Positions 1 through 51,794 of a DNA stretch of 51,794 nucleotides are shown in pieces. Under the pieces are notes generated by a model, which had not been told where the DNA came from, ran no database searches, and saw nothing but the letters and a program-made list of their open reading frames with translations. How positions within the stretch are numbered: the first letter of the stretch is position 1; every line of letters starts with the position of its first letter. The stretch covers positions 1-51,794 of the forward strand of contig JAFGQT010000056.1 in the NCBI GenBank assembly GCA_016935515.1, given 5' to 3'. Source of the stretch: Bacilli bacterium (GTDB lineage: Bacteria > Bacillota_I > Bacilli_A > Izemoplasmatales > Hujiaoplasmataceae). The position numbers and the translations under genes are program-made.

Positions 1-1142
1 GATGTTGGCGTCAAGAACACCGGACATGCATCAGCGCAAGCTCCACAACCGAGACATTCGACCACAGCCTTCTGCTTTGGTATCGGCAATACAGTCAGTG
101 CATTGAGGGTGTCGCTGACGATCAAATCATCGATTAGGATAGCTTTTCCAGTCATTGGTCCGCCGGCGATATACCAAGCGTCTTTTGGGTCTAAGCCTTC
201 AGCATAACCACCACACATTTCCACGAGTTCTTGGACTTTTGTTCCAATCGGGACCAAGAAATTCTGTGGATTTTTGATTCCTTCTCCGGAAATAGTGATT
301 ACCCTGGAGATAAGTGGTATGTTGTTTTCAACGGCGTCGGTAAAAGCGATAGCCGTAGCCGAGTTATTCACGATGACACCGATTTCGGAAGGCAATTTGT
401 CATAAGTCTTGCCAGTGACTTGTTCAACCACGTATTTTTCCCATCCCGCAGGATAAATGTTTTTGATTTGATGGATTCTTAACGTGGGGAACTTTGACAT
501 GAATGGTGACAAAGCCTCGATGATGTTCTGGTTGTAAGACTTGATTGCCAAGACACCTTCTTTGGCTCGGGCAGCTTTGATAAGATAAGTCAATCCTTTC
601 AAAAGCTTCTCTGGATACTTGATCGTGAGTTTGCAATCACACGTCAAATAAGGCTCGCACTCGACGGCGTTGATGATAACCGTATCGATCTGTTGCTGAG
701 TCTTGTATTTGACGTAAGTTGGGAATCCGGCGCCGCCAAGTCCACATAAGCCTGCGTCTTGCATCTTTTCGACAAGCTGCTCCCGGGTCAATTCTAGGGC
801 GTTGATCTCGGGACGAATTGAGTCATCAAGACTGTTCTTTCCGTCATTCTCGATTTCCAACGCTTCAACCATCCGGCCGGAAATATGCCAAACTTTTTTG
901 ATGGCTGTGATTTTTCCGCTGATCGAGGCGTGGATCGGCATCGTTCCGAAGCCTTCGCGCATACCGACGACTTGTCCGATCTTGACTTCACTTCCGACTT
1001 CCACAATCGGTTTCAGCGTTACCGTCTGCTGAATAAGGGGAATATACACGAATTTAGGATCGAGATATTCCCGCAAAGGCAGTTCACGTGACATCTGCTT
1101 CCGGCCGTCGATGTGAACTCCTTTGGCCTTTCTATAAATCAT
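1..1142 (-). CDS. rnfC: Electron transport complex subunit RnfC, partial (runs off the window at position 1)
   Basis: My translation of the minus strand from ATG at 1142 gives MIYRKAKGVHIDGRKQMSRELPLREYLDPKFVYIPLIQQ..., then GLCGLGGAGFPTYVK, VINAVECEPYLTCD and a 4Fe-4S motif CLGCGACADACP near the window edge. Uninterrupted frame. Not in the ORF track because it has no stop inside the window. Confidence 0.93.
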   Translation of the reverse strand, partial: MIYRKAKGVHIDGRKQMSRELPLREYLDPKFVYIPLIQQTVTLKPIVEVGSEVKIGQVVGMREGFGTMPIHASISGKITAIKKVWHISGRMVEALEIENDGKNSLDDSIRPEINALELTREQLVEKMQDAGLCGLGGAGFPTYVKYKTQQQIDTVIINAVECEPYLTCDCKLTIKYPEKLLKGLTYLIKAARAKEGVLAIKSYNQNIIEALSPFMSKFPTLRIHQIKNIYPAGWEKYVVEQVTGKTYDKLPSEIGVIVNNSATAIAFTDAVENNIPLISRVITISGEGIKNPQNFLVPIGTKVQELVEMCGGYAEGLDPKDAWYIAGGPMTGKAILIDDLIVSDTLNALTVLPIPKQKAVVECLGCGACADACPVFLTPT

Positions 1143-1191
1143 CTATCATAATCCTCCTTGTAATTTCAAGCGGTTTTGAGTGCCAAATGAT

Positions 1192-1220
1192 ATTATAACA
1201 TCATTCTATGATGTATCCAA
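1192..1220 (-). promoter_or_regulatory. Putative sigma-70-type promoter of rnf with a palindromic operator in the spacer
   Basis: Minus strand reads TTGGAT-ACATCATAGAATGATGT-TATAAT: 17-nt spacer, and the spacer is a 7-3-7 inverted repeat (ACATCAT AGA ATGATGT). Confidence 0.65.
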
Positions 1221-1241
1221 TAAGATTTTTTGTCTAGTTAA

Positions 1242-1961
1242 TCACTCTTTATTATCCAACATTTCGAACATCTGCGACAGTTCTGTTTCAGACAACAGAC
1301 GCCATTTTCCAAGCGGTAAACCTTTGTCTGTCAGATTCATTATCCGGATGCGCTCAAGTTTAGTTACATTGAATCCGAGTGCCTTTGTCATCCTACGGAT
1401 CTGGAGATTCAACCCTTGCGTCAGAATGATTGTAAAAGTGTTCTTGCTGTTGCGTTTGACGTCTGCCGGCATCGTTTTCTCATGTCTGTGTTTTGCGGGG
1501 TTGTAGATGACCACGCCTTCAACCATCTGTTTGAGAAAATCTTCGGATACCGGTTTGTCGACTTGGACACGGTACTCCTTTTCATGATTGTTCTCGCTCC
1601 GCAATATCCGGTTAACAATGTTGCCGTCGCTGGTCAAGATGATCAAGCCGGAAGTGTCTTTGTCCAATCTCCCTACCGGAAATATCCGTTTCGGATAGCC
1701 GACATAGTCAACCATATTGTCTTTTTTCGCTGTTTCGGTAGTACTGATGATGCCGCGCGGTTTGTTGAGCAAGATGTAGACGTCGTCATCGCCACGGTTC
1801 ATCAATCTCTTCCCATCAACTTCGACTGTATCAAACTCGCTAACATCCATGCCGGTGGTGGCTAACACTCCATTGAGCTTCACTCGGCCTTGAACGATCA
1901 TCCTGTCAGCCTCGCGACGAGAACATAGACCTGTGGAACTGATATACACATTAATTCTCAT
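1242..1961 (-). CDS. rluF: RsuA/RluB/RluF-family 23S rRNA pseudouridine synthase (RluF-like)
   Basis: N-terminal S4 domain (INVYISSTGLCSRREADRMIVQGRVKLNG), then LLNKPRGIISTT and VGRLDKDTSGLIILTSDG catalytic motif. Confidence 0.85.
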   Translation of the reverse strand: MRINVYISSTGLCSRREADRMIVQGRVKLNGVLATTGMDVSEFDTVEVDGKRLMNRGDDDVYILLNKPRGIISTTETAKKDNMVDYVGYPKRIFPVGRLDKDTSGLIILTSDGNIVNRILRSENNHEKEYRVQVDKPVSEDFLKQMVEGVVIYNPAKHRHEKTMPADVKRNSKNTFTIILTQGLNLQIRRMTKALGFNVTKLERIRIMNLTDKGLPLGKWRLLSETELSQMFEMLDNKE

Positions 1962-2466
1962 GATTCACATCCCGCAACATTTCCATTATCAATGTGTCAC
2001 GCTCTTTCCACGGAATCAGATCGTTGGATTCAAGTGATCTGTTAATCGAAATCGCTTCTTCAAGCGAAAGAAAAACCGGAGCGTAACCGTACTCCAATTC
2101 ATAATCGTCAAGCTGCAAATCTGATTGCCCGGGATGGATATCACAAAAGTAATATCGCGAATCCTGCATGAAAATATCATATTTGCCTTCAAAATCCTTC
2201 GCTAACTCCAAAGTCGAGCCAAAAGCTTTCGTTCTGGCTTTGATCTTAAACCCGGTTTCTTCCAATACTTCTCGGCGCAAAGCGTCGATGGTTTTCTCGT
2301 TTTCGGAGATTCCTCCTCCGGGAAATTTCACCTCACCATATTTTGCGCTTTGGATCAACAATAGTTTTCCGTTTCTATAAATGATTCCGCGACATGCCTT
2401 GCGTTTCAAGATCGTGCCTTCAAGGTCCATATCTTGATGCCTATGGATGACAAACAGCCGTCTCAT
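1951..2466 (-). CDS. NUDIX hydrolase
   Basis: Nudix box GGGISENEKTIDALRREVLEETGF. Overlaps the downstream RluF-like gene by about 11 nt. Confidence 0.9.
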   Translation of the reverse strand: MRRLFVIHRHQDMDLEGTILKRKACRGIIYRNGKLLLIQSAKYGEVKFPGGGISENEKTIDALRREVLEETGFKIKARTKAFGSTLELAKDFEGKYDIFMQDSRYYFCDIHPGQSDLQLDDYELEYGYAPVFLSLEEAISINRSLESNDLIPWKERDTLIMEMLRDVNHEN

Positions 2467-2467
2467 G

Positions 2468-3481
2468 TTATTGGAAATATGCTCTCACAAGATCGATTGC
2501 TTGCTTGATGTCTTCACGGTTGACATCTTTATGTGTCACAAAACGAAAAACACCCTCATAAGGAAGGATCTTCACACCATTCTCTAAAAGATATTCATGC
2601 ATGTTGAATTTGCGATCATCGTCGATATCGAAGAAAACCATGTTGATGTCACGTTCGTCTTCATCGATCTTGATCCTTGGTATCTCGCGCAGAAGATCAG
2701 CCATGTACGCAGCATTTTCATGGTCGACATTCAGTCTCTTGGTCATGACTTCAAGGGCGATCTTGCCACAAGCCGCCAATATTCCGACTTGACGCATGCC
2801 GCCTCCCATCAATTTTCTGCGCCACCTGGCCTCACTGATGAACTCTTTGTCGCCCACCAATAAAGTGCCAACCGGAGCTGCGAGTCCTTTTGACAAGCAG
2901 ACGCTTACTGAATCGGCACATTGGGCAAGTTCTGAAACGTCGCAACCCAAAGCCAGAGCCGCATTGAAGATCCTCGCTCCATCAAGATGGACTTTAAGAT
3001 TCTTGGATTTGGCCAAATCATAAACCGATTTCATGTATTCCAGTGGCAAAACCTTGCCATTGATCGCATTTTCCATACAGACAAGCCGAGTTCTTGTGGT
3101 CGATACGGTCCGTTCCTTGATTGCCGTTTTGAGTCTATTGAGGTCCCAAATACCCTTGACGCTGTCGAGTGTATACAATTGCACGCCGGCAATGATGGAA
3201 GATGCGCCTGATTCGTGAATCACGATATGTGCGTTTTGGTCAAGGATGACCTCATCACCTTGTTGACAATGGGTAAACAAGGCAAGTTGGTTTGAGAATG
3301 TTCCTGAAGGAACAAATACTGCGTCTTCCTTGCCCAGCATCTTGGCCGCAAGCGCCTCAAGTTCATTCATCGTCGGATCGTCTTGAAAGACATCGTCGCC
3401 TACGGGTGCGTCAAGCATCGCTAAACGCATCTCTTTTGTCAATTCAGTGACGGTGTCGCTACGCAAGTCAATGTATCTCAT
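2468..3481 (-). CDS. ltaE: Low-specificity L-threonine aldolase (PLP-dependent)
   Basis: MRYIDLRSDTVTELTKEMRLAMLDAPVGDDVFQDDPTMNELE...; VHLDGARIFNAA; SVSVCLSKGLAAPVGTLLVG with PLP lysine. Confidence 0.93.
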   Translation of the reverse strand: MRYIDLRSDTVTELTKEMRLAMLDAPVGDDVFQDDPTMNELEALAAKMLGKEDAVFVPSGTFSNQLALFTHCQQGDEVILDQNAHIVIHESGASSIIAGVQLYTLDSVKGIWDLNRLKTAIKERTVSTTRTRLVCMENAINGKVLPLEYMKSVYDLAKSKNLKVHLDGARIFNAALALGCDVSELAQCADSVSVCLSKGLAAPVGTLLVGDKEFISEARWRRKLMGGGMRQVGILAACGKIALEVMTKRLNVDHENAAYMADLLREIPRIKIDEDERDINMVFFDIDDDRKFNMHEYLLENGVKILPYEGVFRFVTHKDVNREDIKQAIDLVRAYFQ

Positions 3482-3765
3482 AACGTACTCCTTAAAATCA
3501 AAGCTTTCTGATAATCTTTGGATACCTTCAGTATGGCTTCCAAGACTTCCTGGTAATATTGCTTCATTTCCGCAGGATCGTCAAAATCAAGGTTTTTTTT
3601 CAGAACTTCCGTCTCGCGATTGTGATCATAGACCGTCATGTCGTTGGTCATCTTGAGATCGGCAATCATCCCGACGATGCGCATCCGATCCAAGAACAAT
3701 TCTCTGATTTTCTTGTCAATTTCGTCAATGTTTTCCCGGTATTTTGCGAGTTCTTCCATGTGCAT
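3478..3765 (-). CDS. Chorismate mutase type II (AroQ fold), stand-alone domain
   Basis: YRENIDEIDKKIRELFLDRMRIVGMIADLK...VYDHNRETEVL...VSKDYQ matches the AroQ pattern. 4-nt ATGA overlap with ltaE. Confidence 0.8.
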   Translation of the reverse strand: MHMEELAKYRENIDEIDKKIRELFLDRMRIVGMIADLKMTNDMTVYDHNRETEVLKKNLDFDDPAEMKQYYQEVLEAILKVSKDYQKALILRSTL

Positions 3766-3800
3766 TCTCCTTTAGACCTGTTAACAAAATTATAACATAA

Positions 3801-3825
3801 AAAAAGTCTGCTTGACAGACTTTTT
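3801..3825 (-). terminator. Rho-independent terminator downstream of trxA-trxB
   Basis: aaaaagtctg-cttga-cagacttttt inverted repeat just after the trxB stop. Confidence 0.75.
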
Positions 3826-3843
3826 ACGACATGTGATATACTT

Positions 3844-4698
3844 CTATTTTTTTGCTCTGAGGTACCGATGGATCGCCATTGACGCTTTGGCGCCGTCATC
3901 AACCGCTTTAGCTATTTGCAGCAAACCGCCGATGCAATCACCTGCAGCGAAGAGCCCGGGAATGTTCGTCATGTACTCATGATCCACAACAATGTTGTTC
4001 TTCTCGATGAAAGCTCCCATCCGCAAAGCGAAATCAGCTGCCGAAGGGGTCCCCATGGCCACGAACAAGGCATCGATCGGATATACTTTGTCTGCGGTCG
4101 TGATTTTCTCTAGGACTTCCTCGCCTTCAAAGCCTGTCAACGGCTCAGTGACAACTGGAAAACCGGATACGTCGACAGTGAGTGGCTCGTTGTTAGTGAA
4201 GATCGTTACATCTTTTGAGAAGTTCTTCAAGACTTCAAGTTCTTCATGCATGAAATCACCGGTTCCCAGTACGCCGATGCGCTTGTTGCGATAGATGAAT
4301 CCATCACAAATGGCGCAATAGGAAATACCTTTACCGACAAAGTTATGGAAACCTTTGACTTTGAGATTGACTTTGCTGGCACCTGTTGCCAACAATACGG
4401 TTTTTCCTTGATGCTCTCCGACGGTGGTTTTGACGGTGAACGTGTCAAAATAGTCGATATTTAGAACTTCTTCGACTTTGACTGTGATATCCATGTTTTT
4501 CGCTTGTTCGATGCCTCTGCGGAATAATTCTGAGCCTGTGATCGGTTTTTCGAATCCGTAGTAGTTTTCGATATGATCGGTTTTTGCCAGCGTTCCCTCA
4601 TCCTTCATCAGGATGAGCACGTCTAATTTGAAGCGCTTCAAATAGACAGCGGCGGATACTCCAGCTGGGCCTCCGCCGATAACTATCACATCATGCAT
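3844..4698 (-). CDS. trxB: Thioredoxin-disulfide reductase family flavoprotein
   Basis: GGGPAGVSAAVYLKR, redox motif CAICDG, GTGDFMHEELEVLK, LFAAGDCIGG. Confidence 0.87.
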   Translation of the reverse strand: MHDVIVIGGGPAGVSAAVYLKRFKLDVLILMKDEGTLAKTDHIENYYGFEKPITGSELFRRGIEQAKNMDITVKVEEVLNIDYFDTFTVKTTVGEHQGKTVLLATGASKVNLKVKGFHNFVGKGISYCAICDGFIYRNKRIGVLGTGDFMHEELEVLKNFSKDVTIFTNNEPLTVDVSGFPVVTEPLTGFEGEEVLEKITTADKVYPIDALFVAMGTPSAADFALRMGAFIEKNNIVVDHEYMTNIPGLFAAGDCIGGLLQIAKAVDDGAKASMAIHRYLRAKK

Positions 4699-4699
4699 G

Positions 4700-5026
4700 C
4701 TAGATTCCCAAACGTTTTAACAAATCTTCTTTACGCAATAAACCGATAACTTGGCTCGCTGGTTTTCCGTCTTTGAACAACATTACGGTCGGAATGCTGG
4801 AAATTCTGAACTGATTTGCCAGATAACCTTCCTCGTCAACGTTGATCTTGCCGATCTTTACTTGTCCTTCCAATTCCTCGCCGATCTCGGCGATGATTGG
4901 TCCGAGCATCAAGCATGGTCTGCACCAAGCTGCCCAGAAATCGATGATCACAGGGATCTCGGAATCAAGTACTTCCTTTTTAAAGTTTTCGCTAGTAATT
5001 TTAACTTCCATTGCATAGTCCTCCAA
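4700..5026 (-). CDS. trxA: Thioredoxin
   Basis: VIIDFWAAWCRPCLMLGPIIAEI...ISSIPTVMLFKDGKPASQVIG. Active site is WCRPC. Start likely at the second Met (MEVKITSENF). Confidence 0.92.
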   Translation of the reverse strand: MEDYAMEVKITSENFKKEVLDSEIPVIIDFWAAWCRPCLMLGPIIAEIGEELEGQVKIGKINVDEEGYLANQFRISSIPTVMLFKDGKPASQVIGLLRKEDLLKRLGI

Positions 5027-5090
5027 AATAAAATTTCACTCAAATTGTATCAAATATCGAGTTGATAATCCACTGATATGCTTACATGTT

Positions 5091-5558
5091 TTACATATCT
5101 TTTTCATCTAGTCGGAATATTGTCCACCCGTCCATCGGCCGGGCATTGAAAGACTTGTAGAAATCGATTGCCTTTTGATTCCAATCGAGACAAGACCATT
5201 CCATTCTACCGCAATTTTGGCTTTTGGCCAGTTCGATCAAATACTGAAACACTTTGGTGCCGTATTGCATTTTCCGATACTCTTCATCGATGTACAAATC
5301 TTCGAGATACAAGCCTTTTTTGCCTTTGAAAGTCGAAAAATTGTAGAAATACAACGCGAATCCGATAATTTTTTGGTTTAATACTGCGAATATTACATTA
5401 CAAGTCTTGTCGACGAAGATTGCCTGATTGAGATCTTCCGGTGTTGCTTGGACTTGATTTGAAAGTTTCTCGTATGCCGCGATTTTCTTGATGAACTCGA
5501 GGATTATCGGACATTCTTCCTCGCTTGCATGGCGGATCAGAAATTCATCTTTCATCAT
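5091..5558 (-). CDS. GNAT-family N-acetyltransferase (diamine/spermidine acetyltransferase-like)
   Basis: GLYLEDLYIDEEYRKMQYGTKVFQYLIELAKSQNCGRMEWSCLDWNQKAIDFYKSFNA. Confidence 0.88.
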   Translation of the reverse strand: MMKDEFLIRHASEEECPIILEFIKKIAAYEKLSNQVQATPEDLNQAIFVDKTCNVIFAVLNQKIIGFALYFYNFSTFKGKKGLYLEDLYIDEEYRKMQYGTKVFQYLIELAKSQNCGRMEWSCLDWNQKAIDFYKSFNARPMDGWTIFRLDEKDM

Positions 5559-6136
5559 TTACCCTCCGATACATCGACTTGCATATGACGATTGATCTTC
5601 TTGTTCGCAAGAATCTTCTGATAATTGTAGTAGATAATGTCCGCAAGATCAGAAAGGGAGAGGTTGGTGGTGTCGATTATAAGATCGAGTCCCTCGATTT
5701 TCTCGTAGTTGAAGTCAATTCTGTCTTGTGCAATCCGCTTTTTGACATCTTCAAGCCTGTCTTTGCGGGCTCGCATCCTTTCGATGCGGCATGACTCTTG
5801 GGTCTTCAGAAATATTGCCACAACGTCGCACACGTCAAGTTCGAGGAAAGACTTCAATCCTTGCGGTTCGAGAATGATAAGTTTGTCGTCCTTGAGTTCG
5901 TTCATCGGAGTGCCATACAGATAGTTGTTATACGTTGCGGTCTCCGCAAAGTAGTTGTTCTTTTCATGTTCACGGAATTGATCCTCGGTCATGAAATGAT
6001 AATCAAAACCATCAATCTCGTTGATGCGTTTTGGCCTTGTCGTACAAGTGACAACCCGAGAAATCGGATAGCGATTGATCATTATCTTTGCGGATTCAGT
6101 TTTACCTGAAGCGCTTGGCCCTAACAATATCAACAT
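5555..6136 (-). CDS. Guanylate kinase-like P-loop kinase
   Basis: LLGPSASGKTESAKIM P-loop, TCTTRPKRINEIDGFDYHFMTEDQF, NNYLYGTP. 4-nt overlap with the GNAT gene. Confidence 0.82.
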   Translation of the reverse strand: MLILLGPSASGKTESAKIMINRYPISRVVTCTTRPKRINEIDGFDYHFMTEDQFREHEKNNYFAETATYNNYLYGTPMNELKDDKLIILEPQGLKSFLELDVCDVVAIFLKTQESCRIERMRARKDRLEDVKKRIAQDRIDFNYEKIEGLDLIIDTTNLSLSDLADIIYYNYQKILANKKINRHMQVDVSEGK

Positions 6137-6217
6137 GGTTCTACCTCCGTACTCAATGGTTATTATATCACGAACAAGCTTTCTTTTCAGCCTAATATCT
6201 GACTATAATACGTGTTC

Positions 6218-7582
6218 TTAAGCTTCGTTTGTCCCAGACAAAATTTTTGTTCTCTTCTTGTGCGTCTGAGCGAGAAAATAAAGCGGTGCCAAAGAAACCA
6301 GTGTCAAGACAGCCGATACAATGAAAAGCAAAGCCGGTGGCAATGGTCCGTCGATGAAGATGGTGTCTGTGATCTGTTGTGTGCCCCACGGCCCGAATTT
6401 ATTGATTACGAATGATCCAATTCCCGGTCCGATAACCATCGGCACCAATACGGCAAAAACGATGCGCATACCCTCGAACTGCCCTCTGCTCTCGCGCGGG
6501 TACAAGTTCTTCATCCATGCGGTCAAGGCTTGGACGACAGCTATATAGCCGATCCCGACCAAGAATATGCCCAAAACCAACACTGGGATTGCGGTCGTCG
6601 AACTTACGACGATCAATCCTATCGTGTTGGAAAAGATTGCCAACAGGCACACCAAGACAGGATGCTTTCTATCAATCAGGATGGCCGCCGGCAAGACGAT
6701 GACTGAAGCCACGATCAAACCTGCGCCTAGTATGACTCCTGATTGTTCAACCGGGATTTCCAAAGTATATTGAAGATACACTAATATATAGGGAAAGTAT
6801 ACGTTGAATCCGATGAAATATGTCGCCATAAAAACAAACACCAAGAAAAGCTCTTTATTTGAGCGGACATGCTCCCAATCGAATATTGACAGAAACTGCT
6901 TCCAGAAACTACCCTCTTTTCGAGGCTTCAGTTCTTTGTTATCCTTAAGCAAGACTTGAGACAAGACGCTGATGGACATAACCAAAATGCCCATGATGAT
7001 GAAAAACCCGAAATAATCGAATTTTGCGATGATAAACCCGGATCCTATAGTGCCAATGATTGTCGCGAAAACCGGCATTATAGCTATCGCGCCTCCGAGC
7101 CTGCCCCGATTTGTTTCGTTGGAGATATCGGTAGTCCAAGCGTTGAATCCGGCATCGTTTCCTACCGAACCAAATCCGCTCATGAGCGCATCCGCTAAAA
7201 CGACAAGGAAGGCCGCAATCCCGAAGGCGGTCGATATTCCCTCAAGCAATAAAGAGTGGAATATCAGTTCCGTCAAACCAAAGAAAACCGTAGCTATGCC
7301 CCAGAAAAAATAGCCGATGACAATAAAAGGCTTGCGCTTGCCGATACGGTCGCTCAATGTCCCGAAAACAAAAGTGACAACAGTTGTGACTGCCGCACTG
7401 ACTCCGACCATCCATGCAATGATTTCCGGACGGTAACCGATCTTCTCGTAGACAAAGCTGTTGAACCAGGAGTTTTCAATGTTCCAGGCTATCTGACCTG
7501 CCATCCCCACGATCCAGATCAACATCCAGTTCTTGAATCCAAGACTTGTCTTATTTTTGGTATCTGCTTTTATCTGTTCCAT
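6218..7582 (-). CDS. MFS transporter (sugar:cation symporter-like)
   Basis: 12-TM-like hydrophobic protein with GTLSDRIGKRKPFIVIGYFFWG motif. Track ORF runs to 7735, but ATG at 7582 (MEQIKADTKNKTS...) has an upstream GGAGG. Confidence 0.85.
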   Translation of the reverse strand: MEQIKADTKNKTSLGFKNWMLIWIVGMAGQIAWNIENSWFNSFVYEKIGYRPEIIAWMVGVSAAVTTVVTFVFGTLSDRIGKRKPFIVIGYFFWGIATVFFGLTELIFHSLLLEGISTAFGIAAFLVVLADALMSGFGSVGNDAGFNAWTTDISNETNRGRLGGAIAIMPVFATIIGTIGSGFIIAKFDYFGFFIIMGILVMSISVLSQVLLKDNKELKPRKEGSFWKQFLSIFDWEHVRSNKELFLVFVFMATYFIGFNVYFPYILVYLQYTLEIPVEQSGVILGAGLIVASVIVLPAAILIDRKHPVLVCLLAIFSNTIGLIVVSSTTAIPVLVLGIFLVGIGYIAVVQALTAWMKNLYPRESRGQFEGMRIVFAVLVPMVIGPGIGSFVINKFGPWGTQQITDTIFIDGPLPPALLFIVSAVLTLVSLAPLYFLAQTHKKRTKILSGTNEA

Positions 7583-7656
7583 TTCGCCTCCATATTTGTC
7601 ATAAATCTGACAAATCGTCGCAAGTATTATATAATAATCTTGACGAGGCGAGAACA

Positions 7657-8325
7657 ATGAAACTGAAAATCGTATATGAAGATACAAATATCCTGATTGT
7701 CGACAAGCCTGTAGGCATCTTGTCCCATCCGGCACAACACCATCAAGGCAAGGATCTGTTGACAGAACTTGAAAACAAGGCTTACGCAGTTATAACTAGG
7801 CTCGATTTCAACACACCGGGTCTTGTTCTTCTTGCCAAAAATGCTTTTGTAGCGGCTAATCTCAACAAACTTCAAGAACTTGGAAAAATTCGCAAATACT
7901 ATCAAGTTTTGGTCAAAGGGTACATGCCAAAACAAGAAGACGTATTGGTCGCATACTTACTAAAAGATGAAAGAAAAGGGATATCGAGGATATCCGCAAA
8001 TCCCATACCAAAAGCCCAGAAGATAGTCACCGCATACTCTGTTATTGATGAACATAACGGGCTTACATTGCTTGAAGTTGAACTAATAACCGGACGCATG
8101 CATCAAATTCGTGCACATCTTGCGCATCTGACACATCCTGTAATCGGAGATCCGCTTTACGGAGATCTTAAAACCAACAAACAATTCAGACTCGAAAATC
8201 AAGCTCTAGCAGCTATGCGAATCGTGTTTGACTTGGATAAAGCTAATCCGTTTGCTTTGGAACTTCCCAAACTTGAATTTATAAAACCCGATTTCCCATA
8301 CCTCTATTTATTGAAAGAGCAATAG
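7657..8325 (+). CDS. RluA-family pseudouridine synthase
   Basis: IVYEDTNILIVDKPVGILSHP, ITRLDFNTPGLVLLAKN, GRMHQIRAHLAHLTHPVIGDPLYG. Start at 7657 rather than the track's 7546. Confidence 0.88.
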   Translation: MKLKIVYEDTNILIVDKPVGILSHPAQHHQGKDLLTELENKAYAVITRLDFNTPGLVLLAKNAFVAANLNKLQELGKIRKYYQVLVKGYMPKQEDVLVAYLLKDERKGISRISANPIPKAQKIVTAYSVIDEHNGLTLLEVELITGRMHQIRAHLAHLTHPVIGDPLYGDLKTNKQFRLENQALAAMRIVFDLDKANPFALELPKLEFIKPDFPYLYLLKEQ

Positions 8326-8342
8326 CCGCGGCCATTGCTCTT
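8315..8342. terminator. Bidirectional hairpin terminator between convergent genes
   Basis: aagagcaat...attgctctt inverted repeat followed by gttttt on the plus strand, between convergent genes. Confidence 0.65.
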
Positions 8343-8346
8343 GTTT

Positions 8347-9030
8347 TTACATATGGAATCGCTTGCGTATCTCTTCTTTGATCGATTTTGGGAAAAAGAA
8401 GATGATGAACAAGAGAATGAAAATAGCTGTCCCTAAAGCCGATATTGCCGGCCATTTGGTTTCGATTACGTTGAAAAGCGCCAAAACGATCGGTATCAAA
8501 GAGAAGATAATGATCGACATCAAATAAATCATATAATCCCGATAGTTGATGCGCCTTATCCATATGATCGCAGAGATTGCTAAGTTACAGGCCAAAAATG
8601 CAAATGGCGTCACATAGTCGAGCGCCCAGCCTCTGGTTTCCGGATCTCCGTAATTCTGATCGATAAGATTCAATATTGCGACGAGAACAGTCGTCAAAAA
8701 CGCCAGTTTGAAGGCGATATTCTGTTTGGACAAAACTCCGAATCTGACGATCAGCCAGAAATAAAGAATGCCTCCGATCGGTATCAGACTCCAAAACGAA
8801 TCTTGCCAAGTAAGCAAGTTGATAGCCAATAATATGAGAATGGAAACCAAAGTCATGAACAACAAGACTTTTTTGGTTATCGGCAACATTTCCCGTCGCA
8901 TTGGAACATACTCCGGATAAACCTCAATCAAATTGGGGTCGTTTTCTCCACTCAAGACTTGATGGCATAGGGGACAATATTTTCTGTTCGTCAAGATGTC
9001 GACTTGACATTTATCACAATGTTTCATCAA
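8347..9030 (-). CDS. Zinc-ribbon, multi-TM membrane protein (resembles DUF6320-type proteins)
   Basis: N-terminal CDKCQVDILTNRKYCPLCHQVL (CxxC...CxxC), then about six hydrophobic segments. Confidence 0.7.
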   Translation of the reverse strand: MMKHCDKCQVDILTNRKYCPLCHQVLSGENDPNLIEVYPEYVPMRREMLPITKKVLLFMTLVSILILLAINLLTWQDSFWSLIPIGGILYFWLIVRFGVLSKQNIAFKLAFLTTVLVAILNLIDQNYGDPETRGWALDYVTPFAFLACNLAISAIIWIRRINYRDYMIYLMSIIIFSLIPIVLALFNVIETKWPAISALGTAIFILLFIIFFFPKSIKEEIRKRFHM

Positions 9031-10322
9031 TATTCCTCCACAGAATTGCTTTCAATCTCGACTTTCATACCCATTGCGGCGAAATGGCGGAAGAACTCCC
9101 TCTCGATTGTAGTTTCGATGATCGAACGCGTGAAAGTGATTTTGAATTTGTCTTCGAATGACATGATCGCAATATTCAAGGTATTGAATTTTCCGGAATA
9201 AACAGCTGCGGATAGATTGTCGATATGCGGCTTCATCGATTCCGGAAAATCTACACGCCCGATATTTGTGAAGCTCATCGTGTTCAATGACAATCCCATA
9301 ATATTGTACCCGATCCTCAGAGCATAACGCTTGATGAAATAAGGCATCATTCTCAATAATATGTTTTTCTCGAATGCAACGTTCTCGCTCATCTTGCGGA
9401 TCAGTTCTTCTTTCGTCATGCCTTTCTTGAACTGCTCTTTGACCAATGCGAGGATCTCCTCGAAACTTATGTCAGATCGATTCATCACCATGTCCGTTTT
9501 GACAAAATTCGTGAAATTGCGCAAAGTCTTGGACGGAAAATGCTTGCGAAGATTAACTGGAATGAATATCTTGACCGGTTTCTGGTTCGCTCGCAAATGC
9601 TCGCGATACTGTATTTGTGTAACATAAATCATGTACATCATCACCGCTGAAAGATATTCGGTTACAGTAGCTTGGTTCTCCCGTGCAAGTTGCAGCATTT
9701 CTGAAGTCGATAGCGTACCGGAAATAAGCCCGATCCGATCTTCAGGAATTGGTGTTCCCTTAATCCCGAAAGCTTTCTTTTCTGGAACATGTTTTCGGTT
9801 TTTTGCGTTGTAGTAGGTCCCGTGGCTGTCTTCGTATTCCTCGATAGTTGGTAAGCTTGCCTTTGTGAGTATCAAGTTATCGGGAGTCACATCATAACCG
9901 CAAAGATACAAATATTCATAGACCAAGGACTTGAGCAGCATCACTGCTCCGCCTCCGTCGGCGAGCGAATGGAAAATTTCTAAGGCAATGAGGTTTTCTC
10001 TGAAAAACACTTTGAAAAGATAGCCGTTGTTTTGTTTTGGGTTCATCTCTCCGCAAACTTTCGGCGCTAAGGGCTCGACAAGAAAGGGGCTGCTATTATA
10101 GTCGAAATAACTCCAAAAGAAGCCGGTTTTTAGCCTTACTTTGAACATTGGATATCTTTCAAGTATGGCATCCGCCGCAAGTTGGAGTAGTTCGGGTTTT
10201 ATTTTTTCTTTTAATGCAATCTGGACGCGAAAGGTGTTGGTCTCCTTCTTGTTGGACACCGCGGGAAATATCTTGGCCGCATTGTCCAACCTGAACCAAT
10301 CCTTGTATATTTCTTTGCTCAA
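9027..10322 (-). CDS. Condensation-domain-like acyltransferase (alcohol acetyltransferase-like)
   Basis: FHSLADGGGAVMLLKSLVYEYL is an HxxxDG catalytic motif; about 430 aa. The track ATG at 10388 would lie inside the upstream gene; TTG at 10322 (SKEIYKDWFRLDNAAK) with upstream GGAG is a better start. 4-nt overlap with the downstream gene. Confidence 0.75.
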   Translation of the reverse strand: MSKEIYKDWFRLDNAAKIFPAVSNKKETNTFRVQIALKEKIKPELLQLAADAILERYPMFKVRLKTGFFWSYFDYNSSPFLVEPLAPKVCGEMNPKQNNGYLFKVFFRENLIALEIFHSLADGGGAVMLLKSLVYEYLYLCGYDVTPDNLILTKASLPTIEEYEDSHGTYYNAKNRKHVPEKKAFGIKGTPIPEDRIGLISGTLSTSEMLQLARENQATVTEYLSAVMMYMIYVTQIQYREHLRANQKPVKIFIPVNLRKHFPSKTLRNFTNFVKTDMVMNRSDISFEEILALVKEQFKKGMTKEELIRKMSENVAFEKNILLRMMPYFIKRYALRIGYNIMGLSLNTMSFTNIGRVDFPESMKPHIDNLSAAVYSGKFNTLNIAIMSFEDKFKITFTRSIIETTIEREFFRHFAAMGMKVEIESNSVEEY

Positions 10323-10342
10323 TGTCTCCACACTCCGTAGTA

Positions 10343-11272
10343 TTAATCGCTGAATTTTCCTATAATGTAAGCTTTGATTTCCTTCCACGCTTTCTTGGCT
10401 TCAGGAATCAATCCAAACGCCAGTTGAAAGACGTGAAACATTCCGTTATAAATAGTCACTTCGACATGATTTCCGGCAAGATACGCTCTCTTGGCAACAG
10501 TGATCGTGTCGGATTCAATCACTTCATAACTCCCAACATGCATCATCATATCGGTGAAATCATGATATTCACCGTATGCAGGCGAGATGTAAGGATCATG
10601 TAGATCGTTGTTTCCCGCGTAAGCATAGACATCAAGCTTCTCCGTAGCTTGTCCCAAAAGCGGGTCGAGATCCTTGTTGCGAATGTAGGATTCGCCTTCG
10701 GCTGCCAAATCTGTCCAGGCAGACATAGTTACCATTGCTCTTGGAAGGGGTTTTTTATTGTCGCGCAAGTAAAGTCCCAAAGCCAAGGCCAAGCCTCCGC
10801 CAGCGGAATCTCCGACAAAAATGATTCTTTCGGGTGAATAACCGATTTCCAGAAGTTTCATGTATCCAGCATACGCGTCTTCAAGAGCTGCAGGATATGG
10901 ATCCTTCGGTGCCAATCGATAATCCAAAGAAAACACGGCTAGATCATCCTTCATTTTCATATATTTCAATGCCGAACGTCTGTAAGTGTCACTGTATCCG
11001 GAAATATACGCGCCGCCGTGCATCTGGAAAATTGCGTATCTTGGTCTGATGTTTGTTCTTGCGATCATTTCCATCCGGGCAGTTCCCAAATCAAACCATT
11101 CATGCATCACTTTTCGCCCAAACTTGAAATTATCGCTAAGATGTGTAGTATAAAGCCTGCCAAAATCGACATCGGTGCTAAAAGCAATATCAGGAATTCG
11201 ACCGACAATTTTTAGCAGTTGTCTTGCCAAACTTCCCCTGATTGATCTTTTTCGCATTTTGATGTTTAACAT
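10343..11272 (-). CDS. Alpha/beta hydrolase, hormone-sensitive-lipase family esterase
   Basis: FQMHGGAYISGYS oxyanion motif, VGDSAGGGLALALGLYL nucleophile elbow, C-terminal GMFHVFQ His. Confidence 0.9.
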   Translation of the reverse strand: MLNIKMRKRSIRGSLARQLLKIVGRIPDIAFSTDVDFGRLYTTHLSDNFKFGRKVMHEWFDLGTARMEMIARTNIRPRYAIFQMHGGAYISGYSDTYRRSALKYMKMKDDLAVFSLDYRLAPKDPYPAALEDAYAGYMKLLEIGYSPERIIFVGDSAGGGLALALGLYLRDNKKPLPRAMVTMSAWTDLAAEGESYIRNKDLDPLLGQATEKLDVYAYAGNNDLHDPYISPAYGEYHDFTDMMMHVGSYEVIESDTITVAKRAYLAGNHVEVTIYNGMFHVFQLAFGLIPEAKKAWKEIKAYIIGKFSD

Positions 11273-11428
11273 GCAATCACCCCGTTCGCTTCAATTATAG
11301 CATATCTGGGACAAAATATTCATCCAACCTTACCGATATCATTTGCTGATGGATCTGATTTTTTGGAAAATTCATTTAAATTGTTGTATAATTATGATAA
11401 CACTTTTACACGAAAGCGAGGATAAATT

Positions 11429-12652
11429 ATGCTTGTTCACGAACGATTTCTTAATTACGTCAAAATCGATACCCAGTCAGATCCCCATACCGATCAATAC
11501 CCTTCATCTTCCGGGCAGTTGGAACTTGCAAGATTACTTAAACAAGAACTCGAATCGATGGGTGTGAAGACAACCATCGACAATTTCGGTTACGTCATCG
11601 GAAAGATCCCTAGCAATCTCAAACATAAAGTTCCAACAATAGCACTTATTGCTCATATGGACACTTCTCCAGATGCCAGCGGAAAAAATATCAAACCTAG
11701 AATCATCTACAATTACGATGGTAGCGACATCATATTGAATACCGATCGCAACATCGTCATGACAAAAGAAAAATTCCCAACTCTGAACGGTAACGTCAAA
11801 CAAGACTTGATCGTCACCGACGGAACCACTTTGCTTGGAGCCGACGATAAGGCTGGCGTGGCGGAAATAATGGGTTTAGTCGAAGACTTGCAGAAAGATC
11901 CGAAAATCGAACACGGAGAATTGGTTGTCGTGTTCACTCCCGACGAAGAGGTTGGAAACGGCACTCTATACCTCGACATTGATAAAATCAATGCCGATTT
12001 CGCCTATACTTTGGATGGTTCACAAGTCGGTGAAATCGCATTTGAGAATTTCAACGCCGCTAGGGCGGTGGTGACGATCAATGGAAAATCAGTCCACCCC
12101 GGAAGCGCCAAAAATAAGATGGTGAACGCCATAAGCGTCGCCAATGAATTCGATAATTTACTGCCAAAATACATGCGTCCGGAAATCACTGAGAAATATG
12201 AAGGTTTCAATCACCTGCACGAAATCAACGGCAACGTTGAAAAGACAGTGATGGAATATATCATCCGCAATCACGATCTTGCCTTGTTCGCACAACAGAA
12301 GGAAGATTTTCTGGCCGCATGTCAATACCTTAATGAGAAATACGGAGAAAAAACCTGTTATTTGGAAATAACTGATTCTTACTTCAACATGCGAGAGAAA
12401 CTCGATTCTAAAAAAGAAATCATTGACATCGCCATAGACGCGATACGCGAATCGGAACTCGAACCGATAATCGAACCGATCAGGGGTGGAACTGACGGTG
12501 CAAGATTGACTTACATGGGACTCCCGTGTCCAAATCTCGGCACCGGAGGTTACAATTTTCACGGGCCTTATGAATATGCCTCAATCCAGGAAATGGAATT
12601 AGCCGTAAGGATCATCAAGAAGATCGTCACAAAAGTCACACAACTAAAATAA
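11429..12652 (+). CDS. pepT: Peptidase T (tripeptide aminopeptidase, M20)
   Basis: LIAHMDTSPDASGKNIKPRII, LGADDKAGVAEIM, FTPDEEVGNGT, IRGGTDGARLTYMGLPCPNLGTGGYNFHGPYEYA. Confidence 0.97.
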   Translation: MLVHERFLNYVKIDTQSDPHTDQYPSSSGQLELARLLKQELESMGVKTTIDNFGYVIGKIPSNLKHKVPTIALIAHMDTSPDASGKNIKPRIIYNYDGSDIILNTDRNIVMTKEKFPTLNGNVKQDLIVTDGTTLLGADDKAGVAEIMGLVEDLQKDPKIEHGELVVVFTPDEEVGNGTLYLDIDKINADFAYTLDGSQVGEIAFENFNAARAVVTINGKSVHPGSAKNKMVNAISVANEFDNLLPKYMRPEITEKYEGFNHLHEINGNVEKTVMEYIIRNHDLALFAQQKEDFLAACQYLNEKYGEKTCYLEITDSYFNMREKLDSKKEIIDIAIDAIRESELEPIIEPIRGGTDGARLTYMGLPCPNLGTGGYNFHGPYEYASIQEMELAVRIIKKIVTKVTQLK

Positions 12653-12660
12653 TAACAAAA

Positions 12661-12692
12661 CCTGTCGAGGGCAAATCCCCGACAGGTTTTTT
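12661..12692. terminator. Rho-independent terminator between convergent pepT and the EFR1-type gene
   Basis: cctgtcg-a-ggg-caaat-ccc-cgacagg followed by a run of eight T. Confidence 0.9.
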
Positions 12693-13514
12693 TTATGTTC
12701 TCTCTGATAGTATTTCCTTCATCACATCATCAATCCTAAATCCATTAACTGGGCCTTGATAAGGATGTTTGGTCAAGTGATTTTTGCTTGTGTGCAGAGC
12801 GTTCACCGGACAATGATTGATGCAACGATAACACAATATACAGCGATTGTTTTCCTTCAATATCCCCGACTCGAGAGTCAGATTATCTACTGGGCATAAA
12901 TCCACGCAACGGCCGCAGCCAATGCAATTAGCTTCAATCTTGATTGCGTGATCATACATCGATTGTTCAAATTTCTGAAACGGAAATCTCTGCAACAAAC
13001 CCAGAACATTGGAAAAGATATTCATCCCCTTTAATCTTTTTCGATCGTGCAAGATCAATTTCGCAAAACGTTCTGCTTGTCTTCGTTTACGTTTTTCGAA
13101 TTTAACAGAAGGTTTGAATCCTGGCAAAAAATTCAGGTAATCCGTCAAGTTGTTCGGCATATTGAAATGGGCCAATTGCCGAACCGAGAATCCTTTTTTG
13201 ATCAACATCTTGGCCACATAGGCTGCTCCATCGCCAGAATACATCAACTGCGTGCAGAAGACGAAGGCCCGCTTACCTTGAAAGTTGTCGAAACGCTCGA
13301 TCAACGAGCGAACCGGCTTGGGAATGTCAGATCCATAGATGGGATACCCGATACCCAAAAGATCGCATTTAGAAATAATCTGATTCGGATCAGAAATTTT
13401 TTCAATCGGATACAAATCAACCGTGCTTTGGGCTGTTGATAGAAAATCCCGCAACAGATTGCTTATGTAGTATGTATTTCCAGTACCGGAAAATTGCATG
13501 ATCGCGATCTTCAT
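12693..13514 (-). CDS. EFR1-type flavodoxin/ferredoxin fusion protein
   Basis: N-terminal flavodoxin-like FSGTGNTYYISNLL, C-terminal 2x[4Fe-4S]: CIGCGRCVDLCPVDNL and CILCYRCINHCPVNAL. Confidence 0.9.
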   Translation of the reverse strand: MKIAIMQFSGTGNTYYISNLLRDFLSTAQSTVDLYPIEKISDPNQIISKCDLLGIGYPIYGSDIPKPVRSLIERFDNFQGKRAFVFCTQLMYSGDGAAYVAKMLIKKGFSVRQLAHFNMPNNLTDYLNFLPGFKPSVKFEKRKRRQAERFAKLILHDRKRLKGMNIFSNVLGLLQRFPFQKFEQSMYDHAIKIEANCIGCGRCVDLCPVDNLTLESGILKENNRCILCYRCINHCPVNALHTSKNHLTKHPYQGPVNGFRIDDVMKEILSERT

Positions 13515-13538
13515 TTTAACATTCTTACCTCAAACTGG

Positions 13539-14021
13539 TTATTTGTGATAATTGCGATTGCTGGAGATCATGAAAGCTCGATAAAGTTGTTCGACGAAAA
13601 CAAGGCGCATCAATTGATGCGGAAACGTCATTTTCGAAAAGGAAAGGCGCTTTGCGGCTTTTGACTTCACAAAATCCGATAACCCCCAGGAGCCACCGAT
13701 AATGAAGATGATATTCGAACTTTGATAACTACCGATATCACCAAGCATTTTGGCGAATCCCTCACTGCTGATATGGTCTCCTTCGATATCCAAAGCGACC
13801 ACATAACTTCCGGGCTTGATCTTATCTGTGATCCTTTGGCCCTCGCGCTCAAGAATCCTGGCGATATCGCCAACAGTAACGCTCGTTTTCGACGGTTCTT
13901 CTTCTATCTCGATGATCTCTACATTGGCAAATGCGTCAAGCCGCTTCATATACTCGTTGACGCCTTCCGTAAGGTACTTCTCTTTCAAAGACCCCACTGC
14001 GATGATTGTAATGTTCATCAT
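13539..14021 (-). CDS. rlmH: 23S rRNA (pseudouridine1915-N3)-methyltransferase RlmH
   Basis: MNITIIAVGSLKEKYL, VVALDIEGDHISSEGFA, FIIGGSWGLSD, LSFSKMTFPHQLMRLVFVEQLYRAFMISSNRNYHK. Confidence 0.97.
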   Translation of the reverse strand: MMNITIIAVGSLKEKYLTEGVNEYMKRLDAFANVEIIEIEEEPSKTSVTVGDIARILEREGQRITDKIKPGSYVVALDIEGDHISSEGFAKMLGDIGSYQSSNIIFIIGGSWGLSDFVKSKAAKRLSFSKMTFPHQLMRLVFVEQLYRAFMISSNRNYHK

Positions 14022-14932
14022 TTCATTTTCGCCCGAGGATGTGTTTTCATATATACTTCTTTCAACCTCTCTTTGGATATTTTTGTATATATCTGGGTTG
14101 TGGACAAACTGACATGGCCAAGCAATTCTTGAACCGTTCGCAAATCAACGCCATGATCCAACAAATGCGTTGCGAACGAATGGCGGAACGCATGCGGTGA
14201 TATCTTAAGCGTTGAAGCTTGTTTGTCAAGTTCGCTTTCCAATATTTTTCGCAACCCTCTGGAACTAAGTTTTCCGCCCTTGAAATTGAGGAAAAGCCAA
14301 CCTTCATCCTGAATTCGTGAACGTACAAGGAAAACGGGTCTGGTTTTTTCCAAATAACCCCTGATTCGACTGATTGCCAAATCATGTACCGGAACATAAC
14401 GATCTTTTGATCCTTTTCCGTGGACCAATAACGTGCGGTTGAAAAAATCAAGGTCATTGAGTTTGATTTCGATCAATTCCCCAACGCGAAGACCGGATCC
14501 GTATAAGAGTTCGAAAATCGCTATGTCCCTAATGCCGATGTCCGAAGAAAGATCAACCCGATTCAAGAACTCACCCATCTCTTTCTCATAAACAAATTTG
14601 GGCAAGATCTTGTGCTCTTTGGGCAAGACAATATTGTCGAAAGGATTTCTTTCGACAAATTTTTCTGCCACAAGAAATTTATACATCGATTTTACACTGC
14701 TGATTTTTCTTCTGATTGAACTTGGACGATATTTTCCATGCAGACTCGAAACATAGAAACGAGCTATCCTGTCGGTCAAAAGGAACAGACTTCCCAAATC
14801 CTCAGAATCCAGAAAGTTTGTCAATGTCTGAACATCTTCCATATAGGCGGTCAAGGTATTGACCGAATAGTTAAGTTCATCTCGCAGACGGTTTTGGTAC
14901 ATTTGGACAATTTCATTGTTTGTCAAAATCAT
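14018..14932 (-). CDS. xerC: Tyrosine recombinase XerC-like
   Basis: LLYGSGLRVGELIEIKLNDLD, HAFRHSFATHLLDHGVDLRTVQELLGHVSLSTTQIYTKI. Adjacent to trmFO, an order seen in many Firmicutes. Confidence 0.9.
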   Translation of the reverse strand: MILTNNEIVQMYQNRLRDELNYSVNTLTAYMEDVQTLTNFLDSEDLGSLFLLTDRIARFYVSSLHGKYRPSSIRRKISSVKSMYKFLVAEKFVERNPFDNIVLPKEHKILPKFVYEKEMGEFLNRVDLSSDIGIRDIAIFELLYGSGLRVGELIEIKLNDLDFFNRTLLVHGKGSKDRYVPVHDLAISRIRGYLEKTRPVFLVRSRIQDEGWLFLNFKGGKLSSRGLRKILESELDKQASTLKISPHAFRHSFATHLLDHGVDLRTVQELLGHVSLSTTQIYTKISKERLKEVYMKTHPRAKMK

Positions 14933-16226
14933 TCATCTCCATAAACGACTTGATTGCCTCGATGCTCCTATTGGCGAAAAGAGTCTTGCGTTCGTGCTTG
15001 CGATGTTTGGCCTCAAGCGACATCATCAATCCAAAATTGGCGTTCATCGGTTGGAAATGCTTCGGATCGGCATTTGCCAAATAGAAGGCTTGTGCTCCGA
15101 TCATCGTTTCTTGGGGAAACTCTTTTTGTTCCAATCCGTTTATCCGGCGATACGCGTTGTATTGCGCAACCATTGCCGATCCGATTGACTCGACATATCC
15201 CTCTACACCGCTCAATTGTCCGGCAATAAAGATATCGGGATGTTTTTTTAGTTGATATGTAGCTGTCAAAGTCGCTGGCGAATTGACGAAAATGTTCTTG
15301 TGCATGACTCCATAGCGCACGATTCTGGCGTTTTCGAGTCCGGGAATCATCCGGATGATCCGTTTTTGTTCAGGAAATGTCAAATGCGTTTGGAATCCAA
15401 CTATATTGTAAAGACTCCCAGCGAGATTGTCTTGGCGCAACTGCACGACCGCATACGGTTTGTCCTTGCCTTCTTGGGCTAGTCCCACGGGTTTCATCGG
15501 ACCGTAACGCAAGGTATCATATCCTCGCCTTGCCATCGTTTCAAAGGGCATGCATCCTTCAAAAATCTTTTCTTCGAAATCTTTTGACTCGACGCATTCA
15601 GCCGTGAGAACGGCTTCATGAAAAGAGTCATACTCAGCTCTTGTCATTGGACAGTTGATATATTTACCGTCGCCTTTGTCATAACGGTTCTTAAAATAGG
15701 CTTTCTCCATATCAATTGATGTGAAATCGATTATCGGAGCTACCGCATCATAAAAATAGAGTGATTCCTCTCCTGTTAATTTGCGCAGCGTTTTTGCAAG
15801 CGGATCGCTGCTCAAGGGACCGCTAGCTACGATTACCACGCCTTCAGGAATCTCGACAACTTCCTTCTCGATTATCCTGATCAAGGGTTCAGACTTAATT
15901 CTATCAGTCAGGTATTCTGAAAAAGCGTTTCGATCGACGGCCAAAGCGCTGCCTGCGGGAATCCTGAAACGATCCGCAGCCAGCATCACTTCTGAACCCA
16001 AAAGACGAAGTTCTGATTTCAATAACCCGGCAGCGTTTTCCAATTGATCACTGCGAAAAGAGTTTGAACATACCAGTTCAGCGAAGGTTTTCAACTTCTG
16101 GACCGGATTCAAACGTATTCCCTTCATCTCATAAAGGTCTACTTGTACATTGCGCTTGGCAAGTTGCAAACTGGCTTCAACTCCTGCCAGTCCTGCGCCA
16201 ATCACACTAACACGCTGCTTCGACAC
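14913..16226 (-). CDS. trmFO: FADH2-dependent tRNA (uracil54-C5)-methyltransferase TrmFO
   Basis: VSVIGAGLAGVEASLQLAKRNVQVDLYEMKG, ELVCSNSFRSDQLENAAGLLKSELR, QLSGVEGYVESIGSAMVAQYNAYR. GTG at 16226 preceded by AAGGA is a likelier start than the track ATG at 16280. Confidence 0.95.
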   Translation of the reverse strand: MSKQRVSVIGAGLAGVEASLQLAKRNVQVDLYEMKGIRLNPVQKLKTFAELVCSNSFRSDQLENAAGLLKSELRLLGSEVMLAADRFRIPAGSALAVDRNAFSEYLTDRIKSEPLIRIIEKEVVEIPEGVVIVASGPLSSDPLAKTLRKLTGEESLYFYDAVAPIIDFTSIDMEKAYFKNRYDKGDGKYINCPMTRAEYDSFHEAVLTAECVESKDFEEKIFEGCMPFETMARRGYDTLRYGPMKPVGLAQEGKDKPYAVVQLRQDNLAGSLYNIVGFQTHLTFPEQKRIIRMIPGLENARIVRYGVMHKNIFVNSPATLTATYQLKKHPDIFIAGQLSGVEGYVESIGSAMVAQYNAYRRINGLEQKEFPQETMIGAQAFYLANADPKHFQPMNANFGLMMSLEAKHRKHERKTLFANRSIEAIKSFMEMNDFDKQ

Positions 16227-16273
16227 ATCAAACACATCCTTGAGTGAATTATACCATGAATCAAGGCAATGAA

Positions 16274-16310
16274 AAACCAAATAACCGTCATCAGTGTGGT
16301 TATTTGGTTT
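16274..16310 (-). terminator. Rho-independent terminator downstream of the GH13 gene
   Basis: aaaccaaataacc...ggttatttggttt: 13-bp arms, with T-rich sequence following on the minus strand. Confidence 0.75.
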
Positions 16311-16327
16311 AAAGTCATAATCTCAAG

Positions 16328-17638
16328 TTATTTCTGGATTCTCAGAATCACCGGCTCTTTGGCCAGGCCGATCATGCCATTTTTGACTGTCATGATTTTC
16401 CCGTCCAAATAATTTCGATACTTGCCGTCAGGTAGGCCAATCTTAATTGCACCAGTTACTCCGCCCAAATTGAAGATCCCTATAACCAGCAAACTGTCGT
16501 CTTCATAGCTTATGCCTGCCACGTCTTCAGTTTCCGGGAAAATGACTTTGTAGACTCCAGACACAAACAGTTTGCTTTTTTTCAATTTTGCAAGTTTCAT
16601 GATGAATGTCGAGATATCACCATTTTTGTCAATTTGTTCTTTTTCAAACAAACTCAACCGATGTTTGGCCAAAAATTCCTGACCGTTATATATCATCGTC
16701 GCACCCTTTTGAAAAAACATGAATGCAGTATGGTTCATGATCCGATCGAGATCACCATCAAGCCAGTCGGCAATTCTCCTTGTATCATGATTCTCGATAT
16801 TCCTCAGTTTTACATAGTTTTTCGGATATGTCCATTCCTGAGCTAAAATAGCTTCTTGATAATTTCTCAACGATATCTTTTTATCAAGATACCCGTCCAA
16901 AAATGGCCTCACATCGTAATCATAGGCCATATCGAAAACTTGGTATATTTCGGATTCCGAAGCACAATCGAATCCGCGATCCCGTATTTCTTTGACAAAT
17001 GGACCGTGAACCGATTCGCTAAGCCAAATAATGTCTCTTCTTTCCTTCGAGATCACCTTTCGAGCCTGACGCCAAAAATCGAGGGGAACGATGCTGGCGA
17101 CATCGGCGCGAAATCCGTCAACTCCCATGTCGGCATAAACCATCAATGTCTCGATCAATTCATCCCACAAAGCTTTATCAGAGGAATAATCCAAATCGAC
17201 AACATCCCACCAATCGCCAACGCGATTTGCAGGTTCGTTCTTTTCATTTCGGTAAAACCATTCCGGATGATCTTTCAACAGACGAGAATCTCTCGAGGTA
17301 TGGTTGAATACGATATCGATCATGAGTTTCATCTTCATATCGTGTGTAGCTTCGATCAAACGCTGAAAATCGTTGATCGTTCCCAGCTCCGGATTGATTT
17401 CCAAATAATCCTTGATCGAATATGGACTGCCTAAAGAGCCTTTACGGTTCAATTCTCCAATCGTATGTATCGGCAAAAGATAGATCATGTCAATACCTAG
17501 ATTTCTAATCCGCTCCAAGTCATCAATAACGGCTTGAAAAGTGCCAGCCTTGGAATAATTGCGAACATATATCTGGTAGATGAACAAATATCTCAGGTTC
17601 GGATTTGTTTTTTCCAAGTTATCCCTCCTTACATTCAT
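16328..17638 (-). CDS. GH13-family glycoside hydrolase (alpha-amylase/alpha-glucosidase type)
   Basis: IDMIYLLPIHTIGE, LMIDIVFNHTSRDS, GVDGFRADVASIVP, NIENHDTRRIADW: conserved GH13 regions. Confidence 0.92.
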   Translation of the reverse strand: MNVRRDNLEKTNPNLRYLFIYQIYVRNYSKAGTFQAVIDDLERIRNLGIDMIYLLPIHTIGELNRKGSLGSPYSIKDYLEINPELGTINDFQRLIEATHDMKMKLMIDIVFNHTSRDSRLLKDHPEWFYRNEKNEPANRVGDWWDVVDLDYSSDKALWDELIETLMVYADMGVDGFRADVASIVPLDFWRQARKVISKERRDIIWLSESVHGPFVKEIRDRGFDCASESEIYQVFDMAYDYDVRPFLDGYLDKKISLRNYQEAILAQEWTYPKNYVKLRNIENHDTRRIADWLDGDLDRIMNHTAFMFFQKGATMIYNGQEFLAKHRLSLFEKEQIDKNGDISTFIMKLAKLKKSKLFVSGVYKVIFPETEDVAGISYEDDSLLVIGIFNLGGVTGAIKIGLPDGKYRNYLDGKIMTVKNGMIGLAKEPVILRIQK

Positions 17639-17688
17639 AGTTTAGCGTATGGAACATGATCTGTCCACGATACTATGCGTTTTTTTCT

Positions 17689-17702
17689 GTAAACGCTTCT
17701 TT
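17689..17702. promoter_or_regulatory. Putative LacI-family operator in the divergent GH13/lacI intergenic region
   Basis: tgtaaacgcttctt resembles one arm plus the CG core of LacI/CcpA-type operators (TGWAANCGNTNWCA). It overlaps the expected -35 region of a TATAAT at 17719-17724. Confidence 0.4.
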
Positions 17703-17746
17703 TATTGGTTTTTTTCGCTATAATAAAAATAGAGGGGAGTGGTCAT

Positions 17747-18721
17747 ATGGCAACTATCAAAGACGTCGCCAAGAAAGCCCACGTCAGCGTGGCGACCGTA
17801 TCTCGAGTCATCAACAATAAAGGCTATGTCAATGACGAGACAAAAACCCTTGTTTTGAATGCAATCGAAGAACTTCAATACGTTCCAAATGAACTTGCAA
17901 GATCTTTATTCAAGAAACAATCGCGCATCATCGGCGTCATCGTACCGCACATGACGTCTTATTATTTCGCTGAATTGCTTGAAATAATCGAGAATTACAC
18001 GATCGAGTACGATTATCACATCATGGTCTGTAATTCCCAAGACGATGAAGCAAGAGAGACGAAGTTCATCCGTGTATTCCAGCAATATAGCATCGACGGA
18101 ATCATCATCATTGCGAACACTACGAGGATCGGCGATTACCAAAATCTCAACATTCCTATCATAACCATAGATCATAAACTTTCCGACCAAATACCCTCCG
18201 TTTCCAGCAATAATCTAAACGGCGGGAAACTCGCAGCAGAAAAGCTCGCTTCGACAGGCTGCAAAAACATTTTGCATCTTCGTGGCCCAAGTCCATTGAT
18301 CACCGTTCAGGCTCGCAGCAAGGGCTTTGAACAACAACTTGCCAAACACGGATTGGCTTGTCGCCGTTTCGATCTTGAGTTCAAGTCTCCAAGCAAGGAT
18401 TACATCCAAAATTTCATCGACAAAAATCCCGATGCGGACGGAATCTTCTGCGATTCAGATTTGATTGCTATGCATGTGATCCAGTGTTTGAAACACAATA
18501 ACAAAAGCGTTCCGGAAGACGTACAAGTCATTGGTTTCGACAATATCGAGCTCGCCAGCATTTTCTCACCGAAATTGACTACCATCGCCCAAGACAAACA
18601 TACTATCGGTAAATATGCGGTCGAAACACTGGTGAAATTGATTGCCAAGACCGAACTGACCCAAAAACATCACCAAGTCGACGTTGCCTTGATTGAACGT
18701 GAAACCACAAGAGCCAATTGA
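17747..18721 (+). CDS. LacI-family transcriptional regulator
   Basis: MATIKDVAKKAHVSVATVSRVINNKGYVNDET HTH; periplasmic-binding-like effector domain. Start 17747 (GGGGAG upstream) rather than the track's 17705. Confidence 0.95.
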   Translation: MATIKDVAKKAHVSVATVSRVINNKGYVNDETKTLVLNAIEELQYVPNELARSLFKKQSRIIGVIVPHMTSYYFAELLEIIENYTIEYDYHIMVCNSQDDEARETKFIRVFQQYSIDGIIIIANTTRIGDYQNLNIPIITIDHKLSDQIPSVSSNNLNGGKLAAEKLASTGCKNILHLRGPSPLITVQARSKGFEQQLAKHGLACRRFDLEFKSPSKDYIQNFIDKNPDADGIFCDSDLIAMHVIQCLKHNNKSVPEDVQVIGFDNIELASIFSPKLTTIAQDKHTIGKYAVETLVKLIAKTELTQKHHQVDVALIERETTRAN

Positions 18722-18751
18722 CTTGATTCACCTTGCATAAGATACTTCAAA

Positions 18752-18778
18752 AACGCCAGAGAAATGGCGTTTTTTTTG
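18752..18778 (+). terminator. Rho-independent terminator of the lacI-type gene
   Basis: acgcca-gagaaa-tggcgt followed by a T run. Confidence 0.85.
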
Positions 18779-18786
18779 TAAAGAAA

Positions 18787-18827
18787 AAGTCTTCAAATTG
18801 ATGTCCTTGAGATCAATTTGAAGACTT
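18787..18827 (-). terminator. Hairpin terminator of the feoA-feoB-dtxR operon
   Basis: Perfect 16-bp arms aagtcttcaaattgat / atcaatttgaagactt with a 9-nt loop, followed on the minus strand by TTTCTTT. Confidence 0.75.
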
Positions 18828-18841
18828 AGGCAATCCATAGG

Positions 18842-19219
18842 TTATTTGTTTTGTTTGAGCAGTCGTTCAATCTTCTTTGCGGTGTCGTCCGAAATGTTGT
18901 GCTCAATACCGCAAGCTTCCTTGTTGGCCAGGCTGTCCTCGACTCCGAGAACTTCGGTCAGAAATTGCTTTAAAATCCGGTGTTTGTTTTCAACTTTTCT
19001 GGAAATCGCAAGGCCTTGTTCGGTCAATGAGATGTCTCCGTAAAGCATTTTTGAAACAAGCTTGTTTTCCATGAGGTTGTTAACGGCCTTGTTGACGCTA
19101 GCTCTGGATACCCCAAGATGATTGGCTATATCGACTGAACGAACGTTATGCCCGCCTAAAATGTAGATCGCCTCAAGATAATCCTCAAGCGACTCGCTGT
19201 AAAGATGAGTCGTTCTCAT
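18842..19219 (-). CDS. DtxR/MntR-family metal-dependent transcriptional regulator
   Basis: SESLEDYLEAIYILGGHNVRSVDIANHLGVSRASVNKAVNNLMENKLVS...DISLTEQGLAISRKVENKHRILKQFLTEVLGV. 4-nt overlap with feoB. Confidence 0.93.
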   Translation of the reverse strand: MRTTHLYSESLEDYLEAIYILGGHNVRSVDIANHLGVSRASVNKAVNNLMENKLVSKMLYGDISLTEQGLAISRKVENKHRILKQFLTEVLGVEDSLANKEACGIEHNISDDTAKKIERLLKQNK

Positions 19220-21414
19220 TTCACATCATCCTTCTGCTTGGTTTCCAATAACGCATCAAACTCGGTTTTCTTCGGTAAAGCACATTCGTCTTTAAGACCG
19301 CAGCTTGTACAAGATCCACAGACTACACCTTTTCTGACGATAAACCTCCGAATAGTGAAGAAAACTATGGCCAATACCATGATGGCAAACAATATCGAAA
19401 GGAAGGTTCCAAGCTCAAGTCTGGCAAGCTGATAGATCACCAAGGAAACCAAATATGCGACAATCATTTCGTACGCCACCGCAAACGTAAACCATTTCCA
19501 AGAATTGAGTTCCTTTCGCATCGCTGACAAAGCTGCGATGCATGGCGTCGCAAGCAACGCGAAAGTCATGAAAGCATATGCTTGAGCAGGCGTGAAGGCA
19601 GCACGGATCGGCTCAAACAACAGCGTTCCGTTGTCCACGACATTGCCTGTTACGCCATAAAGGATACCCAAGGTGCCAACTACTGACTCCTTGGCAATAA
19701 AGCCGGTAAGAATCGCAACGGTCGACTTCCATGAATCAAACCCGATAGGCTGGAATATCGGCAACAAGAATTTGCCGATCGCGCCTAAGATGCTATGCTC
19801 GATCTCTTCGTCAGCCAACAGCCTGAATGTGCCGTCGACGAAACCGAAATAACTGAAAAACCAGATAATGATGAATGCGCCTAACAATACAGTTCCGGCT
19901 TTGATAAGGAAACCTTTTGATCGTTCCCATGTATGGAGGAATGTATTTTTTGCGGTCGGTGAACGGTATTCAGGGAGTTCCATGATATAGTTTGCACTTG
20001 CACTCTTGAGTATCGTCTTTTTGAAGAGAATCGCGGAAAGAATTGCGACGATGATACCAAGCAAATACATTGAAAAAACTATCAGGTAAGAGTACCTGAA
20101 AAACAGTGCCCCAGCAAAAACGCCATAGATGGGCGCCTTCGCACCACAGGAAATGAATGGAATGATCATCGTCGTTACTTTGCGGTCCTCATCACGATCC
20201 AAGGTCCGAGTCGCTGTCATAGCGGGGACGCTACAACCAAAACCGATAAGCATCGGTATGAACGCTTTTCCTGAAAGTCCGAACTTTCGCAAAACACGAT
20301 CCATGATGAAAGCTGCCCTAGCCATGTATCCTGAGTCCTCAAGAATCGCCAGGAAAAAAAACAGAATCATTAGTTGAGGTAAGAATCCAACAACTGCGGC
20401 CAAACCACCGAAAACACCGTTGGTGATCAAACTCGAGACCCAGGATGCCATTCCCAGTGAATCGACTCCGGCGCCGATTTTCGATATCACCCAATCGATT
20501 CCCATGACGAACCAGTTGGTTATCGTTGTTCCAATTGGACCAAAAGCCAAAAAGAACACACCGAGCATGATCAAGCCGAAAATTGGCAATCCCAACCATT
20601 TGTGTGTCAGTATACTATCGATTTTCTCAGTCTTGGATACGTAAGCAACACTGCTTTTAGTCAATACTTTGTTACATACGGTTATGATCCGATCATATCT
20701 GTCGTTGGGAAGCACCATATCAAAATCGATTGCGAATTTGCCTGCGGCACAACGATGCGCCTCTAGAATTTTATTTACGCTTTCCGGTTTCAAATTTGCA
20801 CTTTCAATCGCCTTCAGTCCATCTTCAAAAAAACGAACTGCTAAAAACCTGTCTCCGAGAATGCTTGTGAAATCAGTGATAACATTCTCGATTGGTTCCG
20901 AATAGCGATGATCGCGTGTTTGGTTCTTATAATCAAATGTGGCGATGAAACTCAACAATTCTTTGATTCCTTGTTTCTTGTTTGCAGTGATTGGAATAAC
21001 CGGGACTTGTAGCTCAGCTTCCAAAGCCTGGATATCGATATTGTCAAGTTTCTTCTGAATTATGTCCATGCAGTTGAGGGCGACGATCATCGGCGCCTTG
21101 GAATCTAGTAACTGGTATGTAAGGTAAAGGTTTCTCTCCAAATTCGATGCATCGACAATGTTGATGATGAGATCCATGTTACTGTCGATGATGTATTTGC
21201 TGGCGATCTCTTCTTCAAGCGAAATTGTCGACAACGAGTAGATGCCCGGAAGATCAATGACTTCGGCTTCAAAATCATGGTGTTTGATCCGGCCGGATTT
21301 CTTCTCTACCGTAACTCCAGGCCAATTGCCAACCGATTGATTGGCTCCTGTCAAGCCGTTGAACAAAGTTGACTTCCCGCTGTTGGGATTTCCAGCCAAA
21401 GCTATTCTGATCAT
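19216..21414 (-). CDS. feoB: Ferrous iron transport protein B
   Basis: IALAGNPNSGKSTLFNGLTGANQSVGNWPGVTVEKKSG; DLPGIYSL; C-terminal Cys cluster GVVCGSCTSCGLKDECALP. Confidence 0.97.
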   Translation of the reverse strand: MIRIALAGNPNSGKSTLFNGLTGANQSVGNWPGVTVEKKSGRIKHHDFEAEVIDLPGIYSLSTISLEEEIASKYIIDSNMDLIINIVDASNLERNLYLTYQLLDSKAPMIVALNCMDIIQKKLDNIDIQALEAELQVPVIPITANKKQGIKELLSFIATFDYKNQTRDHRYSEPIENVITDFTSILGDRFLAVRFFEDGLKAIESANLKPESVNKILEAHRCAAGKFAIDFDMVLPNDRYDRIITVCNKVLTKSSVAYVSKTEKIDSILTHKWLGLPIFGLIMLGVFFLAFGPIGTTITNWFVMGIDWVISKIGAGVDSLGMASWVSSLITNGVFGGLAAVVGFLPQLMILFFFLAILEDSGYMARAAFIMDRVLRKFGLSGKAFIPMLIGFGCSVPAMTATRTLDRDEDRKVTTMIIPFISCGAKAPIYGVFAGALFFRYSYLIVFSMYLLGIIVAILSAILFKKTILKSASANYIMELPEYRSPTAKNTFLHTWERSKGFLIKAGTVLLGAFIIIWFFSYFGFVDGTFRLLADEEIEHSILGAIGKFLLPIFQPIGFDSWKSTVAILTGFIAKESVVGTLGILYGVTGNVVDNGTLLFEPIRAAFTPAQAYAFMTFALLATPCIAALSAMRKELNSWKWFTFAVAYEMIVAYLVSLVIYQLARLELGTFLSILFAIMVLAIVFFTIRRFIVRKGVVCGSCTSCGLKDECALPKKTEFDALLETKQKDDVK

Positions 21415-21644
21415 CGTTTTGCCTCTATCTTGTCAACCTCGATCATCCGCGCCTCTGAATTTCTGATTGTCAGCGAATAGCCACGGACATGAATTTCAAT
21501 CGGATCTCCAAGTGGTGCCAATTTCTTTACGGTAATGACTGTACCCGTTGTCAATCCCATATCGATTATCCGTTTCCGGAGATTATTCACATATATGCCT
21601 TTGATTATGCATTGTTCTCCGGGTAATATATCTCTTAACGTCAT
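21411..21644 (-). CDS. feoA: Ferrous iron transport protein A
   Basis: MTLRDILPGEQCIIKGIYVNNLRKRIIDMGLTTGTVITVKKLAPLGDPIEIHVRGYSLTIRNSEA. Confidence 0.95.
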   Translation of the reverse strand: MTLRDILPGEQCIIKGIYVNNLRKRIIDMGLTTGTVITVKKLAPLGDPIEIHVRGYSLTIRNSEARMIEVDKIEAKR

Positions 21645-21656
21645 CTTCTACCTCCG

Positions 21657-21676
21657 ATGTTAGCCGTGGCTAACAT
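21657..21676. promoter_or_regulatory. Putative DtxR-family operator in the feoA leader
   Basis: atgttagcc-gt-ggctaacat, perfect 9-bp arms. Resembles the DtxR core TTAGGTTAGGCTAACCTAA (GTTAGSCTAAC). Half-site atgttagc repeated at 21699-21706. Confidence 0.6.
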
Positions 21677-21715
21677 AAGATACAAAAAAAATGACCTCAT
21701 GTTAGCTCGTAATAA

Positions 21716-21744
21716 ATTATACTCACAGATGGTTTTTTTGTCAA
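21716..21744 (-). promoter_or_regulatory. Consensus sigma-70-type promoter of feoAB-dtxR
   Basis: Minus strand TTGACA (21744-21739), 17-nt spacer, TATAAT (21721-21716). Confidence 0.85.
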
Positions 21745-21820
21745 GCGGATTCAAAAGAGAAAAGATGCCACGGTGTTTGTCCAAGACAATCACGTGGCAT
21801 TGTTAAATATCAGATGCATA

Positions 21821-22273
21821 TCATTTTTCGTGATCAAGCAGTAGTTTCTTTAGTCTCACACCGCCGGTAAAACTCCCGATATCGCCGTTTGCAAGAATCA
21901 CTCTGTGACACGGGATCACAATTGGAAGCGGATTCTTTCGCATCACTGACCCAACGGCTCGAGACGCTCTCGGATATCCTGAACGCAAGGCTAGTTCTTT
22001 ATAGGATATCGTCTCTCCATAAGGAACCTTTGCGAGTGTTTTTAACACTGATTTGAAAAACTCTGTCCCGTCCAAGTTATAGGCAAGATCAAAATGACTT
22101 CGTTCATGTGCGAAGTATTCTTCGATCTGTCTTTTCGCATTTTGGCAGATGGCGGTTTGCGGTTCGACAAGATCGACGATGTTATCGACTATACATATGC
22201 TTGTCACATATTCATCTTTTGTGACGATTTCGACTTTGCCAGCCAAAGTCAAAAATACGGTTCTATCTGTCAT
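21821..22273 (-). CDS. Methylated-DNA--[protein]-cysteine S-methyltransferase (MGMT)
   Basis: VPYGETISYKELALRSGYPRASRAVGSVMRKNPLPIVIPCHRVILANGDIGSFTGGVRLKKLLL, with active site PCHR. ATG at 22273 overlaps the upstream gene by 4 nt. Confidence 0.95.
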   Translation of the reverse strand: MTDRTVFLTLAGKVEIVTKDEYVTSICIVDNIVDLVEPQTAICQNAKRQIEEYFAHERSHFDLAYNLDGTEFFKSVLKTLAKVPYGETISYKELALRSGYPRASRAVGSVMRKNPLPIVIPCHRVILANGDIGSFTGGVRLKKLLLDHEK

Positions 22274-22644
22274 TTTTTCCTCACGCTTCTCGTGGCAATG
22301 AAGTTCACTCCTGTGCCACATATGTTCTCGATGATTATGTCACCAGCGCTGATTGGTGCATTTACTTTCATGTCCTTGAGCAACATCATGCAATCGCGGA
22401 TCAGCTTTTTGGGAACATCACGATCGGTTCTTATCGAAACCATGGCCATTTCGCCATCAACGACTGGAACACTTGAAGTTATGGTCCTCGTTGGGTTCAT
22501 CACTTCTTTTTTTGCATAGTCCAAGCCTTTCAAACATTTATATCCACTAACGATTATTTCACCGGAGTCAGTGAAACTGACTTCAAGTTCGCAACCCATA
22601 GGGCAATTGATACAAGTCAGTTTTTGTGATTCACGCATTTTCAT
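22270..22644 (-). CDS. DUF1667-family protein (Cys-motif partner of GlpA/LhgO-like oxidoreductases)
   Basis: LTCINCPMGCELEVSF...SGYKCLKGLDYAKKEVMNPTRTITSSVPV...ICGTGVNFIATR. Confidence 0.85.
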   Translation of the reverse strand: MKMRESQKLTCINCPMGCELEVSFTDSGEIIVSGYKCLKGLDYAKKEVMNPTRTITSSVPVVDGEMAMVSIRTDRDVPKKLIRDCMMLLKDMKVNAPISAGDIIIENICGTGVNFIATRSVRKK

Positions 22645-23908
22645 CGCCTTCTATTCGCACGGTTATTTTTCTTAAAAAAGGTCTCTCTGTAAACCATGAC
22701 TTGGGTAGAAATACCTGTTCCATCTCCCCGGGGGTCATGATTGTTTTCTTTTTCTTGTGTACTGGCAAATTGTCAAATTCAACTAATACTGTCGCCTGAG
22801 AGAATACTTTGGTGACGCGAAAACGGACCGGAAGATACTTTTCCACATTTATCGGATTTACCTTGTTCGGAACAGTATAACGAACACCGTCTCCGGCAAA
22901 AATCTCAACCTCTAGTCCCTCAGAAGACACATTCTTGATGAAGTCGGCGGCGTTTTTGCCCGCAAGGGCCGCTTCTTCGCTGACATAATCGACAAGATCG
23001 TGGACATGCAAAACATTTCCACACGCAAAAATTCCCGGTCTTGAAGTCTCCAAGCGTTCATTGACGATCGGTCCTTGGGTTTTGGGATTAATTGTGACAT
23101 TTGCTTTCCTTGATAGTTCATTTTCTGGTATCAAGCCGACTGACAACAACAAAGCGTCGCAACTTACGTACGTTTCAGTTCCAGGGATCGGCATCAAGTC
23201 CTCGTCAACTTGACTAACAGTAACTCCCTCGATCCGTTCAGACCCATGGATCTTAGTTACTGTATGGCTTAATTTCAGAGGGATGTCATAGTCGTCAAGG
23301 CATTGGACGATATTGCGCTTGAGTCCGCTTGAATAAGGCAGAATTTCCAAAACCATTTTGACATTCACGCCTTCAAGAGTAAGCCGTCTGGCCATGATCA
23401 GACCGATATCGCCGGATCCTAGGATAACGATTTCCCTTCCTGGAAGGTAACCATCCAGATTGACAAACTTCTGTGCAGTCCCTGCCGAATATATGCCTGA
23501 TGGCCTAGAACCAGGGATGTTGAGTGCTCCTCTCGGCCGTTCTCTACAACCCATAGCTAAGATTATCGCTCCCGCTTGGATTTCCATCACTCCGCGCTTT
23601 TCGTTAATGGCGATGACATTTCGCATTTCAGATATGTCGATCACCATTGTTTCAAGCATGTATTCAATCTTCAAATCGCTAAGTTTGTCAATATATCTGG
23701 AAGCATATTCAGGACCGGTGAGTTCTTCATGGAAAGTGTGCAAACCGAAACCATTATGAACGCATTGATTGAGAATCCCGCCAAGAAAATTCTCCCGTTC
23801 AAGGATGAGAATGTCTCTGATTCCTTGTTCATATGCCGATATTGCGGCCGCAAGTCCTGCAGGACCAGCGCCGATTATTACAAGATCTCTATATTCCATG
23901 AAGGTCAC
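22631..23908 (-). CDS. NAD(P)/FAD-dependent oxidoreductase (partner subunit in G3P-dehydrogenase-like operon)
   Basis: DLVIIGAGPAGLAAAISAYEQGIRDILILERENFLGGILNQCVHNGFGL; REIVILGSGDIGLIMARRL; GIFACGNVLHVHDLVDYVS. Confidence 0.9.
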   Translation of the reverse strand: MTFMEYRDLVIIGAGPAGLAAAISAYEQGIRDILILERENFLGGILNQCVHNGFGLHTFHEELTGPEYASRYIDKLSDLKIEYMLETMVIDISEMRNVIAINEKRGVMEIQAGAIILAMGCRERPRGALNIPGSRPSGIYSAGTAQKFVNLDGYLPGREIVILGSGDIGLIMARRLTLEGVNVKMVLEILPYSSGLKRNIVQCLDDYDIPLKLSHTVTKIHGSERIEGVTVSQVDEDLMPIPGTETYVSCDALLLSVGLIPENELSRKANVTINPKTQGPIVNERLETSRPGIFACGNVLHVHDLVDYVSEEAALAGKNAADFIKNVSSEGLEVEIFAGDGVRYTVPNKVNPINVEKYLPVRFRVTKVFSQATVLVEFDNLPVHKKKKTIMTPGEMEQVFLPKSWFTERPFLRKITVRIEGDENA

Positions 23909-25345
23909 CTAAAGCATATCCTTGTCAAAGCCGACAAGATAAGTAGATTTCTCGCTGGACTTGACAATTTCGCGGATATCCTTTCTTAATTCTTCTGACA
24001 ATATTTCGAGAATTCTGGGTGAGCAGAACCCACCTTGACAGCGACCGCTGCCAGCGCGAGTTCGCCTTTTGATTCCGTCCAAAGTTGTGGCTCCCAAAGG
24101 TCTTCTGATAGCGTTCTTGATCTCGGCGAGCGTCACTAGTTCGCAGCGGCATATCACTTTTCCATAATCGTGATCCGATTTGAAAAGTTCTTGTTTCTCC
24201 TGAGTCGACAAGTCAGCGAAGCGATGATATTCGACTCGCTTTTCGATGTATTCGGCTTTTAACTGGGCACGCAGATATTCAGCTACCCAAGTGGCCAAAT
24301 CAACCGCAATGGCCGGCGCAGCGGTAAGGCCAGGAGATTCTATCCCTAGTGCATTGAAGAATCCGGGTACGTCCTCAGGTTCTCCTAAGACGAAATCTCC
24401 GTCTTTTTCCGAAGCTCTAAGTCCGGCGAAACCGGTAATGATCTGATTTGTCGGTAAGTTTCTGACACTCTTTTTCGCCGTATCAAGAACATATTGGATG
24501 CCTTCTGCAGAAGTCAAGATATCAAATTTGTCGTTGTCCGGAAGTGAATTTGGCCCGATGAGCAAATTCCCTTCTGCGGTCGGTGTGACCAGCACGCCTT
24601 TCGAAACACCTGAGGGAAGTTGAAATATCGTATGTTCGACGAGATTCCCAACTTCCTTGTCGAAAAGGCAATATTCGCCTTTTCTCGGTCTAATCAATCT
24701 TTTGCGTTCGCTGATCCAATTGTTGATGTCATCCGCAAAAACACCTGCGGCGTTGATAACCGTCAAGGCTTCGAAATTGCCGTTGTTTGTCTTAACCAAA
24801 AAGCCTTGTTTTGTTTTGTATAGCCCTGTGACTTCCGTACTCAAGAAAAACTTTACGCCGTTTTGAACCGCAATTTCCGCCGGGCCGATCGTCAACTGGA
24901 AGGGATCGACAATTCCTGCGGTCGGCGCATACAAACTGCCAACTACTGCATCATTCAAGTTAGGTTCCAACTTCATCGTGGTCTCACGATCAAGGATCAT
25001 CAGGCCTGAAACCCCGTTTTCGATTCCTCGCTCAATGAGTTTTTCAAGCTCGGCCATTTTTTCTTGATTGAAAACAATTGTCAAAGATCCATTTTGACGA
25101 AACGGAATGTTCAATTTTCTGCACAGTTCAGGCATCATTTGATTACCGGTAAGATTGTATTTAGCTTTCAAAGTTCCTGGTTTTGCGTCATATCCGCTGT
25201 GAACGATGCCTGAATTTCCCTTTGAAGTGGCTTCACAGACATCACTCATTTTTTCAAGAACGGCAATCTTTAGGTCGTATCGTGCCAGTTCTCTAGCTAT
25301 GTTGGCTCCAATGACGCCGGCGCCAATTATAATCGAATCGTACAT
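23909..25345 (-). CDS. FAD-dependent glycerol-3-phosphate dehydrogenase/oxidase-like protein with C-terminal BFD-like [2Fe-2S] domain
   Basis: DSIIIGAGVIGANIARELARYDLKIAVLEKMSDVCEATSKGNSGIVHSGYDA; C-terminal VICRCELVTLAEIKNAIRRPLGATTLDGIKRRTRAGSGRCQGGFCSPRI. Confidence 0.9.
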   Translation of the reverse strand: MYDSIIIGAGVIGANIARELARYDLKIAVLEKMSDVCEATSKGNSGIVHSGYDAKPGTLKAKYNLTGNQMMPELCRKLNIPFRQNGSLTIVFNQEKMAELEKLIERGIENGVSGLMILDRETTMKLEPNLNDAVVGSLYAPTAGIVDPFQLTIGPAEIAVQNGVKFFLSTEVTGLYKTKQGFLVKTNNGNFEALTVINAAGVFADDINNWISERKRLIRPRKGEYCLFDKEVGNLVEHTIFQLPSGVSKGVLVTPTAEGNLLIGPNSLPDNDKFDILTSAEGIQYVLDTAKKSVRNLPTNQIITGFAGLRASEKDGDFVLGEPEDVPGFFNALGIESPGLTAAPAIAVDLATWVAEYLRAQLKAEYIEKRVEYHRFADLSTQEKQELFKSDHDYGKVICRCELVTLAEIKNAIRRPLGATTLDGIKRRTRAGSGRCQGGFCSPRILEILSEELRKDIREIVKSSEKSTYLVGFDKDML

Positions 25346-25355
25346 GTGCTCACCT

Positions 25356-26309
25356 CTATAGTCCTGGAACTTTTACTTTGTTTTTCAGAAAATCGGCCAA
25401 AGCTTCCCGATATTCCTGGAGATTGTATCTCGAGGCATCAGTGTGTTTTGCATGATTTCTTCCAATGAATAAGGTTTTATCACTCGGACAAGCATCATAC
25501 AAGATCTGGCTATTATGTTGAGGTATAAAAGTGTCTTCTTCACCGTGGGCAAGAAAACAAGGAACTCGCAAATGTCTCAATGCTTCAACGGGCTTGATAG
25601 AAGTCATTTTAGCGCCAGTAGCCAAACGAAAGATCAACCCGGCAATCGCTATGAAAGGCCATGGAGGCATTCCTGTTTTGCGTTTCAATTGATATGCCAA
25701 CAGTTTATCGAGGGAGGCGAATGTGCAGTCCGCTGCGACAAACTTCACCCTTTCATCAAAGGCTTGTTCCAAAAGAACGGCAGCTCCACCCATCGATTCA
25801 CCATAAGTTCCGAGAAATATGTCATCCCCAAATCTCAAAAACGTATCCGTGATCACATCATATAGATCATGTTTCTCAAAATATCCCATAGTGCAATTTT
25901 TGCCGCCACTGTCGCCGTGAAAGCGCTCATCGAACGTGACAATGTTGAAACCATGTTCACGCATCAACCGAGCATATTTCGCTGCTCCGTAATGAGTGTA
26001 AGAATAGCCGTGTGCTATCACAACATAATTTCTCGAAGGCGTAGGTGCAGGGATATGATAAACCGCCAACTCGTAGCCATGGCGGGATTTGACGATATAT
26101 TTGGTCTCTGACCATTTTTCGTATTCCTCGATCAAACCCGGACTACGTTCAATCTCTTTGTTTCTGGCCTGGAGATTAGTCAATCTCTTTGGATGATATA
26201 AGGATCGCGCCAAGATAAAAGACAGAGCAAGGACGAATGCAATAAGCGAGACAATCAATCCCAATAATACCCAGTAATACCAATCCAAAATGCACACCAC
26301 CTTTGCCAT
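25356..26309 (-). CDS. Membrane-anchored alpha/beta hydrolase
   Basis: N-terminal TM segment, YVVIAHGYSYTHYGAAKYARLMREHGFNIVTFDERFHGDSGG, GTYGESMGGAAVLLEQ. Confidence 0.88.
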   Translation of the reverse strand: MAKVVCILDWYYWVLLGLIVSLIAFVLALSFILARSLYHPKRLTNLQARNKEIERSPGLIEEYEKWSETKYIVKSRHGYELAVYHIPAPTPSRNYVVIAHGYSYTHYGAAKYARLMREHGFNIVTFDERFHGDSGGKNCTMGYFEKHDLYDVITDTFLRFGDDIFLGTYGESMGGAAVLLEQAFDERVKFVAADCTFASLDKLLAYQLKRKTGMPPWPFIAIAGLIFRLATGAKMTSIKPVEALRHLRVPCFLAHGEEDTFIPQHNSQILYDACPSDKTLFIGRNHAKHTDASRYNLQEYREALADFLKNKVKVPGL

Positions 26310-26371
26310 TTGTCTTTATAATTGTAACACATCAGCGATAAATGTGCTCGATGGGTCGACAAAAACGCGAT

Positions 26372-26403
26372 AAAAAAAGTTGTCGGTATGACCACCCGAC
26401 AAC
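26372..26403 (-). terminator. Rho-independent terminator downstream of the MATE gene
   Basis: Minus strand GTTGTCGG-GTGGTCATA-CCGACAAC-TTTTTTT. Confidence 0.85.
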
Positions 26404-26419
26404 CAAACAAATATTATTT

Positions 26420-27820
26420 TCACGCAGCTTCAGGTTGAAGCAGATCTCTTCTGGGACCTCCGGGTTTTCTGGTGCGCAACCGATCGAGCAAGAACAGGAC
26501 AAAGAACGCTCCCATAAACAAAACGGCTCCTTTGATGATGTCGGAAATGTTCAGCGCCCACCAGATCCCTTCTTCGGCCATCGTCAATACCAATCGATGG
26601 GCGAAGGGTATCCGCAATGCATTGCCCGCAATCCCTACAATCGAAGGAATATATGTTTTTCCTATGCCATTGAACATGCCTGCACCAATCGACTCGAGCA
26701 TCATGAAGATCTGGGCAAGGCTGATGATTTCCAGATACCGGATGCCGTACTGTTTGCTTATCGGATCGTCGATGAATATTCCAATCAGAAATGCCGGGAT
26801 GAAAAACAGCGCTAAGGCGATGATCGCAGAATAAGGAACCAACATCATCGATATCGCTCCAAATCCTTTGCGTATCCTGACGAACTGCTTTGCGCCAAAG
26901 TTCTGACCGACAAATACGGTCAATGCTGTCTGGAAACCTCCAGCAATCATCCAGGTGAACTGTTCAATCTGCGTTCCGATCCTTTGGGCTGCCATGACAT
27001 CTTCACCAAAACCAAAGACCATCCTGGCGATATATATCGATATTGTCGTGAATACCATGCTTTGGATTCCCGCAGGCAATCCGACTTTGATGATGTTCTT
27101 CATCGTCTTTAAATCGAAAGCATCAAGATGAAATCGGAAAACATCGGTGCTATATTTGCGATAATGCAAATAGAAAACTCCGGCTGTGATAGCTTGAGCG
27201 ATGACTGTCGCAATCGCCGCGCCGGTTACTCCCATGCGAAATACTAAAATCAGAAGCGGATCCAAAGCGATGTTGATGGCCAGTCCGACGGACATGATCT
27301 TGAAATTCGTCTTTGTTTTTCCAAGTCCTTCGTTGATCGCCGCAAATCCGCTGGAAATGAACTGAAAAACTATTAGACCACCGGTTATCGAAAGATACTC
27401 TATGGCATATGAGACCACTTGTGAAGATTCGATGTTGAAGATACCGACAATCGGTCTGCGAAAAAGAATGATGACTGCAGAAATAAATAAACCCACAAAC
27501 ACCTGCAGCAAGAGTCCATTTGAGGCAAACTTGCTTAGTCTGTCCATGTCTTTCTCGCCAGCTGAATGAGCGACCTTGACCCCGGTTCCGATCTTGGCTA
27601 TCATGATCAGTCCAAAAGCGAACCAAGCGATATATCCGGCGGTTCCTACTGCTGAGATAGCTTCCTTTTCAACAAGTCCGATTTCATCCACGCGACCGAC
27701 CCAAAAAAGATCGGTGAGATTGTAGGCCATTTGCGAAATCGAAGTCAATAATACGGGAAAGGCGATTGAAAAAAGTTTCTTGATGATTGAACCTTCGGTA
27801 AGGTCGTGAATTTTTGACAT
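26420..27820 (-). CDS. MATE-family efflux transporter
   Basis: LTEGSIIKKLFSIAFPVLLTSISQMAYNLTDLFWVGRV...EKEAISAVGTAGYIAWF; 12-TM-like profile. Confidence 0.93.
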   Translation of the reverse strand: MSKIHDLTEGSIIKKLFSIAFPVLLTSISQMAYNLTDLFWVGRVDEIGLVEKEAISAVGTAGYIAWFAFGLIMIAKIGTGVKVAHSAGEKDMDRLSKFASNGLLLQVFVGLFISAVIILFRRPIVGIFNIESSQVVSYAIEYLSITGGLIVFQFISSGFAAINEGLGKTKTNFKIMSVGLAINIALDPLLILVFRMGVTGAAIATVIAQAITAGVFYLHYRKYSTDVFRFHLDAFDLKTMKNIIKVGLPAGIQSMVFTTISIYIARMVFGFGEDVMAAQRIGTQIEQFTWMIAGGFQTALTVFVGQNFGAKQFVRIRKGFGAISMMLVPYSAIIALALFFIPAFLIGIFIDDPISKQYGIRYLEIISLAQIFMMLESIGAGMFNGIGKTYIPSIVGIAGNALRIPFAHRLVLTMAEEGIWWALNISDIIKGAVLFMGAFFVLFLLDRLRTRKPGGPRRDLLQPEAA

Positions 27821-27880
27821 GATGTCACCTCAAACGAATAAGATTATATCACAACCGGTATGAATTTCACAGTATTTAAA

Positions 27881-27910
27881 AAAGAGGACTTCAATAATCA
27901 TGAAGTCCTT
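27881..27910 (-). terminator. Rho-independent terminator downstream of the HD-domain gene
   Basis: Minus strand AGGACTTC-ATGATTATT-GAAGTCCT-CTTTTTT. Confidence 0.85.
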
Positions 27911-27918
27911 CTTGGAAT

Positions 27919-28512
27919 CTATTGATCTTCAGTTTCTACGAGGAATGTCGCTTCCATATCTGCGACCGACAAACAAAACGCCAGCGGAAACAAGGTGAAT
28001 GCCCTTGACACGTTGTTTTTGTCTTCGGTATCAGAAAAACCCATGTGATAACGGATCGCAAATGCCTCTTCACGGGTAAGCTTCATGAATCCGGAAATGA
28101 TGTATACCGATTTCTCACCGTGGCCGTACGGAATATCATCTTGATAATCATAAGTTGGCACTTGTATCCATTGGCCGGTCTTGTCTTTCACGTTCCGTGA
28201 GGATTTGCGATATACATTGATTTTGCACAAATCGTGTAGAAGTGCGACAATGGCAACTGTTTCCGAAGTCGGAGCTAAATTATACTCGTTCTTGACGCGA
28301 TCGCGATCAAGATAATCGCAAAGTGCATGATACACATTTAGAGAATGCTCAACCAATCCGCTCTCATGAGACAGATGAAATCTGGTGGATGCGGGTGCAG
28401 TGAAAAAATCACTCTGTTCGGAGAGAAGGTAATTCAGGAGTTCTTCAGAACCTTGTCTATGAATGTGCTTCTTGTAGAGATCAATGAACTCCGCCTTTTT
28501 TGTGCTCGCCAT
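27919..28512 (-). CDS. HD-domain hydrolase
   Basis: HESGLVEHSLNVYHAL...VAIVALLHDLCKINVYRK (HD motif) and AFAIRYHMGFSD. Confidence 0.82.
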   Translation of the reverse strand: MASTKKAEFIDLYKKHIHRQGSEELLNYLLSEQSDFFTAPASTRFHLSHESGLVEHSLNVYHALCDYLDRDRVKNEYNLAPTSETVAIVALLHDLCKINVYRKSSRNVKDKTGQWIQVPTYDYQDDIPYGHGEKSVYIISGFMKLTREEAFAIRYHMGFSDTEDKNNVSRAFTLFPLAFCLSVADMEATFLVETEDQ

Positions 28513-28937
28513 TATAACAACTCGCAGACCGCCGCTGTTCCTGTAACCTCATGGGTCTTGTCTTCATAGCTTACAGGAATGTTCACTTCGATCAATTCCT
28601 TGATTTCATAATCTGCATTGTTGCTTAAATCACGAATCACATTCCCCTTTTCGAGGTTGTTGTAATCCAAATCGCCATAGAAAACAAACACATCGTCTTC
28701 TTCGTAGCGCTTGGCGTTTTTAGGCAGGATCGCACTGATAAAATTCGTTTTGGAGCGATCTTTGATGATCTGGAACTTGTAAGGATTTTCCAGGTTGAAC
28801 CTGCGATGCAACTTCTCCTCAAAAATGGTGTTCTCAATCGAATCCTTTGCCTTACTAATGCCTTCTTCGGTCTTCTTTGCGATTGTCACACCCAAGGAAC
28901 GCATTTTTTGGGATAGATCCCTAATTTCTTTTTTCAT
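28512..28937 (-). CDS. Conserved hypothetical protein (about 141 aa)
   Basis: ORF with strong SD (aggaggagagatATG) at 28937, just after the fhs stop codon. No family recognised. Confidence 0.75.
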   Translation of the reverse strand: MKKEIRDLSQKMRSLGVTIAKKTEEGISKAKDSIENTIFEEKLHRRFNLENPYKFQIIKDRSKTNFISAILPKNAKRYEEDDVFVFYGDLDYNNLEKGNVIRDLSNNADYEIKELIEVNIPVSYEDKTHEVTGTAAVCELL

Positions 28938-28947
28938 ATCTCTCCTC

Positions 28948-30621
28948 CTAGAACAGACCGACAATCTTGTTGTCGATTACGTCCATATTTTCATAAGCAC
29001 CCTGTTTGGGCAAACCTGGCATCGTCATGACCTCTCCAGTCAAGGCAACGATGAAGCCTGCGCCCAAAGACGGTTTCAGTTCTCTGATTGTGATCGTGAA
29101 GTTTCTCGGCCTACCCAATATTTTCGCGTCATCGGTCAATGATAGCGGCGTCTTTGCCATGCATATAGGCAACTTGTCCCAACCTAACTGCGCAAAAGTA
29201 TTCAGTTGCATCTTCGCCCTATCGGAAAACTCGACTTTGGCGGCACCGTATATTTTTCTCGCTATTGTTGTGATTTTCGCTTCTATTGACTCATCTAGGT
29301 TATACAGCAGTGAAGCGTCTTCATTATCTTTGTTTTCATTGATCAAATCCAAGACTTTCTTGGCGAGCTCAATGCCCCCTGTAGATCCTTTGGTGAACAC
29401 TTCTGACAAAGCTAAAGCCTGGTTGTTTCTTTCTGACCATCTGCGTACAAGATCGATCTCGGCTTCAGTGTCGCTTGCGAATCTGTTTAGGGCAACGACG
29501 CTGGGAACATTGAAGAACTTGACGTTTTCCACATGCTTGTCTAGATTCTCCAAACCTTTTTCCAGTGCTTCCAAATTCTCTTCTCCGAGCGTTTTCTTGT
29601 CCATCCCTCCGTGCAATTTCATCGCCCTGATGCTGGCGACGATCACAACAGCCGATGGCTTTTTGCCAAGTACCCGGCTCTTGATATCCATGAACTTCTC
29701 CATCCCCAAGTCAGCTCCGAATCCGGCCTCGGTCACAATGAATTCGCTTGCCCTACTGGCAAATTCGGTAGCGATCACAGAGTTGCATCCGTGGGCAATA
29801 TTCGCAAACGGTCCCCCGTGGATCAACACGGGAGTGTTTTCCAACGATTGGACAAGATTCGGTTTGATGGCATCCTTTAACAACATGGTCACCGCGCCAG
29901 CTACCTTGAGATCAGCAACAGTCACTGGACGTTCTTCTACGTCATAGGCCACAACCATTTTCTCGAGTCTTCTTCTTAGATCCTCAAGATTCTTGGACAG
30001 ACACAGAACCGCCATCACTTCGGATGCTACAGAAATATCGAATCCGTCTGGCCTTGGTGTTTCTTTACGGCTGGACAATCCGACAGTTATACTGCGGAGA
30101 GCTCGGTCATTCATGTCCATGGCACGCTTCCAGATAACTTTGTTGGGATCGATTTTCAGTGAGTTACCCTGATAGAGGTGATTATCGATAACAGCGCTGA
30201 TCAAATTGTTCGCAGAAGTAACCGCGTGAATGTCCCCGGTAAAATGAAGGTTGATGTCTTCCATCGGCACGACTTGAGAGTATCCCCCTCCGGCAGCTCC
30301 GCCTTTGACACCCATGACCGGGCCAAGCGAAGGTTCTCGCAATGCGACCATGGCCTTGTATCCAAGTTTGTTCAACGCGTCGCCAAGTCCGATAGTCGTA
30401 GTTGACTTTCCTTCACCGGCTGGTGTTGGGTTGATTGCGCTGACCAAAATAACTCTGCCGTCTTTATTATACCTGCTCTTGTCGAGCACGGCATTCAAAC
30501 TTATCTTGGCCTTATATGGTCCGTATGTTTCGATATCACTTTTATCTAGTCCAATTTTTTCTGCGATCTTTTCAATCGGCAACATCTTCGCTGCTTGAGC
30601 GATTTCCAAATCTGTTTTCAC
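28948..30621 (-). CDS. fhs: Formate--tetrahydrofolate ligase
   Basis: TPAGEGKSTTTIGLGDALNKLG, REPSLGPVMGVKGGAAGGGYSQVVPMEDINLHFTGDIHAVTSANNLISA. Confidence 0.98.
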   Translation of the reverse strand: MKTDLEIAQAAKMLPIEKIAEKIGLDKSDIETYGPYKAKISLNAVLDKSRYNKDGRVILVSAINPTPAGEGKSTTTIGLGDALNKLGYKAMVALREPSLGPVMGVKGGAAGGGYSQVVPMEDINLHFTGDIHAVTSANNLISAVIDNHLYQGNSLKIDPNKVIWKRAMDMNDRALRSITVGLSSRKETPRPDGFDISVASEVMAVLCLSKNLEDLRRRLEKMVVAYDVEERPVTVADLKVAGAVTMLLKDAIKPNLVQSLENTPVLIHGGPFANIAHGCNSVIATEFASRASEFIVTEAGFGADLGMEKFMDIKSRVLGKKPSAVVIVASIRAMKLHGGMDKKTLGEENLEALEKGLENLDKHVENVKFFNVPSVVALNRFASDTEAEIDLVRRWSERNNQALALSEVFTKGSTGGIELAKKVLDLINENKDNEDASLLYNLDESIEAKITTIARKIYGAAKVEFSDRAKMQLNTFAQLGWDKLPICMAKTPLSLTDDAKILGRPRNFTITIRELKPSLGAGFIVALTGEVMTMPGLPKQGAYENMDVIDNKIVGLF

Positions 30622-30646
30622 TGTTTATTCCTCCTCGATGTTGTTG

Positions 30647-31675
30647 TCAAAACCATTTCTTCTTCTTGAAAAATAAAATCATCCCAGTAGCCAACAATAC
30701 ACAAGCGCCGATAAAAAACAAAAGTGCGTGTTCATATTTCAATACCTCAAAATGTATGAAATTCATTCCGAAAAAACCAGCTAGAAACGATAAGGGAATG
30801 AAAATGGCAGAAAACAAAGTCAAGGTCGTGATGATCTGGTTCATCTTGTTTGACTGGTTGTTGATCAGAAGATCCAGAAGATGGCGTTGTTCCTCCCGAG
30901 TCATCGCCAACTGGTTATCAAGTCTCTGAAGATGGTCGCATAAGTCGTCATAATAGTTCTTTGTTTCCGGTTTGAACAGATTTTTTTCGAGCCTGAGTTT
31001 TTCGATTAGTTCTTCCATAACCGGGGTTACGCAGCTCTTCAGTTTGAGTATTTGTTTTCGAACAAGATAGAAATTCTCCTGATCGATTTTCTTTGACTCA
31101 AGAAGATCCTCTTCAAATTTGTCAATCTTCGTCTCAAGCAGATCGTAGATGTCAAGATGATTGTCTGTAATCATATCGAGAATCAAATAGAACAAGTAAT
31201 CGGTGCCTAGTTTACGAAGTTCTTCATTCGCTTGAAACATCTCAATCAGTGGATGCAAATACACCGGTTCAGTCTCATGGAAAGATATGACAGTGCTCTC
31301 GTTGAAAAGCACGCTCATGTAATCTGACTTGATTCTTCCGTGTTCCAGATATTGGATATGGAACGTTCCAAACAAGAAATCAGTCGTTCGTTCAAGTTTG
31401 TTTCTCTGGCGGACATTGAAGATATCTTCAAGTATCAAGTAGTTTATTTTGTAGTGCTCGCGCAAGGCTTCTATTTTTGCGATGTCAGAAAGACCTAGAA
31501 CTTGAATGTAATGCTTTCTGTTCTCAACGGGATGAAAGTCTTCCGTAATTAGAAGTTCATCTTCTGAGTATTGATAATGGGTTATCTTCGTCGATATATC
31601 TTTGTGTTTGCCGGTATAGATCATCGATTTTGGAGTTATATAGTCTTTGATACGCATGATTATCCTTTCCGTCAA
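30647..31675 (-). CDS. corA: CorA-family Mg2+/divalent cation transporter
   Basis: C-terminal two-TM region with FFGMNF (GMN motif) and long cytoplasmic helix; 4-nt overlap with the upstream rlmD-like gene. Confidence 0.92.
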   Translation of the reverse strand: MTERIIMRIKDYITPKSMIYTGKHKDISTKITHYQYSEDELLITEDFHPVENRKHYIQVLGLSDIAKIEALREHYKINYLILEDIFNVRQRNKLERTTDFLFGTFHIQYLEHGRIKSDYMSVLFNESTVISFHETEPVYLHPLIEMFQANEELRKLGTDYLFYLILDMITDNHLDIYDLLETKIDKFEEDLLESKKIDQENFYLVRKQILKLKSCVTPVMEELIEKLRLEKNLFKPETKNYYDDLCDHLQRLDNQLAMTREEQRHLLDLLINNQSNKMNQIITTLTLFSAIFIPLSFLAGFFGMNFIHFEVLKYEHALLFFIGACVLLATGMILFFKKKKWF

Positions 31676-33039
31676 TCAGTTTTGCAGTTCAACACTGTCA
31701 AACTCTCGACGTTTGAAGTATGAGGAAACATATCGATCGGTTGGATGTATTCTATGTCATATGCTTTGGTCAGATAAGCAAGATTTTTTGCTAAAGTTGA
31801 GGGATTGCAGGAGACATAGATCACTTTCGGGATCTTTGCGCCAAGGATTGCTTTCATAACTGTATCATGCAAGCCGGATCTCGGTGGATCAAGAACAAGA
31901 ATGTCTGGTTTTACGCCACTTTGAAGAATCTTTGGCAATGCGCCTTCAACATGATCTTCGAAAAAGTGGACATTTTTGATGTTATTTTCCAGAGCGTTTG
32001 TTTTAGCGTCCGAAATCGAAGCCTGAGAGTAATCGATTCCGTAGACTTCTTTGGCATTCTTCGCAAGCAATAATGTTGTTATCCCGATGCCGCAATATCC
32101 ATCGACGACAATTTCCTTACCGGAAAGTTTCGCTGCTTTGGCAATTTCTCGATAAAGAATGATCATCTGTTCGGAATTGAGTTGGTGAAAGGCATCAGGT
32201 GAAATCTTGATTTTCATGCCTTCAAAGACATCCGTAATGTAAGGCTTCTTCGCAAGCAATTCAACTGTCTTTCCGAACATCATGGGATTTGAACGCTTGT
32301 TGACGGAATACGTTATGGAATCCACCACACTGTTTTTATTGAGCAAATCCGCAGCTACTTTTTTCAATACGGAGTCATACTCGCTGACGATGAAAGTTAC
32401 GCTTGCTTTGTTGGATGATGGCAAATATCTTGTGACAAGATTCAGCAAGATTCCTTCCGGATTCATCGAATCATGGGCTGCAAGTTTGTACTTTCTCAGG
32501 ATCGAAAGGCAATCTCGGTTGATTTCGTTGACCTTTCGATCTTGGACCATGCATTCGTCAACGTAGACAAAATTGTTGGTTCCGTAAGCGTATAAACCAA
32601 GAGACAATCCGAAGTTCGTGTTTTTAAAAGGCATCTGGGATTTGTTTCGATACCAGAATGTGTTGTCCATCCCCAGCATTTTCTTGACCACTACTTCATC
32701 ATCGGAAAGCTTCGTATACCGATTCAAAGCTTGTCGGATGATGCTAAGCTTGATCTTCAACTGTTCTTTATACTCGATATGCTGCATCTGACATCCGCCG
32801 CACCGCTCGAAAAATTTGCATGGTGGTTCGACCCGTTTAGTCGATATTCGAACTAAATCAACGATTTTGGCAGTAGCATAAGTCTTGTAGAGCTCCACGA
32901 TTTCACAATCTACAACTTCCTTGACAATCGCTCCAGGGACAAAAATAGCCAATCTGTTTAGATAGCCGATTCCTTCGCCATTGATTCCTTGTTTGCGGAT
33001 CTCAAGTCTGACCTTGTTTCCAACTTCCAACTCTGCCAT
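31672..33039 (-). CDS. rlmD: TrmA/RumA-family RNA (uracil-5-)-methyltransferase (RlmD/RlmCD type)
   Basis: N-terminal TRAM-like domain, PPCKFFERCGGCQMQHIEY Fe-S motif, VVDGYCGIGITTLLLAK, LVLDPPRSGLHD, VIYVSCNPSTLAKNLAYL. Start likely MAELEVGNKV at 33039. Confidence 0.93.
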   Translation of the reverse strand: MAELEVGNKVRLEIRKQGINGEGIGYLNRLAIFVPGAIVKEVVDCEIVELYKTYATAKIVDLVRISTKRVEPPCKFFERCGGCQMQHIEYKEQLKIKLSIIRQALNRYTKLSDDEVVVKKMLGMDNTFWYRNKSQMPFKNTNFGLSLGLYAYGTNNFVYVDECMVQDRKVNEINRDCLSILRKYKLAAHDSMNPEGILLNLVTRYLPSSNKASVTFIVSEYDSVLKKVAADLLNKNSVVDSITYSVNKRSNPMMFGKTVELLAKKPYITDVFEGMKIKISPDAFHQLNSEQMIILYREIAKAAKLSGKEIVVDGYCGIGITTLLLAKNAKEVYGIDYSQASISDAKTNALENNIKNVHFFEDHVEGALPKILQSGVKPDILVLDPPRSGLHDTVMKAILGAKIPKVIYVSCNPSTLAKNLAYLTKAYDIEYIQPIDMFPHTSNVESLTVLNCKTD

Positions 33040-33208
33040 AGGATCACCACCTCGATCATTCTGCATTCTGGTGTAAAACAGTTTAATGTCTAATTTAATT
33101 GTACCACTTTCGCATGATTTAATGAAGTGCTTATCCTTTTATGAAGTCAATCTAAAAGTTCATCGGCTGGCAATCTTATTTGTTTTCGCCATTTCAAAGC
33201 CATAAGAA

Positions 33209-33230
33209 AAGGCGTGTTGCCACGCCTTCA
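33209..33230 (-). terminator. Rho-independent terminator overlapping the stop of the CapD-like gene
   Basis: Minus strand AAGGCGTG-GCAA-CACGCCTT-TTCTT. Confidence 0.75.
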
Positions 33231-35096
33231 ACTTTTGAATGTGTAAGTGGATACCACGCTGCGGATCATCTCTTTGATTTCCGAATTGCACATCTTCTCG
33301 AAAGTCTCAGAGATTTCCTTGATTTCTGTTTCTATCGCTTTGGTTTCCTGTTCGGAATCAATAAAGATTTTCTTATTCTCGGTTTTAATTGTTTCCCGAT
33401 TCTTGTCAACCAGCAGTTCTTCATACATCTTTTCTCCCGGCCTCAATCCAGTGATCTGAATATCGATATCTATATATGGTCTTTGTCCCGCAAGCATGAC
33501 CATCTTTTCTGCCAAGTCGATGATCCTCACCGGCTCTCCCATATCAAGAATGAAAATCTCACCGCCTTTGGCAAACGCTCCTGATTGAAGAATCAAGCTC
33601 ACGGCTTCAGGAATGGTCATAAAATACCTGATTATATTGCGATCAGTAACGGTCAAAGGACCACCGTGTTCGATCTGTTTTTTGAAAAGAGGTACCACTG
33701 AACCGTTCGATCCCAAAACGTTACCAAATCTGACAGCCGAGTAATTCGTTTCGGAAACCTTGTTAAAGTGTTGAAGTATCATCTCAGCAAATCTCTTTGT
33801 CGCGCCCATTACATTTGTTGGTCTTACCGCCTTGTCGCTTGAAACCAAGACAACTTTCTCAACTTTAAATTGTGAAGCAAGTTTGCAAAGGTTATAAGTT
33901 CCGATGATATTGGTCCTGACCGCTTCGACCGCTGAATCCTCCATAAGTGGAACATGCTTGTAGGCTGCTGCATGAAATACCAAATCAGGTTTGAAATCAG
34001 AGAATATCGACTCCATGCGATCGTAATTGTATACTGAACCAATTAACACTTTGCGCTTAATCTTATCCGCATTATGTTTCGATAAATGATGATCCAGTTC
34101 CATCTGCAAATCATATACGCCGTTTTCGTATATATCGAACATCAAGATTTCTGATGGTTCATAGCCGACAATCTGCCTTACAAGCTCAGAACCAATCGAA
34201 CCTCCGGCTCCGGTCACAAGTACCTTCTTACCGCGAATGAACTCTATGATGCCGGCATCATCAAGCTCGATTACGTCTCTTGATAACAAGTCTTCGACGT
34301 TGACCTCAAGCAAGGTCTTCGGAGCGTCTTTCTTGAGTTCTTTGAACTTGGGAATCCTTTTGATTTTGACTGGCCTTTCAGCTATGATCTGAATGATCTC
34401 TTGAAATCTTTTCGAATCAATGTTTGCGATCGTGATGACAACTTCTTCTATGTCAAGATCATCAATGAGCCTAGGGATTTCCGCAATCGGCCCATAAATT
34501 TTGTATCCAGACATGATCCTTCCGATTTTCTCCGGATCATCATCCACAAAAGCAACGGGCATGTTGCTTAACGTGGGATTGCCTTTGATTTCATTCAAGA
34601 CAAGTTTTCCACCCGCTCCAGCGCCAACGAGAAGCGTCCTCTTGGCTCCGGTTTTGAAACGGTTGAAGAAAAGTGTTTGGACAAAGCGCTTTAGGAGTCT
34701 GGGAGCCGCCATGACGATCGCTTCAAAAAAGGTTGTAAATATCAAATAAACTTCGGGGATGAATTCCATATCGGGAATTGCGAGAAAAACACCGCCTATG
34801 ATGAAATTCGTAAATGCCACAGAGATGAAAATTCGCAGTATTTCCTCAAATCCCACGTTATCGAGAATAAGTTTATACAGCTTGCTGATATAATATACCA
34901 ATACTTTGAATACAGCGACAATCGGCAAAATAGTCATTGCAATACGCCAGTTGAATCCAGTAACGCCAGTATAATGCAAAGTGAATATCGCGAGAATATA
35001 CGTAAAAATGATAATAAAGAAATCAATGAAAAGGAATTGAAAAACACGTATTTTTTTCATGTATTCGCCGAAAGCACGAGCGTTCTTCTTTTTCAT
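33228..35096 (-). CDS. CapD/PglF-type membrane-bound nucleotide-sugar 4,6-dehydratase
   Basis: Four N-terminal TM segments; LLVGAGAGGKLVLNEI and KVLVTGAGGSIGSELVRQIVGYEP Rossmann motifs; AAYKHVPLMEDSAVEAVRTNIIGTYN. Confidence 0.93.
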   Translation of the reverse strand: MKKKNARAFGEYMKKIRVFQFLFIDFFIIIFTYILAIFTLHYTGVTGFNWRIAMTILPIVAVFKVLVYYISKLYKLILDNVGFEEILRIFISVAFTNFIIGGVFLAIPDMEFIPEVYLIFTTFFEAIVMAAPRLLKRFVQTLFFNRFKTGAKRTLLVGAGAGGKLVLNEIKGNPTLSNMPVAFVDDDPEKIGRIMSGYKIYGPIAEIPRLIDDLDIEEVVITIANIDSKRFQEIIQIIAERPVKIKRIPKFKELKKDAPKTLLEVNVEDLLSRDVIELDDAGIIEFIRGKKVLVTGAGGSIGSELVRQIVGYEPSEILMFDIYENGVYDLQMELDHHLSKHNADKIKRKVLIGSVYNYDRMESIFSDFKPDLVFHAAAYKHVPLMEDSAVEAVRTNIIGTYNLCKLASQFKVEKVVLVSSDKAVRPTNVMGATKRFAEMILQHFNKVSETNYSAVRFGNVLGSNGSVVPLFKKQIEHGGPLTVTDRNIIRYFMTIPEAVSLILQSGAFAKGGEIFILDMGEPVRIIDLAEKMVMLAGQRPYIDIDIQITGLRPGEKMYEELLVDKNRETIKTENKKIFIDSEQETKAIETEIKEISETFEKMCNSEIKEMIRSVVSTYTFKS

Positions 35097-35219
35097 GTTT
35101 CCTCCTCATGACATATTTTTAGAGACCAAATTGATTGTATCATATGCCTAATATATTTTCAACATCGTGCGTAAAGATAACTCACTTTTAGCACAAACAG
35201 AATGACATAAAAAACAAAG

Positions 35220-35248
35220 GGCAGTGGTTTCCCAACGAAACCACTGCC
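35220..35248 (-). terminator. Rho-independent terminator downstream of the sensor kinase
   Basis: ggcagtggttt-cccaacg-aaaccactgcc: 11-bp perfect arms; minus-strand tail CTTTGTTTTTTATG. Confidence 0.82.
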
Positions 35249-35272
35249 ATGCGCTTTTCATTTTTGCGCCGA

Positions 35273-36865
35273 TCATGAGTCATTATTATTTTCATTTTTG
35301 GCATCATTGCCATCTCTTAGTGCGATTTCAAAGAAGAACTCAACTCCGCCGTCAGCGTTTCTAACGCCATATCCATGTCCGAGATTGATCAAGGTTGTTC
35401 GGGCGATACTCAATCCCAATCCTTGTCCGCCATAACTCCTTGTTCTAGCCTTATCGACTTTAAAGAAACTCTCCCAGACGCGATCAATATCAGATTCTGC
35501 TATATGTTTGCCTGAATTGTAGACAGATACACGCAACATCTTCTCTGATGTAAATTCCGAGATAACGCGTATTTTGGCCCTTTTATCAATATGATGTATT
35601 GCGTTCGCAATGAAGTTGCTCAATACTGTTTGAAGGGCATCATAGTCTGAAGTAATTTGAATATCCTCTATATCGACCTCTGGGACTATTCCCGCCTCCG
35701 CAAACATTATCGAGAACAACCTGATTGTTTCTTCAACCAAGTCCTTGATTGAAAAATCCGTCATCTGAAGTTCCACAAAGCCGCTCTCAAGTTGGGAAAT
35801 CTTCAGAAGTTCCATAACAAGTTTGTTCATCTTGTTCGATTCATCCATGATGATGTTCAAATACTCATCGATAGTTTCAGTATTCAATCCCGGAAGTTTC
35901 AAGGCTTCTGAATAGCCCATGATCAAGGAAATAGGTGTTTTAAGTTCATGAGATGCATTGGCGATGAATTCCTTTCGCATCTCATCAATCTTTGTTTTCA
36001 ACTCAATGTCAGCCGCAAGTTTCTCATTAGCCTTCTGAAGATCCTTGATTGCATTCTCGAGTTGTGAGCTCATCAAGTTTATGCTTCGTCCCAAGTCGCC
36101 GATTTCATCGTTTGAAGTAATCTGCACCTTGTGTGTAAAATCAAGATTGGAGATGTCTTGAGCGACCTGATTGATTTGCAGGATCGGATTGGTGAAGCGA
36201 TAACTGATCAAATACATGAATCCACCTGCCATGATCATGAAGACAAAACCGATTATGATCGTGAAAGTATTGAACACGCTGATGCTGTCGCGTATCGACT
36301 GAAAGGTAACACTTAAAATGTAATACAGATGCAAATCGTCAGATTGTTCTTGAGAAACACAAAGCGTAAGCATTTGGATGTTTTCACTCAACATTGGTTG
36401 GGAAGCCGATTCCAGGTTGCCGAGATACGCAACGTATTCTTCCCCTACTTCGACTGACTCAACTAGGTTGCTACCGGTTCCATCGACTTGGTCCTCGAAC
36501 TCAGACATTATCCTCCCAATCATTCCGTCATGCATCGACATCTGGTTTCCATAGATGCGATAATACGGCACAGGAAGACTGTCAAGCGCGTCATCATCGA
36601 AGATGTTCTCAGGAGGTTCAACCTCCTTCAAAATGTGCACATTGATGTTGTAGTTCTCTTCAACGTCATAGATTTGGCTAGCGAGATCATAATCATCCAA
36701 GTCGATTGACTGAATTTCTGAGAATGCGCTTATCAACGAGTTTTCACGATGGTTGATATAATAGCGCTCGAGATAAGTGTTGTTGAGGATAATGAGACCA
36801 AGAATGAATGCGAGAATCAGTCCGTAGGTTATAAGGAATAACCTACTTCTTATCGATGTTCTCAT
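35273..36865 (-). CDS. Membrane sensor histidine kinase (HAMP-HisKA-HATPase_c)
   Basis: Two TM segments flanking an extracytoplasmic domain; FIANASHELKTPISLIMGYSEAL H-box; FIANAIHHI N-box; GGQGLGLSIAR G-box. Confidence 0.95.
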   Translation of the reverse strand: MRTSIRSRLFLITYGLILAFILGLIILNNTYLERYYINHRENSLISAFSEIQSIDLDDYDLASQIYDVEENYNINVHILKEVEPPENIFDDDALDSLPVPYYRIYGNQMSMHDGMIGRIMSEFEDQVDGTGSNLVESVEVGEEYVAYLGNLESASQPMLSENIQMLTLCVSQEQSDDLHLYYILSVTFQSIRDSISVFNTFTIIIGFVFMIMAGGFMYLISYRFTNPILQINQVAQDISNLDFTHKVQITSNDEIGDLGRSINLMSSQLENAIKDLQKANEKLAADIELKTKIDEMRKEFIANASHELKTPISLIMGYSEALKLPGLNTETIDEYLNIIMDESNKMNKLVMELLKISQLESGFVELQMTDFSIKDLVEETIRLFSIMFAEAGIVPEVDIEDIQITSDYDALQTVLSNFIANAIHHIDKRAKIRVISEFTSEKMLRVSVYNSGKHIAESDIDRVWESFFKVDKARTRSYGGQGLGLSIARTTLINLGHGYGVRNADGGVEFFFEIALRDGNDAKNENNNDS

Positions 36866-37538
36866 TTTCGATGTCCAATCGGTAGCCGATGCTTCTTACC
36901 GTGGAGATGTAATATGAATATTTATCTAGTTTTGCCCGAAGTTGTTTGATATGGGTGTCTACGGTGCGAAGATCACCAAAATAATCATAGTTCCAAACCG
37001 CATTCAGGATCTTGTCTCGGGATAATGCAATGCCTTTATTATCGATGAAATACTTTAGCAACTCGAATTCTTTCGGAGTCAGATCGGTTTTAGTGTCATT
37101 GATGAATACTTCTCTTGCCGCAAGCGACATGTGAATGACACCAAAGTTGACTTCTGCGGCTTCGGTTTTTTCTTTTTTGAGTATATTGTTTATCCGCGCC
37201 ATTAGAACACTTGGGGAGAATGGTTTTGTTACGTAATCGTCAGCTCCCAGTTTGAATCCTTTTAACTGGTCGCTTTCATCAGCTCTTGCCGTAAGCATTA
37301 TTACAGGGACTGTTGAAAACTCTCTGATTCTTTCTAAGACAAACCATCCGTCATACTTGGGCATCATGACGTCAAGAATTACGAGATCGATTTTGTTTTT
37401 TGACTCAAAAAGGATATCGATTGCTTGTTCACCATCAATGGCTTCCAAGGTCTTGTATCCTTCCCTTTGCAGGAATTCGGCCAGTAACTTACGAATCCTG
37501 AATTCATCATCCGCAACTAATACATACAAATTTTTCAT
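36843..37538 (-). CDS. OmpR/PhoB-family response regulator
   Basis: LYVLVADDEFRIRKLLAEFL, LVILDVMMPKYDGW, VIMLTARADESDQLKGFKLGADDYVTKPFSPSVLMARI, winged-helix C-terminus. Start MKNLYVLV at 37538 rather than the track's 37589. Confidence 0.95.
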   Translation of the reverse strand: MKNLYVLVADDEFRIRKLLAEFLQREGYKTLEAIDGEQAIDILFESKNKIDLVILDVMMPKYDGWFVLERIREFSTVPVIMLTARADESDQLKGFKLGADDYVTKPFSPSVLMARINNILKKEKTEAAEVNFGVIHMSLAAREVFINDTKTDLTPKEFELLKYFIDNKGIALSRDKILNAVWNYDYFGDLRTVDTHIKQLRAKLDKYSYYISTVRSIGYRLDIENENIDKK

Positions 37539-37604
37539 ATAAACATCACACTCCCCTTGAAAATAAAAGACTTGAGACAAGCCTTTCAATTTGATATATA
37601 TCCA

Positions 37605-37650
37605 TAGCCGAAGCTAGTAGCGTGTGGGTGGTGTGGGTTTCCCCACACCG
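37605..37650 (-). ncRNA. Putative structured 5' leader RNA element upstream of the response regulator (family not recognised)
   Basis: Minus strand has GGTGTGGG-GAAA-CCCACACC (GNRA tetraloop hairpin, 37649-37630), a second CCCACAC at 37628-37622, and TAGC-UUCG-GCTA (UUCG tetraloop, 37616-37605). Confidence 0.5.
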
Positions 37651-37776
37651 GGATGGAAAACTCAAAAATAAGATACTATTATTCATAGGGGGAGAAGTTT
37701 TAACAGCCTATTTCTGGGTTCTACAACTCAATTATATTCCCCTATTATGATGAAATTGTGAAAATCCGGAAAAAAA

Positions 37777-37798
37777 GACACAATTATTTTGTTGTGTC
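37777..37798 (-). terminator. Terminator downstream of the CpsB-like gene
   Basis: Minus strand GACACAA...TTGTGTC followed by TTTTTTT. Confidence 0.8.
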
Positions 37799-38488
37799 TC
37801 CCAATGCCATTTTATTGTTGCACAAGCGTTCCGCTTTGTCTTTGCCAAATTTGTGGCTGATGAAATCGTAGGCTTCGCGCATATAGTTTTGCCTTGATGC
37901 GTGGATGTCAGATGCAACAAAATCTGCATATCCCTTCTTGATCAACTTCAGTACTGTCTTTTGTTGCTCGTGTCCTGCTTTGCCAATAACAGCGCTGGCA
38001 TTGACCTGGATCAACGCCCCCATCTTCTTGATTACGGAAAAATCACGCTTGAATTCAAGATAGTCGTATCTTTCCGGATGAGCTATAACTGGAGTATATC
38101 CCATAGAAGTCATATTATGGATTGCCTCGTCAATAGCTTCGTGGTCATCGCCAAGCGAAAACTCGATCAAGATCAATTTAGAGTTTCCAAGTGGCAGAAT
38201 CAAACCTTCGCGGATATCACGAATTGAGTCGATCGTATAAAAAACCTCGTTGCCCAAGTGCAATTCAATCGAGATTTTTTTTGCTTTTACTGCGGCTTGA
38301 AGTTTCTCGAAAATCATCTGGTTTTCACTTGCAAGCGACAGATAGTTCCTTGATTTCATGAAGTGCGGTGTCAAAAACAGGTCCGTAACTCCGATTGCGG
38401 CCGATTCTTCGATCATCCGAAGCGAAGTTTCCATGTCCTTCGCTCCGTCGTCGATGAACGGTAGGATGTGAGTGTGGATATCAATCAT
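37784..38488 (-). CDS. PHP-type tyrosine-protein phosphatase (CpsB/YwqE/CapC)
   Basis: MIDIHTHILPFIDDGAKDMETSLRMIEESAAIGVTDLFLTPHF; VIAHPERY; FVASDIHA. Confidence 0.93.
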   Translation of the reverse strand: MIDIHTHILPFIDDGAKDMETSLRMIEESAAIGVTDLFLTPHFMKSRNYLSLASENQMIFEKLQAAVKAKKISIELHLGNEVFYTIDSIRDIREGLILPLGNSKLILIEFSLGDDHEAIDEAIHNMTSMGYTPVIAHPERYDYLEFKRDFSVIKKMGALIQVNASAVIGKAGHEQQKTVLKLIKKGYADFVASDIHASRQNYMREAYDFISHKFGKDKAERLCNNKMALGDTTK

Positions 38489-38503
38489 TTCCGACGCCAA
38501 CCA

Positions 38504-39196
38504 TTAATTTGACTTCTTTTTCTCGCTATAGTAATCATATCCATAATATCCGCGTGATTTGCGAACATCAATGTTGGCCAAAACAGATCCCAAGATTCTC
38601 ACGTTGTTCTTTTGCAGTTGGCTTAGTCCGTTCTTGGCATCTTCTTTCTTGGTTTTATTATAAGCAACGACATACACGACTCCATCTACAAGCTTGCTGA
38701 TGATCAGTGCGTCGGTAACGGAGAGAACCGGCGGTGAATCGACAATAATGTGGTCATATTCTTGTCTTAAATTATTGATTAACTCCGCAGTCTTGTGTGA
38801 TTCCAAAACAATATGAGGGAAAGATATATGCTTTCCCGTCAACAACAAATCAATGTTTGATTCGTCGTGGACAATCAGTTTATGATAATCTTCATTGCTG
38901 GTAATATAGTCATAGAATCCGACATCATTGACTTTGTGAAAAGCGCGATGGATTTTAGGACGCCGCATGTCAAGGTCGAGGATAATGACGCGCTTGCTTT
39001 TTTCCGCATAGACTGCAGCCAAATTTATAGCCGTAGTCGTCTTGCCGTCCTCCGGAGTTGCAGACGTGCATTGAATCACTTGGCAAGGGCTGTCAATTGA
39101 CATCATCGAGATATTCAATTCCATTTTACGATATGCTTCAGCTTCCATTGAGTTGGGGGTTTCAATAACAACGTTGCGATATTCAAAATATTCCAT
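38504..39196 (-). CDS. BY-kinase (CpsD/YwqD/CapB tyrosine kinase)
   Basis: CTSATPEDGKTTTAINLAAVYAEKSKRVIILDLDMRRPKIH; IIVDSPPVLSVTDAL; C-terminal Tyr cluster RGYYGYDYYSEKKK. Confidence 0.94.
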   Translation of the reverse strand: MEYFEYRNVVIETPNSMEAEAYRKMELNISMMSIDSPCQVIQCTSATPEDGKTTTAINLAAVYAEKSKRVIILDLDMRRPKIHRAFHKVNDVGFYDYITSNEDYHKLIVHDESNIDLLLTGKHISFPHIVLESHKTAELINNLRQEYDHIIVDSPPVLSVTDALIISKLVDGVVYVVAYNKTKKEDAKNGLSQLQKNNVRILGSVLANIDVRKSRGYYGYDYYSEKKKSN

Positions 39197-39940
39197 TTAT
39201 TCCACCAACTTCCTTTCCTTGACCGTGCCAGGCACTGTAGCGATCACGCGGAGAGACAAAAATCTTTCCAACTCTTCCTTGCTTTGGAATTTATTGTTGA
39301 AAAGCTCTTTTACGAATACTATTCCTAGGGAGAGAATGCCACCGAGAATCAAACTGATAGCAACATTCAAAACCTTGTTGGGCGAACTTGGACTTTCCGG
39401 TTGCTTGGCTTGATACACCAATTTAAGCTTGTCTTGGAGGAACAAGAAGCCATTCTCGGTGTCATCGGCAATCTGAATAGAATTCTCGACGATTTCATCG
39501 GCTATGATCTTAGCCATTGCAGGCGATGTGTTCTCCACTTCTATGTAGATCATATATGCACCTGTCGGGCTTGAAATTGATATGCTATTCTCCAGCGCCT
39601 TAGCATCTGGTGCAGCAGGATCCGCTCCGTACACGTCTTCGATAACGCTGTCAAGAACGAGATCAGAAACGACAAACTCCTTGTAAGTAGTCATCAATGC
39701 ATTGGCGATGCTGATTGCGGATTGCTCAGAAGTCTGGCTGTCCGGTTCGACCTGAACCATAATCGCCGTCTCAGCAGTGTATTTTGGAGAGACTATGACG
39801 AAGGTATAAATGACGCCGATGACCGTTACCCAAATAGTCACTAGCATGATCAAGATGATGTTGTTCCAGACAATTCGCAATAATTCGGCTAAAGATATTC
39901 CTTCTTCGATTCGTTCTGCCTGTTGGTTCATGTCATCCAT
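39197..39940 (-). CDS. Wzz/YveK-type chain-length/kinase-adaptor membrane protein
   Basis: Two TM segments flanking an extracytoplasmic domain with SPKYTAETAIMVQVE; second TM followed by cytoplasmic tail; directly upstream of the BY-kinase. Confidence 0.9.
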   Translation of the reverse strand: MDDMNQQAERIEEGISLAELLRIVWNNIILIMLVTIWVTVIGVIYTFVIVSPKYTAETAIMVQVEPDSQTSEQSAISIANALMTTYKEFVVSDLVLDSVIEDVYGADPAAPDAKALENSISISSPTGAYMIYIEVENTSPAMAKIIADEIVENSIQIADDTENGFLFLQDKLKLVYQAKQPESPSSPNKVLNVAISLILGGILSLGIVFVKELFNNKFQSKEELERFLSLRVIATVPGTVKERKLVE

Positions 39941-40045
39941 AATGATTAAGTTCTCCTATCGTAAAATTTTATGAGAAACAATATAGGTATACCGATTTAA
40001 TTCTACATCATCCGCGCAAATAATTCAATCATAACGCCAAATAAA

Positions 40046-40909
40046 CTAATAGACGATGATTCCCGCAATAAAGGCAATGACACCCAATACCAAAGTGTAG
40101 CCAGCAAAGTAAACCAGCTTTCCTTGCTTAAACAATCTAAACACATATTTCAGCGCGATTTTAGTCGCTATGATACTTGCGCTAAAAGCAATGAAATAAT
40201 AGACGTATTGATAGATGTTTGTGGCGTCGAATCCTAAGGCTTCCGATCCAGGAGCTTGGATCCAACGACAAACAAACAAAAACATCGAAGCCAGCGAAAG
40301 TGGCAAATACAACATGAAAGAAAATGTCAAAGCTGTATCCATTGAAGCCTTGCGTGACAATCCGGAAGCGGTTGTTATGCCGCTTCTCGACAGTCCTGGC
40401 AATATGGAAAACGGCTGTAACAAGCCGATTACTAAGGCGTCTTTGTATGTGAGTTTTTGGGCTGTATTCTTGTTTGCTCCGTTCCTGACGATATAAAGAA
40501 AAGTCGAAGTAACCAGCAAACCGAAACCTACGATAATCAAAGCGTATTGCTGGTACAGTATCTCAATTTGGCTTGACAACATCAGTCCAAAAATTGCCGT
40601 TGGGAGCGTTGCGATAATGATCTTTAGCGTATAAGAAAAATCCTCTCTAGTTAGAAATCGCGATTCCTTGATGAAGACGAATTGAAAAAAGCCGGAAATC
40701 AACCGCTTGATGAATCTGCGAAAATGCCAAACGATTGCGATCAATGATCCAAGATTGACCAAAGCCAAAAACAAAAGCCCCTCATCAGCTTTGATTCTTA
40801 AAAGCTCTTGAAATATAGCAACGTGACCACTTGATGAAACGGGCAAGACTTCTGTAAACCCCTGAATCACTCCGAGAAAAAAATACTTTAGCAGTTCCAA
40901 CCAATCCAC
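40046..40909 (-). CDS. uppP: Undecaprenyl-diphosphate phosphatase (BacA/UppP), copy 1
   Basis: FLGVIQGFTEVLPVSSSGHVAIFQELL and LPGLSRSGITTASGLSRKASMDTALTFSFMLYLPLSL. Confidence 0.95.
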   Translation of the reverse strand: MDWLELLKYFFLGVIQGFTEVLPVSSSGHVAIFQELLRIKADEGLLFLALVNLGSLIAIVWHFRRFIKRLISGFFQFVFIKESRFLTREDFSYTLKIIIATLPTAIFGLMLSSQIEILYQQYALIIVGFGLLVTSTFLYIVRNGANKNTAQKLTYKDALVIGLLQPFSILPGLSRSGITTASGLSRKASMDTALTFSFMLYLPLSLASMFLFVCRWIQAPGSEALGFDATNIYQYVYYFIAFSASIIATKIALKYVFRLFKQGKLVYFAGYTLVLGVIAFIAGIIVY

Positions 40910-40955
40910 ATGCTTCGCCTCCTGTCATTTGGAAACAAATACACATCAGGATTTT

Positions 40956-41810
40956 CTAGTTCTTCATTATAAATATTATTATTGAGGCAACGCCTGCCAA
41001 CAAGCAATAATAACCGAAGTATTTTAATTTCCCCGTCTTGAAAGCATTGAAAACTACTAGGAATGCAAAGTATGTTGCGATGATCGCCCCTGCACCTGCA
41101 ATAGCATAATATATGTAATAAGCGCTTGATGGGACGGATATTCCTTCCTGTGCAATGTCGACTATAATCATCAATAGCGATCCCAAAGACACTGGAATGT
41201 ACATCAAAAAGGAAAAATCGAGCGCGGAGTCGATACTGTGTCCGCGCTTAAGTGCAGTGGACGTCGTCATTCCGGAACGAGACACTCCGGGAACCAACGC
41301 TACGGCTTGAGCGAGCCCCATGAATATTGCGTCCATCCAACTGACCAACGTATTTCCTTTACGCAACTTGGTTATCGCAAGAATAAGCAGAATTGTTCCA
41401 GTGAAAACAAGGCCAACTCCCGAAAGCAAAACGTTATATTCAATCATTATCCTGTCGATATGTGAACTGAATATTATCCCAACTATACCTGCAGGAATAC
41501 TTGCTACTCCAAGTTTTAGCACGTAATAAAATCCGGATTTGCTTTCATTTCTGGCTTCAGGAACGAAGACAAATAGAAAAAAATCTTTTATCAACTGCGC
41601 CAGTTTATGTCGGTAGACAAATACAAATGTTATCAGCGAGCCGGTATTGACCAAAATCAGGAACAAAAGTCCTTCGTCGATCTCTAACCCCACAACTTCT
41701 TTAAAAAATTCCACATGTCCACTTGAGGAAATCGGAAGCACTTCGGTAATCCCCTGGACAATCCCCAAAAACAGGTATTTCAAAGCTTCGAGCACGTTCA
41801 TTGGTTCCAC
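40956..41810 (-). CDS. uppP: Undecaprenyl-diphosphate phosphatase (BacA/UppP), copy 2
   Basis: FLGIVQGITEVLPISSSGHVEFFKEVV and VPGVSRSGMTTSTALKRGHSIDSALDFSFLMYIPVSL. Confidence 0.95.
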   Translation of the reverse strand: MEPMNVLEALKYLFLGIVQGITEVLPISSSGHVEFFKEVVGLEIDEGLLFLILVNTGSLITFVFVYRHKLAQLIKDFFLFVFVPEARNESKSGFYYVLKLGVASIPAGIVGIIFSSHIDRIMIEYNVLLSGVGLVFTGTILLILAITKLRKGNTLVSWMDAIFMGLAQAVALVPGVSRSGMTTSTALKRGHSIDSALDFSFLMYIPVSLGSLLMIIVDIAQEGISVPSSAYYIYYAIAGAGAIIATYFAFLVVFNAFKTGKLKYFGYYCLLAGVASIIIFIMKN

Positions 41811-41864
41811 CCCTTAACTAGCATTTTACACCATCAAACATGCTTTTACAACCAAAAAAAGAAA

Positions 41865-41896
41865 AAGCCGAAACAGCGTCGATAACGGTTCGGCTT
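41865..41896 (-). terminator. Terminator downstream of the desulfoferrodoxin gene
   Basis: aagccgaa...ttcggctt; minus strand followed by TTTCTTTTTTT. Confidence 0.8.
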
Positions 41897-41912
41897 GATC
41901 ATTTGAGATCAA

Positions 41913-42299
41913 CTATTTTTTCACTTCGGTCATCCATAGACCGTGGATATTACAGAACTCATAAACTTTGATATCTTGGCCGGGGATAATGTTCATGACA
42001 ACTTCAGGCGCTTCTCCCGGTTTGAAAGTCTTGATTTGGTAAGTATCATCCTGAGCCACAAACACCCATTGGATGAAATGCTCTGGTAACATTGGGTGCA
42101 TAACGCTACCGATTGAAATTTTGATCTTATCCTTGGCTATGCGTTCAACAACCGGAAGATGCTTCTCGTTGCCTTGATCCGTTGTTTTCGGCTCAAGCAG
42201 CGTCATTTCATCGCCACAACAAACCAAAGTACTGTCCACGGGGTAAGTATAACAAATTCGCTTGCAGTGCTTGCAATAGTAAATGTTCATCAATCTCAC
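41913..42299 (-). CDS. Desulfoferrodoxin-type superoxide reductase
   Basis: YYCKHC...VCCGDEM Fe centre I; EKHLPVVE, MHPMLPEHFIQWV and CNIHGLW centre II ligands. Confidence 0.93.
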   Translation of the reverse strand: MRLMNIYYCKHCKRICYTYPVDSTLVCCGDEMTLLEPKTTDQGNEKHLPVVERIAKDKIKISIGSVMHPMLPEHFIQWVFVAQDDTYQIKTFKPGEAPEVVMNIIPGQDIKVYEFCNIHGLWMTEVKK

Positions 42300-42366
42300 T
42301 CCTTCATATTTTATTGGCTATCATCATAATAGCATATGCAACAAGAAAAATAAATAGTTGAACGGC

Positions 42367-42678
42367 TTATCCTTCGTCCGGAACTTTCTCGAATTCTTCC
42401 ATCACTTCATCAAATAGGTCGTCGTCCTCAACCGTAGTGACGAAATATTCGTCTGTTTCCTCGTCATAATCCAATTCCAGCATGACTATTCCGGCTTCTT
42501 CATCCGAGACAGCCTTCCCACTGATCTTCAACAGGTTCAGTATCCCATAAAGCACTCCGTGCATCGGAATTACGCCCACCTGTTCAAGTTCAAATTCGAC
42601 ATTGTCGTCATCAGTCAATAGAATGTTGCTGAAATCATTTTCGTCTACTATTTTCGCGTATAGTTCTTTGTCAGTCAT
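42367..42678 (-). CDS. DUF1292-family protein
   Basis: Acidic 103-aa protein; FSNILLTDDDNVEFELEQVGVI...VMLELDYDEETDEYFVTTVEDDDLFDEVMEEFEKV. Confidence 0.65.
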   Translation of the reverse strand: MTDKELYAKIVDENDFSNILLTDDDNVEFELEQVGVIPMHGVLYGILNLLKISGKAVSDEEAGIVMLELDYDEETDEYFVTTVEDDDLFDEVMEEFEKVPDEG

Positions 42679-42688
42679 GATATTCCTC

Positions 42689-43714
42689 CTAATAATGGTT
42701 TGTTATTTTCTCCGCGAATCCCAGTTGCTTGTCCACAATAAGTTTTGTTCCATCATCTAGCACTACTGTTCCGGAAAAGATTCCGAATACTTGATGACCC
42801 AGATTCTTGATGATCCCAAAATTGAGATTATCCTGACGATCAAGTATTGGCTCCATGGTAAGATTCAATCTTCCCTCGTTGTCGAAGAATTTCCACGGCT
42901 TCATGAAATCCGGTTCCTGAATCTCGAATTTCACTTGATCGAGTTTATGGCTCTTCCCTGCATAAAATATCATGTTTTCCGAGGCTTTGGAAGTATCCCC
43001 GAATCCATAGCCTAGATTAAACCCAAATCTCTGATCGTTGACCATTCCTGAGAGGCTAGCCCAGTACCAGGTGTTCTTGTAAGTCCAAACACCTCTTCCC
43101 CAATCCAAAACCCCGTAAGCTTGTTCGTCATTGAAAACATATTTATCTTTTCCAATCACGATTGAGCCTTTGGCAGGCATACAGTTGATTTTTTGGTTAT
43201 AGTAGAATGCTTTCGGGTTCTCATTGAAAGGCGTAGCTATCACCATGCTATCATCTTTCAAGGATTTAAGTTCAAGATCTACATCAAGATCCTTTTCTCC
43301 GTCGAATTTCTTGATTACGACTCGAATCAGACGCTTATCCTTCAAACGAATAAAATCAAAGTCATAGCCACCGCCATGATATCCTACATCACCGCTAAGC
43401 GAAGAGGAAGGAAGTTTCAGTTTACCGAAAACAAACCACAGCAGCTTCGTTTTTTTGATAACTCTTTTTTTTGTGAAATCAAGAAATACAGCTGAGATCA
43501 TAGCAGAGTATCCCAAATCGGCAATGACACAAGCAATGCCAAATTCAGGCTGCAGAACCGCATAATAGTCCCATTCCTTGATTCGCCATTTCGATGCGCT
43601 GATGTCGCTTCGATCATAGATGAACAGTGGCTCGGTTGCATATCCCGGATTTGCTAGGAATCCGGATTCATCAAGAAGTTTTTGTCTCTTTGTAATCCTG
43701 TTCTGCGTCACCAC
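42689..43714 (-). CDS. DUF2804-family protein
   Basis: ITKRQKLLDESGFLANPGYATEPLFIYDRSDISASKWRIKEWDYYAVLQPEFGIACVIADLGYSAMISAVFLDF. Confidence 0.82.
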   Translation of the reverse strand: MVTQNRITKRQKLLDESGFLANPGYATEPLFIYDRSDISASKWRIKEWDYYAVLQPEFGIACVIADLGYSAMISAVFLDFTKKRVIKKTKLLWFVFGKLKLPSSSLSGDVGYHGGGYDFDFIRLKDKRLIRVVIKKFDGEKDLDVDLELKSLKDDSMVIATPFNENPKAFYYNQKINCMPAKGSIVIGKDKYVFNDEQAYGVLDWGRGVWTYKNTWYWASLSGMVNDQRFGFNLGYGFGDTSKASENMIFYAGKSHKLDQVKFEIQEPDFMKPWKFFDNEGRLNLTMEPILDRQDNLNFGIIKNLGHQVFGIFSGTVVLDDGTKLIVDKQLGFAEKITNHY

Positions 43715-43788
43715 TTATCAACCTCCCCATTTGTTTTCCATTATACAATCATCAATTACAAAAAACCACAACATCAGCGAAAAAAGAA

Positions 43789-43818
43789 AGACCAAGTGGC
43801 TTGCGTGCCAATCTTGGT
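43789..43818 (-). terminator. Terminator downstream of the CoA-disulfide-reductase-like gene
   Basis: gaccaag-tggc...gcca-a-tcttggtc imperfect hairpin; minus strand followed by TTTCTTTTTTC. Confidence 0.65.
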
Positions 43819-43839
43819 CAACTATTTTCTTTCTTGATT

Positions 43840-45198
43840 TTACAGTCGTGCATTCCTATTTTTGATGACTGCGCTCTCGGCTGCGTTTACCAACTGATAT
43901 GCTATCGGAGAAGCCGTAAGAGCGGGATGAGTGCCGGCTTGGAAGGTCGCAATTTCTTCGGCTGTCATTTGCTTGCTGATGAAGGCGCTGATCGCATTGA
44001 TCAGCTCGCCAACCGAGCTTGCTCCATAAGCTTGGCCGCCAATGATGACGCCATTACCGGCATCGAAAATCAATTTCACTTTCAATAGTTCCGCACCTGG
44101 CATCAAACCAGGATGTCTATTAACCGATTCTGATTCGCCCACAATAATGGAATAGCCTTTTTCGGTTGCTTGTTGAGCTGTCAATCCAGCTGCAGCGAAT
44201 GCTTTCTTGTTCAAACTTGTTGAGAAGCAACCTACGACTCCGTGATTGACTCTTCTCGGATCAAACAGATTTGCTCCAGCGATCCTCGCTTCCATTGTCG
44301 CTATTGAAGCGAGTTTCAATCCAGATGGCTGACGATCGAAAAAAGATACTTTCTCGGCGCAGTCACCGCAGGCATAAATGTCTTTATCGATTGTCTGCAT
44401 GTATCTGTTGACCCATATTCCTTTGGTCGGACCGATTTTCAATCCGGCTGCAGAGGCAAGTTCTGTATTCGCATAGCAGCCTATGCCCAAGATAACCATG
44501 TCTGCGGGAAGTTCCTTGTTGCTTGCAAGTTTAACTCCCTTGACTTTATCGTCTCCAAGGATCGATTCAACCTTTTCGTTCAGCAATAAATTGATGTTTT
44601 GGTCTGCAAGCGCCTTTTCAGCCAATTCGCAGTATTCGTTGTCATACACCAATTTCAGGCAATGATCTTGCATTTCTACGACGTTGATATTGAGTTCGGG
44701 ATTTTTCTTGCGGCATTCTTCGGCCATTTCAGCGCCGATGAATCCGCATCCGATAATGACAAGATTTTTGGTCTTGTCAAGTTGGCTGTCGATCTTCGCC
44801 AAGTAATCCGTGTCTTTATATATTGCATACACATTTTCAAGTTTCACACCTGGGAACGGAGGTACGATTGGTTTTGAACCTGTAGCTATCAATAATTTCT
44901 GATAATGCATTTCTTGGCCTGACAACGTTGAAACAGATTTACTTTCGCGGTTGATTCCAACAACTTTGTCGACGGCAACATCGATATTGTTGTCACTCAT
45001 CATTTTGTCAACAGGAATCAGGTTTTTCATCGGATCGTGAACTGTACCGTAGATATAAGGAATGCCGCAAGGAATTGGAACATTCTTGACATCACGAACC
45101 ATGAGAATGCTCTTCTGTGGATAATGCTTTCTGGCAGTCAAAGCTGCTGTAGCACCAGCTGCACTGGCGCCAATTACAATTACATCGTAGTTTAACAT
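43840..45198 (-). CDS. FAD-dependent pyridine nucleotide-disulfide oxidoreductase (NADH oxidase/CoA-disulfide reductase-like)
   Basis: DVIVIGASAAGATAALTARKHYP, PIPCGIPY active-site Cys, LVIIGCGFIGAEMAEEC, IYACGDCAEKVSFF. Confidence 0.88.
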   Translation of the reverse strand: MLNYDVIVIGASAAGATAALTARKHYPQKSILMVRDVKNVPIPCGIPYIYGTVHDPMKNLIPVDKMMSDNNIDVAVDKVVGINRESKSVSTLSGQEMHYQKLLIATGSKPIVPPFPGVKLENVYAIYKDTDYLAKIDSQLDKTKNLVIIGCGFIGAEMAEECRKKNPELNINVVEMQDHCLKLVYDNEYCELAEKALADQNINLLLNEKVESILGDDKVKGVKLASNKELPADMVILGIGCYANTELASAAGLKIGPTKGIWVNRYMQTIDKDIYACGDCAEKVSFFDRQPSGLKLASIATMEARIAGANLFDPRRVNHGVVGCFSTSLNKKAFAAAGLTAQQATEKGYSIIVGESESVNRHPGLMPGAELLKVKLIFDAGNGVIIGGQAYGASSVGELINAISAFISKQMTAEEIATFQAGTHPALTASPIAYQLVNAAESAVIKNRNARL

Positions 45199-45254
45199 TT
45201 TTTCTCCTTTTCCGTCCTATAAAAATTTGGTCGTTTTTGACTTACGCCAAAAAT

Positions 45255-45283
45255 ATCATAACTCCATACTAGACATATGTCAA
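45255..45283 (-). promoter_or_regulatory. Near-consensus sigma-70-type promoter of the FAD oxidoreductase gene
   Basis: Minus strand TTGACA (45283-45278), 17-nt spacer, TATGAT (45260-45255). The -35 overlaps a GACATATGTC palindrome. Confidence 0.72.
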
Positions 45284-45290
45284 GAACAAA

Positions 45291-45320
45291 AAGAGCCTGC
45301 AAAGTGATTTGCAGGCTCTT
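45291..45320 (-). terminator. Rho-independent terminator downstream of the GltS-like gene
   Basis: aagagcctgcaaa-gtga-tttgcaggctctt: 13-bp perfect arms; minus-strand TTTTTG tail. Confidence 0.9.
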
Positions 45321-45343
45321 ATCTATTATTAACTGAATTTGAT

Positions 45344-46693
45344 TTATGTGGGTTTGCGTTTTGTTCGAACCAACAAGATCACGACCATTGTAACGACATA
45401 CAACAGACAGCCGAACAAAGCTATATAACTGAAAAGAGATTCATTTGCAGTATTATACCCCAAAGAAGGCAACATCAACATCGCAAACAGCGGCAAGGCC
45501 ATTGATATTGCGGTTCCTGAACCCAAGACCATTTCTTCTGCCACCGGCGATTCAAGGTCTCTATCTAACCCCTTCAGTAATGCTATTCCTGTTGAAGCAA
45601 CACCGCAAAGCATCCCAAACAAGCCGACAAAATACTCATCCTTGAATTGAGAGTATACTCTTTTTGTAATGAATCTGACATAAAAGAGAGTCAAAGTTCC
45701 ACCAACAAGTGATATCGACAATAAAAGGAGCCAGAATTCAGACAGAAAATCGATGGTTATCGTCAAAACTGATCCGGCAATCATGAAATTGAAGCAAAGG
45801 GAACTGATGTTGGAAACAACGTAATCATTGATCATGAAGTTGACGTTTTTGCCTTTGGATTTCAGCTTTTTCAAGATCATCTTGTACACAAGCGCATAGA
45901 GGATACCGATAATGAAATTGAATCCTTTTAACAAGCCAAAGATAGTTTCACCAATCGTTCCTGTGTTCGCAAGCACTTTTTCAAGCAAGAACAATGTCAA
46001 CCATACCAAACCGTAGATAATCGATATGATCACAACCTGAATCGTGAGGCCATCGAGAACACTGACCTCCTTTACGGTATCAATTTGGATAGTCGTCGTT
46101 TGGAGTGAAGAATCCTCGTAATGGCGCGGCTTTGCAACACCTTTTCTTCTGGACAAAATATTGATGGCCAAAACCCCAACTGTCCCTCCGAATACAAACC
46201 CCAAGAAAGCATATGACGCGCCCAGTGCGACTCCATGTCCACCTAGCATCTCGTTCCACATTTTCCCAAAACTTGTGGCGAGTCCGGGTCCTTGTCCAAA
46301 TCCCAACGCCAACAACATGCCGGCCCCAACGAATTTGTCAAAGAATAAAAGCACCATCAAAATGCCGATAAATCCTTGCATGGCATAAGTGCTGGTTATG
46401 ATCATACCTGTGGACCAAACCTTGCGCTTGTTTTTGTTCTCTGCGTGCTTCAATGTCAAGGAAATGAATCCCAGGGCAAGAGCATGATATACGATTGCGG
46501 TCATCTGTTCAACATCAATTGTATATGATCCGGGAATCACGACGCTCGAGAACAATAACCCGATGATACCGCCAAGCAATGCCGTTGGCAAGACAATTCG
46601 ATTCAGAAACGGCAACTTGGTTTTCAAAATCTTACCGACAAACAACAATACTCCAATCAACAGAAAATAAATGATTATTCCCCATTCGTCCAT
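45344..46693 (-). CDS. Sodium/glutamate symporter-like transporter (GltS family)
   Basis: Multi-TM; LLALGFGQGPGLATSFGKMW (GltS-like GxGQGPG motif), GLFGMLCGVASTGIALLKGLD. Confidence 0.8.
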   Translation of the reverse strand: MDEWGIIIYFLLIGVLLFVGKILKTKLPFLNRIVLPTALLGGIIGLLFSSVVIPGSYTIDVEQMTAIVYHALALGFISLTLKHAENKNKRKVWSTGMIITSTYAMQGFIGILMVLLFFDKFVGAGMLLALGFGQGPGLATSFGKMWNEMLGGHGVALGASYAFLGFVFGGTVGVLAINILSRRKGVAKPRHYEDSSLQTTTIQIDTVKEVSVLDGLTIQVVIISIIYGLVWLTLFLLEKVLANTGTIGETIFGLLKGFNFIIGILYALVYKMILKKLKSKGKNVNFMINDYVVSNISSLCFNFMIAGSVLTITIDFLSEFWLLLLSISLVGGTLTLFYVRFITKRVYSQFKDEYFVGLFGMLCGVASTGIALLKGLDRDLESPVAEEMVLGSGTAISMALPLFAMLMLPSLGYNTANESLFSYIALFGCLLYVVTMVVILLVRTKRKPT

Positions 46694-46907
46694 AATACAT
46701 CCTCCTCATGGTTTGCCTCTGATATGTTTAACCTTATTTAGGATTATAACATAATTCTTTCTTTCCGGTAATTCGTTTACGGATTTTTTTGATTCAAAAT
46801 CAATAATCATTTATCTGTTATAATTTCGTGTGTAATAGTTCAGTTGATTGGCATTTCCCATCCATTCATGATATCATAATTTTGATATAACAAATCGGAG
46901 GAAATCT

Positions 46908-47780
46908 ATGAGCGACACACCTGAAAAAATCAAGAAACTGATCAAAGTTCTGCAAAAAGGCGAAATTACTGAATACTATATTTACATGCACATTGCAAAA
47001 AGAACAAAAAACGAGAAAAACCGGAAGATTTTGGAAAAGATCGCCCTGCAAGAGAAAGCTCATTATGAAATATGGACCAAATACCTTGGCCAACCGATCA
47101 AACCATCGAAATGGAAATTGATAAAATACAAAATCATGAATGCCATCTTCGGATATACCTTCACTCTAAAACTGATGGAGAATGGTGAAGACAAAGCCAA
47201 GCAATACTATGATGAAATCGGTAAATACGTCGATAAAGCCCACGCCATCGCTTTAGAAGAAGACGAACATGAGCAAGAACTCATCCAGATGCTTGATGAA
47301 GAGAGACTGAATTATGTCGGCTCCATGGTTTTGGGATTGAATGATGCGTTGGTTGAACTGACGGGAACATTGGCCGGATTGACTTTCGCTTTGGGAGATA
47401 CCAAATTGATCAGCCTTTCGGGATTGGTTACCGGTATTGCGGCCAGTCTTTCCATGGCCGCCAGCGAGTACTTGAGTGAGAAAGCTGACAATAACAAGAA
47501 CGCTCTGAAATCTGCTTTTTATACCGGAATTGCCTATATAATGACTGTAGCGATATTGATATTACCATACTTGTTGATTCCTAACCCCTTTATTTCATTG
47601 GTGATCATGCTAGGATCTGTAGTATTCATCATCTTCTTTTTCAATTACTACATCTCTGTAGCTAAGGATCTGCCTTTCAAAAAGCGATTCTTGCAGATGG
47701 CAATAATCAGTCTTGGCGTTGCGGCAATCTCATTTGGAATCGGCATTCTCGTCAAGATGCTTCTGGGCATCGATATCTGA
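46908..47780 (+). CDS. Ferritin-like/rubrerythrin domain fused to VIT1/CCC1-type transporter
   Basis: N-terminal EITEYYIYMHIAKRTKNEKNRKILEKIALQEKAHYEIW and ALEEDEHEQELIQML di-iron motifs; C-terminal GLNDALVELTGTLAGLTFALGDTKLISLSGLVTGIAASLSMAASEYLSEKA VIT1 motif. Confidence 0.92.
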   Translation: MSDTPEKIKKLIKVLQKGEITEYYIYMHIAKRTKNEKNRKILEKIALQEKAHYEIWTKYLGQPIKPSKWKLIKYKIMNAIFGYTFTLKLMENGEDKAKQYYDEIGKYVDKAHAIALEEDEHEQELIQMLDEERLNYVGSMVLGLNDALVELTGTLAGLTFALGDTKLISLSGLVTGIAASLSMAASEYLSEKADNNKNALKSAFYTGIAYIMTVAILILPYLLIPNPFISLVIMLGSVVFIIFFFNYYISVAKDLPFKKRFLQMAIISLGVAAISFGIGILVKMLLGIDI

Positions 47781-47794
47781 TTGTCAAACAAATA

Positions 47795-47827
47795 AAGGAA
47801 CTCAACTTCAACAAAGTCGAGTTCCTT
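47795..47827. terminator. Hairpin terminator between convergent VIT1-type and lipoprotein genes
   Basis: aaggaactcaactt...aagtcgagttcctt (14-bp arms with one G-U) then ttttt. Confidence 0.82.
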
Positions 47828-47847
47828 TTTAATTTTTATTTGCGTAT

Positions 47848-50109
47848 TTACTCTTCAGTTGGCATAAGTTCTCGGATATAGTTCGGGAATTCCTCAATCC
47901 GATCTTTCTGAACAATCGTCAAATTGTCTCGATCGTAAGTAGAGAATGCTGCAGCCTCCGAAATCATGAAATCATATAAGTCATTCACAGCGGATTCAAT
48001 GGGATTGATCTCTTCCAAAGTAAGATCAGCTAAGCTCATGAATTCTGCAGTCTTAATGAAATTGAATATTGCAGTGATCATGGCGTCGACGATCTCCTGA
48101 TTATCACTGTCCAGATAGGCATTAAAATGCGTTGACGCAAAAATGATCATGGAATAAAGTTCGTATTGATCAGCGAGATATTCATCGCTAGACTTATAAT
48201 CATCACCAAAAGTATTCGAATAGTGATTATTCACAATCTCAACCAAGGCTACAATATCCTGAACAACCGTCTCTGAATCGATGTAAGTTGTCAACTCCTG
48301 AAGCAAACTCAACAGGTTCGGCATATGAGTAACTAACAAAGTCTCCAGATTTGTTCTCATGGTATCGACTTGCGCATTTGTCAACCCCGAATCAACACCG
48401 ATCGTTTCATAGTCGATTGTGCTCACAAACATATTAACAACAGCTTCGACATCCGCATCATCCAAGTTTTGAAGAACAGCATCAAGATTGATGATTACCT
48501 CACCAATGAGCTCTATGCTTGCGATTCTTTTTGCATTCTCAAACTCGGTGAAGTTATCATAAGTCGTATCTGTCGCTGAATTGTAATAATTCCCGTCCCA
48601 ATAATAGGCATTGAAGCCATTCAAAACAGCCATTTTGCGCAATAACTCGCCGTCAGTCTCGACAATCGAATCAAGCAGAACTTCGAACGACTCATCCATT
48701 ATATCCTGTACAGCCATCATTTGATCATAATCAAGACCTTGAATTACCGCTAACAGCACTTCGTCATCCAATATTGTTTCATCGATCTGTCCGATATATG
48801 TATTGAAAATATCGGCTTTTTCTTCATTTGTGAATAACTCTTCCATCTGCGTGATCAGATCATCGTTTTCTTCGAGGAAACCATCGAAATACTCCAGCAT
48901 TAGAATTTGTATCTCCGCATTGAACATTTCTTCATTATCATTCTCTAGATAAGTAGTACCAAGCGTCTTGACTTCGTTGACAAAGTCCATGTCAAACGAA
49001 TCCATGTAGGCAATATATAGTTCGTATGAGAGAATTGCCTCAGCAGCGTATTTCATCTTGTACTCAGACATGCTCGCGTCTCCGGTCACTGTTACGGTCA
49101 GGCTTTCGAGAACTTCAACGGTCAAAACCATCATTTCCATGGTTGGAACGTTCTCGCGCAGAATTGCGACATATTCATCCTTGATGACTATGAGTTCTTC
49201 CGAATTAAGAGTCGAAAACTCCAAGTCGTCATTATTGACCAAAGCGTTTATCTTGCCAATGAATTGCTGATCAAAGTCTTCCTGGAAAGCAATGATGTAC
49301 TCGATGATTTCGACAATTGCCAACAAGGCTTTGTCGCCATCTTCTTCCAACATCGTAACCAGACCTTCAAGCATCGACTTTGCCTCTTCCAACTGATCGA
49401 TGTTTTGTTGGTAATATTGTGCATCTTCGGGATACCAAGTCATCATTTCCTCATAGTATCCAATCTCTACATCAATGTTTGCGATTTGCGCTTCTAAACT
49501 CTGAGGCACTATCGTTTTCAACAGTGCGCTGACAATTGCCTCGACGTTCATGTCGGTTTCCATCATCGTCTTGAGTGCAGCATTCGCTAGCAACATGTTG
49601 CCATCCGCCTCTTCATACTCTTCCGTGAAAGTCAAGATTGCCTCGCTCATGGCCTCAACTTCTTCGCCTGTCATGCCTTTGTCGACCAGTTCCGCCGCAG
49701 TTCCTGCGCTTAAAAACATCATACCAAGTTCTCCCAGCGCAAGCTGCATCTCCATTATCTCCCCATCTCTGTTTTCAACGTAGGCTATTGAAGCGCTTAA
49801 CGGGGAGTCTTTGAATCCGCGTGAAGCTTTTGCTTGAACGCGAAAGATCAATTTCTCCCCTGCCAATGAACTAAAATCATAACTGTTCTCATTGACAGTA
49901 TCTTCCTCGATCTCATTGACATAAATGACATAACCTTTTGCGCCTTCGACTTCGTCCCATGACAATACCGTGCCTTCAATCGATAAATTGGTAGGCATCT
50001 CCACGAACTCAGTGATATCAACATCTACCGGATTCGAATTGCATCCAATCGCTCCAAACAAGACTATAGCTGAAAACACTAACACCAAGTATTTTTTTAT
50101 TCTTTTCAC
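47848..50109 (-). CDS. Large predicted lipoprotein: N-terminal FnIII-like domain and long acidic alpha-helical region, function unknown
   Basis: Signal peptide with lipobox (MKRIKKYLVLVFSAIVLFGAIGC); TNLSIEGTVLSWDEVEGAKGYVIYVN FnIII-like start; remainder Glu/Met/Leu-rich. Confidence 0.8.
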   Translation of the reverse strand: MKRIKKYLVLVFSAIVLFGAIGCNSNPVDVDITEFVEMPTNLSIEGTVLSWDEVEGAKGYVIYVNEIEEDTVNENSYDFSSLAGEKLIFRVQAKASRGFKDSPLSASIAYVENRDGEIMEMQLALGELGMMFLSAGTAAELVDKGMTGEEVEAMSEAILTFTEEYEEADGNMLLANAALKTMMETDMNVEAIVSALLKTIVPQSLEAQIANIDVEIGYYEEMMTWYPEDAQYYQQNIDQLEEAKSMLEGLVTMLEEDGDKALLAIVEIIEYIIAFQEDFDQQFIGKINALVNNDDLEFSTLNSEELIVIKDEYVAILRENVPTMEMMVLTVEVLESLTVTVTGDASMSEYKMKYAAEAILSYELYIAYMDSFDMDFVNEVKTLGTTYLENDNEEMFNAEIQILMLEYFDGFLEENDDLITQMEELFTNEEKADIFNTYIGQIDETILDDEVLLAVIQGLDYDQMMAVQDIMDESFEVLLDSIVETDGELLRKMAVLNGFNAYYWDGNYYNSATDTTYDNFTEFENAKRIASIELIGEVIINLDAVLQNLDDADVEAVVNMFVSTIDYETIGVDSGLTNAQVDTMRTNLETLLVTHMPNLLSLLQELTTYIDSETVVQDIVALVEIVNNHYSNTFGDDYKSSDEYLADQYELYSMIIFASTHFNAYLDSDNQEIVDAMITAIFNFIKTAEFMSLADLTLEEINPIESAVNDLYDFMISEAAAFSTYDRDNLTIVQKDRIEEFPNYIRELMPTEE

Positions 50110-50123
50110 TCGACATCTCTCCT

Positions 50124-51794
50124 TTATTCTTTATATATCTCATCTGTAATTTCTAATTTTCCTATCCTGATGTAATAAAGCAAATAACTCACGACGTAAG
50201 CCACAAACACGATCATAACTGATGAAATCAGAACATATGGGGTGGGCGATATTTCTTTGTAGTAGTTGAAAAACAACATTATTTCTGGCATGAACTCAGT
50301 CAAAAGTACAACCTCAAAAGCTGCGATCATAAGAACTAAGGAAAAACCAAGGCCAATCTCGTAGGCAATGCACTTTCCGAATTCAGAGTTTGAAACTCCC
50401 AAGGTCTTCAGCTCTGCATAATCGTGCTTCATCGTCTGAAAGACAAGCAGTGTATTGTTCACGATCACAATCAGGAAACTTACGATCATTATCGACGTCA
50501 AAACCAGAAACAAACTGCTGGCGGTCTTGTAAATTGAGCCAAAGTCATTTATCAACGCATTGATGTCGAGAACATAATACATCTGTGAGCCGTAGTCTTC
50601 CAATAACTCGATGAATATGTCGTCTTCCTCATCAGATTGGATAAGCAGACTGTTGATTGAAAATTCTTCCTCATACTCTGGAACAAACAACAGATTGCTA
50701 TAGACGACATTATCGAAGTTTGTATCCAAAAAACCCGCAATCTCAACCTCCATGATATCATGTTCGGAATTGATAAGCAAAGATATGGTTTCCCCGATCT
50801 CAAGATCATAGATTTTTCCCAAACTTTTTGGTATGACAACATAAATCTCATCGTTTTCAAGATAATCGGACCCAATCGGTTCGACACGATCAAAGTTGAA
50901 ATACTCGTCGAACCTATCGCCTTCGAGAGACACGAAGAATTGCATTTTTTCCTTTTCGATTTCGCCTTGACTGTCAATCAACAGTCTGACGTCTCTATAG
51001 AAGATGACTTCATCAACCGCTTCAACGGCGTAATTCTGAATTATTTCGGTTTTCAAAGCGTCATCGTAGTTGGTGATGTTGGTCATGGCATAATCAAAAT
51101 TGATTTGATCGATGAAGAAATCTACTTCGTTGATAACGAAAACCCTGACCGAAAGTGTGGTTGCGACTACGACGAATGAAGCAAACAAAACTCTCAACGA
51201 ATTGTGGATATATTTGTTATCAGCCATATATTTCAAATTGAAAGCCTGAAAAAGGTTTCTTGGTTTCTTTCGCAAACTACTTCCAGCCACTTTTTCCAGA
51301 ACAAAACTGATAATTTGGAAGCCCGCAAGCAAAGACAAGATAACGATCAGAAAACTGTCAATCGCAGTTTCAAACGGTTGAATGATGATCATCAAGATGA
51401 GTCCGGTAAGCAAAACGATCATATAGATTGTGGAAGTCTTGTGCTTCTCATAACGGTAATCAGTGGACAATCCAATCAAACTGAGCTCTTTCATTTTTCT
51501 GAAGACAAACCAGCCTTCGAAGGCTATGAATAGAACCATAATTGCCATTGCCAAGATCGTATTTGCCACGCTGAGATTAATGAAAGAATTCAAGGAGTAT
51601 GCCCTTCCCGCCAAGTTTATGGTGAGATAGGCGCCTACTATTCCTATCACGAATGCAAAAGAGAAAACTATCGACAGTTGAATGAACCAAATTCCTCTCA
51701 TAAAACCGGCGTTCCCCCCGAGATTCGTGATGGTTCCGTATTGGTGTTTAAGCTTCTGCACAAAAAGCGGGAACAACGAGTGAATAACCATTCC
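50124..51794 (-). CDS. FtsX-like ABC transporter permease, C-terminal part (5' end outside the window)
   Basis: Multiple TM segments around an extracytoplasmic domain. TASSLFLVLTSIMIVSFLIVIVNNTLLVFQTMKHDYAELKTLGVSNSEFGKCIAYEI is typical of an FtsX domain. The frame is open to the window edge. Confidence 0.85.
   Translation of the reverse strand, partial: GMVIHSLFPLFVQKLKHQYGTITNLGGNAGFMRGIWFIQLSIVFSFAFVIGIVGAYLTINLAGRAYSLNSFINLSVANTILAMAIMVLFIAFEGWFVFRKMKELSLIGLSTDYRYEKHKTSTIYMIVLLTGLILMIIIQPFETAIDSFLIVILSLLAGFQIISFVLEKVAGSSLRKKPRNLFQAFNLKYMADNKYIHNSLRVLFASFVVVATTLSVRVFVINEVDFFIDQINFDYAMTNITNYDDALKTEIIQNYAVEAVDEVIFYRDVRLLIDSQGEIEKEKMQFFVSLEGDRFDEYFNFDRVEPIGSDYLENDEIYVVIPKSLGKIYDLEIGETISLLINSEHDIMEVEIAGFLDTNFDNVVYSNLLFVPEYEEEFSINSLLIQSDEEDDIFIELLEDYGSQMYYVLDINALINDFGSIYKTASSLFLVLTSIMIVSFLIVIVNNTLLVFQTMKHDYAELKTLGVSNSEFGKCIAYEIGLGFSLVLMIAAFEVVLLTEFMPEIMLFFNYYKEISPTPYVLISSVMIVFVAYVVSYLLYYIRIGKLEITDEIYKE

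Follow-up and report, generated by a model that had tools for sequence, protein, structure and literature searches.

A Conserved Structured RNA Leader Precedes the Response Regulator

The 245-nt gap that separates the CpsB stop (37784) from the response-regulator ATG (37538) on the minus strand almost certainly holds a real, conserved structured RNA. This leader represents an RNA family with strong covariation from a little-studied bacterial lineage, and the family is previously uncatalogued within the scope of Rfam 15 and confined to one bacterial family. The window, by which we mean the whole stretch of 51,794 nucleotides of DNA that was analyzed, belongs to a genome of 1.4 Mb (G000). Its gene order is response regulator, histidine kinase and then a CapD-like epimerase in a capsule cluster, and in the genomes read the upstream neighbor of the regulator is either the CpsB capsule phosphatase or a Wze-like kinase. 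Two similar undecaprenyl-diphosphatase genes (UppP/BacA-like, by eye) also lie side by side at 40046–41810 on the minus strand, beside the capsule genes. The features of the locus are as follows, with type-1 and type-2 denoting the long and short forms of the leader.

35273–36865, minus strand: histidine kinase (HAMP, HisKA, HATPase_c; Pfam), overlapping the response regulator
36843–37538, minus strand: OmpR-type response regulator (Response_reg + Trans_reg_C; Pfam)
37544–37558, minus strand: Shine-Dalgarno (SD) region AAGGGGAGUGUGAUG of the response regulator; the version in genus g11 is AAAGGUGAUG
37560–37568, minus strand: U tract, UUUU(A/C)UUUU, immediately before the SD and kept in both leader types
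37566–37586, minus strand: P4, hairpin AAAGGCUUG-UCU-CAAGUCUUU, weak terminator-like or processing hairpin; arm permutation p of about 0.002
37605–37616, minus strand: P3, UUCG hairpin TAGC-TTCG-GCTA; not consistently present in homologues
37630–37649, minus strand: P2, hairpin GGTGTGGG-GAAA-CCCACACC, already in the initial annotation; the stem covaries and the loop is not conserved
37657–37722, minus strand: P1, 5'-terminal hairpin around a C-rich loop; folds in 15/15 type-1 homologues
37685–37698, minus strand: apical loop ACUUCUCCCCCUAU of P1, near-invariant in alignments and anti-SD-like
37731–37736, minus strand: −10 box TATAAT; the P1 5' arm starts about 6–12 nt downstream in every type-1 homologue
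37746–37761, minus strand: TCACAATTTCATCATA box of the promoter, standing where a −35 hexamer would be expected; conserved in family genomes

The leader (37724–37559, minus strand) folds with −46.3 kcal/mol, compared with −30.4 ± 3.8 in dinucleotide shuffles (z = −4.2, 0/200), and the fold of the plus strand of the same region is no better than its shuffles (z = +0.3). Rfam 15 gave no match in the window at the covariance-model gathering threshold, no credible one at a permissive E of up to 10, and none in 15 homologous loci. Across the homologues the helices carry the compensatory changes that characterize a structured, covarying RNA leader. The initial annotation had proposed that a leader of about 185 nt is a structured RNA of no assigned class, a proposal that would fall with an Rfam hit or with homologues that do not covary. 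Its letters and coordinates are all correct on the minus strand, its choice of strand is right, and since the homologous leaders do covary (in the arm permutations of P1 and P2 and in the paired changes of P1 given below) and Rfam is without a match, the proposal stands. The strongest feature of the leader, the 5'-terminal hairpin at 37722–37657 with its C-rich loop at 37698–37685, was absent from that annotation.

Distribution and Promoter

To find homologues, the leader was used as a DNA query and the response regulator as a protein query. The orthologous regulator is present in 30 of the 34 genomes of the window's GTDB family, and leader orthologues always precede this same OmpR-type response regulator. 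The type-1 leader occurs in 15 genomes (genera g1–g4, g7, g8 and g10) and the type-2 leader in nine (g6 and g9), the latter being P1 with its C-rich loop and the U tract directly after, which resembles a minimal C-loop hairpin. The C-loop hairpin is lost in G023. In five g11 genomes the regulator is preceded by a short hairpin that lacks the C-rich loop, and no promoter is recognizable; these g11 loci (L138–L142) still have the stem AAUUCAAUAU/AUAUUGAAUU. A P1 covariance model, run at E up to 0.05 on 395 genomes of the class, found matches in 8, all from this GTDB family, with one match per genome and each a leader of this regulator. A search of the family at E up to 1 returned two further weak matches elsewhere (G022 and G018, E of 0.17–0.38), which are probably due to chance. 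Reading by eye revealed no leader before the closest 15 outside regulators (at most 56% identity; all or nearly all Lachnospiraceae/Clostridia).

The promoter as a whole, TCACAatttcnnCATA, has 25 nt from the first T of TCACA to the start of TATAAT in about 20 family genomes, and this spacing is shorter by one base in two genomes. A similar promoter stands before the orthologue in the outgroup family f2, without the leader, and the TCACAATTTCATCATA box recurs in f2 and, in part, in Lachnospiraceae orthologues. Because the element is family-restricted and single-copy, and outgroup orthologues have the promoter without the leader, the leader looks like a family-level innovation placed between the regulator gene and a promoter that is older. 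Judging from the sequence, transcription would start at about 37724 ± 3, just before P1, and the response regulator probably binds the TCACAATTTCATCATA box, which would amount to autoregulation.

P1 Presents a Near-Invariant C-Rich Loop

When the homologues were folded singly with the C run constrained to be unpaired, P1 formed in 15/15 type-1 leaders, and in unconstrained folds the C run was also unpaired in nearly all homologues. The arms of P1 pair with their own partners at a summed energy of −170.9 kcal/mol, compared with −106.8 ± 10.2 when arms are permuted among homologues (0/100,000 permutations). A hand alignment, in which the left arm was anchored on the promoter, the right arm was placed by the fold and bulges were dropped, so that it leans towards structure, has both-side changes in 10 of 12 P1 pairs and pairing in 84.9% of its cells, as against 70.4% when shuffled and at most 61% with the partner slid by one column. 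The C run of the loop is retained in type-1 and type-2 leaders alike. It is clear that a conserved C-rich motif is held unpaired in a hairpin loop here, as it is in RNAIII/RsaE/LhrC-like RNAs.

In P2, too, each arm prefers its own partner (−263.3 vs. −123.3 ± 16.8 on arm permutation; 0/100,000). It is present in all 15 type-1 homologues with differing sequence, and its loop may be GAAA, UUCG, GUAA or 5–8 nt long, which does not support the tetraloops as a signature of the element. It had also been suggested that two copies of CCCACAC (37637–37631 and 37628–37622, minus strand) allow mutually exclusive hairpins. Apart from the window, a second copy of comparable kind occurs only in G002, where it is imperfect, and a hairpin using copy 2 would have a 13-nt loop rather than a tetraloop; as the duplication is not conserved, we reject this switch. 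A search of the homologous leaders for a conserved alternative pairing or antiterminator found none.

P4 is present in about 12 of the 15 type-1 leaders; in G015, G019 and G017 it is missing or weak. A simple consensus scan made no terminator call for P4, whose stem is AU-rich and whose U tract is interrupted. Further downstream, a 3-codon frame (AUG-UUU-AUA-UGA, 37546–37535, minus strand) overlaps the start of the response regulator through AUGA, an arrangement common to nearly all family genomes. We considered a function for this mini-ORF, AUGnnnnnAUGA, which nearly all family genomes share, and rejected it in favor of an extended SD, GUGAU(G), at fixed spacing, which is the better explanation; the GUGAU probably extends the SD of the regulator, with the 3-codon frame a chance by-product.

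A Possible Anti-SD Function in Trans

The P1 loop carries a motif complementary to a G-rich SD. In most homologues the loop does not match the SD of the response regulator itself in this way, which suggests from sequence comparison that the pairing partner of the loop is probably in trans. Self-sequestration of the regulator SD by CUCCCC was accordingly discarded: it is possible in the window (GGGGAG), but the GAAGGAUG or AAGAAAGUG SDs of most homologues cannot pair. A gene start on the opposite strand was discarded as well, since the motif is an SD complement and yet the plus strand keeps no start codon at the right distance.

Exact copies of UUCUCCCCCUAU outside this leader number four across the family. 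Three of these, from three genomes, run antisense to start regions of the AUAGGGGGAGAA..AUG type, and the copy in a fourth genome lies inside a coding sequence. No perfect 12-nt complement was found elsewhere in type-1 genomes with the exact motif. Start regions with TAGGGGGA show no excess in loop-bearing relative to loop-less genomes, which argues against a broad set of targets, and the idea of a general co-evolution between the loop and such start regions was dropped for the same reason.

The best target candidate suggested by these comparisons is khpB (jag/eloR). Its SD contains GGGGG in 14/22 loop-bearing genomes and in 0/13 without the loop, a comparison that is based on partial genomes, in which khpB was chosen post hoc, and whose association is confounded by phylogeny. 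By group (loci L240–L268) the counts are 12/15 for type-1, 2/7 for type-2, 0/4 for g11 and 0/9 for outgroups, and G003, G004 and G009 are among the genomes whose khpB SD does not have the run. The base rate of GGGGG SDs is 2–3.5% of genes in the larger gene sets (0/112 in the window), and concordance for GGGGG in other type-1 ortholog pairs is 1/274. In 14 of 20 genomes the pairing energy between a genome's own loop and its khpB SD falls within the best 5% of a gene background, which was pooled from relatives in many genomes. In pneumococcus, KhpB/EloR binds RNA and controls the elongation of the cell (PMC6403258), a role that would fit an envelope-sensing system.

A Model for the Leader and Its Alternatives

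The explanation we favor, though only tentatively when taken as a whole, is that of an autoregulated envelope two-component operon whose leader acts as an anti-SD, 5'-UTR-derived small RNA. The regulator would activate its own promoter, with transcription beginning just before P1. P1 presents the near-invariant C-rich loop unpaired, and after it come the strong P2, the weak P4 with the U tract, and the regulator SD. The loop would serve as an anti-Shine-Dalgarno "finger" that pairs in trans with G-rich SDs. Where the leader is ended or cut at P4 and the U tract, a 5'-UTR-derived small RNA would result, and read-through would give the regulator-kinase mRNA, such that the small RNA is made whenever the regulator turns on its own promoter. 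A more specific and decidedly speculative version has the leader also serving as a small RNA, C-rich and anti-SD, that represses khpB, by which autoactivation of the regulator would lower an RNA-binding regulator of cell-wall elongation; as it stands, we regard this version as improbable.

It is also conceivable, if somewhat doubtful, that the leader is itself the target, with the C-rich loop docking a trans regulator (a protein, or an sRNA whose seed is G-rich) and thereby switching attenuation at P4 or translation of the regulator and kinase. Such a cis-regulatory role would agree with an element that is single-copy and always found before this regulator, and with the contiguity of P4, the U tract and the SD, but no conserved cis alternative pairing ties the loop to P4 or the SD, and no G-rich partner RNA has been identified.

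Protection of an mRNA from decay by a 5' stem-loop is known for some Bacillus mRNAs, and the leader might be a passive stabilizer in which the 5'-terminal stem-loop and strong hairpins shield the message from 5' decay. P1 does begin at the predicted first nucleotides, and its stem is free to vary in sequence with pairing kept. Such a role leaves unexplained both the near-invariance of the C-rich loop and its retention in the two leader types, and we consider it unlikely.

In favor of a small-molecule riboswitch, the leader is structured and P4, ahead of the SD, resembles a terminator. However, Rfam is without a match, a conserved junction or multi-helix core is absent, P2 and P3 are freely variable, and type-2 leaders are one simple hairpin. 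The riboswitch-like reading that the initial annotation left open is not borne out, as what is conserved is mainly a single C-rich apical loop instead of a multi-helix aptamer core, and a riboswitch is very unlikely. Equally hard to credit is a role at the DNA level, in which the C-rich stretch, a short near-invariant sequence close to a conserved promoter, would be an operator for a transcription factor early in the transcribed region and the hairpins would be incidental. Against this, the stretch occupies, in every type-1 homologue, the apical loop of an RNA stem that covaries, and the folding signal is strand-specific.

Comparison with Known Systems

Several known systems bear comparison with the leader. 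Like the orphan leader motifs of comparative-genomics surveys (PMC2864571, PMC8040213), it has covariation upstream of one gene family. Unlike them, it is limited to one bacterial family and lies before a two-component system in a capsule cluster, its novelty being judged against Rfam 15. As in 5'-UTR-derived sRNAs, the leader would be freed to act in trans, such release being a proposal in the present case.

The C-rich loops of RNAIII bind SDs (PMC2837412), and RNAIII/RsaE-type RNAs of Staphylococcus aureus resemble the leader in having a C-rich loop, UCCC, that is unpaired and can pair with SDs by its sequence (PMC2837412). They differ from it in being independent RNAs of other architecture, the leader here having no Rfam match. 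A parallel in regulatory setting is given by the LhrC sRNAs of Listeria, which are driven by the envelope-stress system LisRK and whose CUCCC loops act on an SD (PMC4132741); on the anti-SD model the likeness would consist in envelope-stress two-component control and in CU-rich CUCCC hairpin-loop motifs that pair with the SD (PMC4132741). LhrC RNAs come from free-standing multicopy sRNA genes, whereas here the element is a single-copy 5' leader of the regulator's own mRNA, and no sequence relationship of the leader to LhrC was found. LhrC and the C-rich loops of RNAIII are the nearest functional analogues, and the leader would work as they do if the pairing model holds, a likeness that does not extend to family membership by the sequence tests made. 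Should that model be true, the mRNA of an envelope-sensing system would itself contain a C-rich regulatory loop of the kind otherwise familiar from free-standing Staphylococcus and Listeria sRNAs, and khpB would be a testable target.
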